Origin: Lyophyllum atratum
Lineage: Eukaryota > Basidiomycota > Agaricomycetes > Agaricales > Lyophyllaceae
DNA: 64,000 bases
NCBI GenBank assembly: GCA_014905825.1
Contig: JACGCN010000007.1
Coordinates: 1,612,001 to 1,676,000, forward strand
Direction of reading: 5' to 3'
Below the pieces are notes generated by a model. That model was not told the origin of the DNA, did not search any database, and worked only from the letters and a program-made list of their open reading frames with translations. Below are positions 1-64,000 of the stretch, piece after piece (positions within the stretch are counted from its first letter, which is position 1; each line of letters opens with the position of its first letter). The translations under genes were made by a program, and so were the position numbers.

Positions 1-943
1 TACGACGACGAGGCAGATAGAATACGTCTACGCTACACTCTGAAAAGGTTCTGCGTCACGCGGAACCTTGCTGAAATTTACTGTTACTATACACTTTTAT
101 GCTACACCTACACCGATTTCGGGCCACTTCAACCCCATACGCCACTCGCCGCTGATCATCATCATGTAACTCGCCACAGTTGGAGATATTCTGTATTTTT
201 TTTTCATACAAGAGTCTCATGAGTCAGTGTAGATCTATTCTGGCTCATAGCGGGAGCAGATAACTTGCGTTGTCCTGCACTCCCGTATCTTAGACTGCCG
301 GTGAGCCAAACACCGGACTCCACTTTCTTCCCCCCGCGTTACCTCGTTAACTTTCTAATGACATGGTACAGCCCATCTTGGGCTGGTGTTACTCAGCAAG
401 GGCGACATGCCACGAGAGCGCCGTCTCTATATAGTGGAGTATGATAAATCAACATGCACCATCTTGTTGGATACACCTGATGTATTTCACGGGTTTTAGG
501 CATGCAAGAACAGTTATAGCCTACCATCGTGGTCTACGGACGCTGTTCCCGGCTACAGAAAGAGTGTGGCAGACGAGATTAAGCACAAAAACCCTTTTAC
601 CAGGCTGCTATGTTGCGTAGATGAACGTACTTCTCTTGATATGTGCTTCAATAGCTGCAGATAAGATACGAGAGCTTGCTAGGCTGGCATGTAAGGTAGT
701 GAAGATCGCGAGTATTGTAGTGAATTCAGCACAAAGTGACGACAGTTGGAAGATAAGATGCAGACGATCAAATGATGGCTGTGCAACGTGCGACGTTTTG
801 TCCACGGCCTTCCCGCCAACCTTACAGTGGTCAGGCAGTCCTCAAACGGGCCTATGATCAACTGATTGAGACCTTCTGTCTTCTGTCTTCTGTCTCTCCC
901 GTGTCATCCGGGACATGTCATGACCCATCTATGGAGGCACTCG
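1..943. other. No supportable gene; AT/GC-mixed intergenic DNA
   Basis: Short overlapping open frames occur near 608-1029 on both strands. None has a recognisable domain, intron-compatible continuation or coding-like composition. This stretch is the left flank of the LTR element; its last five bases (ACTCG, 939-943) are the left copy of the element's target-site duplication. Confidence 0.5.
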
Positions 944-1159
944 TGTTGGAGTTGACCGGCCGAGGCCCAAAAGCTCTATATTTAGATTTGTTTATTTTCC
1001 GATCATTGACTTGCCGCCTCCTGCCGTAGGCATTTTTCCGTCTCATTTCTATTCCTTTGCACATATATATTTGACGAGCTACGTACTGGTACAGTAGTGG
1101 AATACATTATCTTAACCCCCCCTCACCTTGTCCCGTCCCCTCGAGCCTGGTTTCCAACA
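944..1159 (+). repeat. 5' LTR
   Basis: This 216-bp direct repeat equals 2265-2480. It has short inverted ends, TGTTGGA and TCCAACA. An AT-rich TATA-like stretch (acatatatatttg) lies near 1061-1073 and could be the core promoter driving gag. Confidence 0.92.
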
Positions 1160-1171
1160 GGTTATGGGCCC
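1160..1171 (+). other. Primer-binding site for half initiator tRNA-Met
   Basis: GGTTATGGGCCC starts at the first base after the 5' LTR. It is the reverse complement of GGGCCCAUAACC, the anticodon-arm segment of eukaryotic initiator tRNA-Met. Copia-type elements prime minus-strand DNA from this internal half-tRNA fragment rather than from the tRNA 3' end. Confidence 0.8.
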
Positions 1172-1239
1172 CGAGCTTTCACTGTTCACCATCATTCGCA
1201 TCACCCTCGGCTATCTTATCTTGATTATCTAATCGTCTC

Positions 1240-1376
1240 GGAAGCCTCCGACTGTACTGGAGCATCGTATCGAAAGCCGTCGACTGTACTGACGCACGGA
1301 AGCCTCCGACTGTACTGGAGCACGGAAGCCGCAGACTGTACTTGCGCAACGGAAGCCCTCGATTGTACTGAGGCAC
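1240..1376 (+). repeat. Five tandem ~26-bp hairpin units in the gag leader
   Basis: Five units follow each other with spacing 32, 26, 26 and 27. Each reads (g)gaaagc or ggaagc, then four variable bases, a conserved nine-base core GAYTGTACT, then four variable bases and CA. The two variable blocks are perfectly complementary in every unit: CTCC/GGAG (1246-1262), CGTC/GACG (1278-1294), CTCC/GGAG (1304-1320), CGCA/TGCG (1330-1346), CCTC/GAGG (1357-1373). Four different stems around one conserved loop is the signature of selected RNA hairpins. The array sits between the primer site and the gag ATG, where packaging or dimerisation signals of retroelement RNAs usually lie. Confidence 0.85.
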
Positions 1377-1386
1377 GGAATTTAGA

Positions 1387-2166
1387 ATGGGAGAGAAAGG
1401 TTTCACGAAGTTGGACGACGAGAATTATGACTCGTGGGAATTTGAGATTCGGGCGGAGTTGAAGAGGAAGCAGGTTTTGGCATTGGTGGAGGGAAAGGAA
1501 TCGCGGCCCGTGGGGAGCGATGGTTCGAAGGCGGTCAAGGGATGGATCGCGAAGAGGGATCTGGCATCTGCGGAGATTGTACGGAGATTGGACCCTGGTC
1601 AGTTTGCACACGTTCGCGGTTATGACGAGGACCCGGCCGGAATGTGGGAGAGGTTACGGGATTTTCATCAGGCGTCGGGTTTGGGGAGCATCATTGCCAT
1701 GTGGGGCAAGTTTACATCATTCAGGAAGGCCGACGAGGTCTCTATGCGCACGCACATCGGCAACATTCGCACGCTCGCCGACAAGCTCGATCATCTTGGC
1801 GAAACCCCCTCGAACGCGCTCACTATTGCCGTTCTATTCAAATCCCTTCCCCCCGCTTACAGCTCGCTTATCGTCTCACTCGACTCACACGAGAAATCCA
1901 CCGACCTTGATTTCGTCATCGGTCGCATCCTAAATGAAGAAACACGTCTTGCCGACAATTGCAGCAACCACACCCACGGCATCGAAACTAGCGCGCTGCA
2001 TGCTGATTCGCGCCCACGCAACAAAAACATCGACAAATCAAAGATCCGATGCTTCCGATGCAACGAATTTGGCCATTACCAAAGCGAGTGCAAGGAACCG
2101 GCCCCTGCCGCGCCGGAACCCAAGGCTATGGTCGCATCGACATCGCGCGTCACATACGCCCTCTAA
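1387..2166 (+). CDS. gag: Copia-type Gag nucleocapsid protein
   Basis: This is an intact 259-residue open frame with an ATG 14 bp after the hairpin array. The N-terminal part (about residues 5-35) has the aromatic-rich F..L....Y..W pattern of Copia Gag proteins (DUF4219/UBN2-type). The middle, about residues 60-190, matches the helical Gag core in pattern, with conserved W/L positions. Near the C terminus is one CCHC zinc knuckle (CFRCNEFGHYQSEC, C-x2-C-x4-H-x4-C, about residues 220-233) for RNA binding. The frame ends before any protease or integrase motif. The protein should assemble into virus-like particles and bind element RNA. Replication enzymes must come in trans. The intact frame agrees with recent activity. 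Confidence 0.9.
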   Translation: MGEKGFTKLDDENYDSWEFEIRAELKRKQVLALVEGKESRPVGSDGSKAVKGWIAKRDLASAEIVRRLDPGQFAHVRGYDEDPAGMWERLRDFHQASGLGSIIAMWGKFTSFRKADEVSMRTHIGNIRTLADKLDHLGETPSNALTIAVLFKSLPPAYSSLIVSLDSHEKSTDLDFVIGRILNEETRLADNCSNHTHGIETSALHADSRPRNKNIDKSKIRCFRCNEFGHYQSECKEPAPAAPEPKAMVASTSRVTYAL

Positions 2167-2253
2167 AATTGAAGGCTCTCGAAGTCTGTGGGAGCAGTTT
2201 TATTTTCTGTTTATTTTCTCATTTTATTCTGATTTTCGTTTTGTGTCTCGCCG

Positions 2254-2264
2254 GTCTGTGGGAG
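2254..2264 (+). other. Polypurine tract, with an upstream second copy at 2184-2194
   Basis: GTCTGTGGGAG abuts the 3' LTR exactly, as a plus-strand primer site should. The same 11 bases occur 70 bp upstream (2184-2194), separated by a T-rich spacer. The upstream copy could be a duplicated or second plus-strand initiation site. Confidence 0.6.
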
Positions 2265-2480
2265 TGTTGGAGTTGACCGGCCGAGGCCCAAAAGCTCTAT
2301 ATTTAGATTTGTTTATTTTCCGATCATTGACTTGCCGCCTCCTGCCGTAGGCATTTTTCCGTCTCATTTCTATTCCTTTGCACATATATATTTGACGAGC
2401 TACGTACTGGTACAGTAGTGGAATACATTATCTTAACCCCCCCTCACCTTGTCCCGTCCCCTCGAGCCTGGTTTCCAACA
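2265..2480 (+). repeat. 3' LTR
   Basis: No mismatch to 944-1159 was seen over 216 bp. It is followed by the right copy of the target duplication, ACTCG (2481-2485). Confidence 0.92.
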
Positions 2481-2485
2481 ACTCG

Positions 2486-3475
2486 AATTTAATTTCTCGC
2501 CGAGGATCTACGGACGCATCTGATCATGATCACGTCCAAAACCCTCTTCAGAATTCGAATTCCCCCTTCACCACGAATACATGGTACGATACGAGTACCG
2601 GTCCCAAGTCGGCACAAATAGCACACGGCCTTCAATATATCCTCCATTTGATAAATGCCACTCACGCAGCGAACTTGTGGCGTACGCGAAGAGCGACCTG
2701 AGTTACATGCGAATAAGGATGTGCGACTTGAACTTACTCGATTGTATTGACCCCCAGGGCCGCCGAACGTGGCCCGCGGCTATGCGAGCAGGCGCTCACT
2801 AAATTACAGCCTCCGAGCTGTCCTAAGTACCCACCTTCACTCCTCCCATCCCTGGGTCATGCTCAGGGTGACTCGATATCGTATCCGTAGATCCTCGCTT
2901 AGCGGTGACCGAACACGCTCCCCAAATTAGACTACCATTAATGTTTCTGGGTTGTATGAACGAAAGGGAGCCGTGGTACGCCCGTGCTAGATGTAAAGAG
3001 GCCATGACGACCGTGCAGGGCCGCGACGCTATCGGGAAAGGGTTTGTGGCTAAGTGCAGAGATACACCAACTATATGCGCATACAGCGCTGAACGGTGTC
3101 CAAAAATATCGACTGGCGGAGTCCCTTCCAAAACGCCACCGGAGAAACCTTAGCGTCAGACGTCTGGCTCATATTTCAAGGACATAATGGACAAGCCGTC
3201 GATTGTATTGCGGTGTGTATGACGAGGAGAAACAGTTTTAATTGCGGTAAAAATACAATGACCCATGAAGAGAAGGAAGGAGACGCAGCTGCGACGGTGA
3301 GCGGCATCCTGATACAACGCGGCACACGAAAGGGAGGGGTAGGGGGGTAGTAAAGAACAGCGTAATGTCCAGCTCTATGGGGGGGAGGGAATGATATGCA
3401 AGGTGGGGTAATATTAGCGGCATCACAGGTGCGCGGAAATAAGTCCAGTAGATATAAAGCGGTGAAGGGGTATAT
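2486..3475. other. Intergenic, no supportable gene; contains a 14-bp inverted repeat
   Basis: No ORF here has recognisable homology. A perfect 14-bp inverted repeat (CGAGGATCTACGGA at 2501-2514, complement at 2884-2897) brackets about 400 bp and could be the ends of a degraded element. The right part is the 3' flank of the polyol dehydrogenase gene. Confidence 0.4.
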
Positions 3476-4784
3476 TCATGACTCGATCATGACCTTAAGG
3501 ACCATGTTCCCATCCTCGTCCTGCCCCCGAGAGAGGAGGTCAAAGGCGCGTTGGGTACTCTTGAGGGGGAAGCGATGGGTGATGAGCTTCTCGACGCATT
3601 TTAGTTTGCCTGAGGACAACAGAGCCAGGGCTGCCGGGTAGGTGTTGGCATAACGGAAGGAACCGTGAATATCAACTTCCCGCAGGGCGGCGCTAGAGAG
3701 GGGAAGAATGACGTTGCGCGTGCCCATCCCTATGAGCATGACCTTGCCTCCGGCAATCGCGGTCTGTGGACGGAGGCGTCAGTGAACCGAGTAGATAGGC
3801 ATTGCACGTAAGGGTGCCGCGCGACGATGAATGGGGTGCTTACATGGACGGACATTTGAATGACCGGCTCGGCGCCTGTACATTCAAAGACAACATCGAA
3901 GCCACTTGGTACGCCAAACTCCGCTAATGCCGCCAGTGAGTTTTCCTTGGCGCGGCGAAGTTGTTCGTCTGTGGTTTTGGCCTTGTCGACGTGTGGCAGG
4001 CAATATGTTTGGGACGCGAAACCATTGTCGCGGGCGAAGTCTAACCGTGTTTGGTTAATGTCGATCGCCACGACCCGCGAAGCACCCAGGGATTGCGCGA
4101 CGGCACAGGCAAGGAGACCGATAGCACCAACACCGTAAACCAGGACGGTCTGGCCAGAAGAGAGGTTGGCGCGGCGTGTCGCGTGGATAAGGACGGAGAG
4201 TGGTTCGGCAAGTGCTGCCTGGTCGAAGCTACAGCTGTCTGGCAGACTGAACAGACGAGGGTTAGCGACCATGCCAGCCTAACATGCGATGGACTTACGG
4301 GTGGAGGAGGAAGGCGGGATGGTTCATACGGCCCTGGAGAGTGCCATCTGCGTGGGGAAAGACGGCGGCGCTGCTGCAGAACCGCATGCTTTTACATAGG
4401 TTGTATCGGCCTTTTGTGCAGAAATCGCATGTCCTGCAGTAGATACCGGCCTCTATAGCGACGCGCTGACCGGGAACAAGGCCTTTGACGCCTGGGCCGA
4501 CGGCAGTGACGACTCCGGCGGCTTCATGGCCGAGAACGAGAGGTGCTTGTAGAGCAAAGTCACCGTTCCTCCCGTGCATGTAGTAATGTACTATAGATCG
4601 AGTTGAGCGTCGGCGAGATAGACTGGTGAGCAGACTTACGATCACTACCGCAGAGACCAGTGGACACAACAGCGACCTGGGCCTGATTCTGGGATGGGGG
4701 CCAGACTGAGCGCTCCTCCATGCGGAGATCTTTGGCACCGTAGAGGACGGCGACGTCGTGGGAGGGGAGGGCGACGGGTGACAT
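3476..4784 (-). CDS. Zinc-dependent polyol dehydrogenase (sorbitol/xylitol dehydrogenase family)
   Basis: Medium-chain dehydrogenase that oxidises a polyol to a ketose with NAD. The model has four exons (4640-4784, 4299-4590, 3844-4246, 3476-3763) and introns of 49, 52 and 80 bp. The exons sum to 1,128 nt, i.e. 375 residues, the normal family length. Visible motifs are CGSDLHYYMHG (catalytic zinc cysteine and following residues), GHEAAGVV (zinc histidine/glutamate), a four-cysteine structural zinc lobe, and the Rossmann segment VLVYGVGAIGLL followed by VVAIDI for NAD. Exon joins restore family consensus (CGSD-LHYY, LLHP-LPDS, SVH-TAIAGG). The gene is divergent from an SDR 393 bp away, which suggests a sugar/polyol catabolic pair. 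The exact substrate (sorbitol, xylitol, L-arabinitol) cannot be read from sequence. Confidence 0.93.
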
Positions 4785-5177
4785 GGTGGAGAGGATGGGG
4801 AGCGGATGGAAGAACGGTGTGCATACTAGTTGCTTTTAAATGGACGGTTTCGATATTGGTGTCGTGCGTGGTTTGAGACAGGAGATCGGGCGCGGTCCGA
4901 GGAGCCGGAAGAACGTCGAGGGCGCGTGACCTTGGACCCTGCATTTCCCCTTTCGGACAGATCTGGTTGGTCCAAAACTCTTTTCCATCCACCTCTTCCT
5001 GGAATCGCTTCTATCGTTTTCTGCGTGCAATTACTTTAGATCCAAATCGCTCTCCGGGCCTCCGGTGCGTTGGCCCGATGCGGGGAACATTTGGCTTTCC
5101 ATCCTTCTCCGCCTCTGCACGTTAAATATCCCACCACTGTCTTCCCTCTGACCCTGAAACCAAGCACTTTAAATTCA
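4785..5177. promoter_or_regulatory. Shared divergent promoter of the polyol dehydrogenase and the SDR
   Basis: 393 bp separate two ATGs that point away from each other. AT-rich TATA-like stretches lie near 4830-4838 (toward the minus gene) and 5120-5130 (toward the plus gene). A pyrimidine-rich stretch at about 5140-5155 precedes the plus start. No specific regulator site could be assigned. Confidence 0.55.
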
Positions 5178-6378
5178 ATGGATCCTACGCCCTCCATCTC
5201 GGCTCCCAAGCTCTTTTCTCTCACAGGTCAAAATGTCCTCATCACCGGTGCAACGCGAGGTACGTTGTGCTATTCCTATCTCGTGACTATTCCGGACTCC
5301 ATTAACTCACCGTCCTGCTCTTCTTCCAGGTATCGGCGCTGCCTGCGCGCTTGCCCTGGCCGAGGCGGGTGCGTCGATTTGTCTGATCCAACGTAACCCA
5401 ACCGAAGGGACACCCCCGAATTATGGAACCCTGACCGCCATTCGTGCACTCGGGGGCTCAGCCGAGGTCATCCACTGCGACATCGACGACCTAGAGGCGG
5501 TCAAACAGCTTTTCCAGAAAGCCCTCGACGTAATGGGTGGCCAAATCCATGTTCTCGTCAACTGCGCCGGTATCCAGCGGAGATCCCCGAGCGTCGATTT
5601 CTCAGAGAATGACTGGGACGATGTACGTACACGCAACAATAGCACAACTGCCTCCTCACCGTGCTTGTACTTATCGATCGCGATCCTGCTTCCCAGGTGC
5701 TCAATGTAAACTTAAAGTCCGTATGGCTCCTCTCCCAGGCTGCTGGGCGGCACATGGTGCCACTTCGTCGCGGGAAGATCATCAACTTTTGTTCCCTCCT
5801 CACGTTCCAAGGCGGACTCACCGTCCCGGCCTACGCCTCAGCCAAGGGCGCCCTCGGTCAGCTCACCAAGGCCCTCAGCAACGAATGGAGCCAGCACAAC
5901 GTCCAAGTGAACGCCATATGCCCTGGATACATCGCAACAGACATGTAAGTACTTTTATTCCATTATCTACACCCCAATATCCATCCTGGTGCCCTTCTCC
6001 CGGCCCCACGCTCCCGCTTCCCGAGTTTATAGCTCCATCTCTATCTTGTGAATTCATGATGGATCCCCGGAGCTTAGCACAACCGCCCCATCCCACCCAA
6101 TTTCCGCTGACTCACTCCTCCCTACCACCAGGAACGAGAAACTCCTCGCAGACCCGGTGCGTCTGCGCCAGATCTCTGAGCGGATACCAGCCGGACGCTG
6201 GGGCCAGCCAAACGACTTCGCGGGCCCGGTAGTCTTCCTCGCGAGCAGCGCGAGCCAGTACGTGTGCGGAGAGCTGCTCGTCGTCGACGGGGTAAGTGGT
6301 TGTGCATGTAGATCCCGCCTTCCCGATCTGGACACTGATTTGTTTACGGCTGCTTGTTAGGGATGGATGGGCCGGTGA
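5178..6378 (+). CDS. Short-chain dehydrogenase, 2-deoxy-D-gluconate 3-dehydrogenase (KduD)-like
   Basis: Five exons (5178-5259, 5330-5622, 5697-5944, 6132-6291, 6361-6378) sum to 801 nt, i.e. 266 residues, the usual SDR length. Motifs in order are the cofactor loop TGATRGIG (residues about 23-30), NCAG in the middle, a catalytic Ser near FCSLLTF, the active-site YASAK, then CPGYIATDM and the C-terminal VVDGGWMGR typical of deoxygluconate dehydrogenases. The last exon is only 18 nt, but it supplies the conserved ending. The third intron is long (187 bp). The gene is divergent from a polyol dehydrogenase, suggesting co-regulated oxidation of sugars or sugar acids. The family is certain; the precise substrate is inferred. 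Confidence 0.93.
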
Positions 6379-9300
6379 TTCTCGGGATTGGCGACGTGCT
6401 TTCCGTTTCGAGAGTACATATTGTTTGACTCTTGCACTTCCTCCATTTCTTATCATTTCCTCGACCGCTCCATGGGGCTTTCTCTCAGTCTGGCTTTCTA
6501 AATTTTGGGTCCTTTTTTCTTTTTCGCGCTGTGGAGGTGGCGGCGGTGGCAATGTGACGTTGACAATAATTTGCAATGATACGGAATCTTTCACAGCCGG
6601 TATGACGCACGTCGTCTGAATGAGCAAGTTGCTGTGCCATCCTTGGCCGACCGGATCGACAGCACCGCACCGACGTCCGACGATAAGATATCGAAGGATA
6701 AGGATATCGACTGGAGACGCGATGATCGTTCTCCCGCCCGGCACGACTCCCGAAGCCCTGCCCAGCCTGCCCAGGCTGCGCACCCTACTTGATATCAGAA
6801 TGCAAATTCTCGGCGCGACGACTAGCCCAGTCTCGGGCAGAAGCATACTGCATACAATGAAGCTTAGGATTTCTTCTACCCTGAAGGGCACATCTAAATT
6901 CTGATCTAATTCACAGCACAGAGGAACCAATTCTCATTTACATGCAACACAGTAACCGTACACGACTTCTTTCGAGGGCAGCAATGCACGGACAAATTTC
7001 GAAGCCTGATCAAGCTGCAGCACCGTGTTCACCGTCGCGTCTTCGACCTGGATAACGCCGGGGCTCTGGAAGGCAAGGCACGCGCAAGCCTTCGTCCGAC
7101 TTCTTCGATCAGATTTGAACTCGGTGCGGGGCTAGCAATGGCATCGCATAAGTGGGATGAAGATATCGCACCGGCCGTCCGCTGTCGAGTTGTTCCATAG
7201 GCTCAGCCTTCAACAATCGAGAGCCAAAAGTATAAGCACCAGGATGTCCGGCCCGGTACCAACTACTCCGCGGCATCCAAACCAGTGACTACGCGAAGGA
7301 AGGCGGTGGGCGAAGGGGACGAATGAATGGTCAGTAGGGCCCCCGCGCGAGTAATGCCCCTGCCCCCTTTGCGTTGCTCGTCCGAAATCTCGCTCGTCCC
7401 CGCGCGTTCGTTGTGAGACAGGAGGAAAGAGACTATAGCCCCCGCCCCGGCGGATGCCAGCGGAGTATTCTTGAGATCGCAATCACGCCCGACGCGCGCG
7501 CGCGCAAAAGATTCGCTGTTCGTGATTTTTCTGTCTTATCAAGGGGCCGGAGGGGGCCGGGCCGGGATTCCTGCAAGCGATCCCGGCTCCCGTGGCAGGC
7601 TGGCAGTGACAAGGATCTGGAATTCATACGTTCAGGCTTGGGAAGGGAGGGATGTCAGATCAGTGTGTGCGTCACCGCCGTGACGGTGATTTAGAGATTG
7701 GCACCCCCACGTCCACGTCCCACGTCGACTCTGTCTATAAAGAAGACTGACTGCTGCAGCCTGGTTCCGAAGAATGTCCTCGCGACGTGAGTGTGATTCA
7801 TCATTGCTAGTCTTGGGGTGAAGCCAAAGAGGGTTGAGAACCGTGTAATCCCACACACCCATGCACCCACGCATACTCACGTCCAACCGCATCTCGAAAC
7901 CGAGAAGCCTTCCGTACATTGGTACCGAGAGCCGTCCTGACTCTGGGGTCATGCGTCATACCGGGAGGTGATAGGCCGTCCGCCAGGATGGCGGTCAAAG
8001 AGAGTTTGAGTGGCGTTGGGGTTGGAAGAAGTTGGACGTCGGCGTCGCCGAAGCCTTGATTTTGATGGGAGGTTTGCCCCACTTCACAGGCAGCGTGAGT
8101 ACACGGTGTAACAGTACTGAGCCCAAGAGCACGCGGTCGAGGGAGCAGAGTCCACCAGATTGGTGCGTCGGGAGATCAGGCGCGATCCGCCGTGACTGAC
8201 TGTGGAAGTGCTCGCTCGAGCTATTCCCGAGGCGGGTGGTGGAAAAGGGTGTGGGGGCGATGCGCACTCGCGCTTATAGAACGCGGGGGGCCGGTCTTGC
8301 GCGTTTTAAGAAGTATCGGATAGCCGGGGTACGTATGTGCTTGGGTCTTCGGTAATAAGGGTGGGTGAAGCGCGTCGCGGAATACACAGATAGACGGGAA
8401 TCATTTGCGCTAGTCATTCCGGTTGCAGCTGCAACTTTCCACTGTGGTGGCGCGCAGAAGGAACGTCGAAGCGCTGAAATGATGACGTACAGGACAGCGG
8501 CGGTTCCATGCGCGGAGTGGAAGCCTCTTCTACGCTCCTAATGAAGCGGTAATGAGCGTGGACCCACCAGGTGATCGTCGGAGCCTGACGAAGCGGGTCC
8601 CGTGTGAACCAGCCAAGTCACCCAAACCATCTAAGTATGTAAATACACCATTTTACGTTGTCGAGAGTCGCTACAATCTGGGGCGCTGCTATGAGTGCGG
8701 ACTGCAGACTCGGAATGATCCGGTGTGTCGGATGATCGATGCGCGGTGAGGACGGGTGTGTGCGAGGTTTCTGGAATGTGAAGCTGCCTGGAGGCTGGGA
8801 GTTTGCCTTTTGTTAGGTGCCATGTGATCGTGTTCGCAAGCATTGTATCAGGCGATGATGAGACCGGGTCTCGCATCGTTGACTTGGAGCCTATAAGCCT
8901 TGTTTCAATTTGACGTAAAAGTGGGATACGCATGATCATGGTCACGGATATGATATACATCCAGAAGCGTGAGGCGCGAGCTCCTTGAGTGCGTGCAGGT
9001 CCAATGCAGGTCCCTGTGGACGCCCAGTATGCCTCGGAGGTGGATGATCACAGTTTTGGTCGTATCGAACAAGGGCAGTGTTCCGCGGCCTGTGGCTCAT
9101 TAGATGAGGCTGAGCGCAGTCTTGAAAACGTACTCTGGGAATACATGGGGTAGGGTTTGAAAGTTCAGGTGTGCGAAGCTGATGTATATCCTCCCATCAG
9201 AGATTTATGTAAATGGCCAGTCCTCATAAGGAAGGGAGAGTTGATAATATGTTCTGGCTAACCCAAAGATCGGTATATCTCTCTTTCAACAGGAGAAATT

Positions 9301-10182
9301 TACACTCACCAACGTCAGTTAGTTCCGTCAAGGCGCCAATTGGAAGATGTACTGTATTTTAAGGGTACATTAGTCAATACATGTTGTGGATACTGGATAC
9401 CGAGCGCTGCAGGGGCGGAATAGATATCGAGCTTGAAATTGAACGCTTGCCATGGTAGTCGCGAGAGACAGTCGCTGGCGGAGGTTGCAATAGGAGGGGT
9501 TGCCACGTGGGAAAAGCATTCTCTATTCCCCGGAACGTTTTGATTCCGATTCGGATCATCAAGCAGTCCACGATCAACCTCAAAAACTCTTGACCCAGGC
9601 CTCGACCCTCACGCGCGCCTCACGGCCTGAAGATGCCTACTTCATCTTCCTTTACCGGCCCCATGATTACGTTAGGGAGACGATATAAACCCAGGTGGAC
9701 CCACGTTGGCGGGAAAGAGAGGACTGGAAGAGCTGGTAATCAACTTCCAGGATGTTCATCATGACTATTGGTCAAATTCGAAACGCGTCTATATGATCAC
9801 CTTAGCGACGGTAGCGAGTGCCATGGGGAATGGGGCCGCGAACCAATCAGGGGGCTGCTAAAGGACTTGTCAGCAACGGGATGTTACAACTTGCATCCTT
9901 TTCACGTCGAATCGTGATAAATGTCCGGCGTTCCGTGCGCCCAATGTCGACGAGGAAGGCTGCCCGTCCCACCAGGTCCCACCACGCTCCTAAAATAATC
10001 AGGGTCCAGGACAACCACCCAGCGCAACGAACCGAGCCAACCCACAAGGCCCCAAATTAAACATCTTGAAACCCCAACAGAAGTGGTGAGATCTGCCTAT
10101 ATATAATGGTCAACATGAATGAAACATTAATTTCCTTTCTCCTGTCTCCCCTCACCTCCCTCAGTTCATCCTACATATAATC
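6379..10182. other. 3.8-kb gene-poor interval ending in the malic enzyme promoter
   Basis: Many short frames occur on both strands (for example 6112-6930 minus), but none shows a recognisable domain, splice-compatible continuation or conserved motif. A TATA-like tatatata near 10099-10107 and a CT-rich run at 10137-10165 lie directly upstream of the malic enzyme ATG at 10183 and look like its core promoter. The remainder shows nothing I can annotate. Confidence 0.45.
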
Positions 10183-12512
10183 ATGACGATAGTTCTTACC
10201 CCTTACTGGTCTGGAGGCGTTCAGAAACTGAAGATGGTTCCTCAACGTTCGTCGCATCCTACCACGTCACGCGCCTTTGCTGAAGTCTTTTCGTGCCGCA
10301 GCCGCTGAGAAGCCAAAGCAGGGCCTGACGCCACCTGCCCTGAACGACGAAGTCCACACCACGCGATGCCTGGCCCAGCTGCGCTCAAAAGACAAGAACA
10401 TCGAGAAATACATATATTTGTCGATGCTGAAGGAACAGGACCCTTCCATGTTCTACAGGCTCTGCCTGCAGTACATGTCCGAATTCACCCCCATCATCTA
10501 CACCCCGACCGTCGGCGACGCGTGTCTGCAATACTCTCATATTTACAGACGTCCCGAAGGCCTAGTACGCGTCCCTCTTATTCCACTCTTGCCCAGGCTT
10601 ACGTCCAGCACCCAGTTCATCTCGATCAAAGATAAGGGCAAGATTCGCAGTGGTAATGGTCTTCCTCCGCGTTTACCCCAGCCTTTCCCTGACCCCGTTA
10701 CGTCGATTAGTTATCAGTAACTGGCCCAAGCTCGACGATGCCCGGATAAGCGTTGTGACCGATGGTAAGTGATACCCATCGGGAACTCGTTGTAAAGACA
10801 TCCATCTTATCATGGGTTTGCTCAGGTTCGCGTATTCTCGGGCTAGGTGACCTCGGTGTGAACGGCATGCCTATTTCGATCGGCAAACTCTCACTGTATA
10901 TTGCGGGTGCGGGGTAAGCGCGTTTTTTTGTTGATGTTCGCAACTTTTCCTGACCCTGATCTTTCTCAAGAATTCGCCCCTCCTCTACCATCCCCATATG
11001 CCTCGACCTTGGTACCAACAATCAAAAGTTTCTGGATGATCCCTTGTATCTTGGTCTGCGCGAGAAGAGACTCACGGGGCCAAAAATGACCGAATTCATG
11101 GACGAATTCATGCACGAGATGTCCACGGCTTTCCCCAAGCTTCTCGTCCAGTTCGAGGTAAGTACTCCTTCCATCAACCCAACCGGCCGATGGGAATTCT
11201 GATGATATACATCTCAAGGACTTCTCCACGGACAACGCCTTCCTCTACCTCGAGCGATACCGGAACAAGTACCCCGTGTTCAACGACGACATCCAGGGAA
11301 CTGGTGCCGTCGTTCTCTCCGGCCTCATCAATGCTGCGAGAATATCATCCGCCGCGTCGGGGCAGCCAATCACCTCCCACCGCATTTTGTTCTTCGGAGC
11401 AGGTTCCGCTGGTGTCGGCGTGGCTATGCAGCTCATGAGCTTCTTCACGCTCAACGGCCTCACGAAGGACGAGGCTCGTGAACGCATCTGGCTTATCGAC
11501 TCGCAGGGTCTCGTCTTCGACGACCGTGGTCCGCTCGCTGAGCACAAAAAATGTTCGTCCGGACTTGCATCTTGCTTGTTTCTCGAAGCTTATGTCACCT
11601 TCTACAGTCTTCTCCCGCAAGGATTACAGTGGCCCGCCCATCACCAACATCCTCGACATCATCGAGTACGTCAAGCCCACCGCTCTCCTCGGTCTCTCCA
11701 CCATCTCCGTAAGTCCCCCTTCCCGCCCACCCCGCCTTCTCTCCCACTAACCCCGAAATACTCATAGAATGCCTTCACCCCCGACGTCATCCAAGCCATG
11801 GCCGCGCTCAACCCACGCCCCATCATCTTCCCCTTGTCCAACCCCGTCCGCCTGTCGGAGTGCTCCTTCCAAGACGCTGTCACGCACACCGACGGCCAAG
11901 TCCTCTTCGCGTCGGGCTCGCCGTTCCCCCAGCTTGACCACAATGGTGTTACGTTGTATCCCGGCCAGGGCAATAACATGTATATCTTCCCAGGTATGTC
12001 GCCGTACTCATCCCCTCACATCCCCTTGTCCCTGCCCACGTGCCTGTCTCGCTATCCCTCCTAATTCATTCCACATATGTTGTTGAGTCGCTTATTCTTT
12101 GGTTGCCGTTATCTAGGCCTCGGACTGGGTGCGATCCTCGCCCGCGCGAAGAGTGTGACTGATTCGATGGTGGAGGCGTCTTCCCTGGGGCTCGCGGGTG
12201 CGTTGACGGAGGAGGAGCATTCGATGGGGCTTTTGTATCCACGCATTGAACGCAGTACGTCGCTGTCCTATGTTGGTGTCGGCGAACGTGGATTAACCTC
12301 TTTGATGCAGTCCGTGAGATTAGCGCGCATATTGCGAAGGAGGTCATCCGCGCTGCTCAGAACGCTGTGAGTATTTATCTTGTTTTGTACTACCTTTTGC
12401 GCGACGCTCATACCTGGGGGTTTAACAGGGTGTCGACTCGTCGACCGAGCTGCGCACCATGAGCGACGTTGAGCTTCTCGGCTTTGTCAACAAGAAGATG
12501 TGGAACCCCTAA
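10183..12512 (+). CDS. Malic enzyme (malate dehydrogenase, oxaloacetate-decarboxylating)
   Basis: Converts malate to pyruvate and CO2 with reduction of NAD(P). The N-terminal malic domain shows [31 protein letters not shown] and [11 protein letters not shown]. The metal/substrate loop reads [19 protein letters not shown]. The [16 protein letters not shown] motif and the cofactor-binding [13 protein letters not shown] follow, then IIFPLSNPV and a C terminus ending KKMWNP. About a dozen short introns are inferred. Exon 1 (10183-10246) is modelled with a GTTCGT donor joining 10302. That join is needed because the conserved frame has no ATG and a stop lies upstream at 10229. The same GTTCGT donor is needed at about 11552 inside the gene, which supports the model. 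NAD versus NADP preference and mitochondrial targeting are not resolved. Confidence 0.92.
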
Positions 12513-13620
12513 GGCTAGGATTTATTATTACATGATGACCTTATACCATAATGTTGTAGACTTAGATTGTTGTCGCTTGCATATGTCAGGATTCCCTTGT
12601 AGACCGTACGTACCTAATCATGATTTGGATATCTATACCTGTCTTTTGTTACTACCGCATATCGTGACGACTTTCGGGGAAATTGAATGGTTAGGTATAG
12701 GTAGCATACAAGGTCTCATGCTTCGACCCCCTAGACGGCTGTTTCTAGCACCGGAGGACACCAGGATCGCATTCGGATGCAGATGATTATGAATTGATAG
12801 GCTCATGTATCGCGTCGCGGGTACACTCAGTGCTCAACCCTAGCTTTCCAGAAGGCAACGAAACCAGTTTAACGAAAATATGAAGCTTCGAGGCGGCCGG
12901 AGCGGGGTTGAGCGGTCTTGGCTGGGGAGACTTGAAGGGCCAGCGTGTCGTGTCCCACTCGCGGGTAGACCATGCCGTGTTGATGCCGTGGCCTCGCGAT
13001 TTAACTCTGCAGAAACTTGGCGCCGTGGATGCGGGAGCCGGCGGACTGCACGACTGCGAGACTCCAAGACAGTCAATATGCCTAGGTGACCAGGTAACCA
13101 GACTGGGTTCAGGTCAGTGTCGCTCAAAGGGTTTGAAAACCAGTTGTCCCTGGGCCGTTCTTCCGTCTTGTTTTTATGGGTCGGTTCATGAAGTATTGAT
13201 GATAATTTCAACCTGGAAGTACAACAAAGTCCATGTGTGGTCCCCAGGCACCTCACAAGGTGCATGTGCCGCAAGTAAAGGCGACAAGATGTGACGGATA
13301 TAGCTAAAAGTAAGTAGTATGCAGCCACGTATAGCTAAGGGATCGTATTGGAGTCCGGAGTCTGTTGGATACGTACAGTAATAAAACATAGGGACGGCCA
13401 GCGGATTATGGTAAAAGGCTATGATTTGGGCGAATGCGGGGCGACGACGGCGTGGGTGGTAGAGATTGTGGTAGCGGTGGACAGGGGGCGGGCAAGGATT
13501 CGCACATCGGAACGGAAGGCTGAGGCAGAGACTGGCGGTGACGTGCAGGCGGTACCAGCAACGACTGTCGCGACGGTACAGGAGGCTCCGACGACGGCGC
13601 CGAAAGGGAGAGATAGTAGT
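12513..13620. other. Intergenic, no supportable gene
   Basis: This is the space between the malic enzyme stop and the tail of the minus-strand membrane protein gene. Short frames at 12840-13328 (minus) and 12908-13294 (plus) overlap each other and have no recognisable features. Confidence 0.45.
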
Positions 13621-14803
13621 CTACGACGGAGCCGCGTCCCTGCTCACTCCGCGTATACAGTGAAAATATGCCGCTGGGATTATTCCGTAGGATGGATTCG
13701 GTGGAGGTGAGGAATGTTCCTTCTGCAATGTGGCAAGTGCGTCGCTCGTCAAGGGGGTGGGGCCGGGAAAGAAGAGGGCTTTCGTACCTTGTAAGCCGCG
13801 AGTCGAAGAGGCGAAGGATGATCTCTTGTCCGTCTTGTGCACCTTTGGCGGTGCTGTGCGATGGTGTTGATGTCGGCGTCGGAATATGAAGAAAAGAACA
13901 ACGAGGACGATCAAGACGACAAGAGATCCCAGGGTTCCGGCAAGGACTCTGATCGTCGCGGAGGAGGATATCGTATTGGATGGGGTGTTTGGAAGAGATG
14001 AGGTTACATTCGTAGGACTTATGATGGAAGTGGTAGGGCGGGTGGGTCCTTTGAGAGACGAAGTAGGAAGCGTATCGACCACATGCTGGGTGACATTGAA
14101 CTTCGGGAAAACGAAGAACTGCTGCACGATATATGGCGCAGGACGGCCAAAACCGCCCACCTCTATCGTAAGCTCGTGTTCATCTGCGGACAGCCCGTTG
14201 GCAAAAAACAAAGGCTGATTCGGTATGTCAGAACTCGCTGTCGGCGCTGTGGTAACAACTGGTTTGCTAGCATCGAGAATGTACGTGGCGGTTGGCGGTT
14301 TACAGCTCCCATTACTCCGTGGAACCGTGCCCATCACTATTATTCCGCTTCCTGAAATGCGATGTAAGATATAACGCATTGATATAGTAAATCACACGCA
14401 TTGCATGTTAATCACCATTAAACCGGAATGCAACGCTAGCTCCCCGTTCGGTACTGCTGTGCATAGTAGCAGTAGGCGTTCCATTGAGCGACCAGCTGCC
14501 CTTATACGTCAGCCTCGCGTCGTTGTCTCTTGTCACGCAAGTAAAACAACCAAAATTTGGCGGGTCATATCGTGGTGGTGGTGGGCCACCAAATGCAGGT
14601 GAACTCGAGTTCCTCATTTCATTGAGTACTTCATCCCAGTCAATAGGATTGTCGTCGGTCGTGTTCTTACTTCCAGCTGCTTGCCTGGATGCAAAATCTG
14701 CAGAGCTCGACGGGTGTCGAACGCCTGGCTTCAAAGTCGTGTCAAGTTTCTTCGCTACCCAAGAAGGATACTACTTGCCTATAGGATGTGGATAAGGAGC
14801 CAT
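13621..14803 (-). CDS. Single-pass membrane protein with a basidiomycete-type extracellular domain
   Basis: The two clear exons (about 14408-14734 and 13621-14391) are joined by an intron that restores FRFNGSGIIVMG. The joined protein has an extracellular region beginning TRDNDARLTYKGSWSL and running to VQQFFVFPKFNVTQHVVD. That layout (short beta-rich domain, Ser/Thr-rich stalk) is common in agaricomycete proteins. One membrane helix follows (VLAGTLGSLVVLIVLVVLFF), then a basic RRRHQHHR stop-transfer and a short cytoplasmic tail. The tail frame contains another likely intron (GTACGAAAG ... TTGCAG, about 13729-13793). The 5' end is unsure. An ATG at 14803 leads in the same frame to a TAG ten codons later, so an upstream intron, perhaps with a GC donor, is needed. 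Function unknown. Confidence 0.6.
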
Positions 14804-17238
14804 GGCGACGGCAAAAATTGGCGTTGAATGAACGCTCAACCTGCATAGCGGGTGTCAATTGGCGATAAAATACTGCAAATCAACGTACGTTACGTTCCAA
14901 CAGCGGAAAGGCGAAATGCCAGTGGGAATGGGGAAGCAAGACATTTATATCGTTAGAGGGACCCGCAGAACTGGGTACGGGCGAATCGGTGAGAATGACC
15001 CCATTTTCTCACTCCGCTCACGCGGAGGAAGTAAGCACAGATTGCTAGGTATGGAAACTGAGATAAACGTCGGCTCGGCACAGGGGTGTTCGAGACTGAT
15101 GATATGAGGGAACCTGAGATGCGACAGGCCGGCTCGCATCCAGGACGTAACAGCAGGGATAGAGCAGGGATAGACGTCCATGAGCATCGACGGGGCGTTG
15201 TGGCGAACTTTCATTTCTTGGGTCAGAGCACCCGGCATACTATCGATGACGTGGGAGTTGTTCCCCAGAAGCTTTGAGTGGTAACCACAATCGTAAAGGT
15301 TTACATGACTAGGCCTTGGATAGTTGTCATGCCAGTCAAGGTAGAAACGTGGGAGAATCTGAAGAATTCCCAGAGCCGCCACAGAAAAACATGCGTCAAG
15401 ACGCACTAATGATTGAATAGGTTGCTTGATAGGTATGGTTCGGAGCCCTTGCTTGAGCCTATCGCGAAAGCTACATTTAGCGAGCACCCATCGTAACCGT
15501 CCAAGATGGGCAAAGCCCAGATAGTTCTGTTCACGGTATCCCAAAGCGCTCACCTGATGTGAGCGCCCTTCCATGTACGAATCTGGACCCTGCGATACGA
15601 AGGGGAGTTGCACGACCCGATGCAGAGTTGACGCCATGATACTATTAATAGTATAGGGAGGGCTTGATCGTCATAATCGTGTATAAAAATGGAATCCGAT
15701 GTCCGAGCAGCTAACGGTGCCAATCTTGATCATACTCGTATATAGACCAAATCACTGACGACCCGTGGGTCGCTAAAGGTTATGGATTAGGATACTGGTA
15801 GGCACAGATAATTTACCATGGACTTGAGTACATACCTTGCATTTTTCTGAAGAAAACACCAGATTAACAGATGTAGTATCCAATCTATTTTCGTCAAAAG
15901 AGAGGTCGAGCGCTCTCTCTGGAGGTCTGATGACGACACTCATTTGATATACAGAGGTTACGGCCGTCACGGTTCGGCAGATGCGCAAGGTTTGATATTT
16001 CTATAGTGCGTCCGACAAAGACTACATGTTATCTGGGATGTCCCAATTGACCCTTTTTGGTTCCCATAAGCGAATGCGCGAAATTTGCAAACCAACTCAC
16101 ATGGCACTAGAACGACATTGTTGATCAGAATCTCGGCGAGTATCCCATAAGGCGGAGTTCCGACATGACCAGCTTCTAGAATAGTAACATGCGCGATAGA
16201 GTTAGTGTCGCAAAGTCGGTCCACCTCGTGCGCGAATTTTTTCCCGTAGCGATGGTGGCACAAGGAACGGACACATTGTATCTTGCGCTTTCTTGGCCAC
16301 TATGACGACTTTCAGTGTACTTTTATGATATGGGAGGCAAGGCGGCTATCCAGATTCTCGAGGAAGGAGCGCAATGACCTGGTAAATGCAGTCGAAATCA
16401 TGAGTTTGCGGACCAGGGCCACCACCAGGCGATGATATCGCATCACTCGTTCCATTTCATGCAAGAAGTAGGCATAACCTTTCTCCTCAAGCTTACCTTC
16501 GCAGTAGGTGACCCTCCCCCCATACATGGCTTACACCTGCATTCTTTCGCCAAAGAAGGTGGTACCTACAGCTGGCGTGCAGCGATCCGATAGTTTTACG
16601 GCTTGGCCCTGTCGACGCACCTGTAGTACTCTGCCTCAGACAAACAGATCGACTATCATCTGTTATAAGGTCAGCTACCGGAGACTAGTACTTTGCTATG
16701 ATGGAAGCGCAGTAATGTCGAACGATGAAGCGTCTTATGACCGCCTCCGGTACTGGAGGCGCACCCGTGTCATACGACAGGAGATAATTGCTGCAAAGTT
16801 CTCGATGGCCACGTCACTGAAACGGATGGAACCAGATTGAAGTAAAGGGGAGAGGAGAGGTAAAGGGGACGAGAGGAGGTCGGATGTCGGATTTCGGAAG
16901 GGACTTGGGCGAATTGTGATAAGGCTGCTCAAGCTGTCAAGGGCATGCGAATGAACGATCTTCAAGAACCGAACATTTCCCATTTCAGATTCCAGTGCAC
17001 GCATGCACACCTTCCATACCTTTGAGCGCTCGGCGCTTGTCACCTTCAAATACAATCTCGGGCGTCCAATCAAGAACGAATTCAACTACGTACACAAGCT
17101 CTCGTCATCGCCCCGGTGAACCAAAAATTGATGTGAAACAAAAACTCGAAATTGACAGCTTCTCGGCAAACATCTTCTCAGAGACCAATGGCCTGACTAC
17201 AAAATTAACTTGACAACCACTTCTGGACCTCGACCACT
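14804..17238. other. Unassigned interval with one 230-codon minus-strand open frame
   Basis: The longest open frame, 14945-15637 on the minus strand, starts with an ATG and codes for a 230-residue protein with no family motif I recognise. It could be an orphan gene or a chance frame. Smaller minus-strand frames at 15967-16263, 16312-16527 and 16735-17085 could be exons of a degraded gene but do not join into anything recognisable. The final 150 bp are the 5' flank of the P450 gene. Confidence 0.3.
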
Positions 17239-19759
17239 ATGTTTGCTATCCTAGCGAAAACGCTTCTTCTCAGTGCTGTCTCTGTGGCATTCTGGCGTAC
17301 TGTGCGATCATTTTTCGTCAAGACAGACTTGGACAACCTTCCCGGACCTAAGTCGGCGTCATTGTTGATGGGTGAGTAGGATATGTTCCTTCTGCCGCTA
17401 TCAGCTGCTCAATCCGTGCACCGCACAGGTAACTTTGGACAATTATTCAACTACAATGGTTGGAAATATCATCGTCAGCTCGCGGAAAACTGTAGGAAAC
17501 TCTAAAATCCATTCGGACGTTCACTTAGCCTCCTAAACAGTTGGTAGATTCGTTAAAATCTATGGACCATTTGGCGTTAGTCAATGTGTTCGACTTCTGC
17601 GATGTTACGCTGATTTGTGCCAAAGAAACCTCAACTGTATGTTTTTGACCCGAAGGCATTGCATCATATCATCGTAAAGGTAAGGCTACACAGAGGGAGA
17701 ACCCAGCTACGACTCATGACATGATTAGGATCAACATATTTTCGAAGAACCACCAACGGTCATCATGTATAAACCGTCTAGTAATGTGTTTCTCAACTCT
17801 GATTCATTTCATCCAACAGAAATAACCTCGTCATGTTCGGGAACGGGATATTAGCCTCCTTGGGTCCGTCTAAGAATAATTTTTTGTGGTACTTCGCCTG
17901 ACCAGGATGCAGGTGAACGCCATCGTAGACAACGAAAGATGTTAAATCCTGTCTTCTCAATTGCGCATATGCGAAACATGGGTAAGTCTCATCTCTTTGT
18001 CGATTGACGCAAACTCATATTTGAGAAGTTCCCATATTTAACGATGTAGCACAGAAGGTTTGTCGTCACTTTATATGTCGTATGTTAGTGTTAATCGTTG
18101 GTTAGCTTGAACAAGCCATCAAATTTAATATAACAAACGGCGCTCAGGACGTAAGTTGCTTGGTGTATCGAAAAGTCGACGCTAATGGTGGTGCAGATCG
18201 ATATACTGCACTGGATGAGCCGGGCTGCCCTTGAAATGATTGGGCAGAGTGGTCTCGGATACTCCTTCGACTCACTAACGGAGGGCGTAGAGCCACACCC
18301 CTACAGCAAGGCAGCCAAAGAGCTCATGTGAGTGAAGACTGCTCGTTCTGCGGTATGACCACGGAATCTGATCTGGCCCTTAATAGACCCCTCTCATCCA
18401 CCATGCAATTCCAGCTCCACGTCCTACTGCCAAAACTCTTCAGGATTGGTTCCCCACGGTTCCGGAGATTTGTTATCGACCTGATTCCTTCAAAGAGCAT
18501 TCAGAGGCTCCGAGATATCATTAATCTCATGGATCAAACCACAATAGATATCTTCCACGAGAAGAAGAAGGCTTTGGAAGGGGGCGATGAGGCATTATCG
18601 CAGAAGGTGGAACATGCAAAAGATATCATGAGCATCCTCAGTAAGTTTCGGCAAGTTTAGCGATTGTTCTTAGCCTAACCTTTAGGTATCAGTGAAGGCC
18701 AATATGGAGGCGGACGAAGCGGATCGATTACCTGACGACGAGGTTTTGGGGCAGGTAACCATTCTCCATCATCGAGACTAATTAAATGTCTGAGAAGTGG
18801 TGTTATTACTAGATGTCGTGAGTTAAACAACCAAGTTCTTCCATGATACAATGTAACCATTTTCCAGGTCGCTTACCTTCGCCGCTACCGATACGACCTC
18901 CAACGCCCTGTCGCGCATCCTATACCTTCTGTCGACTCATCCTGAAGTACAGGAGAAACTTCGCGCAGAGGTTACGGCATCGCTCAATACACACGGAACG
19001 ATCCCGTATGACGATCTGGTTGCGCTCCCTTTCATGGACGCCATATGCCGCGAGACCCTACGACTGTAAGTTTAGCCAAATTTGACGCGTATCTCCTTGA
19101 TTCAACATCCACAATCGCAGCCATCCACCCGTACCCACGGTAATGCGAATGTATGTCTTCAACTTCTCCACATCGTTAAAATCTCGCGTCTCACTGTGGT
19201 CAATCCAGGCCAACACAGGACGCCATCGTGCCCCTCTTGGAGCCGATCCGAGGGGTCGATGGACGGGAAATGAACTCAGTCTTGATCCCTAAGGACACCC
19301 CCGTCTTTATTTCCATTTTGAACTCTAACCGGGATACCACTCTCTGGGGTCCAGACGCGTTAGAATGGAAACCCGAGCGCTGGCTATCACCTCTTCCCCA
19401 GGCTTTACATGACGCTCGTGTTCCAGGAATCTACTCCCATTTGTTAGTATATCGCTCTGGATTTATTTCGATGCTCGACTAATTACATCTTCAGAATGAC
19501 CTTCTTGGGTGGCGGGCGAGGATGTATTGGATTCAAGTTTTCTCAACTCGAAATGAGTACGTTGATACATCTTTTATCACCCCGGGTTTATCTGTTGCTC
19601 AACCAGGTCATGTCAGAGGTCGTATTGTCGGTTCTCGTTTCGCAGTTTCGATTTTCTCTGTCCGACAAAGAAATTGATTGGGTGATGAGCGGCATTGTTA
19701 CACCTACAGTCAAGGGCTCGCCACAGCCGCAACTACCACTCAAGGTAGAGCTGGTGTGA
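17239..19759 (+). CDS. Cytochrome P450 monooxygenase
   Basis: Microsomal heme-thiolate monooxygenase. The first exon encodes a hydrophobic N-terminal anchor (MFAILAKTLLLSAVSVAFW) followed by the proline-rich LPGPKS hinge. Later exons carry the C-helix segment GERHRRQRKMLNPVFS, the I-helix FAATDTTS (the oxygen-activating groove), the K-helix CRETLRLHPPVPT (ExxR), PERW, and the heme-binding loop FLGGGRGCIGFKFS with its cysteine ligand. Introns are numerous and short, with several small exons in the 5' half, typical of basidiomycete P450s. No stop interrupts the motif-bearing exons. I see no clustered biosynthetic genes other than the ABC transporter 1.2 kb downstream, so the substrate is unknown. 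Confidence 0.92.
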
Positions 19760-20934
19760 GCGCTTGCTCGATAGCCTAGAAAGGGAAGGAAGACCCAGGT
19801 AGTCTGCGTGCATGTTCCATAGCGTCGTTGTGCATTATATATCGCCATAGCCGTCTTTAAATTTCGGTCTGGGGGCTCGCGATAGCAGGCATCAACACAC
19901 TAGTAATGTGCTGCAAATGCAGCGGCTGACCTTCTGCTCTAACCTAGACTTCCAGACATCTAACCAGTGTAGTGGCAAGCCATCTCCAGTCCAGCGGTCT
20001 ACATGTAGCGACGGTGAAACTAGGACTCAACAAGGGGATGACCACTTTCAAACCGCGGCCTACCGAGAGTGTGTAATTTTCGCATGCGATAGAATCGGCG
20101 CTTAGGAAGGCCGTAGAATGGCAAGTTCAGAATTCAATTGTAATCATATCGACCATGATGAGTGCCGAATTTCTCGATACGTTATGCGCGAGTGTCCCGT
20201 CGTTGGCGGCTTCGAGCTTTCTCCTTTGCTTCAAGTCTGCAAATAATTCAGCCACTCGTCGAGATAGTCGCATGTAGTTTGGCCTGGTCGGTATACGAGG
20301 TCATCGCACAAGAGCTGTGGCACTGCCTGACTTGTGCTGGACATGAAAGGGTTTCGGATAAGTTATAAAAAACGAAGACGTAGTGAGAAGCTTGAGTCTT
20401 ATCGGGCTCTATAGCCGGTGTTCTTGATGGCGAGTAAAGTGTGTATAGGCTGTGCGGTGCGGTGCGGGCAAATTTAGTTTCTTGCTTGATTCCTATCGTT
20501 GGTGGCATCGAAAACATTTTGGTCTTGGATTGTGCTCGGGTTTGTCCGAATCTGCAGTACTGGAGGTACTAGAGATTGACTACTCTTCAGTCAGTCTGCG
20601 GCGTCGAGAGGAGTCCTGCGTGCAAAACAGAGGAAAGAGTCTGTCGCAGATAGACGAGTGCCTCGAATCGGGATGCCAGTGGGTTGGGCTATTCTTGTTC
20701 GGAGTCAGCGCTGATCGCATTCTTTGTCCTTGTTATTTCTACAAGGCAAAACCCCGTCCTCTTCGGGACACGGAACCGAATCGCCGCCTAGAAGATTCCC
20801 GATCATATTCTGCAAACTTAAGTCCTCAAGGAATATTCAGGAAATTGAAAGCCATGCTGCAACGTTGGAGGTACTATGTATGAAGACGAGTCTAATCTGT
20901 TATCCTTGATGTTTTTTTCGTGGAGAGAACGATT
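19760..20934. other. Intergenic between the P450 and the ABC transporter
   Basis: Frames such as 20452-20883 (plus) have no recognisable domain. The last 200 bp before 20935 form the promoter region of the transporter. Nothing else could be annotated. Confidence 0.45.
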
Positions 20935-23900
20935 ATGTACCTATTACATAGCAAAGTCACAAGTTCAATGATAAAATTAAGGGACCGCTTGGTCAGCCAA
21001 ATTTCTATCAGCCGTTCACGCGGGCCCTTCTCGGTATTGGTTGACTCCCTTCAACGACTTGACTCATTCCTCTCGGGCCCTACGACATATAGAGGATCGT
21101 TGACCTTTGAGCAAGTGCTACAAAATTTGCGAGGCAATCCACTCCATATGCCTCGCTTCCAACTTGAGGTGTCCATTGTGCTTGTGACCGCTGCACTCGG
21201 TAGCGCTGGCGTCTTCTACCTCAACCGACCCAGGGAGGGCAAAATTCACCTTCCCACATACGCAGATGCGGAGGAACTCGAGGGTGAACTCTCTCATAGC
21301 CACGATCCTTTTGACGTGACGAAACCTGAGGATATTGTTGATGGGTACCCAATTGACGGGGACGCGTTCTGGGCAAAGGTACATACGCACTTTGTCGTTC
21401 CTCGGAAGGTGCCTAACGTTGAGTTGATGCATAGATGAGATGGCGGAAAATGTTTATGGCATTGCTGCTGATTGCGGTTCTGGCCCTGGGTGCCATTTCG
21501 CTTGGATGGTCCGTGGCAAACGCCGAAAGAGAGGAGATCGTGGTCTACACCATCAACCTCGCCTTCTCGCTCTATCTCGTCATAATCGCGGCGTATTCGG
21601 TCAACGAGGCAACCATCGATACCCATTCAGAGTACATTCGCCACCTGGTTGCGCTCACCAGCGTGACCGTCCTCTTGATGGGCGCCACCGCCATTCTTCC
21701 AAGCACACCCCCTGCAACTGCATCTATAGAGGCTTCATCTGCCATTCCCGGCGTATGGCATGCCACGCTTGCTCTTTACACGATCGCGTGCCTGTTGTAT
21801 TTCACTACGCCCCAGGGCCCGCGTCTTCACTTCCCCGCGGAGAGAATCTATTCAGAAAAGACTATTCAGGCTTCCACAAATCACGACGAGGAGAACGTCT
21901 CTGGTGTCATCGGTGAGTGTCCTTCTGATTACGTGCTCTCCCTAGGATCTGACGTTCGAGTTCAGGCGCGTCCATATACCAGATCCTCCTCTTCTCGTAT
22001 ACTACGAAGGTCGTATGGCTCGGCAATATCGCTACGAGCCTCGAGACGGCTGACCTGCCCATCGTTCCCGGGAACATGCGCGCGACCTTCAATTACTCCA
22101 AGATGAAGCGAGGGATGCGTGAGATCCGTTTGCGTATTGGAAAATGGACTCCACAGCCTGGCAGCGGCTGGGGTATGGGCTGGCGCCTCATACGCCTTAA
22201 CTTGGCATCGATCACCCTCATGCTGAGTCTCGCAGCGATCAGTGCAGTGATGTTCTATACACCGGCACTGTTCTTGCAACAGTTCGTGAGGTACCTGGAG
22301 GTCGACACGGAGCGGAGGGAGACTGGCTGGGGATGGGTGTATGTTACGGGCTTGTTTGCCTCGAATGCGATTACCTATCTTAGTGAGTCCCGCGCCGCTT
22401 GTCGATCGCTGCTTCTAACCACCTTCATCATCTCAGTAACGGGCCAGCTATGGTCCATGTCAACCACCACGATCCAAGTCCGCCTTCGCATCCAGCTCAA
22501 CTCCATCCTCTTCGCCAAAACGTTGGTGCGCAAGGATGTCGCGTCGTCTGCGCCCCCACCAGCTTCTAAGACGGATACTAATGCTAATAATACTACTGTT
22601 AACACGGACGGAGATTCTACGACGGAGAAGAAAGCGGATGAAGACGACTTCTCGAGCAAGGCCCAGATTATGACGCTCATGACCACGGATGTGGACAGGG
22701 TCAGCGAGTTCGCTTGGCATCTCTTCTCTCTTGTCGGTGCGTCCCGCTTCAAGGGCACGTCCTCCCCTGTAAGGGTACTGACATTTTGCCGGAAGATTCA
22801 CCTATTGAGATTGCGATCGGATCTTTATTCTTATATAAGCTTCTTGGTACGAGCCATTGCGACACTTCTCTGTACCTCACTAACGACTTGATGACTTTTG
22901 ATCAGGTGTTTCTTGCTTTTTCGGACTGGGTGTAACATGTCTATTCCTCCCGCTGAACCACTATGCTGGAAAGGTCGTCGTGGGTGCGCAGGAGAACCTA
23001 ATGAAGGCTCGCGATGAGCGCGTTGCCTTGATGAATGAGGTGCGTTACTCTTCTTCTTTCTTCCCATTTTTAGTAACAATTCATATCCGTCCTTCAGATA
23101 CTGGGAGGTATTAGAATGCTCAAGGTATGTTCTCCTAGAATAGTAGGCACACAAGGGGACTTAATCCACGATGCGTATAGTTCATGGCTTGGGAACGCAA
23201 CTTTGAAGCCAAGGTGCTCAAAGTTCGGGAAAAGGAACTCAAATATCAGAAGCTCAATTATTCTATTGAGGTATACCTGATGTTATTTCCTTCTGTTCTC
23301 GAATTCTAACATCTGTTGAAATGTTCAGACATTATGGAATGCTATTTGGTACGCATTTTTCACTTCGGTCAGAGATTGAGACCCTTGCCTATGTCTACTG
23401 CTTGTCGTAGGAACGGCTCTCCGATCCTTGTCACGCTTGTGGCGTTCTGGCATTTTGCAGTCGTGAGGCAGCAGGTGCTGACTCCCTCCATTGCATTCAC
23501 ATCGGTTAGTCTTTAATTGTCTGGTTGTCAGTTGTAATGCTGACAATATGTTCTAGATTATTGGTATGGCAATTCTCAGCTATCAAGCCTCGTAGAGGCT
23601 TTCTAAACTCCTTTCTTTCCTTAGTTTTCAACGAGATGAAATTCGCTCTCAACGCGCTACCGGAGACCTTCATCAACCTGCTGCAGGTACGTTCCCATAT
23701 TCGGAACCCAAACCATATCACTAAACCATATTATAGAGCTTAGTGTCGCTCCGCCGCATCGAGAAATATATGAACGCAGTAGAAGTCGCGCCTGTCCCGC
23801 CAATCGAGCAACAATCTCAAACCATCGCATTCCAGTCCTGCAGCGTCACCTGGCCCCAGGACCGATCTCAAAAGACCGCCAGCGCCACACCCTCCGCTGC

Positions 23901-26900
23901 CTCCACCCCGAGGCACAAATTCATGCTCATTGATATGAGCATGAACTTCCCGCTCGGCGAGCTCTCCCTCATCTGTGGGAAGCTCGGGTCTGGGAAGACT
24001 TTGCTGTTACTTGGTGCGTTGTTTTTGGTGGTCTGTGAGGTATCGGTTGCTGAATGCGTGGTTTATGGGTTCTAGCGTTGTTGGGTGAGGCGGACGTGCT
24101 GACTGGCCAGGTCCTTTGCCCGCGTTCGCCGCCGGACTCGTTGGCGTCGTTTGCAGGCGTGCATGTCGCTAAGGAAGACTGGGTTGTGCAAGGAGTTTGT
24201 GCTTATGTGCCACAGGTAAGCTGTCGGGCGGTTCGTGTTCAATGGACACATCTGATTCGATTTCTGGTTAAAGGCTGCGTGGCTTCGTAATGCGTCTATC
24301 AAAGGTTAGCCAAGGGCTCATGCGCTGGATTCTGAGGACGTCGTTAACTCTCTTTTATAACAGATAATATCTTGTTCAACTTGCCCTATGATGAAGAGAG
24401 GTATCAACGGACATTAGAGGTGAGCGATGGCTTCAGTTGGAAGGTAAACTTGCACCAACTGAAGTGATATACAGGTCTGCGCCCTCATCAGTGATCTTGA
24501 GATCCTGGAAGACGGCGATGAGGCTGAGATTGGAGAACGTGGAGTGAGTTCGGCCCATGTTGTGCCTTGGGTATTTGCTCACGGAGAGTTTAGGTAAACC
24601 TGTCTGGTGGCCAGAAAGCTCGAGGTTTGTCATAGTTCATCTAAAATCGTAAGGACACAATCTTGACGAATCTTATACTAGTCTCTCTTGCACGGGCTGT
24701 CTACTCTCGCGCCTCGGTCTTACTCTTGGACGATGTTCTTTCCGCAGGTTTGTGCCACGGTATTTCCTTGTAATTGAACTTTCCACTAACGTTATTGTAG
24801 TGGATGCACATACGGCTCATCACCTGTACCATGAGTGTCTGAAAGGTGACCTCATGCAGGGAAGGACCGTGATCCTCGTTTCACACCACGTCCAACTTTG
24901 TGCCCCTGGGGCGAAATACGTCGTCGCCCTCGATAACGGCAGAGTCATGTTCGAAGGCGATAGACAGGCTTTCCAAAACTCTGGCGTCATCCGGACACTT
25001 GTCCAAACGACGGACGCAGGAGCAGACAGTGCCAAGGAGGAAGAGGTCATAGAAGATGTGGATGTCCTGACGAAGGAAGTGGACCCCAATTCGGAATCGA
25101 GCTCCACCATCGCACCCGTCTCGGAAATCAAGGTCGAGAGGAAACCGCCTAGGAAACTCGTTGAAGAGGAGAAGCGTGCCGTTGGCCGCATTGGCCGAGA
25201 CGTATGGGCGACGTACATTTTAGCATGTGGCAAGGGCTGGTATTGGTCGCTATTTATAACGATCCTCATCGTTGCCTCGTTGAGTCCTGTTTTCGAAAAC
25301 GGATGGCTAAGGTACGACCAAGAATTCTGCCATCGTTCTTCCCGCTGACGAATTTCGCTGCAGACATTGGTCAAGTGCTGCTGCTGGCGACCGAGAAAGC
25401 CCTAACTTTTACATCGCGGTGTACGCTGCGATCACGGGTATCGGCCTCGTGCTTAGCACCCTCCGATACTTCGTGCTTTACAATGGATCAATCCGTGCGT
25501 CGACAGTGCTATACAAGCGACTCCTGGAAACCGTTTTATTTGCCAATATCCGATTCCATGATACCGTGTCTCGTGGTAGGCTACTAAACAGATTCGGAAA
25601 GGATTTCGAAGGTTGGTATAGTTCCATCTATCGGACCTATGACTGTTCTTATTTTGGCGAATCTTTTACAGGCATTGACAGCAGCTTGTCTGATAACTTT
25701 GGCCGCAGTGTAATTTATGGGCTTTCGGCCCTTACCACTATTGTCACGGTCAGCGTTGTCGGTGGACCGTTATTTATTCTGGCGGTCATTGTGTTAGGTG
25801 TCATTTACTACAATGGTAAGCACAAAGCTTTCGTCCTGTTCCATCATTACAAACTTATCGGACTTCAATTTGTAGCTGCGAAGGTAAAGTCGCCAAACTG
25901 ACTCGACTGAATCCCTAATCTTATTTTCGATACAAGGTTTATGGTCAGACCTCCAGAGATATGAGGCGGTTAGGTAAGTCATTGCCTACTTGCTTCTTCG
26001 TCGAGGTGACTTACATAATGATCAGACTCCGTGACTCGCTCTCCACTGTATTCCATCTACGGTGAGACCATCGCAGGTGTCACAATTCTGCGTGCCTTCG
26101 GAGCGTCTTCGAAGTTTTTGCGAGATATGCTCTGTTGCGTAGACACGGTAAGTCAGGCCATTTGGGTTTATATAGACACTAACGTATCCGATCCGACACA
26201 GAATGCGAACCCGTTCTACTGGATGTGGGGTGGTAAATATAGCTGACCTAATTCAGCTTCCACAATCTGACCTGTTCTCTAGTCAATAGATGGCTCTCCA
26301 TGCGCTTCAACCTACTCTCCTGTGGAGTCATTGGCGCTACAGCGGTCGTTGCGTTGATAACACCAAGTATTAACGCACCATTGGCTGGATTTGCACTCAC
26401 TTTCGCTTCGACTATAACTGGCGACCTTCTTTTCATGGTCCGGCGCTTTGTCGGTTTAGAACAATCCATGGTAGAGAAAGTCTGGCTATTCCTCGTCCTC
26501 TGCTAACTCTTGTCCAGGTGGCATTAGAACGCGTCAAGGAGTACTCCGAGCTCACAAGAGAACCACCCGAGTTTATCGAACCCAGGCCACCTGCATCATG
26601 GCCGGCTGAGGGTACTATCGAATGCGAGGATCTTGTCATCCGATATGCTGTTTGTTCTCCTCCCTCACCCGTTAACCTCTCTTTCTTATATCCCATAATT
26701 AGCCGGAACTGCCGAATGTGTTGCATAAACTCAACTTTAGTATTCGACCTGGCGAAAAGGTCTGTTAGGTTGTCCCAATACGAGACTTATGACTGACGCA
26801 CGATAATAGGTCGGCATTCTGGGACGTACAGGATCTGGAAAGAGCACTCTTGCGTTATCTTTCTTCCGTTTCGTCGAAGCTACCGAGGGACGGATTCTGG

Positions 26901-27946
26901 TGGACGGCTTGGACATCGCTAAAGTCGGTCTCACCGATCTTCGTAGCAAGTTGACCATCATTCCTCGTGGGTCTCCTCCGATTTCATTTGAGAATCCGCT
27001 TTGACATCTGTCCCGCATATAGAGGACCCAACGATCTTGAGTGGAACCGTGCGGTCGACCCTCGATGTTTTCGATGAATATGAAGATGCTGAAATCGTGG
27101 GCTCACCGTTTGACGTTGCTCATCCTGCTTACTGATTATCCTTATAGTTCGAGGCTCTCCGTCGAGTCCATCTCATACCTTCTGAGGGAACGCCAGAGGA
27201 GGATATTCATACTGTCAACGAAAACGTTTTCCGCAATCTGGATTCGTCAGTGTCAGAAGGCGGAGAAAATTTCTCAACTGGGTAAGTTGATAACAACTTG
27301 ATCAGAGGAGCTTCCCTTGGCTGATGTTTTCGTCAGTGAAAAGCAACTGCTGTGTATGGCTAGGGCCATCCTAAAACGCTCGAAAGTTCTGGTAATGGAT
27401 GAGGTGAGTTGATCTGGTGCATGTTTCTCAATATGATTATTGACTTCTCGCAATTCAGGCAACGGCAAGGTATGTATTACGATCTTCGGATATGTGTCGC
27501 ATTCCTCACTCTAGGCATCGCCATTAGCGTGGACTATGCGACTGACGAACTGATTGGGAAAACCATCCGACGGTTGGTGCTACTCCATGAATCCATTTTT
27601 CGAAGGAGACCTAACCATCCTTTCTCTAGCGAATTTGCACAGAGCACCATCCTCACCATCGCTCATCGCCTACGTACCGTGATTGACTACGACAGGGTAC
27701 GCCCTCCCTTATTTTCCGTCCCTTCATAACTCATAAATGAGCAGGTTATGTTACTCGATCAAGGTCACATCGCCGAATTCGATCGGTACGTTACTCAGGC
27801 TGCTGCTTCTTCTGTCCCATGTACTGATAGATGATGTTCACAGGCCATCGGTGCTACTGCAAGATCCTACATCCAAGTTCTATGCATTGTGCAAGGCTAC
27901 TGGCAGGGAAGAGTTTGCCATGCTCAAGAAGATGGCGGGAGTGTAA
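20935..27946 (+). CDS. ABCC-family (MRP/YBT1-like) ATP-binding cassette transporter
   Basis: Full-length exporter with the layout TM regions, ABC-TMD1, NBD1, ABC-TMD2, NBD2, probably in the plasma or vacuolar membrane. The model starts at ATG 20935. The first intron (21379-21434) restores [18 protein letters not shown]1 has the Walker A GKLGSGKT, signature LSGGQKAR and Walker [12 protein letters not shown]2 has the Walker [10 protein letters not shown], a divergent signature FSTGEKQLL, Walker B KVLVMDEAT and the switch histidine in TIAHRL. The coding sequence is broken by roughly thirty introns, and several exons are tiny: 7 nt (23557-23563), 8 nt (25876-25883), 11 nt (27459-27469), 20 nt (23329-23348) and 27 nt (23098-23124). 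Each is needed to restore conserved family sequence. No disabling stop was seen. Substrate unknown; glutathione conjugates or xenobiotics are family substrates. Confidence 0.92.
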
Positions 27947-28428
27947 TATTAATATCTTAGAGATGTTCATTTTGCTTACTAGTACATGGAGAACTACTGT
28001 AGAGAAGCGCTGTTGCATGAAGTAGATCTGGAATATTCAATCAGAACTACATCGACTATTGTGGTAGGCTTCGAGGCAACCGCATCTTACATGTCCATGG
28101 CCACCACCACATTATTGAAGTAATAGACCCATCTTATCTCGTACAGAATCACGTCAAAGGCTTAGAACAACTTCCGTCAGAACGAACAAATTATTTACAG
28201 CCAAGACGCGAAATCAGAAAACTAAAACAATAAATACCGTACTTAGTCCAATTTCCACAAACAGCAGCAACAAGGAATAAAAAAGCAGCTTAAAACAGCA
28301 CATAATGAACCTCCCCCCCGCTCCCACCCAAAGCCCCAAGTGCGGGCTACCACCACCACCGCAACACACCCTTCTCTCCCTTCCTTCCTTCCTCAAGCTC
28401 AAAGTTCGGTAAACCAGGAGCACCCCCG
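27947..28428. other. Convergent intergenic space (ABC transporter and golgin 3' ends)
   Basis: The 482 bp between two convergent stop codons contain both 3' UTRs and no gene. Confidence 0.6.
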
Positions 28429-30365
28429 CTACGACCCCACCTCCCTCTCCCTCTCCCTCTCCTTCCCCTTCCTCGACGGCGGCTGCGCCAACACCAAATT
28501 AGGCGAGCTCGCCATCCCCGTCGCAGCATACGACGCCAGCCTCCTTGTGCCCGCCCCGCCCCCGCCCCCGCCTCTCGGGGGGCTCATGGGGTATGTCCCG
28601 ATGGTGGGTGTGCCGGGGAGGGAGGTGTTGTTGCGCTGGGGTGGTGAGGGGGTGGTGTTGGTGTGGGGGAGGGGGGAGGGGGAGGGGGAGGAGGCTTCTG
28701 TTAGGAGGAATTCTACCCAGAGGCGGGAGAAGGACTAGTTGCGGGGGGGAGATCGGGTTAGTAGTAGCAGTAGAAGGGAAGGAAGGAAGGAAAGGAAAGG
28801 AAGGACGTAAACGCACCTCCGTCTCATCGCTCTTCTCAAGCCCCACCCCCCCCTCCCGCTCCTTCCCACCCCCCCCACTCCCGCGTCCCCAAAACCCACT
28901 CATCGCAGCACCACCACCACCACCAGCATTTTGCGCCCTTTGCAGCCCCGCCTTCTCGCGCTCCGCCTCGGTCCACGCGAGGACAGACGCGAGGAGAGCG
29001 AGCATCTCGAAGCGCTTGGGGTCGGCGCGCGGGGTGGCGAGGAAGGAGAGGAGGACGTTGGTGACGAGGCGCCGGTCGACGTTGGTGGAGGTGGAGGTGA
29101 GGCGGAGGCGGCGGAGGGCGGTGATTAGGTGTTCGTTGAGGATTACGGCTGTTGGTGGGGGTTAGTGGGGGGGTGAGGGGGGGGGGGGGGGTTAGTGAGG
29201 TGGGGAGGGTAAGGGTAAGGGAAGGGAAGGGGGGGAAGGGAGGGAGGGGGGGGGGGGAGGGACTTACTTTCGTGGCGCAGTTTCCCGATGAGGAGGTTTT
29301 TCTCTTTTACTTCTTTCTCGAGCTCGTGTGTGCGGGATATGTTGGTGGTGGATTCTTCGAGTTGGAGCTGCAGTCTCTTAATGTCAGTAGAGGGAAGCAA
29401 AGTAGAATTCTTGTAGGCAACCTCAGCACTTAATGCGCGATGCTTGTATTCAGCGAGCGATTGCGTGACTTGGGTAAGCTGCGACTCGTAGTCCTTGATC
29501 GCCTGCTTCAGTTCATGGTCTTTCGCTGTCCTCACGATCAGAAACGCGTACGGTCGAGGCGAGGCGATACAGAACTTCACACACCAGCCTGGAAGTCCTG
29601 CAAAACCGACTGCAAGTTCCCCGCCTTCTCCCTCTCCGCCTCCAACTCCACCATCTCCTTCTCCCTTGCCTCCCTCTCCAAATCCACCTCGCGCTTATAC
29701 ATCTCCACCGCCGACTTCAAATCATCCACCACCGCCCCCTCCTGCAGTGCCGTCCGCTCCCACTCTTCCCGCTCCATACGACAGCGCTCGAGCTCGGTCT
29801 GGGTGTCGCGGAGCTCGCGTTCGCGGAGGAGGGTTTCTTGTGCGTTCTCCTGGAGGGCGCGGTGGCGCATGGTGTCGAGCTCGGTGGCTAGGCGTGAGGA
29901 TTCGGAGTGGGAGGATATGAGTTCGTGTTTGAGGGTTTCGAGCGTGAGGGAGAGATCGTCGTTCTGGGCCGTCAGTTGTTGGACGAGGTGTTCCCGCCGG
30001 TCCAGTTCTTCCTGCGCGGAAAATATGTATCAGCGGGACATTCATAAAACTTGAGGAGGAGGGGGGGGGCGTACGGCGTCTTGCTGGAGCTTGTTCCCGA
30101 GGGTGGTGCGCATGGTGGTGAGCTTTGCGAGGAGGTTGCGGTATTGGGTGGCGAGGGTGTCTTTCTCTTCTCGAGTCCGGTCGAGTTCGCGCTGTAGTTT
30201 GAGGATGGGATCGTCGTCATCTCCGTTAAGTGCTGCGCTGTGTCCGTTTGTCGTTACAGTCAAATCGGAAGAGAGCCTGGGTTCGCTGTCCATTGATGTT
30301 CTTATATCCTGCTTGGACGGTGGTTTCGTCGGCGATGAAAGAGAGGCGGCGGCATTGCCTGACAT
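28429..30365 (-). CDS. RUD3: RUD3-like golgin with C-terminal GRAB domain
   Basis: Cis-Golgi coiled-coil tether recruited by Arf1-GTP. Five exons (30075-30365, 29585-30011, 29268-29525, 28817-29148, 28429-28734) sum to 1,614 nt, 537 residues. Residues about 55-330 are charged heptad-rich coiled coil (LDRTREEKDTLATQYRNLL onward). The GRAB-type Arf-binding domain follows: NEHLITALRRL, then NVDRRLVTNVLLSFL, PRADPKRFEMLALLASVL and EREKAGLQR. The last exon begins SFSRLWVEFLLTEAS and ends in a low-complexity Pro/Ser/Gly tail. The third intron is extremely C-rich on the coding strand. The gene is head-to-head with an F-box gene 188 bp away. RUD3 of yeast has the same layout and length range. Confidence 0.88.
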
Positions 30366-30553
30366 TGTTCGCGGGGAGGGGCGGGGCTTGGACGCCTTGG
30401 TGGTAGAGTTAGAGGAGCATTATTGGGAAATTAGAGATAGCACGTGCTCGGCTGTTTCTCGCTCCCTCGACATCGACCACCATGACCACCCTCAACTAGC
30501 GACTCTATCCTATCTATCATCTCATTATCTCTCTTGACTCCCAAGCGCCCACG
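30366..30553. promoter_or_regulatory. Compact divergent promoter of RUD3 and the F-box gene
   Basis: Only 188 bp lie between the two ATGs. Pyrimidine/TCTATC-rich sequence (about 30500-30535) precedes the plus-strand start. No TATA box is evident. Confidence 0.5.
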
Positions 30554-33107
30554 ATGAGTCGGGTGCAGTTGATGAACCTCCCCATTGAGCTCGTCTGCTA
30601 TATCCTCAGCTTTCTGGACAGTATAGACTTGATCCAATGCACCCTCGTAAGCGATCCTCTTTCCCTCGTCCCACCCCGGTCTGATTCAATATCAACAGCT
30701 CGCGAAACGCCTCCACAAAGTCATCCTCGATTCCTCCCGTCTCCAATACACCATCGAACTCGCAAAACACCGCATGGTCTCCCTCCTCCCACCTTCCGCC
30801 GCACCACCCTACGCCTCCCGCCTCAAAATCCTACACGACAGAGAGCAAGCATGGAAAACACTCAGCTGGAACGGCCGGTACACTCTCAAGCTCCCACCGA
30901 CGGGCTCAGTGTACGAATTCGTGGGCGGGCTGTATGGGAATGGGAAGGAAGACGACCGCAGAGTCACCGCATCCATCTCGTTTTTGGAGCTCCCGTCCGG
31001 GGGCGGGGATGGGGGAGAGACCTCCGATGTGAAGACTTGGACGCATCCCATGGCGGATATCATTATAATCGACTTTACAATGGATCCATCACAAGATCTG
31101 CTCGTTCTCATCGCGCTTGCGACTCCTGGGTACGTCCTCACAGTTCATTCCACCAAGATCAACGGAATAACGCGCATATGGTCAGCTCGAAATACGTGTA
31201 CGAACTCCATCTGCGCTCTTTATCGACTAACGAGCCTCACCCAAAGGCGACGCTCCCAACGCTACCGTGTCTCCTCAAGCCCTCACACGCAGATGAATCC
31301 TCCGATCACATCGCAGCCGTGCGCGTCCAGGTCTCAGGGGATCTAGTCGCGCTGCTCGTGAAGGAAGTACACGAAGACATCGGTGCACACCTAGAAATAT
31401 GGGACTGGATCCACAACCCCCAAACCTCCGTACGTCCCCCCGCCTCCCAATCCCAATCCCAATCCCAATCCCAATCCCAATCCCTAACCCCCCCACCCCC
31501 CAGTGCAAAATGTCCCGCAACTCCGGCATCGACGACTTCACCTTCCTCTCCTCCTCCGCCTTCCTCCTCGTCCGCCCCACCGGCACCTTCGAGGTCTACA
31601 CCTTCCCCAACCCCATCCCCTCCGACGAAGACGAAGACGCCGCGCCCGTCTGTAAGGCGAGCTATCAGTTCCCGCCCCTGTCGGAGGGGTACATGTACTG
31701 GTACATCACGATGAGCAGCAACCCCGCCCCCGGGTCCATCCCGCGCCCAGGGCCAGACGCACATTTGGGAGGCGAGGGCGGGCCGACGTATTATCCCGAA
31801 CCGGAGGAGAGGATACATGCGTGTTGTCTGTATGTGTTTAACCCTGCGACGGAGGACACGGAGCACCGCGTGCACTGCTTTGTGTTCTTCGTCAATATCC
31901 AGACGCTCCTCCACCCGCCCGCGGAATGGCTGCAGAAGGCGACGCCAAGGTATAACAGGAGCAGAGCACGGATGCGGGGTTACAGCGCGTCCTCGGACTC
32001 GGATACGCCTTCCAGCTCTACCATTGGTAGCGGTGGCAGCAGCAACACCACCACGCCCTTCACGTCCCCACCCTACATCCCCCACACCTCATACATCTAC
32101 TTCCCCCTCTCCCCACCCACCCCTCCCCTCCCCTTCCCCTCCCAAGCCCAACCCTACCCCCCACACCCCCACGCCACCCTCCTCCCCCTCCGCCCCCCCA
32201 CCCCCACCCTCATCACCCCCAAAACCACACACGCCGCCCCCATACACATCCCCTGGGCAGCATGGGGCCCGCAGAGCACGCGGTGGTTCCAGGAGTGTCT
32301 GAGTACGGATTGGCAGCATTCGATTTGGGGGTTGAGGACGATTGAGAGTGTGTTGCCTGAGCGGGTTGGGGTTGGGGTTGGGCGGGCTCCGACTGCTGCT
32401 GCGGCTGCGGATGCGAGAACGGGGATGCCGGATCCGGAGGCGATGGAGGTGGAGGTGGATGAGTCGGTGGGGATGGGGAGGGGGATGGGGTTGGTGGATG
32501 GGGGGAGGGAGGAGGAGGAGGCTGGTGCGGTTGGGGAGGGTGCTTCTTCGTCTGCCGCTACCACTCCTACCTCGGCTCCGAGTCCAGATGCGACTCCCAC
32601 AGCAGGGGCAGCCACTGGTCCTGACGCCGCGCAACCTGTTCAAATGGACTACGAGGAGCGGCCATCGACGTGGCGGCACCTCCGCCTACGGGACTACAAC
32701 CCCTACGCCGTCATGGCCGAGCTTACCCGGCTCCAGGACCCCATGGAACACCGCACCGACGCTCAAGGCAAAGACAAGGGCAAAGGCAAAGGCAAGGGGA
32801 AGGGGCAGGGCAAGGAGTCACGGCGCGTGGTGACGGAACCGAGCACGACGAACGTGTGGGGGGTGTTTCAGTATGATGTGGAGAGCTGGCTGCCGTATGT
32901 GGAGTGTGTGAGTGAGGAGGTGTTTGAGGTGACGGATGTGATGATGGATGATTGTCGCGTTTTGTTGCTTAAGGTTAGTTGGGGTCCTTCTTCTCCTTAT
33001 CTTTTTTTTTTGTTGTTGTGGGAATGAGGTGGCTGATACTTTTTTTTTTTGTTTGGAAGAGGGGGGAGAATGGGAAGTTGAAGAGGGTGGATGTGTTGAC
33101 GATGTAG
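30554..33107 (+). CDS. F-box protein (agaricomycete type, 761 residues)
   Basis: Likely SCF ubiquitin-ligase substrate receptor. Five exons (30554-30646, 30699-31129, 31186-31429, 31504-32973, 33060-33107) sum to 2,286 nt. The F-box is at residues about 5-45: LMNLPIELVCYILSFLDSID then CTLLAKRLHKVILDSS. The remainder resembles the beta-propeller-like region of the agaricomycete F-box family (YVYELHLRSL, VSGDLVALLVKEV, FTFLSSSAFLLVRPTG). Low-complexity stretches interrupt it: Pro-rich near 32060-32230, acidic/Gly near 32440-32560, and a KGKGKGKG lysine-glycine run near 32770-32810. Exon 3 has a near copy at 37804-38058. Intron 3 carries a CCCAAT repeat. The short last exon (16 codons) is inferred from frame and a good acceptor. 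Confidence 0.85.
31446..31487 (+). repeat. (CCCAAT)6 plus CCCTAA intronic hexamer repeat
   Basis: Six perfect CCCAAT units end in one CCCTAA and then C-rich sequence up to the splice acceptor at 31502-31503. On the other strand this reads TTAGGG followed by ATTGGG units, i.e. telomere-like. It lies wholly in intron 3 of the F-box gene and doubles as its pyrimidine-rich tract. Confidence 0.85.
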
Positions 33108-33556
33108 GTTATGGGATGCGGGAGGGAGGGAGGGTGGGCGGGCGCGGGAGTCCTGTGTGACCTACTAACCTAGGGGTGTTGTTTTATCTTGTATCATGTT
33201 TGAAGTCTAACCCTAGAGATTGGTCCACTCGAGATTAATAGAATGTATGTATGCTAACTCTATCCCCATCTTTCCCATCATGCTGCTCGCCACTGGTGTG
33301 TTCCTCGACCACGTTCTTTCAGCCTTACCCCCTCTACTTCGTGCATAGCTCACTGCTGCGTGAGATCTTGGGCAGCTCTGAGTGTTTCGAGGAGAACGGC
33401 ATAATAATTAGCAGCACCACGGACCTTAGACACTGCAATGTCCAACCACAGCAAGACCTCCTTAGATTTTTGCATGTCTGCCACTGCGGGCATTGGCCCA
33501 ATATGATCAACTACATGTTCTCGTTAGAATCGACGATTATATCTTGAACAAATTAA
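33108..33556. other. Intergenic 3' flank with a solo MITE terminus
   Basis: This is the 3' UTR region of the F-box gene followed by non-coding DNA. It contains GCCACTGCGGGCATTGGCCC at 33479-33498, the same terminal sequence as the small fold-back MITE at 37392, but no partner end was found nearby. Confidence 0.5.
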
Positions 33557-34260
33557 GGCCCTGTTCGGGATCTCAAGTTATTTTTCCAAATAGTAATTGT
33601 ACCTGCCAAAATGTAACTCGAGAAATTTAAGACTATTTGGAGTGTAACTAACTCGAAAAAGTGTTCGGCACCAGGTCCAATTATCAGCAACTGTTGTCAC
33701 GCCGCCTCTTGAGACGCGATTCGGATCAAATTCGCAGTGCGTGGGTAAGTATGGGCAGTTGGCGGAGCGAGAATCGTTCACTGACTAAGCCATCAAATCA
33801 CAGATTTCGCCGCGCTCGACCTACGTCTCGTCAATCTCTCGTCATTCCACCAGATAGCATGCTTCAAGCGACATGATACCTTCTGGAGACACCTATTATA
33901 CATTATTGAGGTATACTGTTCGAGAATGGGTCGTTCTCGAGGAAATCGGGATATTTCGAGTCTATTTACATGTATTTACTTTAGATGTTCTTGACGCTGA
34001 ACCACGACAATCTTGGTTGTTATCTCCTATCTCAGGCATGCGAGATCCATATACTAGGAAAAAAATATGTGAATTACTGATAATAATCATTATCGGAGTC
34101 AACTCCCTCGTCATATCCAGCAAGATCAGCTACCTGATCGCGATTGTCACACCGTGACTTGTGGTGATGGATGGAGGAGCTCCATGATACTCTTTACGGA
34201 CATAGCTACACATTTACTAATTGGAGGTCTATCTACTAATTCGGGATCCCGAACAGGGCC
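33557..34260. mobile_element. PIF/Harbinger (Tourist)-like MITE
   Basis: The 704-bp segment has 16-bp perfect terminal inverted repeats (GGCCCTGTTCGGGATC at both ends) and is flanked by TAA on each side (33554-33556 and 34261-34263). That 3-bp TWA duplication is typical of PIF/Harbinger elements. The interior has only short frames and no DDE transposase motif, so it is non-autonomous. Confidence 0.75.
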
Positions 34261-34263
34261 TAA

Positions 34264-35228
34264 CGATATTCTCGCTTTTTGTTTGTCGGTAATATGGAGG
34301 TATTTTTCTCAATATGATCCGAACGAAAAATGGAAGGAGATAATGGCGAACATATCGCAATCAAGCACTTTGAATTTATTTCTAAATTCACTGATATATT
34401 CAAGGCGGATATCCCGTGATCATCTTTGCAATAAATTCGATCGAATATGACGTCATATCCTGAAGGCGTGGATCTAGTGCTCTGTGGCGCCTGGATATTC
34501 AACTGCTCCGTCAACATGAGTTTGTCCGACACAAATCGCGGAGGACATCGAGCGCTCTACGCTCGCTCTGATGTGGTAGTGCATGCATAGAGGAGCGTGG
34601 AGGGCTTCGGAACGAGTAGGTTGGCTATCCCATCTTCTCTCACGAATGGGTGCTACTCAGGTACTCAAACGATTCATCAAGGTCACAACTATACATGGTA
34701 AATGCCGAACTGCACGTACTGGAATGAGGGCAGGCGGGTCTGGAACAGTTTGGAGGGAGGTTGGCAGGAGTCGAGATGTCGAGGTCCGGAACAAGTGCTA
34801 TCATTTTTCGTGCGTATACTCCTGCTTCCTTCATACACAACCGCTTACTCTCACGTTCCTGCAACTCGTTAGCATTTTGCGCAGCAGAACATAACTATCT
34901 TGCGTCAGGATTTGACGTTAAAGTACGAGGGACTGCTGCCTCATAATCTGGGATGTCAATACCGCGTCTGCAATGCTCTCCGCCAACCGAGACGGCGTCC
35001 ACCATCTGCTTTCTCCGCAGTCCACCCACTAGCTCCTCGCTGGCATCTCCACCACTGCTGTCTCCACCGCTGGCTCTGCCTCTTCGATCTCCGCAGTCCC
35101 GGCATACCCTCCACCACTAATGTCGCATCGTACAAAAAACTCATCAGAAATATGAGCCCCAAACCTCGACCTCCTTTCCCTCCCACACCTACAATTTGCC
35201 AGCGCCATATGCTGATCACATGTCTATA
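34264..35228. other. Intergenic, no supportable gene
   Basis: Short frames on both strands (for example 34583-34894 plus) lack domains. The right end is the 3' flank of the minus-strand F-box gene. Nothing else was seen. Confidence 0.45.
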
Positions 35229-36764
35229 CTAGAGTCCGACGGCTTGGGCAAGTTGCTCATAGGTCTCGAACACATCTATGTTGAACCCTATTTCTCCCAC
35301 ACGTCCATATCCTTCTACTCCACGGATCCTGATTTTTGTGCGCTTAAGCACGGCCCACACTTCGTCGGCATCCTCCTCTGTGATGTCATACATGTACAAG
35401 GAGAGAGACTCCAATGGACGCTGACGGGAGGGATTCTCCATCCACGATGAAACGAGGTCGCAGAACTCATCAGTCACGTCAACTATGTCCTCGAGGACCA
35501 TGTAAGAGAAGGCGAAAGTGAAGGAAGCAAGGTGGACGAGCGAAGCCCAAAGTCTGAGATGTTTCAACGCGATATGCACACTCCAGTCACTGCTGCACAC
35601 CGTCAGCGTTTCTAGCATCACACTAATCTCGATGAACTCAGCAATGGCGTCGGGGCTCCCGTAGGCACTGAGGAGGAGATGACGAAGACGGCTCACGTCG
35701 TGGTCGACACTGGAAAGAATATCGCATGTCTGGTATTGAGGATCACCCGAGCTGAGCGTGAGGGTCTGTAGTTTAGGCAGTGCGAGGATTCCAAGTGCAC
35801 GGTTGATGACGTGCCTGCGCCCTCTCCCCGCGAATACGAGGGTGAGAGTCGTTAACCGCGCCAATGTAACGGCGTCGTCGGGCCAGCTGGGTTGGGCTTC
35901 GGAATTGGACCCGTCTACAAGGTCCAGATCTACGCACGCAAATAATGCTGACTCGATCTGTGTGCATTGGTATATAACAGTAGCAAATGCTACTAGTGTT
36001 ATTTTTCCTTTGATTTCCAGATAGGATAGCTGGATCCATGGGAGGGAAAGTGAAATGTCGCTTATGAGCATGGATGACCTCATGTTGTGCAGGGTGACCG
36101 CACGGAGACGGGGGGCGGCATTAAATACAGTTATTTGAGAGTAGTCCTCGTGAACTTCTACCCCACCACCAAAGGACAAGCTTTCCAAGAATGTGACCCC
36201 ATCGAAGGACAAGGTTTCCAAGAATGGGAGGCTGTTGCCCGGTAGTGACAAGATTGGCATGAGAACGCTGCATTGGTCAAGCGCGATGTGGAGCTCTGAG
36301 CATCTAGGTGAGAAATGTGCAATCGTTTGGCAGATTTCATGGGCCTTTATGCTGTGATGCAGATAGGACGTATCAACGTGGTGTGTAAATGAAACAGATA
36401 AGGGAAGGGACGGGTTGGCGCGCTCAAACCAAGACACCATAACTGTGTTGAAGATATGGGACCCTGCACTCTCAAGCGCGGAATCCTGGGCAAGGTAGCG
36501 GGTCAGTTCGAGCGCAAGCCTGTTCCAGAGGTCGGAGCAGTCCAAAGCGGCAGCCCGCCACGAAGAGCAAACATGCGATAAGCCAAAGGGAGATGCGTTA
36601 GACCGCGGTCCAGGACCGTGACTCTCCATTGAAACGGCGTACTGAAATATCCTGGCAAGGATTTCGGGCGGGAGAAGGCGGGCGGGAGAAAGCAAGGCTG
36701 TATGATAGTCTGCCTCTTTTTGTTTCTGGACACGCGAATCGTTAAGGACTTTTATCTCCTCCAT
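35229..36764 (-). CDS. F-box protein with LRR-like C-terminal region
   Basis: Intronless agaricomycete F-box protein of about 511 residues from the ATG at 36764. The open frame continues upstream of this ATG without another ATG in frame, so a short upstream exon is possible. The N terminus is a short coiled coil (MEEIKVLNDSRVQKQKEAD), then the F-box LLPPEILARIFQYAV and VCSSWRAAALDCSDLWNRL. The rest consists of irregular leucine-rich segments (FLETLSFDGV, LRAVTLHNMR, LQTLTLSSGD, LETLTVCSSD, LESLSLYMYD), as usual in this hugely expanded family. A small internal duplication (FLETLSFDGVTFLESLSFGG) arises from a 30-bp direct repeat near 36170-36225. Probable SCF substrate adaptor; target unknown. 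Confidence 0.87.
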   Translation of the reverse strand: MEEIKVLNDSRVQKQKEADYHTALLSPARLLPPEILARIFQYAVSMESHGPGPRSNASPFGLSHVCSSWRAAALDCSDLWNRLALELTRYLAQDSALESAGSHIFNTVMVSWFERANPSLPLSVSFTHHVDTSYLHHSIKAHEICQTIAHFSPRCSELHIALDQCSVLMPILSLPGNSLPFLETLSFDGVTFLESLSFGGGVEVHEDYSQITVFNAAPRLRAVTLHNMRSSMLISDISLSLPWIQLSYLEIKGKITLVAFATVIYQCTQIESALFACVDLDLVDGSNSEAQPSWPDDAVTLARLTTLTLVFAGRGRRHVINRALGILALPKLQTLTLSSGDPQYQTCDILSSVDHDVSRLRHLLLSAYGSPDAIAEFIEISVMLETLTVCSSDWSVHIALKHLRLWASLVHLASFTFAFSYMVLEDIVDVTDEFCDLVSSWMENPSRQRPLESLSLYMYDITEEDADEVWAVLKRTKIRIRGVEGYGRVGEIGFNIDVFETYEQLAQAVGL

Positions 36765-37391
36765 GAAGCGGTTGATCTTCAATTGAAGATGTAGGATATC
36801 ATGATCGATATCCACGATTTGACTGATTATTCCAGCTAGAATTGTATTGCAGAATCGGACTTGTTCATGAGAGGGCCGGTGGTTAGACCGAACGAGGGAC
36901 TCAGTAGAAACGACGCTTAAAGGTTCCTTTGGTCCTTGAGTCTGGGGTCGGACACCATGAGTAACGCTCCCATAGATATGAAGACGATGGTGAACTATAC
37001 ACTTGTTTTTGTGGCTGCCCGACGTTCTAATATTTCTTCAAGCGCATTTAAGACCTGCTCAGAAAGGGGCGTGCCTAATGTTTAATACTTAACGGATAGT
37101 TACTACACTGAAATACCAGGCATGCCTTTAACTGCAACTTTTCGTCAATGCAGTTGGCTTGAGGAGGTAACAAGTTGACCGAGCTTACTGATGCATTCTT
37201 GCTGTCTCAACACGGGTTCCCATGAGTCAGTCGGAGACAAGTAATCGGTTAAACGCATAGGTCTCGAAGTCTCCCTGGATGAGCCTAAGATGTCTACCGA
37301 TTGGCACAAGATTGGCAAGAGCAACTTGGCAAAAGATGTGGTTTCAACTGAAGCTTGAGATAGTCGGTATTTCAAATGTTTCAAGCCCCGC
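36765..37391. other. 5' flank of the LRR F-box gene
   Basis: The region up to the small MITE contains the promoter of the minus-strand F-box gene. A possible minus-strand coding extension reads open for about 200 bp without an ATG. No other feature was found. Confidence 0.4.
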
Positions 37392-37543
37392 CACTGCGGG
37401 CATTGGCCCAAATATCCGTAGAAAACATCAAGAACATATGTGGAAAATATCGTGATCCAGCGTTCTGATTGGTCAATATTCACAATATATTCACGATATC
37501 TTCTAACTGTGATCGATGAATTTTTAGGCCAATGCCCGCAGTG
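37392..37543. mobile_element. 152-bp fold-back MITE with CACTGCGGGCATTGGCC termini
   Basis: CACTGCGGGCATTGGCC at the left end is matched by its exact inverse at the right (37527-37543), with weaker matching for some further bases. The interior also contains an inverted pair (GAAAATATCGTG near 37442 and CACGATATCTTC near 37492), so the element can fold nearly end to end. No clear target duplication is visible, so superfamily is unassigned. A third copy of the terminus lies alone at 33479. Confidence 0.7.
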
Positions 37544-37803
37544 CGCGTTCTCAATACAAAATTATATAGTCCCTGGCCCTTCGTGAATGTCGCGCTGAAG
37601 GTGACTGCGGAGGTGTTGACTGCTCAATATTCAATCTCAGTAAATGGGATGTCAGACCTCGAGATTCACACACTTTGCTCGAAGTTTGGCATCGAAGTTT
37701 TAGAAGAAGCGTCATACGTCCTTTGGAACGTCTGGCAGGCCACCTACCCCAGATATTCAACACTTCAAGCGTGTATCAGGGCCCTCGCGGAGGACTCGGC
37801 GAC

Positions 37804-38058
37804 GATCAACAAAATAACGCGCATATAATCAGCTCTAAATACGTTTACGAACTCCATCTGCGCTCTTTGTCAACTAACGAGCCTCATCCGAAGGCGACGC
37901 TGCCAACGCTGCCGTGTCTGCTCAAGCCATCACATGCAGATGAATCCTCCGATCACATTGCAGCCGTGCGGGTCCAGGTCTCAGGGGATCTGGTCGCGCT
38001 GCTCGTGAAGGAGGTGCACGAGGACATCGGTGCACATCTCGAAATATGGGAGTGGATG
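37804..38058 (+). pseudogene. Duplicated fragment of the F-box gene (intron end plus exon 3)
   Basis: This 255-bp block aligns without gaps to 31157-31411 of the F-box gene 6.6 kb away. It includes the last 29 bp of intron 2 with the CAG acceptor and nearly all of exon 3. The fragment was therefore copied as genomic DNA, not from mRNA. Across 73 codons (SSKYVYEL to AHLEIW) there are 19 base differences, all at third positions and all silent. The next codon gives the first replacement (Asp to Glu). Flanking sequence is unrelated and no ATG opens the frame, so it is a fragment. The pattern means the source was a working paralogue under strong selection. It lies next to the UGGT 3' end. Confidence 0.8.
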
Positions 38059-38180
38059 AACTCAACTTGGCAAACGGAGGACGACCATCCTTCTCAACAC
38101 ACTCAGGAGCACCATCCGTTTTCCAAACTACTGGTACATATGTCCTGATACTGTAAAATTTACGTAGCAGGTACCACCCA

Positions 38181-41100
38181 CTACAACTCGTCTCGAGGTA
38201 GGGCTGGGTTGGATCCACCCTCCTCAGTGACAGAAGTGTGGGCAGTAGCATCTGACGTTGAGGCCTCTGTACTGGCAGCTCCTGCGTTGGCCAGGACGTT
38301 GGCATCGGCAGCAGCCATACCAGAGTGAATAACACCCTCCGCTGCCAATTGGCGGGCAAAGCGTGCAATCTCAGCGTCATATTCCTCCCATTCGGGTATT
38401 TGCCTAGCTCGGGCCAGTTTGGGCTCTTTCTGTGGAGGTAATGAGAATCTAACGATTGGTTATTAATATGAGAAGCGCGGCTCACGGTCAGCGGGTTTTG
38501 GCAGAGATCGATTGTCTTTGCGCGATCCAGTCTATCTTTGCTGCCTATACATGAAGCAGGTGAGCGAAAAGGATGCAGAGTACAGAAATTCCACGGGAAA
38601 CGTACACCAGGTTTCGCACTGTAAGGGAGAGCCAAAATTAGGACATTGTTACAATGCGTTCATAACTGCGAACTTACCCAGAGCCAGTCTTCGGGCAATG
38701 AGAACTAAATTACATCGCTGAATGAACATCTGCCGTCAAAAGAAAGTACTTTACACTCACAATCGGAACTTCTCGTTGCAGGTTGTTAGGCAGATCTACA
38801 TTATTGTTACTACGTACGGATATCAGACGCCTGGGCAATGAACGGACCTTGATCCAGATTTGCAAGAGAATTCGGGTCAGCAGATAGTTGCTGATAGTGC
38901 CCCCGGAGTATGTCCTGATCGTTCTATCAGCAAGTGCAGCGGTGATATTTTCGCAAATCTTACGCCAGCAGCTAACTGAAAGGTGGGTGTGAGTGTGAGC
39001 AGCAGCTACATCCGCGAAGAACCATAGCTTACTTGTCGGAATCGAGCCAAGTCGATGACATACAGCGCACTGCTCAGAAGACCAGTCAGCACCAAGACAC
39101 CGTATCGACGAAGTAGGCCCGCCTGATATGGTATGGTCTGCCCTGTAGGAATTCCTTCCAGTATCCCGTTTTCCAGAACCTAAAACCTTCCATATCCGTA
39201 TTATCGTCGCCCATTGGGGTGTAGCCGTATGGCGCGCCCTGCAGATCCAGATCCACCAACTCCTTGAGGTCGGCACGTACGATTTGGTCAGCGTCGACAA
39301 AAATAACTTTCTTGAGGTCCATGGGGAAAAGGACGTCAAGGAACAAGATTTTGTAGGCCCAAATGATCCTTTGCTTCTCTGTTTGCTCGCGGAGCCAAGT
39401 CGGCCATTTGTATGTCACGAGCTCGTATTTGAAGTTATATTTTTCGGCAAGATGAGGAATGAATTCCTAGAGACGGGCAATTAGAGACTAGGTGAATTGA
39501 CAGGATGGACAAAAAGTCACCAGGAACGAAGGTGAGAGGAAGTTCTCGATGAACCAGAATTTGACGGTGCTCTTGGTATTCCGGAGAACACTCAAAATCA
39601 TGATCGAGGCAAACCGCTATAGGAAAAAGTTTAGTTTGAGTGCATCCCTGTGCCATACATAGTAGCACTTGCCTCATACAATAATCCCGAGGCGACAGTG
39701 AAGATGTTAATTTCTGCCTGCTCTTCCACAGGAGCAACCCCAGTATCCTTAGTTTTGAAAAGGGATGTCACTCTGAATCGTATATAAGCCAACTTCCGCC
39801 ATCAAGTATCAAAAAATCACGTACCGAGAAGTGAAGTCTCCGAACAAAGAGCCCAAGTTACTCTCCGCCTTCCGGTCATCCAACACATCCGCTTTCTCCA
39901 TCCCCGACTTCCTCGCCAACCTCGGATACAACGTCAACCCCTCAAAGCTCGTCAAAGTGATCTCTTTCCCACTCTCTTCAACTGTCGGACTATTCCAGCC
40001 CTCATTCCCAACGCTCTCCATCCTGTAGATGTCCCTGCTCCTGCCCTTGCGGATCTCAAGTTCGAAGACACCGGGTTTCGCCTTGAACTGCAGGTACCCG
40101 AGATTCGCGACGACCTGGGTGTCATCAATGGACGTCGCATCCTTTCCACCCCGGAGCAGTTCGAGTTGTACACCCCGTGGGGGACTGTTGGTGTGCGTCT
40201 CACGTGCGTGGCCCTCAACGACGAGGTAATCCAGGTCGAAGACTACGTCAACGCTATGATCACCGGGAGAAAGGTTGCCAAGCTGGATGTTGTCCAGGTC
40301 GTACAGAGCTTCGCGGGGACGGACAAGCCAAGACGACGGGACGTCCATGGCTAGGGTGTAGATTGGTTCCGTTGGTAGATCTTCGAAGACGGCTTGCGCA
40401 GGAATTTCTTGACTAGCGTGAAGTCAATGTATTTTCCTTGACACAAAGGAAGGAGAGTGCGAACCCATCCTCATCGAAAGATAACGAAGGCAGTAAGTTG
40501 TAGCGGTAGAAGTTTTTTAGAGGCACCTAGTTTGCCATGAATAACTCCGTAAAGAAGCATAAAAAGTCTCCTCACCTCTCGATGACGAGCAGGGTTGAGG
40601 TGTACTTCAATAAACATATCCGGCACATTGGATAACCACTACACAACGGTGTCAGCCCCTGCCAGTCGCGAAGCCGGTCTAGCCTCACCTGAAGCAAACT
40701 CGACCACTTCTGTCCCGTCACACTCAAAGGATCCATAATCACTGCAATATGATACAGCGCCGTGGTGTTGTCGCCCGCCTCGAATGCCCTACATCAAACT
40801 TTATCGGACTCGCTCGACTTCGTGAAGTGCCCTACTTACGTGTAGTTGGAATCCAACAGCTGATATTGCTTCTGACGCGGCCGTTGCGGCGTCTGGAACA
40901 GGCTAAACTCGCTAGGATCCGGGAGCTGAATGGCAGCGATGACGGACGAGGCCATCGATATCAGGTGGGCATAGGTGGCGCTGCGGTGCTTTTAGCCTTC
41001 AGGTCATAAAATTAAGGTAGGCTGCTAACCGGTCGGTCTGGGAGGCAGCAGGGGCAATAGTTTCAAGGGCCTTCATCACCGGCTCTGCTCGTTTCCGGAT

Positions 41101-44100
41101 CTCGTATATCTCCAAAGCAGCAAAGTCTGCCGCACGGAAATCGCCTGCCTCGATCGGGCCGACGACCTAGACACGCGCCAAAGTCCACATCAGTCCCAAT
41201 TAAAGCAGAGTAAAAATAGTTGTGCGCACCCGTCCGTTGACGAGGAGGGCCTGTTGACCAGGAGCAATCTCTATCTCCCGTGCTACCAAACGGCTCGCCT
41301 TGACGTACTCTGCGTAACGAGTCTCATCGAAGTCTACAACATTATCAGTACCCGTCATCGTCCTCAGCAGCTCATCATGTGGGAGCACCGCTTGTGCACC
41401 GTCGCTTGTAACCCTAGCTGACAGGACCTGCAGAAGCTGCTCTAGGGAAGCCTTGGAGAGGAGGTGATCCTTGACGAGGTGGGCGATCCACCACGATGTC
41501 ACGGGCCGCCTGGCGGCCCCGGTTGGGTCGTTGGGAGGGTTGTGGATGAATGAGATACGCGTGCGAGAATCAGGAGTCTGCCAAATTGCCGTATGTGATC
41601 CATGGATAATCAGGAGCGAGCTAAAGCGCTTACAATAGAGGATAATGCTTCCTTGACGAGCTGCAACCCTGCTTCACTGTCAAGGTCGGCAATGACGTAG
41701 AGACTAAGTGGGATGACTGGAGAACCCGCTATCAAGAAAGGGTATGAGCAAAATTGATATGGGCCATACGGAAAGCAAACATACGAGGGTAGACAAACGC
41801 AGATGGCGCCACGTGGAACCCAGTCCGCGAGAAAAGATCCGGGAGGTTGAAGATGCGGAGACTGCCAGGAGTGGTCGCGGGGTAAATATACTGGTTCCGC
41901 CTAAGCCCAGTCGAAGGTTGGTCATAGAAAAATGTCGCCATGGTCTCATTGTGCGCATCCGTGATTTTTCCTTCGTAGACCTGGACAATACTCCTTAATC
42001 AAGCCACAATTTCCAAGGAAAGTGAGGATGAATCCATACCTGCTCCTGGAGGAATTGCATCTGGCGTGTCAGCTCGGTTTGCATGTGTCGCAGGAATTCC
42101 TATTCGGCAGTGACCGTCAGATACCTACCCACCACAAAAAACAGAGGGACAAACGTACATCGTCGAAATCAAAATGCTTTCCATTAAGGAAAACATGGCC
42201 CATGGGGGCCGCCGACATAGTGGCCCCGAGACGCTCAGCATAAGTCATAGCCTTGGTCAGAGGAGCTTCCGGATTGGCTTTTCCAGCGAGGATAACCTCC
42301 AAGTCAGCAACAACATGGGTCTCCGATCCTTCAACCTGCGCAAAATCTGTGAACAGTCTTTCCAAAATATCCCAGTCAACTGTTAGTTGGTCGATGGGTT
42401 GGGCTTCTGAAACCTGATGCAAGTCAAGTTCAGGGCAAGGAATGAGATGAGGTTAACCCACCTCCTGGAAGAATGCCAGTGTCTTTCTGCGCCCATAATT
42501 GCGAACCAAGTGGTAGAAGAGCCGGGCCATGCGAATACCTGAGTAAGCAAAGAGTAAGCGTCAAAATCGGGTAGCATAAGAGACGAAAGCTCACCATCTT
42601 CCGTCTCAGCGCTAGGAACAACACCGAACCTGAGCGGGAAGTTCCTATTGATGATGTTGGCCATGGGGCCAGCGATGAAGGACAGGCTCGTGGTTTGCGA
42701 AAGGTCTAGCACAAGGACGACATTGAAGAGGTTGAGCTTGACACTGGGGAAGCCGTGATACACGGGCCGGAGAAGCTAAACGCCCCACTACATTTAGATG
42801 TGTGGCTGATGCATGTACAAAAAGCATGACATACTGTGTAAAGGGACGCGCTCCATTTCTCATACCTAGAATGGCAGCGTCAGAATAAGGGAAGAAGATA
42901 AAATATCTTCCTCCTCACCTAGTATCCTCCTCAAAATCATTCCAATAAATAATGACATCCCCACCCTCCGGCCTGTCACTCGCATCAAACAATCCATCCA
43001 ACACATCCGACCCAGTCTGTGCGTCGGCGACACTAGGATGCGTCAACAGATGGAATGCCTCCGCCCGCGATATCCCCAGCGACGTCAAGCTGAGCATCGC
43101 AGAGCGCTCCTTCTTCAAAAGGCGCAAGAGCCCAAAGGGGTTGACATCCTTATCGGCGATGACGGCACCATTAAGCCAGAACACGTGGGTACCACCTTGG
43201 GCCTTGACTGAGTTTGCTTGAATCTCGGCTTCGAGGCTGGTGTTGACGACGACGCGCCGTGCGATGGAGGTGGCGTATTTAGGGAAGTTTTGAGAGAGGT
43301 GGGTTAGCGTGACGAGGGGCTTGGAGGAGTCAGCGATGAGTTGGATGGCTTGGAAGCCAATATCTGGGTGGAGCGCGTTAGAACGGTTGTGGTGAGCATA
43401 GGTCGGCATAGGATCGTACTTTCGAGTTCTTCTTCGGTCAATGGTGTTGCAGCGGTAGGTGCTGTGTCATTCTCGGGGTGATTGTGTATGAGAGTCAAGA
43501 CGGGGTCCACAGTTGACTCCGAGTCGTCGAGTTTCGAAGCATTCTCTGTGTTAGCACCTGCCAAAGTGCTTTTAGCCGAGGAAACAGATGTTATCAAGAG
43601 AATGCCTACCATTCCGGCTGTTCCTGTCGTCTATCGCAAGATAGTCTGTCTTCTTCAAGTTCAATGCTACCCCATACCCTGACAGGTAGTTCCGGACATG
43701 ATCATCGAGAGTTTTGGGAGGAATAGGGCGGAACACGTATTCCACGAGAGGTTCAGGCTTGTCAGCGAGTGAAAGCAAATAGCTATGCAATTCACGGAAA
43801 TTAGGCGAAGACGGTGACGCGTAGAAAATGGCAGTCCGAGGTGGGTGCTGGAGAGTGCGTGCCGGAGGGGGATATATGTGATCAAACGTCAGAAGCCGGG
43901 GTCTAGGGAAAGGACTAGAATACGATCAGCGTCTGGGCGTATAATGTTAGCAATTTAACTCACGCAAGCGTTGAGGTTTTGACTGAAGCGTCTATCGTCT
44001 CTATTCCAGCAAGCTTCACGAGTTCTTCGATGTCGCAGACAACTTCTCCATACCAGTCAACCCATGAGCCGCACTCCGACCCCTTGCTATTATTATGATG

Positions 44101-44517
44101 GTCCGCATAGTCGTTGTAGAATGCCTCAATCTTCGGTGTAGCTGCGTGTAACGCGAGGTGCATCTCCACCGCAGCCACGGCTCCAGGCTCGCTCAAGTAC
44201 CCGTTGCGGGTGGCAAGTTCCAAAGCAGCTTGGTGCATGGCTTCTGGAGTCAATCTATGGGGCGAAGACAGTACGTCTGGATCCGAGAACTTGTCCAGGA
44301 GCGGGAAGAAGGCATCTGGGTTTTCCAAAGCTACCGTTTCGCTGTCAATATAGTCAATAACGACCTGAAGTCCTGAATTATTTAATGCTCACAGGACTTC
44401 AATTAGTGGTGGAGGTGCAGGCCACGATGACCTCAAAGAAACCTTTACTGGTGGGCTTGCAGACCATCCTCCCAACACCGCGAAGGATACTCCAAGGAGC
44501 TGAAGGCTCCGCCTCAT
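38181..44517 (-). CDS. UGGT: UDP-glucose:glycoprotein glucosyltransferase (ER folding sensor)
   Basis: Reglucosylates misfolded N-glycoproteins in the ER lumen. The ATG at 44517 opens a signal peptide ([20 protein letters not shown]), followed by [20 protein letters not shown], the family's usual mature start. An intron then joins to [16 protein letters not shown]. Thioredoxin-like domains fill the long middle (many exons, 44.3-40.5 kb). The GT24 catalytic domain starts [24 protein letters not shown], shows [14 protein letters not shown] and carries the metal-binding DAD in [15 protein letters not shown]. It continues [13 protein letters not shown] and ends [15 protein letters not shown]. The C terminus is RDEL, an ER-retrieval signal. 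One intron (39617-39672) appears to use a GC donor. Exon count was not summed. The gene is head-to-head with NMD3. Confidence 0.93.
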
Positions 44518-44839
44518 TTTGTATGTTCACTTGAGTGAGCTGAGAGGTATAAAGAGACCCAGAATCTATGGAAATGCTTGCCAGTCTAGAGCATGTACAA
44601 CAGTTCAGGAGTAAGAATTGTTATTGCCAGATGCATCAACCACAACCGACACGTCAACAACTTCATTTCTGATCGGGGATCTAATCTTATCGTGGTCGCG
44701 TCACGTGTAAGATTTTTTTTGGACGGATCCGAGCATCCTTCGCTCAAGCTCAGTCATCTACCTTCCTTTCTAATCCACGGCCACCACCTTTCTCTCTGAA
44801 ATCACAACCACTCCAAAGAACCCTCAGGTGCTCTCAACC
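44518..44839. promoter_or_regulatory. Divergent promoter of UGGT and NMD3
   Basis: The 322 bp between opposing ATGs include a C/T-rich run toward NMD3 (44757-44805). No unfolded-protein-response element was recognised with confidence. Confidence 0.5.
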
Positions 44840-46804
44840 ATGGAATTTGTCCCAGCTCCCCCTGTACATAGGGTCCTATGTGCGGATTGTGGTGAGTAAA
44901 TCTAATCAGACGACGAGAGATCCTAAGCTGATTTGTGCGTTAGGAACACCGATCGTCCCCAATTCTGCCAATATGTGTGTTTCTTGTCTGCGGAATACGT
45001 GAGCAATTTTGATTGCGTTTTTAAAAGATTGATTGACCGTGATCTACGATAGTGTCGATATCACGGAGGGAATTCCCAAACAAGGTGAGTATCACCGAAT
45101 CGTCAGAAGGTGCAAGTAATAATATGCATGAATAGCTTCTGTATCGTTCTGCAGAAATTGCGAACGCTTTCTCTCACCACCCCAAGCTTGGACCATCGCG
45201 AAACCCGAATCTTCTGAACTTCTTTCGATCTGCCTCAAAAAGCTCAAGGGTCTGAATAAAGTGCGGTTAACGGAGGCACATTTCATTTGGACAGAACCGC
45301 ATTCAAAGCGGCTCCGTGTGTCGATGACCATCCAGAAAGAGGTGCGTAACTGCGTTATCATCTTTATCTAGCCGATCATAACGCTCCCTTCAGGTCCTGA
45401 CTAACACAATCCTGGAACAAACTTTCGAACTTGAATACCTAGTCCAACACGGTCAATGTCCGGATTGCGCAAAACTTGCGGCCAAGAATACCTGGAACGC
45501 TTTGGTGCAAGTACGCCAAAAGGTCCCGCACAAACGGACATTCTTGTACCTGGAACAGTTGATCTTGAAGCACAACGCCCAGAAGGACACGATCTCCATA
45601 AAGGAAGTCAAGGATGGTCTCGACTTCTTTTACAGCTCTCGCAGCCATGCCCTCAAGATGGTGGAGTTCCTCCAAGGAGTCGTCCCCGTTCGGTGCGTCG
45701 CCTTCCATTACATTCCTCGAAATCAACCTAATACTAAGCACACCCTGCAGCTCAAAATCCTCTGAGCAGATCATCTCCTCCGACATCCACACCAGCACCG
45801 CCAACTTCAAATACACCTACTCCGTCGAGATCATCCCAATCTGCAAAGACGACCTCGTCTGCATCCCCCCAAAACAAGCCCGACAACTAAGCAACATCAG
45901 CCCCCTCACGATCTGCACCCGCGTCGGCAACTCCATCCACCTCCTCGACCCCGCAACACTCCAAGCCTGCGACTTCACCGCAAACGTCTACTGGCGCTCC
46001 CCCTTCCACACCCTCGCCACCGTCACCGACCTCGTCGAGTTCACAGTCCTCGACATCGAGCCCGACACCCGGCGCACCAAGGGCAAATTCGTCGTGGCCG
46101 ATGCGCAAGTTGCGCTTGCGGGGGCCTTCCGCTCCTCTGCGGGGACAGGCGGGGATGACGAGGACGGTATGATGGACTTTGACGGGCGCGGGACGAGTAA
46201 CCAAATCTACCACACCCGCACGCACCTTGGCGCGATTCTCCAACCAGGAGATACGGCGCTTGGTTATCATCTCACGAACAGCAACTACAACTCTGACGAC
46301 TTCGCGACCCTCGAGGCGGGTCGGATACCCGACATCATACTGGTGAAGAAGGCGTACCCGAATCGGCGCAAGAAGAGCAAGGCGCGGTCTTGGAAGCTCC
46401 GGAGTATCGCGAAGGAGGCGGGCGAGGAGGGCGAGACGAGTGGGGCACGGGGTGTTGTGGGCCGGCTTGGAGGAAGAGATCAGAAGAAGATCGAGGAGGA
46501 CTATGAGTTGTTCTTGCGTGATATTGAGGAGGATCCTGAGATGCGGGGTGCGGTCAACTTGTACAAGACTTCTGACGTGACAATGGAGGCACCGAAGGAG
46601 AAGAAGGGAGGGAAGAAGAAGGCGCAGTTCGCGATGGAAGTGGATGAGGCGGAGGAGGAGGCTGTCCGGACTAGCATTCAGGGCCATGAGGTCGAAGAGG
46701 AGGAAGAGCCTGACTTCCCCGAGGTCTCCTTGGACGAGCTGCTGGAGGACTTCGATGAGATGACTCTCGGGGTCGGCGTCGAGGAGGAGCCCGTACAGGA
46801 GTGA
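44840..46804 (+). CDS. NMD3: 60S ribosomal export protein NMD3
   Basis: Adaptor that links nascent 60S subunits to the CRM1 export receptor. The N terminus has the treble-clef zinc sites, spread over several small exons: RVLCADCGTPI, CVSCLRNTVDIT, then FCRNCERFL with the family's CxxC pairs. The central part (FIWTEPHSKRL, ILEQTFELEYLVQHGQCPDC, VRQKVPHKRTFLYLEQLILK) is strongly conserved. A second half runs IISSDIHTSTANFKYTYSVE to PDIILVKKAYPNRRKKSKAR, followed by EEDYELFLRDIEED. The C-terminal tail is acidic and leucine-rich (VSLDELLEDFDEMTLG), resembling the nuclear export signal of NMD3. The stop is at 46802-46804. The gene is divergent from UGGT. Confidence 0.95.
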
Positions 46805-47530
46805 TCTTCTACCATTATAGACCTGGATGCTTGGATGCCTCTGATATACTTAGGTTTATTGCGGAACAAACTATGTACATGCGTTGACTCGTCAAATTAG
46901 TATTTGTACGTAGTAGATATATAGCGAGCATGATCCCCGTATGATACCTATCTGTACCTGGTGAACTATCCTTGAAGCTATCATGCGTAAAATTGGTAGC
47001 TCTCCTGGTTAATGAGAGAGAAAGATCGTCCCATATCTCTCTCGATTCCGATCGGATACGTTTCTTCTTCCAGCTTGATGCAGAGGGGTATGTCAAGCTT
47101 GTGAACTTCAATTTTCGGGGTTCCCGAATCGTAGCCTTGCAGAACGATCAAGACTGAAAGACTCGGGAAATGAATCGGCGAGCCTAAAGGCACCAATTAC
47201 CATTCCGAAATGTATCCCAGACGGATTTGAAGCAATCAGTCATATGCACGAAAGCTTAAAGAAGGGAGGTTATTAGAGTCGTAACGTGCTATCATAGGCC
47301 ACCACTGCCCGATTCTTTGGTCCCGAAGTCCGCTAGGCGGGCTCTATGATCAGTGGGAAACAAATGCACGATAACAGCGAAAGGGATGTTATTTCATTCG
47401 CGACGGACTAGATGATGCTATACAATGTCACCAATCCTTCAAACCAGCAACGGCACGTAAAACAAACATATATATTAGTATCACTTTCAAGATCGTAGAA
47501 AGAGAAAGTATCAACAAGCACAACAAATCA
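46805..47530. other. Convergent intergenic space between NMD3 and CLF1
   Basis: It contains both 3' UTRs. No gene, tRNA-like promoter boxes or repeats were recognised. Confidence 0.5.
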
Positions 47531-50364
47531 TCACTCCGATTCATCACCCCCATGCGAGCTCGCTACCTCACTAGACCTATCCGTCTCCTTCTCAATGACA
47601 GTAGCAGCCGTAAAGCCCGACAACACAGTCGATCTCCCGCCATCACCCGCGTCTTTCGCTGCTTGTGCAGTTTTCCAAGCATGTGCCATTTGCAGGAACT
47701 TGAAGGAGGTGGGGTTGGCCTCGCGCTCGTCGTCCGCGAATACGAGGTCCCAGTCTGAAGATCGCGTTAGCATGTCATAATATACATCGTCCAGGATTCG
47801 AGATAAACGAACCTTCGACGGTCTCCCCTGTCTCCTCGTCGACGACGCGTCGCTTGCTGACGATGGGCATCATGCCCTGCACCTTCGCGACATCGGCCTC
47901 AGTACCACGGGTCTCCTCGAACGTCTTCCACACCTCGAGCAGCGCAACACGCTGAGCAAGACAGCGATCAGCACCCATCAACCACTTGAAACGAAGACAC
48001 CCTTACCTCGCTCTTCAGCCCCTTGGACTTCAAGTCCTTATAACCCCTCTCGAAGACCGTCCTAGCGAGAGTCACATCGCCAGGCGCACTCCGCTCCTCC
48101 CTCTCCTCATCGCCCTCTTCTTCCTCCTCTTCCTCCTCCCGAACAGCACGCGGCGGCGGAATAGGCTCCGCCTCAAACAGCGCATACGAGATCCACACCT
48201 TGACGTGCCCACTGAGTGCGACGAGACGCTCATATAGCGCACGTGCAATCTCTCGCTCGCCCTCATCAATCTCGAAGTCGATGTATGCCTTCCAGAGTAG
48301 TTCAGGCATGGAGAGCGGCGACTGTGCGACGGCGAGCTCGAAAATCGCGCGGGTGCGAGAGAAGTCTTGTAGCTGGGACTCGAGCTCGGCGAATTTGATC
48401 CAAGCGGGGGAGTTAGCGTGGTCGTACTAGGGGCGGGTGATCAGTGTAAGGTTTGGACTCAAGGAAGAGTAGGATAAGTACCTCGAGATACTTTTCGTAC
48501 AGTGTGCGGGCACGATCGAACTCTCGGAGCTGTATATCAATATGATGAGTATATGTCCAATATATGCGGTGCATGCAACAAACCTCGATCTCCAATTCGA
48601 TGTAGCCTTTGAACAACGCCTCCTTTGGACACATCCCGATACCCGTACCAAGAATCCTGCGAGCAGCAGGGAGATCCAATCGCCTGACCTCGAACTTGGC
48701 AAACATGACCCAGAGCTTAGCGAACGTAAACTGCTTGTGCGGTACAAGTGACATCGCCGTCTGATAGATTTGCCTTGCACGGTTGTAGTCCTGTTTGAAA
48801 GCGATAAACATGCGGTCTTACAGATCGAAGACGTAGACAAACAGACCTTGGTTTCGATCTCCTCGAACAATGCGTAATCCAGCCACAGGAAAATATATCG
48901 TCGCCAATGGCGTTTTTCCTCACCAGGAGGTACCTGCGAGACGGCTCGCTCGTACACCTCCCGCACCCGCCCTGCCGCAGCTTCCTCCTCCTCAGGAGTC
49001 GCACCCTCGTCTTTGAGATCACGCCATGCACCCTCCTCCAATCGCGCATAGTCGAACCACACATCGTAATTCCGTCCATCCTGCGCTAGTTCGTCCTCAT
49101 ACTGAATTCTTCGCTTCCCGAGTACAGTGTTTTCGAGGGTGTTGCGTGTGCCATGCTGCTTCTCGAATTTGGTGTACGAGGCGTATAAGGCTGCCGATTT
49201 CGACCGCGGTATCCGGGCTAGTGCAAACTGCATAAAGTAGGGTTAGATCAGAATGTGGATAGATGCTCGACAAACAAACCTTATAGATGACCCGTGCCCG
49301 CTCATACTCCTTCAACCGCGTCTCCATTTTGGCGAACGCATTGAACACAGCCTGTGCCTTCTCGATCTGCTCCTCGTCATCTCCATAGAATTCCAAGGCC
49401 GTCTGGAACACCTCCCTAGCCTTGTCCAACCTCGCCCGCTCCTCCTCAAACTTGCCCCACTTCACCCACACCCGCGGCTCCGGCCTCACCGCGACCCATC
49501 GCTCATAAATCGAGCTCGCACGGTCCGTTTCTTGGTACCGCTCCTCCAGCTTGATGTACGCCTGCCACGCCTTGTCATCTGGTTCCCATTGCATCCACCG
49601 CTCAAACACCTGGCGCGCACCGGGGACATTCTGCAGCAGCTCCTCGAGGTATACGTACTTGTACCAGAGCTGGTCCACTCTGGGGAGGAGCGTAACAGCA
49701 CGGTCGAAGAGATTGCGGGCGTGCTGGACGTTGCGCGACTTGAGCTCCATTTCGGTATAGCTCAGCCAGAGCTGCACACTCCGGGGGTCGACATCAAGGG
49801 CACGCTCAAAGATAGAACGGGAGCGCGCGAATTCGTTTTGGCTGGCCTGGGATGGGAAGTTGAGCGATAAACACTGACGCCGATGGACGATGAATCATAC
49901 CTCCCAGTTCGCATACTGCAACCACTCTTTTCTGAAGTTCGAAGTCAGACGTTATAAACAAGCGAATAGAAGGCCAGACGCACATGCTTCCCCTTGTCCG
50001 CCGGATTCTCTCCTCGAACTCCTTTCGTTTGCGCCCGCGATATTCATGGAGTTCCTCAAAGTCCTCGACCCGCTGTTTAGGCGCGCGAAACGCAGTTTCT
50101 TGACGCTCTTGAGCCTATAGAAGATGGGTTATCATATATAATCGGCTATCGTGGTGTTCTAGCGTACCTCCCGAAGCAGCTGTTCAGCTGTGATCTGTTC
50201 CGAGGTGTGTAGTTGAGAATCCCATAATTTGTCAAAAATAAGCCTCCCGACTCACCTGAACCGCCGCTGCCGCCCGATTTTTAATTCTGTGAAATGCACT
50301 GTGGTAAGCAATGAACCGCTTGGAGATTGAAAGACAAGTACCTGGGAGCGCGTCCGTCCTGCAT
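47531..50364 (-). CDS. CLF1: Pre-mRNA splicing factor CLF1 / Crooked-neck (HAT-repeat protein)
   Basis: Scaffold of the Prp19-associated spliceosome complex. A tiny first exon (MQDGRAPR, from ATG 50364) joins to [20 protein letters not shown], the typical family start. The rest is a chain of HAT repeats: [99 protein letters not shown] and so on through [20 protein letters not shown]. An acidic insert (a run of Glu near 48120-48150) precedes the last repeats. The C-terminal part has [21 protein letters not shown] and [10 protein letters not shown], both usual for CLF1. About nine short introns are inferred. Confidence 0.95.
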
Positions 50365-50690
50365 GATTGTTGCTCACAATGTCGCGGTTCACGATGAACC
50401 GCTGTGTTGACAATTTCACTGGGATAAAAACAACGCCAAATCCGGAGCAAACACCCTCTCAAGTTCGCGCGCGACCTGTTCTTGGTCTCGCTCAAGTCTC
50501 GCTCCGCCTCTTCTGAGCTTCACTTGCTCCACTGGTCTCACTTAAGACCCAAAGCAGGCTCTAAGAATCCAGGACAGGCTTCTACATCCATTGCCGACTT
50601 CTTTGACACCATCACCAGGGAAGGCTTGTGCTGCGCGCAACCTGGAATCTCGACACTACTCAAAGCTGTCTCGCCTGTCGTCTCAGATAT
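50365..50690. promoter_or_regulatory. Divergent promoter region of CLF1 and the APH-like gene
   Basis: 326 bp separate the CLF1 ATG from the first in-frame ATG of the APH-like gene. The latter could have an extra upstream exon here, because its frame stays open back to about 50628. Confidence 0.4.
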
Positions 50691-51587
50691 ATGCCACGCA
50701 ATAGGTGTAATTGTTCAGAAAGTGACGAGAGTCTACGCGTCGTCGGGACAGAAACATGGCTACCGAAATCATGGAAAGCATTGTTTGCTTTGCCAGCGAC
50801 TGATGTGATCTACGAAGGTTACACTAGCAAGGTCTTCAACCCCGTACCTGGAATCATCGTCAAATGTACTTGCGACCTATTGGAAGAAGTCCATGGTACG
50901 CGCTATGCTCATAACCATCTGTCCTTGCATGTACCTATGCCTAGAATCTTATATCACCCTCGCTTTCCTCGCTGCCGCTCCTACGCACCCCCCGAACGAG
51001 GATATGCAAGACCCAGTGGTGTCTGGTACATGTGCATGCAACAATGTAGCGGCGTCTCGCTCGACAAAGTCATTGACAGCATGACGCCTGTGCAACTCGA
51101 TCATGTCGCTGATCAGTTGAAGTCCATACTTTCCCGGATGTCCACCATCAGACCCAAGACTCTTGGGTCTGTGACCGGAGGTCCCTATCGCAATTTCTTT
51201 TTCCCGGATTACGTCGCTCCAAAGCACGCGTTCACGACCATCGGGGAATTCAATGATCATATCCGGTGGATGCTGATGCTCTTCTGCACCGAGCAGTTCA
51301 CCGAATCAGTCCTCTGCCGGTTCCCCCGCAACGCCGCTATACGTTTTGCGCACGCTGACCTCCTCCCCAAAAATATTATGGTGGATGGTTCAACCATCAC
51401 GGGAGTCATTGACTGGGCAACAGCGGGGTTTTACCCTGAGTACTGGGAGTACGCTCGTATGCATGATCCGCACTTCATGACTCCAGCTTGGGACGATGTA
51501 CTGCGGCGCCTCTTCCCAACTCCTCGTCGCCAGACAGAAATTGAGGTCGTCAGGCAGCTGATGAGCATCGTCGCCGCAACCTTCTGA
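50691..51587 (+). CDS. Aminoglycoside phosphotransferase/choline kinase-like protein
   Basis: Small-molecule kinase-like fold, 298 residues from ATG 50691, with no intron seen. The frame shows the kinase N-lobe remnant VIYEGYTSKVFNPVPGIIVK with its lysine, then YMCMQQCSGVSLDKVID (hinge), the catalytic loop FAHADLLPKNIMVDG (HxDxxxxN) and the metal-binding VIDWATAGFYPEYWEYARM. Such APH proteins are numerous in agaricomycetes and their substrates are mostly unknown. The start is chosen as the first ATG; the frame is open a further 21 codons upstream. Confidence 0.85.
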   Translation: MPRNRCNCSESDESLRVVGTETWLPKSWKALFALPATDVIYEGYTSKVFNPVPGIIVKCTCDLLEEVHGTRYAHNHLSLHVPMPRILYHPRFPRCRSYAPPERGYARPSGVWYMCMQQCSGVSLDKVIDSMTPVQLDHVADQLKSILSRMSTIRPKTLGSVTGGPYRNFFFPDYVAPKHAFTTIGEFNDHIRWMLMLFCTEQFTESVLCRFPRNAAIRFAHADLLPKNIMVDGSTITGVIDWATAGFYPEYWEYARMHDPHFMTPAWDDVLRRLFPTPRRQTEIEVVRQLMSIVAATF

Positions 51588-51992
51588 GTCGGCCATCTCC
51601 GCTTGTGGACTCATCAGACATTTTGAGCGACGACCAGGACAGTTGAAGATGGTCGACAACGTTATTAGCGAGCGGGTACGAATTTCGTTAGCTTTGGGTT
51701 TGATGGAATCGCGATACACTTGAAGGACACTCTGTGAATACATGTCTGTGCAACTACTTAAGTTCAAGTCATGCAACTCTCCTCTGTCCCTTCAGCATCC
51801 TTCGCTTCTAGATAGTGCTTCATAAATAGAAGACTCACTCGGATGATCAGAAGGTAGGGGCGATTTCAGTCGCAGTAGTACGAGGACAAACATGTCATGG
51901 CGTTAGATTATATAAATACAGATGTATTTGACTATTGTGTAGATGCAATAGCTATTATGAGGGGCGCGTAAATAACACTCTAATAGACGCGT
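51588..51992. other. Convergent intergenic space between APH-like and CsbD-1 genes
   Basis: 405 bp with no gene. The perfect palindrome AGACGCGTCT (51985-51994) sits across the CsbD-1 stop codon. Confidence 0.5.
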
Positions 51993-52441
51993 CTAGGCAT
52001 TCCTGTTAATGTCCTGTTGAGCCTGGCCTTTATCATGTCGCATATTCCCTATCAACCAATAAGTCCCAGCACCAGTCTAAGCAAACGGTGGAAAGCCTAC
52101 CTTGCGTCTCCTGGGACCGGTCACCAGTAACAGCACCGACGACAGAGTCTTTCTTCCCGCCGGCACGGTCCATCGTGCCCTCGGTGTATCCCTTGGCTTG
52201 TGCAGCTTTATATTCAGCCTCGCCTTGCGCGTGTTCCTCCTTTCCGGATTGTTGCCATGAAGTGGCGCCGGTCAGGTTGCCGATGGCTTCGACGACGTTC
52301 CCCTTCGTGGAGTGGAACTGGCCGGAGGATTTACTGGGGTCAAGAAGTTCAGTATAAGAATGGCCGGCGTCGGGGAGTATAGAAATCTTACGTGGGTTGT
52401 CCATTGGCGGTGTTGTTGACGGAAGAGTTGTTGGAGGACAT
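51993..52441 (-). CDS. CsbD-like stress protein, paralogue 1
   Basis: Three exons encode a small hydrophilic protein. Exon 1 is Ser/Asn-rich (MSSNNSSVNNTANGQP). Exon 2 holds the CsbD-like domain (GQFHSTKGNVVEAIGNLTG, EEHAQGEAEYKAAQAKGY, GGKKDSVVGAVTGDRSQET). Exon 3 closes with NMRHDKGQAQQDINRNA. CsbD-like proteins of bacteria and fungi are stress-induced; the molecular role is unclear. Intron positions are the same as in the two paralogues at 53.5 and 54.3 kb. A TATA-like TTTTATA lies about 110 bp upstream (52550), and ACGTCAT motifs lie at 52612 and 52753. Confidence 0.88.
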
Positions 52442-53506
52442 GGTAGATGATGTGTAGAAGTGGTGAAGTAGATTAGATTTGAGTGTTGTGTGAGTGTGGT
52501 TTGAAGGTGTGAAAACTGTTGATGATTCTCCTTCCGAAAACGGGTTCCCTTTTATACCCAAGTGAGCTCTCCGACGCCGCGATGTAATGTGGCTCGCACC
52601 CCACTAAAATAACGTCATCTGCGCCGCAGACACAGGTTTACGCTCCTCCCGAGGAGCCACCATCACGAGAGATAGCGCAGCCCGAGGTCGGGATACTCCA
52701 AAACCTGGCCAAAAGCTGAGGGATATGGTTGAGCCTTTCGCCGTCATCAGTAACGTCATTGGACACTGGGAGGAGTCGTGGATGTCAGCTGTGCAGAGAA
52801 AATGTGACTTTCCCTGGAAAAGACGATGATGTCAATTGCATCTCTACCTGAAAGCTCGGATTGTCATGCTCAGATGACTTTCTTCGAGGCTGATTGAGCA
52901 AAACAAGTAACATCGCTCGCTGGCGGTCACCGTCCTGCAGTCGAGGATGGTGGTTGGTTGATGAACTCGACAAGGCACAGGGCATCGTTCAAGATATTTT
53001 CCCCGCAGAAACATAACGTCCTAGGTCTGAAGCTAGTTGAAGTGTTGCCAGAGAAAGCGGGTAAGTAATCAGCTCAGCTGCAGTGAGCTCGCTGCTCAAC
53101 TTGCTCCGACGTCGGACGAGCCCCGATCCCGAGGGGATGGCCGTGCTTGACGTCAACGGTCGGAATAAATACAACCACATAGCATATTTTTAGCAGCACC
53201 CTCTGTTTTCTCGCAACCCGCGACGACGTGAAGTCCACGACACTACGTTGATCCAGATTTGCCCTGGTCTCCCTTGAATATATATCATGAGTGCTCACAC
53301 ATGCGCATGGATGATGATGACTCGCAGCATTCTATCACACACCTGGCCCTCATCATGAATATCGGAGACGCCGTGGTCATGCCAGCTCAAGACATTCATT
53401 CAGTATGGTATGCACATATCGTGCATTATTTGCTTCATTAAGGACTATACTAATACAATCAATGGATACGAGGCAGAAATAAGAATCCGCGCTCCCTTGC
53501 CCTCAA
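52442..53506. other. Promoter of CsbD-1 and spacer, with CRE-like sites
   Basis: There is no coding sequence in 1.06 kb. ACGTCA-type sites occur at 52611-52618 (AACGTCAT), 52752-52759 (AACGTCAT) and as a full CRE palindrome TGACGTCA at 53148-53155. These are candidate ATF/CREB-family stress sites; function is inferred. Confidence 0.5.
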
Positions 53507-53937
53507 TCAAGTAGGGTTATTGACGTCTTGCTGTGTTTCGCCCTTAGTTTGACGTAGATGGCCTTCACAGCGACTTAGCCAACGCGCAGACTGATAACAC
53601 TGAAGAAACGTACCCTTCGCCTCCTGCGCTCGATCGCCGGTAATGGCGCCAACGACAGCATCCTTCTTGCCACCCAAGCGGTCGATCGCGCCTTCCGCGT
53701 ATTCCTTTGTCTGAGCGGCTCTGTATTCGGCTTCACCCTGCACACGCTCCTGCCTACCTGACTGCTTCCATGACTCAGATCCGGTTACGTCACCGACAGC
53801 TTCAACAAGACTGCCTTTCAGCGAGTGGAATTGACCGCGGACTTTACTGTGAGGGGAGGATGTCAGTATTAGTTTCTTTTCACAACTGGTATATTGACCG
53901 ACCTTGGCTCTCCAGAGCTGCTGGGTGAGGAAGACAT
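53507..53937 (-). CDS. CsbD-like stress protein, paralogue 2
   Basis: Three exons with the same layout as its neighbours: MSSSPSSSGEPS, then KVRGQFHSLKGSLVEAVGDV, ESWKQSGRQERVQGEAEYRA, GGKKDAVVGAITGDRAQEA, and a last exon GHLRQTKGETQQDVNNPT. The first intron uses GTCGGT, a weak donor. It is the most diverged of the three copies, yet has no stop or frameshift. It is divergent from paralogue 3, with 383 bp between. Confidence 0.85.
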
Positions 53938-54320
53938 GACTGTCAAGGCTTTGTGAGTAATGGTAATGTTGTGAGTTGTATTTGTTCATGCTAGAGGCAG
54001 TTGTCCGTTTCTATATCCCACCACGTACGGTCGAGGAATAACTGGAAACTACGATGAAGGTCAAGTGCGTCATAGCCCGGAAATAGACATTGATCGGATC
54101 ACTTTCGGGCGAGGGTGCTGACAAATCGTTCTCGTCGTCATTTTTCGGACGACGGAGCGTCGTGATGTCATACGACGCACATCTCCACCGACGCGCCTCA
54201 TTTGACGCGTCTCATTATGGTTTACTGAGACGCGTCGAGTCACTCCCAGTGAGACTCTCAGGTGAAGGGCTATAAAGGCGTCAATGCGTGTCCCATAATG
54301 TCAAACCCCATCCCTACACA
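53938..54320. promoter_or_regulatory. Shared promoter of CsbD-2 and CsbD-3 with GACGCGYCTCA repeats
   Basis: Three copies of GACGCGYCTCA lie at 54190-54200, 54204-54214 and, inverted, 54226-54236. They contain the ACGCG core of MCB-type sites. A TATA-like CTATAAAG lies at 54271-54277, about 45 bp before the CsbD-3 ATG. Binding protein unknown. Confidence 0.6.
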
Positions 54321-54757
54321 ATGACCACCTCCTCTACCAACAACATGACCTCTGGTGATCCCAGGTGTGCCACACTTACCACTGTCTGCTGCCGAACGCG
54401 TCCACTGACTAGCTGGAATATAGTAAGACCTCGGGACAACTCCATTCCACCAAGGGCAACATCGTCGAAGGCATTGGTAACCTCACTGGCGCGACGTCGT
54501 GGCAACAATCCGGCAAGCAGGAGCGTGCTGAGGGCGAGGCTGAGTACAAGGCTGCTCAGACTAAGGGCTACGCCGAGGGTACCAAGGATCGCTTGGGTGG
54601 CAAGAAAGACCAAGTAGTCGGCGCCGTTACTGGCGATCGCTCGCAAGAGACAGAAGGTAACGGAACCCATTGGACCACGCGATGTCTTCGTCTGATTGTT
54701 AACGTAGGAAACGTGCGACGCGACAAGGGTGAAGCCCAACAAGATATCAACAAGTGA
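54321..54757 (+). CDS. CsbD-like stress protein, paralogue 3
   Basis: Three exons with starts and splice positions matching the other two: MTTSSTNNMTSGDPS, then KTSGQLHSTKGNIVEGIGN, LTGATSWQQSGKQERAEGE, GYAEGTKDRLGGKKDQVV, GAVTGDRSQETEG and NVRRDKGEAQQDINK. It is closer to paralogue 1 than to paralogue 2 by eye. Together the three form a local amplification of a stress-protein gene within 2.8 kb. Confidence 0.88.
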
Positions 54758-55251
54758 TAACCTGGACCTCACCTTCCAGCAACCATTTGTCAATAGTATT
54801 CTGGATGACGTATAATAAATTCTCGCTATAAAACACCGTACCGTTACATTCTGAAGGATTTAAGTCTTGTGTGGTTTCGAATTTTGTTGCTCTTGATCCA
54901 TATCTTCATGCACAACAATGCGGATGCGAGGTGGCCAGCGGATTGGTTGCCAGTGGTATACATGTAAAGTGACGGCGGAGCCAGAAAGTAAATCTAGATT
55001 GTGCAAGTCCTGCGCATTGGTCAAAGGAATGTCAACACACCAGCAAAAAATACAGTGACCAGATCGTGAGAGTGCAGGATGCGTCCTCCATAGGAGGAGA
55101 CTGTGTTCTCCATTGCGAACGGAGAGTCGGTCATGACTGACAAGCCGCCTCATGCGGTCGGCTTCCGCATGACTCGACTCGGCACCCCCAAGGTTACATA
55201 TAAGAGATCACTCAAAAGGACCTTACAGCGCAACGACGTAGGCCTTGTGAC
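54758..55251. other. Intergenic between CsbD-3 and the NUDIX gene
   Basis: 494 bp containing a 3' UTR and the NUDIX promoter. No gene. Confidence 0.5.
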
Positions 55252-55803
55252 ATGGCCGCACCGCGATACCCCAGCACACAATATCTCCCCGGCGAGTTCG
55301 TCATATCCGCCGGCTCCATACTCTTCCGCAAGACGCAGGTGGACGGTGGCCTCCAGATCTGCCTCGTGCACAGCATGGACCGAGACGAATGGCTGCTTCC
55401 GAAGGGCCGGAAAGACAGGGGCGAGAGCCTCGCGGCTGCCGCCGTGCGCGAGACCTTTGAGGAGACCGGGTATCCATGTGCCCTGTGGCCGCAGCGCATG
55501 CCGACGCGCGCGCCTCTTCCTGGAGTCAACGATTACGCGGACGTCGCGGCGATTGGAGATGACTTGATTGAGCCCGTCGCGGTGACGGTGAGGGATTTGG
55601 GAGAGAAGGGGGCGAAGATAATATGGTGGTACATCACGCTGGTGACGGGAGAGGAAAGGGTGGAGGGGACGTTGGCGGAGTATGAGGTGTTTGAATCACA
55701 TTTCCTCGAGCCGGGTGCCGCGATAGAGCGTCTTACGTTCCAGAAAGACCGTGAGCTGGTCCGGAAGGTTTGGGATATCGTGTCTGGTGGTTTGATGGTT
55801 TGA
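55252..55803 (+). CDS. NUDIX hydrolase (diphosphoinositol/dinucleoside polyphosphate type)
   Basis: Intronless, 183 residues. The complete NUDIX box G-x5-E-x7-REU-x-EE-x-GU occupies residues 52-74 (starting GRKDRGESL and ending RETFEETGY), giving the metal-binding glutamates. The preceding DRDEWLLPKG and following WWYITLV fit DIPP/ApnA-like NUDIX enzymes that hydrolyse diphosphoinositol polyphosphates or dinucleoside polyphosphates. The substrate is inferred only from family resemblance. Confidence 0.9.
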   Translation: MAAPRYPSTQYLPGEFVISAGSILFRKTQVDGGLQICLVHSMDRDEWLLPKGRKDRGESLAAAAVRETFEETGYPCALWPQRMPTRAPLPGVNDYADVAAIGDDLIEPVAVTVRDLGEKGAKIIWWYITLVTGEERVEGTLAEYEVFESHFLEPGAAIERLTFQKDRELVRKVWDIVSGGLMV

Positions 55804-56112
55804 TGGTGAGAGGCATTTTTCTTCAGTGTGTGTCGTTTGCAGACTTCGGCATTTTCCAGGATCGGCTTTGGGAGTACCGTCAGATCATGGCCGCGGTGAT
55901 GAAGACTCAGAAGAGAGGTAATCATGATCATGTTCAGCAACCGTGAGGCGACGCATAAGAATCCCCACTGGCGTCCCCGGGCCCGTTATATGAGGAGATT
56001 GACTGGCGTTCTATCTTGAAATGGTGTCAAGCTAGTTATAAATAGAAGTAGATACAAGGAAGAGAATTCTAAGTGGACGGGTCTAAATTGATACAAAAAC
56101 GGCCATAAGCTA
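55804..56112. other. Convergent intergenic space
   Basis: 309 bp between the NUDIX stop and the 7TM protein stop. No feature seen. Confidence 0.5.
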
Positions 56113-57625
56113 TCAGAACGGTGCAGTCTTTACATGCCGGGCTGAAACCTTGTCATCCTGCCCTGGAAGTCCTGTTATCTTCTCTGCGGAGCTCTCCATG
56201 CTCGAATGCTGATCCTGCTCTGAGCGAGTAGAATCAGAGATAAAGTCAAGATGATCTCTTGCCGCCACTGCTGGGCGCATCTCCGCTTTCTCGGCATCGA
56301 ATGCTGGGCCGCGGCCTCCTCCCCTAGACATGGTCCCCAAACCAAAAGTCTCGACGACTGACTGCTGGCGCTGGACCAAAATAACTACCGCGGTTGGATA
56401 CATTGCCTGTATGTGTTCATCAGAAGCAAGCAAGAGCGAAAATTGTTCGGACGAACACAAAAGAACGTATAGATGGCCACCATGGTTCTGAACCCCATAT
56501 CATACGGCGAAAACGCTTCGTCCGGGATCATCACTAAGACAATCATTACCACCTAGAGCATGATGAGAATAGAGGACATGGATTTCAAAGTTTAATGCGC
56601 ACTTGAAAAATGCAGAAGGCTAGCCCAGTTTCGACCAAAATGATCATGACTTTTTGTACGGATGAAGTGGTTTGGTAGACGACACCCTGGAAGTTTTTCC
56701 GGTGGTTCCTAGGAGAAATGCGAGGTCAGCACACCCTCAACGAACAAGAAGGGTTCCGCCTACCAAAGTTTATAGAGTATCATCGAAGTCGCAACTACAT
56801 TGGTCGCCAACGATAGCGCAAGAGCTGCGCGGTACAGGTTCAATGTTGAGACATTTTCCACGAACTGGTCGCTGACGGAGCCGTTGAATGTGGAGATCAT
56901 TCCATAGTACGCGATAGCTGAGGCTGATGCAAATGAACCGTCAGCGACAGGCCAGACCAATCACTGGCAAACTCACCTGTCCCACCAATCAGTAGCGCGA
57001 TAGGGAGAATCATGACTCTTCGTCGGTCATGGAAAACCGCCCAAGCCCTCCAGACAACGATTCCGTCACTGATGAACGGCTATAAAGAATAATCAGCTGG
57101 TCTACTTGACGTCGTTCCATTATAACCACGTACCATCAGCTGCGCAGTCCAGTTTGTGGCTGAGTTGGTGAGGAAAAGGCGGTGATTGATCTTGTCGAAT
57201 CTTGCACTAGTAAAGTCCAACGGCTGATCGAGGTCGTCCATGATGGATGCCTGGATCTTATACACGAATGATGACAGGAAGCAACCCCACTGAACTGTCG
57301 CTAGCAGGAAGGTGAGGAGGGTCAAGCTGAACATGATCCATTTCGGGCGAGACTTCGTGTCCCGTTGTCTATTGAATATATCTTGTTAAGGCGTGTCACT
57401 CGGACTACAGGCAGAGTCGATGATTATGACGCACATGAACATGGCGGTTGAGATAGAGACAAGCAGGATAAATATTCCTAGACGATGAAGGAGTCAGTTC
57501 GACCGCCGTGAGGTGCTAGAACGCAAGGTAGTACCATAGAGCACCGACATGGCTATCAATGGACCGACATCGAATAGAAACCAAAGTCCAAGAACTTGCA
57601 GAAATGTGCGGTCGTCTGGAGTCAT
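56113..57625 (-). CDS. Agaricomycete multi-pass (about 7TM) membrane protein, unknown function
   Basis: Starts MTPDDRTFLQVLGLWFLFDV at 57625 and runs through several small exons encoding hydrophobic helices: IFILLVSISTAMF, MFSLTLLTFLLATVQWGCFL, a luminal loop, then PFISDGIVVWRAWAVFHDRR, which is a recognisable family signature. Further helices follow (ILPIALLIGG, LALSLATNVVATSMIL, KVMIILVETGLAFCIFQ, YPTAVVILVQRQQSVVE) and a hydrophilic C-terminal tail. Introns of 50-80 bp restore the frame. The family is widespread in mushrooms and resembles receptors only in topology; no ligand or partner is known. Confidence 0.75.
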
Positions 57626-58759
57626 TATCGAAATTATGTTGAAGTCCATGTCATGTTAATCCTCTATTTGAGCACCTTCAAGTCCCAAAATGAGAACAAG
57701 AACATACCGTCAATCCGTGGAGACACAGCCTGTTCCTGAATCGATCGAAGAAAGGCACGCACAACTTCATAGCATTCAGAATAACATATTGAATCAAAGT
57801 TTACACATACGCATCAGTAGTTTCCTGTAAATCCGAATGTTAGACATACAAAATAAACTTTTCCACTGTATAACACTCATGAAGACTTACTAGACGTTCA
57901 ACACTCTGTTCTAGGACTCGGATACTCATTCGATAGCTCGAAGACAAACGCTCGACCACTTAACGCTGAGGAGAGACGCTGCCATCGATCCGCAGCGGCA
58001 GTGCGGCAAGAGCTGCAATGACTGACAGCTCAAACTTTCCCATGACGAGGAAGCCTATGAAATCAGGAGGCAATCGCACGAATCACCGAACCCGATCTTG
58101 GAAGATTTCGATCTGTGCAGGGTGGGGGATAACATTAGCCAGTCCGTGCGAAGGAATACTCACAAGAGGTATGTCGGACCTGACATGTATGATCATGAAG
58201 ATCTCAAGCGCTTTGATTGAAACGTCGACCGCCAGGAAAGAGCAAAGGCCAGTCAGGAATGGAGGCAGGGTGCCCACGGCAAAGCGCCAATACACCGCTA
58301 TCTGGCGGATCAACGTCAAATGTCACTGGGCGATATTAGGAAAATTGCTTGAGAACATGCATTGCCTCTTTGTTGATAGATAGTTCCATCATTGCAGTCC
58401 TATTCATGCCATGAATCATCCCCGAGAAAAACGACGTCTCAAAAACCAAGTCATACTCAACAAATTTAAAGGAATATCATGTCTCGGTTCTCATTGATTA
58501 CGACTCCCCGCCGGCGGCCGAAGTTCAGTGGTAGATTGTCTTCGACCGGTCTTTGTTCCTGGCCCATGTCCTGAAGGCTCGCGGAAATGTCTGTTGAATT
58601 TCGGGACGGACGATCCGGATAATGACCAGCACACCATCAGTGGCCTAATGTGTTGACATTGTGTGGGTGGGCCGAGTCTATGGCCCAACACCATTATGCA
58701 GGCCACCATGACAGTACTTATGAGAGAATTGCTGCTCTACTTCAGCGGGTACGCATGAT
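57626..58759. other. Mostly unassigned; possible hydrophobic minus-strand exon at 58083-58319
   Basis: A 78-codon minus-strand frame (58083-58319) encodes a hydrophobic stretch with helix-like segments (TLPPFLTGLCSFLAVDVSI, ALEIFMIIHV) and could be an exon of an unrecognised membrane protein. I could not link it to a gene. The rest shows nothing. Confidence 0.3.
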
Positions 58760-59291
58760 ATGTCTGGAACACCCTTTCTGGAGAATTCTTCGGCTTTGCA
58801 CCGCAACGTCGCAAACCATGTTTCCGTGCCCGTGTCCGTGCCGTTCGATGAGGAACTCAACCCGGAAAGCCTCTTGAACGAGGTTCTAGAGTGAGAATTC
58901 ATTCATTTCTGTGGAGTATCAAAATTTCTAATTGATTTATACTAGAATAATCGCATTTCTAGACCAAGATTGTGTTCTATCTGCTACTAGTGCTCAGAGA
59001 CCAAAAGACTCGGTTATTTCAACTTCAGAGGCGAACATCGACTATGAAAAGGATCCACCGGGGAAGATTCTCAGCTACGAGGCTTACCTCGAATTATACC
59101 ACGAAGTCTCCTCAGTGCTGTATCCTCTGGGGACTCGCAAGCCGCTCGGATCGTGCACTGAGTCAGAACTCCCCGTTGAACTAGTCCTTCGTTTATCACG
59201 CCCCCCATGTTGGGAGGGTAGCCTTATTACAAAGCATCTCCTTTTTAGGCTGGCACTCAGCCGTGTGAAATATCAACAAAGGCGACGGTGA
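58760..59291 (+). CDS. Unrecognised two-exon gene, 158 residues
   Basis: From ATG 58760 an exon (58760-58890) ends at a GTGAG donor. A 55-bp intron ends at TACTAG (58945), and exon 2 (58946-59291) continues in frame to a TGA. The join gives LLNEVLEIIAFLDQD. The protein is acidic and hydrophilic with no motif I know. It lies directly upstream of the helicase relic, and could be a separate gene or the 5' part of a decayed larger one. The frame-true splice is the only support. Confidence 0.35.
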
Positions 59292-59336
59292 GCCGCTTAT
59301 GACTTCCAGACAAGATGCTGCCCGCGATAATGTTCG

Positions 59337-59757
59337 ATGAAGACGCGTTACGACCAAGTTGCGACCTTGGGCCCTTTTCTGATCCAATATATCATGGATG
59401 CACGTCAATCTCGTACCCTGCAATGGCAATCGCAGACTGGCCACAACACAATCCAGCGCATCGTCAAACTCATCATTCCTGACTGGACTGAAGGGCTGCG
59501 AGACTGGCAGCTTGACCTCGTGAGCCGGATTCTTGATGGCGAAGACGTGTTCGTTAGTACAGGGGATGGGAAGTCAGCCATATTTGCCATTCCTCTAGTT
59601 GTGTTATTAAAAGCTACGACGGCACCCGTTGTATTATCCAAATTTGCCGCATCGAGCTCTCCCTACAGGCATCGTCATCACACCAACAAAAGGTTTGGCA
59701 ACGCACATCGTGAGTTTTGGCTTAGACCAACGGCTTAGCAAGACGGAAGCAAATCTG
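59337..59757 (+). pseudogene. Truncated RecQ/DEAD-like helicase relic
   Basis: The frame contains the N-terminal part of an agaricomycete RecQ-like helicase: IVKLIIPDWTEGLRDWQLDL, VSRILDGEDV, then Walker A STGDGKSAIF and AIPLVVLLKA. After about 59670 the family sequence continues in another frame (LPTGIVITPTKGLATHIV, motif Ia) and ends at a stop near 59757. DEAH box, C-lobe and the rest are absent. A frameshift plus truncation makes this a dead fragment of a multicopy family, possibly spread by recombination or as passenger DNA. Confidence 0.7.
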
Positions 59758-60944
59758 AGTATCTGAAGCACCGTAGCACGCCTTAGTGTGAGTTTTTCAC
59801 GGAGTAGACCATAGGATACAACTGAGATATAGGAACACATCATTAACTGCCCAGAACTTGGTAGCTTGCATGGTTTTTCGGGGACGTGGCTAGGACGCGA
59901 CGCGTTCTCAATTGGTTGTTTGTCCATGCATTTCTGATGCTGAGCTAATAAGGCTACCCTATCGGCAACCACCCCCAATAAACAACAGACTACAGAAAGG
60001 AGGAACGACTGATGGTGTCTGTCTAGGAGAGACTACCGTTGAACACAGGGATATACAATACCGTTCTGGTACGTCTATGATTCAACACGCGATAAATATG
60101 GTTTCTCAAACGATTTACTGAACTAGGTTTTCTACGACGCTAAGGCTCAAGATCATGGGACGCGTCAGGAGATTGGTTTGCAGAGGCGCCAGAAACACAA
60201 AGAGACCGATTTCTAGCATAGCGAATCTATCTTATTTTAACGGATAAGATAGAATGCATAGTGAGTAATCACCCACCGCATTATTGTGATGTGCTGCATC
60301 GCCCTGTAGTCGCAGAGTGTGTGCTTTAATTGAAGGGGCGGACTCTAAGGGTGGAAGATATAAAGAAAACTGACATGAATTATGTCCTGACTTTGCGGAG
60401 GCAGGGTAGATTAGCTTTTGAATCGACCGCAAATGCGCATCGTGCCGCATTCACTTTGCTGACCGAACAGGAACTCATTGTGCATGTTACAATAGCATTC
60501 ACCCCCCAAGTACTGACTGTGTCAATGCATAATACAGGATATCCGACAAATAATATCAATGACAGTGTTGGGAGTGATCTCATTCGAGTACGCCCGAATG
60601 GCCGCCCACCTAAGCATGAAAAGACCGGTCTATGAGATGCGGCAACATTGGCCGTTACACCAGACCCGCAAAAGTCGATCGTGTTATCACTCGACAAGTA
60701 TTCGCGATTTCAGTTCCTGCGAAATATGACGAACTGGCAGGTATGGGCGCAGGAGGAGCCGAGTCAGTATTTCTGCAAACGATAGCGTCCAAGCAGAGGC
60801 AGCTGGCTTGTGTTCACATTGGTGGCTTAGTGAGAAACTCAGTTTGATATGTAGGTTTTACTATAAATGATAAGTACGTCACGATAGGTTCAGAATTTTT
60901 CTTGCAATTGACGGAAGTAATCAGCGATCACGACAAAGGGTTTA
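59758..60944. other. Gene-poor interval
   Basis: Short frames only (for example 60330-60635 plus). No helicase sequence beyond the relic, no repeats or RNA genes recognised. Confidence 0.45.
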
Positions 60945-62685
60945 CTAGGATAAAAAATAACTGTGAGCGCCATCCGTGTATGGGAAAGGACCCTTCGCAT
61001 CCTCCTCATTCCAAACTCCCTTCGCTTCCTCCATTCGCTGTCGCGCCACATCCAAAAGGTCGTTCGGTACCCAACCGTCATCATAGCATCCAACAGCAGC
61101 CTTCAAGCTATCGACCGCTGATACATAGCGGGTATAAGCAGCGTAATCAACATGATGCCGGGCTCGTTCGTCAGCGGAAAATTGGAACGGACAGGGGCTC
61201 GACGAGATCTTCAACCAGCAATCTTCAAGCTCGATGAGACTCTGCCGCAGCTGGACAGGGCCATTGGCCCAACACCGACAGATGTCCTGGATCAACACCG
61301 ACATCACCCCCCAGTGAGGCAACCTCCATGCCTCGCCGAACAGTGGATCGCGAGAATCCATCTGCGAAATATAGTGCCACTGTCGCAAAGCCAGCGAAAG
61401 GTGGGTGCGCCACTCATCCTGCTCTTTCACCGGAAGGCTGTCAATGTCGATGTGGTCGGGGAGCTTGGGCTTCGAGCCATCAGAGGGGATTTCTATGACA
61501 CCGAGCTCATAGACCACGAGTGGAGGAAGCACACACTCCATGAAGAAGGGCCCAATGTTGCTAAACTGCCAATCGATGACTTTATAATCGTTGATGTTGT
61601 CTTCTGCTGCGATGATGATATTGGAACCGCTCAGATCTGGATGCAGTAAGGTCGGTTTGCTCAAGTCGAGATCGGCGGGAGCAAGGTATGGAGCAGCGGC
61701 GATGCAGCGGTCGAGGAGTTTTTGTATTTCTGGGATATCTTCATGGCGCGAGCGAATGTATGGAGAGTCCAAGTCGAGACCTTGTGAAATGCATTGCTGT
61801 TCTAGGCGTGCAGCGGCCGCAATATATGATTCCGTGTTTGGCCCTGCCATCGAATTAGTGGGCATGCATGAGAGTGCAAATCACATACAAGGACCGCGAT
61901 CTGCGTCGACATGGCACCTTGCTCCCCTCCACCATTGACGGTCAGTGATAGGACCGATACGGTACTTCTGGGAGATGTGGTCGGCGTCATCGACGTTACA
62001 TTCGGGATCTGCGAATAATGGTCGGGCTTGCAATTCAGGACTGACGTCCGCCTTGAAGTACAGGCTGCCGATCTGCGAGAAGGCTGGTTGAGAAATCAAA
62101 AGAGTGCTCTGCATGAGCAGCCCTAGAGCCAACACAGCCGGAACACCGCGAATTTTGAACCAGAGTTCCTGCAGAGGTATGCCAGGAACATATTCCGTGA
62201 GAATATATGGCCACTTGACTGGATTGGCCTCTGAAGCGCTCCAAGACAGTACTTTAGGAACTCTGCATGTACGGGAGTCCTGCAGATATGCCATAGTAGC
62301 GACCTCAGAAGCGACGGAAAGTTCCAAGTTGCCGACTACTGGGCTTGGTATCCTGGCTGTGACTTTGACTCCGTTGTCGAGCTCGAGGAGGAAAACCTTG
62401 TTACAGGACCCTTTGAAAGTGGAATAGGCAACTGGAGAATGGAGCAACCAAAGCTTCTTACCTTCGCCGATTTTTGTGAAGTTGATACAGTGTTGTGCAT
62501 CTGCTGAGCGACAAGCTGCTTCCTTCAATGCCTCAATATCAAATGAAGTATACCGCACAGCATGTTCTGCATGTGTATCATTCTCAGCGAATGAAGGATG
62601 ATGAATGGAAGAACCAACGCTGAAAATTGTTATACAGCCATTGGCCTGTGCTGTGTCCATATTGCTTCTCTAACGCAACCGACAT
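60945..62685 (-). CDS. AIM9-like aminoglycoside phosphotransferase-fold protein
   Basis: The ATG at 62685 opens HSTGQWLYNNFQ, which matches the conserved xxxSGRWLYN start of fungal AIM9-like proteins. An intron with a GTTGGT donor joins to HAVRYTSFDIEALKEAAC. Further introns restore KIGEG-SCNKVFLLELDNG (nucleotide-binding region, with VTARIP carrying the ARIP motif) and DRGP-WPNTESYI. Motifs downstream are YILTEYVPGIPLQELW (hinge), LLHPDLSGSNII (catalytic HxDxxxxN) and VIDWQFSNIGPF (metal-binding aspartate). The C-terminal part is helical and ends AHSYFLS at a TAG. The family is often mitochondrial in yeast (AIM9); the substrate is unknown. An upstream targeting exon cannot be excluded. Confidence 0.85.
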
Positions 62686-63648
62686 ACGTGGCCAGACTGT
62701 ATGGATTTTGCGATCAGGATATGGCTTTGTGGATGTTACGTACTTCGAACGTAAGATGTTCCGCACGGACGACGAGGCTAACGAGAGGAATAATTTGCCT
62801 GGAAGCATTCGAGGTTGAACTTGAAGGAAATACAGCACTTTAATTTCATGGGTCACGGCTGGTGCAGTACTGGGGCTGAGAAAGTCGGCATTCCGCGCCG
62901 AGCACCCGGTTTCTGACCTTCGGATTCGCTTCAGCCTCGAGAACGCGTTAGGATAGCAGTGCAATAACTCCCGTAAATTCTGCGAATACCAGATCCGAAA
63001 ATCGCCGACGTTGTATTTGGAATTAGTGCACATTCCGTGGACAGTGGGGAACGAAGTATGTTTATGTTCTCAATGAGCCAATGGTTACTTATGAGTTTCG
63101 AGTCATTTACAGTGAGTTGAAAGGCTATAGTGGCCCTGTACCGCGTGCAACGCCTACGCGGGGTGCCGTTGGTTAGTGATGAAGCAGAAGACTGAATTTT
63201 ACTCACCTGGTTTTTATGGTTTCTTTTTCCTACAAACCTTGATCTTGGCGGAAAACCACAATCACTAGCTTTGAGGTCATCAGAGCTTAAGAATCTTGAA
63301 CGCCATATACGTTAAGATCGAGAACGAGAAAGACAGAGCATTCAGATTTGGGACAGAAATTCCGCGTTCTGAGCAACTCCACCCACCTTATCGCATATTC
63401 TGCCAGGACCTGAAGATAAAATTAGCAGTACTGTTTTTCATTTCAGGTCAATGTCAGACACTTGGGACGCTCGTTCCTATCACGGAAGACCACTGGCATG
63501 GCGCTCATTTATATAAGCACAACGCAGAAAAAGTTCAATCAAGCCGGCACCAAGTACCTAAGCCTTGGCGGCATAAGATTTCGTCGATAACTTGCGAACT
63601 GGTCTAAAAAAGCATTAGGAAGGTTATCTATTTAGCTGATCAGTAACC
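62686..63648. other. Intergenic, no supportable gene
   Basis: Frames on both strands are short or overlap the AIM9-like first exon. Nothing else was recognised. Confidence 0.45.
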
Positions 63649-64000
63649 TTATAAGAACGTACCGTCTGGAATCCATCTTATATAACTCGCCATTTCAAAC
63701 AGTGTCAATTCGTTATGACCTGTGGTTGCACTCCTAGACATCAAGACCTTGGCAGCGCTTTCGTTTTTGCTTGAAATGGCATGAGCGAGCGCCGATTTTG
63801 GAGGGCGTCCGGCCGCTACCCCGATATCCGCGCCATGGTCAAGAAGAAGCGACAGCATGTCCGCATCCCCCGCCAAAGCCGCATAGTGCAATAACTGGTA
63901 GCCGGCGTGGTCCATCGCATTCACATCAGCCCCTTGCTCGAGAAGAAACTTCGCGGCCTCCAGGTTACGAGCAATCACGGCTAGTACTAGAGGTGGTGTT
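63649..64000 (-). CDS. Ankyrin-repeat protein, partial at window edge
   Basis: Minus-strand frame open to the window end. It contains ankyrin repeats: NLEAAKFLLEQGADVNAMDH, AGYQLLHYAALAGDADMLSL, LLDHGADIGVAAGRPPKSAL and AHAISSKNESAAKVLMSRSA. A GTACGT donor after WIPDG (about 63661) suggests that the visible stop may lie in an intron and the gene continues leftward. The N-terminal part is outside the window. Protein-protein interaction role likely; partner unknown. Confidence 0.75.
   Translation of the reverse strand, partial: TPPLVLAVIARNLEAAKFLLEQGADVNAMDHAGYQLLHYAALAGDADMLSLLLDHGADIGVAAGRPPKSALAHAISSKNESAAKVLMSRSATTGHNELTLFEMASYIRWIPDGTFL

Follow-up and report, generated by a model that had tools for sequence, protein, structure and literature searches.

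Tandem hairpins with covarying stems in the leaders of a gag-only LTR retrotransposon family and a Gag-less companion family of Lyophyllum atratum: a candidate packaging-type signal

What is the role of five tandem hairpins in a short LTR retrotransposon, placed 3' of its primer-binding site and 5' of its Gag open reading frame? The question is raised by a stretch of 64,000 nucleotides of Lyophyllum atratum DNA, called the window here. A first reading, made from the sequence alone, proposed that five units in the leader of a gag-only element share a fixed loop on freely varying arms, and that the loop is read by a protein, most simply Gag, as a packaging or dimerisation signal. The five hairpins, each with 4-bp arms and a 9-nt loop, occupy 1246-1373, and the arms named in that reading (CTCC/GGAG, CGTC/GACG, CTCC/GGAG, CGCA/TGCG and CCTC/GAGG) proved complementary in 5/5 units. 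The hairpins are listed below, together with the stems of the homologous units in a second family, family B, which is described further on.

1246..1262, + strand: hairpin 1, CTCC-GACTGTACT-GGAG, loop 1250-1258; homologous B unit CCCC/GGGG, a double change
1278..1294, + strand: hairpin 2, CGTC-GACTGTACT-GACG, loop 1282-1290; homologous B unit CGCC/GGCG, a double change
1304..1320, + strand: hairpin 3, CTCC-GACTGTACT-GGAG, loop 1308-1316; identical stem in B
1330..1346, + strand: hairpin 4, CGCA-GACTGTACT-TGCG, loop 1334-1342; homologous B unit CGCC/GGCG, a double change
1357..1373, + strand: hairpin 5, CCTC-GATTGTACT-GAGG, loop 1361-1369; identical stem in B

The start-to-start spacings of the units are 32, 26, 26 and 27, so no single reading frame runs through all of them. 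A peptide repeat through all units was considered and rejected, the spacings not being multiples of three and shifting by single bases from copy to copy. Of 63,983 window positions, 273 (0.43%) hold a perfect 4-9-4 hairpin. The motif GAYTGTAYT has 9 matches in the window where 1.5 are expected, and 0/100 shuffles reached 9. In viral contigs, used as a chance control, arms were complementary in 0/29 matches to the unit pattern (stem not required), and at least one complementary stem was found in 0/94 two-unit matches. Rfam covariance models gave no match to window positions 900-2600 at E up to 1. In a form whose eighth base is T (GATTGTATT), the loop pattern is matched twice more 3' of the element, at 2740-2748 and 3201-3209; the latter match has non-complementary arms (CGTC/GCGG) and is probably a chance match.

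The hairpins belong to a complete, gag-only LTR retrotransposon of the copia type (window 944-2480, 1537 bp), hereafter family A, with the following parts.

939..943, + strand: target-site duplication ACTCG, left copy, repeated directly 3' of the 3' LTR
944..1159, + strand: family A 5' LTR (TGTTGG...CCAACA), 100% identical to the 3' LTR in a 217-bp match
1160..1173, + strand: primer-binding site GGTTATGGGCCCCG, adjoining the 5' LTR end
1387..2166, + strand: Gag ORF, 259 aa, with a copia-type Gag domain and a CCHC zinc knuckle (Pfam)
2258..2264, + strand: polypurine-tract-like stretch GTGGGAG, adjoining the 3' LTR (from sequence)
2265..2480, + strand: family A 3' LTR (from the LTR match)
2481..2485, + strand: target-site duplication ACTCG, right copy (from sequence)

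The earlier description of the element as gag-only agrees with these parts: the LTR matches are identical, the ORF has the domains Retrotran_gag_2 (PF14223, E 5e-28) and zinc knuckle (PF00098, E 2e-4), and only 98 bp separate the Gag stop from the 3' LTR, which leaves no room for pol. Plant TR-GAG elements have LTRs, a primer site, a polypurine tract and a Gag ORF, and lack pol. Family A is TR-GAG-like, having two LTRs flanked by a target duplication, Gag without pol, a primer site and a polypurine tract; unlike the plant elements it has a fungal host and a covarying hairpin array in its leader. We assign the primer site to the anticodon arm of tRNA-iMet as the putative primer. This assignment fits what PMC10886601 reports, in its available text, on fungal Helenus TRIMs. 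In a search of tRNA genes, none for tRNA-iMet matched 12 bases of the site exactly. A 22-codon upstream ORF (1164-1232) starts at an ATG inside the primer site and ends just 5' of the hairpin array, and in another element of the genome, L109, the primer-site ATG opens a long Gag-like frame.

DNA searches of the 64.8-Mb genome found similarity to the array at 28 places, namely 15 copies of family A, 12 copies of family B and one A fragment; each of the 27 copies carries five units. Family B elements (e.g. L068 and L070) are about 900 bp long (908 bp in L070), with LTRs of about 142 bp and, next to the 3' LTR, the same seven bases GTGGGAG as in family A. A Gag search of the genome listed no match inside any B element. 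TRIMs are defined by short LTRs, a short interior without retroelement proteins, and target duplications; family B has all of these and is a TRIM. In the flanks examined, clear 5-bp target duplications were seen for 8/15 A copies and 8/12 B copies. LTR identity, for copies whose LTR pair was found by script, was 97.7-100% in A and 91.6-100% in B, and ten genomic Gag matches span all 259 residues free of stops. Given the LTR identities, fairly recent movement is probable for both families. Some copies have peculiarities. B copy L030 is interrupted by repeats, and in B copy L033 no primer site was found by the script's pattern. In copy L013 the stretch 5' of the primer site is unlike the other family A LTRs compared and contains the perfect palindrome GGTACTGTACAGTACC.

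Stem pairing was then scored over the 27 copies. Among 133 units scored, 120 are fully Watson-Crick paired and 130 are paired when G-U is admitted. The remaining two units, outside the loop pattern, belong to the decayed copy L022; by alignment one is broken (CACA/TGCG) and the other, TCTC/GAGG, has a G-U pair. Between the window units and those of B copy L068, 6/40 stem bases differ, and these form exactly three pairs, with no one-sided difference. Counted as pairs, 3/20 differ, and each does so by a compensatory change on both sides: T-A to C-G in hairpins 1 and 2, and A-T to C-G in hairpin 4. Under a simple model, with the three 5' changes given, three 3' changes would land on the partner bases and re-establish the pairs with a probability of about 3e-5; this covariation between homologous units amounts to three events across one split. 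In a 27-row alignment (22 distinct rows), where related rows inflate the covariation measures, 99.1% of pair cells are standard pairs, 30 cells are changed on both sides and the covariation score is 0.203, against 94.2%, 12.7 and 0.110 in column shuffles, and 0/500 shuffles reached any of the three values. When the partner was slid by 1-3 columns, standard pairs dropped to 30-43% of cells, both-side-changed cells to 0-1 and the score to at most 0.056. Two further measures in the same alignment showed no excess, double-changed pairs being 3 vs 2.8 in shuffles and further pair types 11 vs 12.8, i.e., fewer than in shuffles. Among ten unit types, 40/40 pair cells pair, with both-side change at three of the four positions. 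The stem differences left over within families are all C-to-T or G-to-A, and give mostly G-U pairs and few breaks, as expected of decaying insertions. The compensatory changes, between homologous A and B units and between units, support the earlier proposal that the hairpins are selected while the stem sequence is free; on this comparative evidence the hairpins are well supported as real structures.

How much else do the two families share? BLAST gave 84% identity over 147 columns for the array, 22 identical bases at the junction of LTR end and primer site, and a few short stretches. Local alignment scores were compared with mononucleotide shuffles (n=300). The array scored 180 vs 25 in shuffles (reached by 0/300), the region 3' of the array 65 vs 43 (1/300), the LTRs 42 vs 25 (1/300), and the stretch from primer site to array 14 vs 15 (219/300). 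Judged by these alignments, the array is the best-preserved part of families A and B. Family B would descend from an A-like element of long ago and have diverged nearly everywhere outside the array and the terminal signals. The retention of the array in a family without a Gag match supports a cis-acting role; since it is the best-kept part of a Gag-less element, such a role is the simplest account. All 12 B copies have the B-specific stems and the loop of unit B2, save for point changes that L033 and L034 acquired later, and no A copy has them; nothing therefore points to recent exchange between the families.

The proposal of a fixed loop fared less well than that of the stems. Six of nine positions do hold in typical units, and the consensus GANNGYACT fits better than the GAYTGTACT first proposed, with B2 (GAGAGTCCA) departing further. 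However, A and B differ at 9/45 loop bases against 6/40 stem bases and 5/45 spacer bases; other parts thus change more slowly than the loop. B2 holds four of the nine loop differences; without it the count is 5/36, all at loop positions 3, 4 or 6. The spacer, GRAAGC before the hairpin and CA after it, may belong to the recognised site. Folding of single hairpins gave an extra, fifth pair, G-U between the first and last loop bases, in 8/9 unit types, and in the unit alignment, with B2 left out, these two bases can so pair in 10/10. A fifth pair leaves a seven-base loop, ANNGYAC in typical units. Pairing of the loops with the LTR was considered and rejected: GGTACAGT in the window LTR complements the loop ACTGTACT but is absent from the LTR of copy L020, and the B LTR gives a long partner to the GAATGTACT loop only.

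The reading that we favour, at a probability of about one half, is that the array acts in cis as a multivalent RNA signal, that a protein reads it, with the family A Gag the most likely candidate, and that family B uses it as well. Each hairpin would present a common loop (typically GANNGYACU, mostly closed by G-U) on a stem of free sequence, the hairpins being set in a conserved purine-rich spacer. The reader would be the zinc-knuckle Gag encoded 13 bases downstream, and Gag particles would select RNA that bears the array. Family B, which is Gag-less, would be packaged into family A Gag particles by way of the shared array, and copia elements that have an identical primer-binding site would supply both families with reverse transcriptase and integrase. 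We infer that RNA is the active form, that Gag is the reader and that packaging is the step; Gag-directed packaging, the most likely role, has about even odds. Against it stand the computed folding of the leaders and the absence of the array from a second gag-only family whose Gag is related, both given below, as well as the rate of change of the loop. A bolder version makes the array a portable, dose-counting packaging tag: particles from the gag-only element would count tandem hairpins, and a passenger reduced to LTRs, primer site and tag would ride in them. Parasitism would then have three levels, with copia as donor of pol, the gag-only element as donor of the shell and the passenger on top, all served by a single hairpin code. 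This version is tentative, and we would sooner bet against it than for it.

Might the array be bound by something other than Gag? A host RNA-binding protein or the reverse transcriptase could bind it, for a role in the stability or localisation of the RNA or in reverse transcription instead of Gag packaging; we regard this reading as unlikely. UGUA, the core of PUF-protein sites, is present in many loops but is not invariant, CGCA, AGTA and CGTA also occurring. In both A and B the array lies shortly 3' of the primer site, and in Ty1 the cis structures for packaging and priming are likewise near the 5' end and the primer site, according to the available text of PMC4974528. A general role in reverse transcription is opposed by other elements with this primer site. 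The sequence CAACAGGTTATGGGCC, spanning LTR end and primer site, was found at 90 places in the genome with at most one mismatch; 27 of these are A or B copies or fragments and 63 are others. Of the 63, 40 leaders were sampled, and at least two GANNGYACT loops were found in 0/40, a count specific to this loop and blind to other loops, from a sample in which several leaders come from one family and two (L123 and L125) match the primer site in part. No pol-bearing element with the array was found in the 40 leaders or by the DNA searches.

The sequence-only reading had offered dimerisation as an option, and this option is weakened, to the point that we think it decidedly unlikely. The palindrome GUAC in the loops would make kissing contacts between two genomic RNAs, with several copies raising avidity. 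GUAC is indeed present in all five window loops, and Ty1 is proposed to dimerise via hairpins with complementary 7-nt loop motifs (PMC5454406, in its available text). In family B, however, only units B4, B5 and B6 retain GUAC; two of the five units are without this palindrome, one being GACCGCACT or GACTGCACT and the other the B2 loop. Nor would dimerisation explain the conserved loop bases outside GUAC (the first G, the A and the last T in typical units). Given the loss of GUAC in two B units, a protein that recognises the loops accounts for the pattern better than contact between loops does.

Alternatively, the array might act as DNA, as repeated transcription-factor sites or small cruciforms. 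The tandem spacing is near 26 bp, the inverted arms are present in DNA too, the spacers equal the loops in conservation, which a repeated binding site would also show, and RNA folding does not favour the hairpins. The A leader folds less stably than its shuffles (z +3.41; 200/200 shuffles at least as stable), as does the B leader (z +3.55; 100/100). With all hairpins formed in tandem, the A array has -16.3 kcal/mol vs a computed optimum of -34.0 (17.7 above it), and the B array -23.5 vs -40.0 (16.5 above). In the full A leader the pairing probability exceeds 0.5 for hairpin 4 alone, and in the B leader none exceeds 0.05. Free-energy folding of the two leaders thus does not predict the tandem hairpins. 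Either the hairpins are held by protein, or they pair locally during transcription, or the energy model has a gap, or the active form is not free RNA. A site read as sequence would nevertheless keep its arms, and here the arms change in matched pairs. Moreover, four-base arms with nine-base loops make poor cruciforms. We consider a DNA-level element improbable.

A device in the leader that controls Gag translation, or a short translated frame through the array in B, is more improbable still. The array stands just 5' of the Gag start (1387) in A. The longest interior frame of B is 38-104 codons, and in 8/11 copies examined it is an open frame of 84-104 codons that spans the array; the array-spanning frame is absent from the other 3/11, B has no Gag match, and single-base spacer insertions separate copies. 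Four B copies have open frames of 195-274 codons that enter from flanking DNA through the LTR, and two of these longer frames are without a Pfam match. Finally, a neutral relic of tandem duplication, with the likeness of A and B due to recent exchange, would suit units that are obvious duplicates of one another, and is scarcely credible given the matched double changes between units and between families and the confinement of the B-specific stems and B2 loop to B.

Is the array found outside families A and B? The closest relative of the family A Gag is a metagenomic protein, P0001, with 68% identity, from a contig of 1102 bases; it begins MEALDCTEAREPEALHCTEALEP ahead of the Gag start. In one reading frame hairpin 5 of the window encodes EALDCTEAR, and this peptide recurs in P0001, whose contig thus most likely carries two translated units in frame with Gag. 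The protein sequence is compatible with pairing in these units. A third candidate unit of P0001 (KPSTALRQA) resembles A2/B3, but four perfect pairs seem impossible in that register and it was not counted. A search with the first 45 residues of P0001 returned P0001 itself only. The array motif was found, in protein, in 0/44 other Gag relatives, many of which are partial or called from the Gag start, so the count has little weight. Gag relatives bearing organism names come from Mycena, Roridomyces, Pholiota and Agrocybe. One of them, P0013 of Mycena sanguinolenta, is labelled an RxLR effector candidate protein in public records; by Pfam it has a copia-type Gag domain and a zinc knuckle. Within the genome, DNA searches with the A and B sequences found A and B copies and fragments only. 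A relaxed pattern search gave 135 matches vs 19 in the control, of which about the first 100 are among the matches listed; for the last contigs, coverage comes solely from the DNA searches. A second gag-only LTR family (L056:1224-2536, and L058 from 1223) is about 1.3 kb long; its LTRs measure about 156 bp, and its 290-aa Gag shares about 30% identity with that of family A. This family has a different primer site, and the hairpin array is absent from it. In viral contigs the Gag profile found no relatives, and two pattern scans gave nothing beyond chance matches.

Several known systems resemble the array in part. CsrB-type RNAs bind their protein through many hairpins with GGA loops. Like the proposed array, one such RNA binds many copies of one protein; unlike it, they are bacterial regulatory RNAs that sequester the protein. 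The Ty1 leader has packaging and dimerisation signals in cis near a copia-type primer site, in the form of a pseudoknot and two hairpins with complementary loops and not of one loop on different stems, as far as described in the available text of PMC5454406 and PMC4974528. The claim in the sequence-only reading that no array of this form had been described was too strong as a general statement, given the packaging signal of alphaviruses, described as eight stem-loops with GGG at their tips (PMC5869531); for the leaders of LTR retrotransposons, a literature search at title and abstract level found no tandem hairpin array. In the alphavirus signal, loop structure, motif and number are reported to affect packaging specificity, and evidence against the signal being required is described as being as plentiful as evidence for it (PMC5869531, available text). 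With multiple stem-loops that have a common tip, it is the closest precedent for the architecture of the array, although it has another loop and belongs to an unrelated virus group.

For the relation between A and B, the closest precedent is BARE2 and BARE1. According to the available text of PMC3735527, BARE2 has lost the start codon of its ORF, may still translate the remainder, and cannot make Gag; its signals for dimerisation and packaging are conserved, and BARE1 particles take it up. Family B is likewise a Gag-less copia-type element, for which riding in another element's particles is proposed; unlike BARE2 it is too short for pol, and that text on BARE2 describes no repeated hairpin array. 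Fungal Helenus TRIMs have 5-bp duplications, and their primer sites are mostly of the anticodon-loop kind, predominantly for tRNA-iMet; copia appears to mobilise them (PMC10886601, available text). Family B is similar to TRIMs and Helenus in being short, in lacking a Gag match and in its 5-bp duplications, and differs from Helenus in its hairpin array and in the lack, by ARAGORN, of a tRNA gene. Tests for the tRNA-like LTR sequence of Helenus gave 0 tRNAs in window 900-2520 and in L068 600-1600, where a degenerate remnant could escape ARAGORN.

It is not settled what singles out short non-autonomous LTR elements for packaging. The packaging element of TRIMs is described as conserved in secondary structure only, and hence as hard to identify (PMC4558846, available text). 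The array offers a candidate signal that is compact, repeated, backed by paired changes and common to a Gag-coding and a Gag-less family. We consider it plausible that the array is a retrotransposon packaging-type signal in an unusual multivalent form. Because the candidate signal is compact, repeated and shared, a single protein and an RNA of about 145 nt would suffice for a direct test of this reading. In family B, e.g. in L068, extra hairpin-like stretches flank the array in most copies, with CCTC/GAGG arms and loops of 7 nt and 4 nt.
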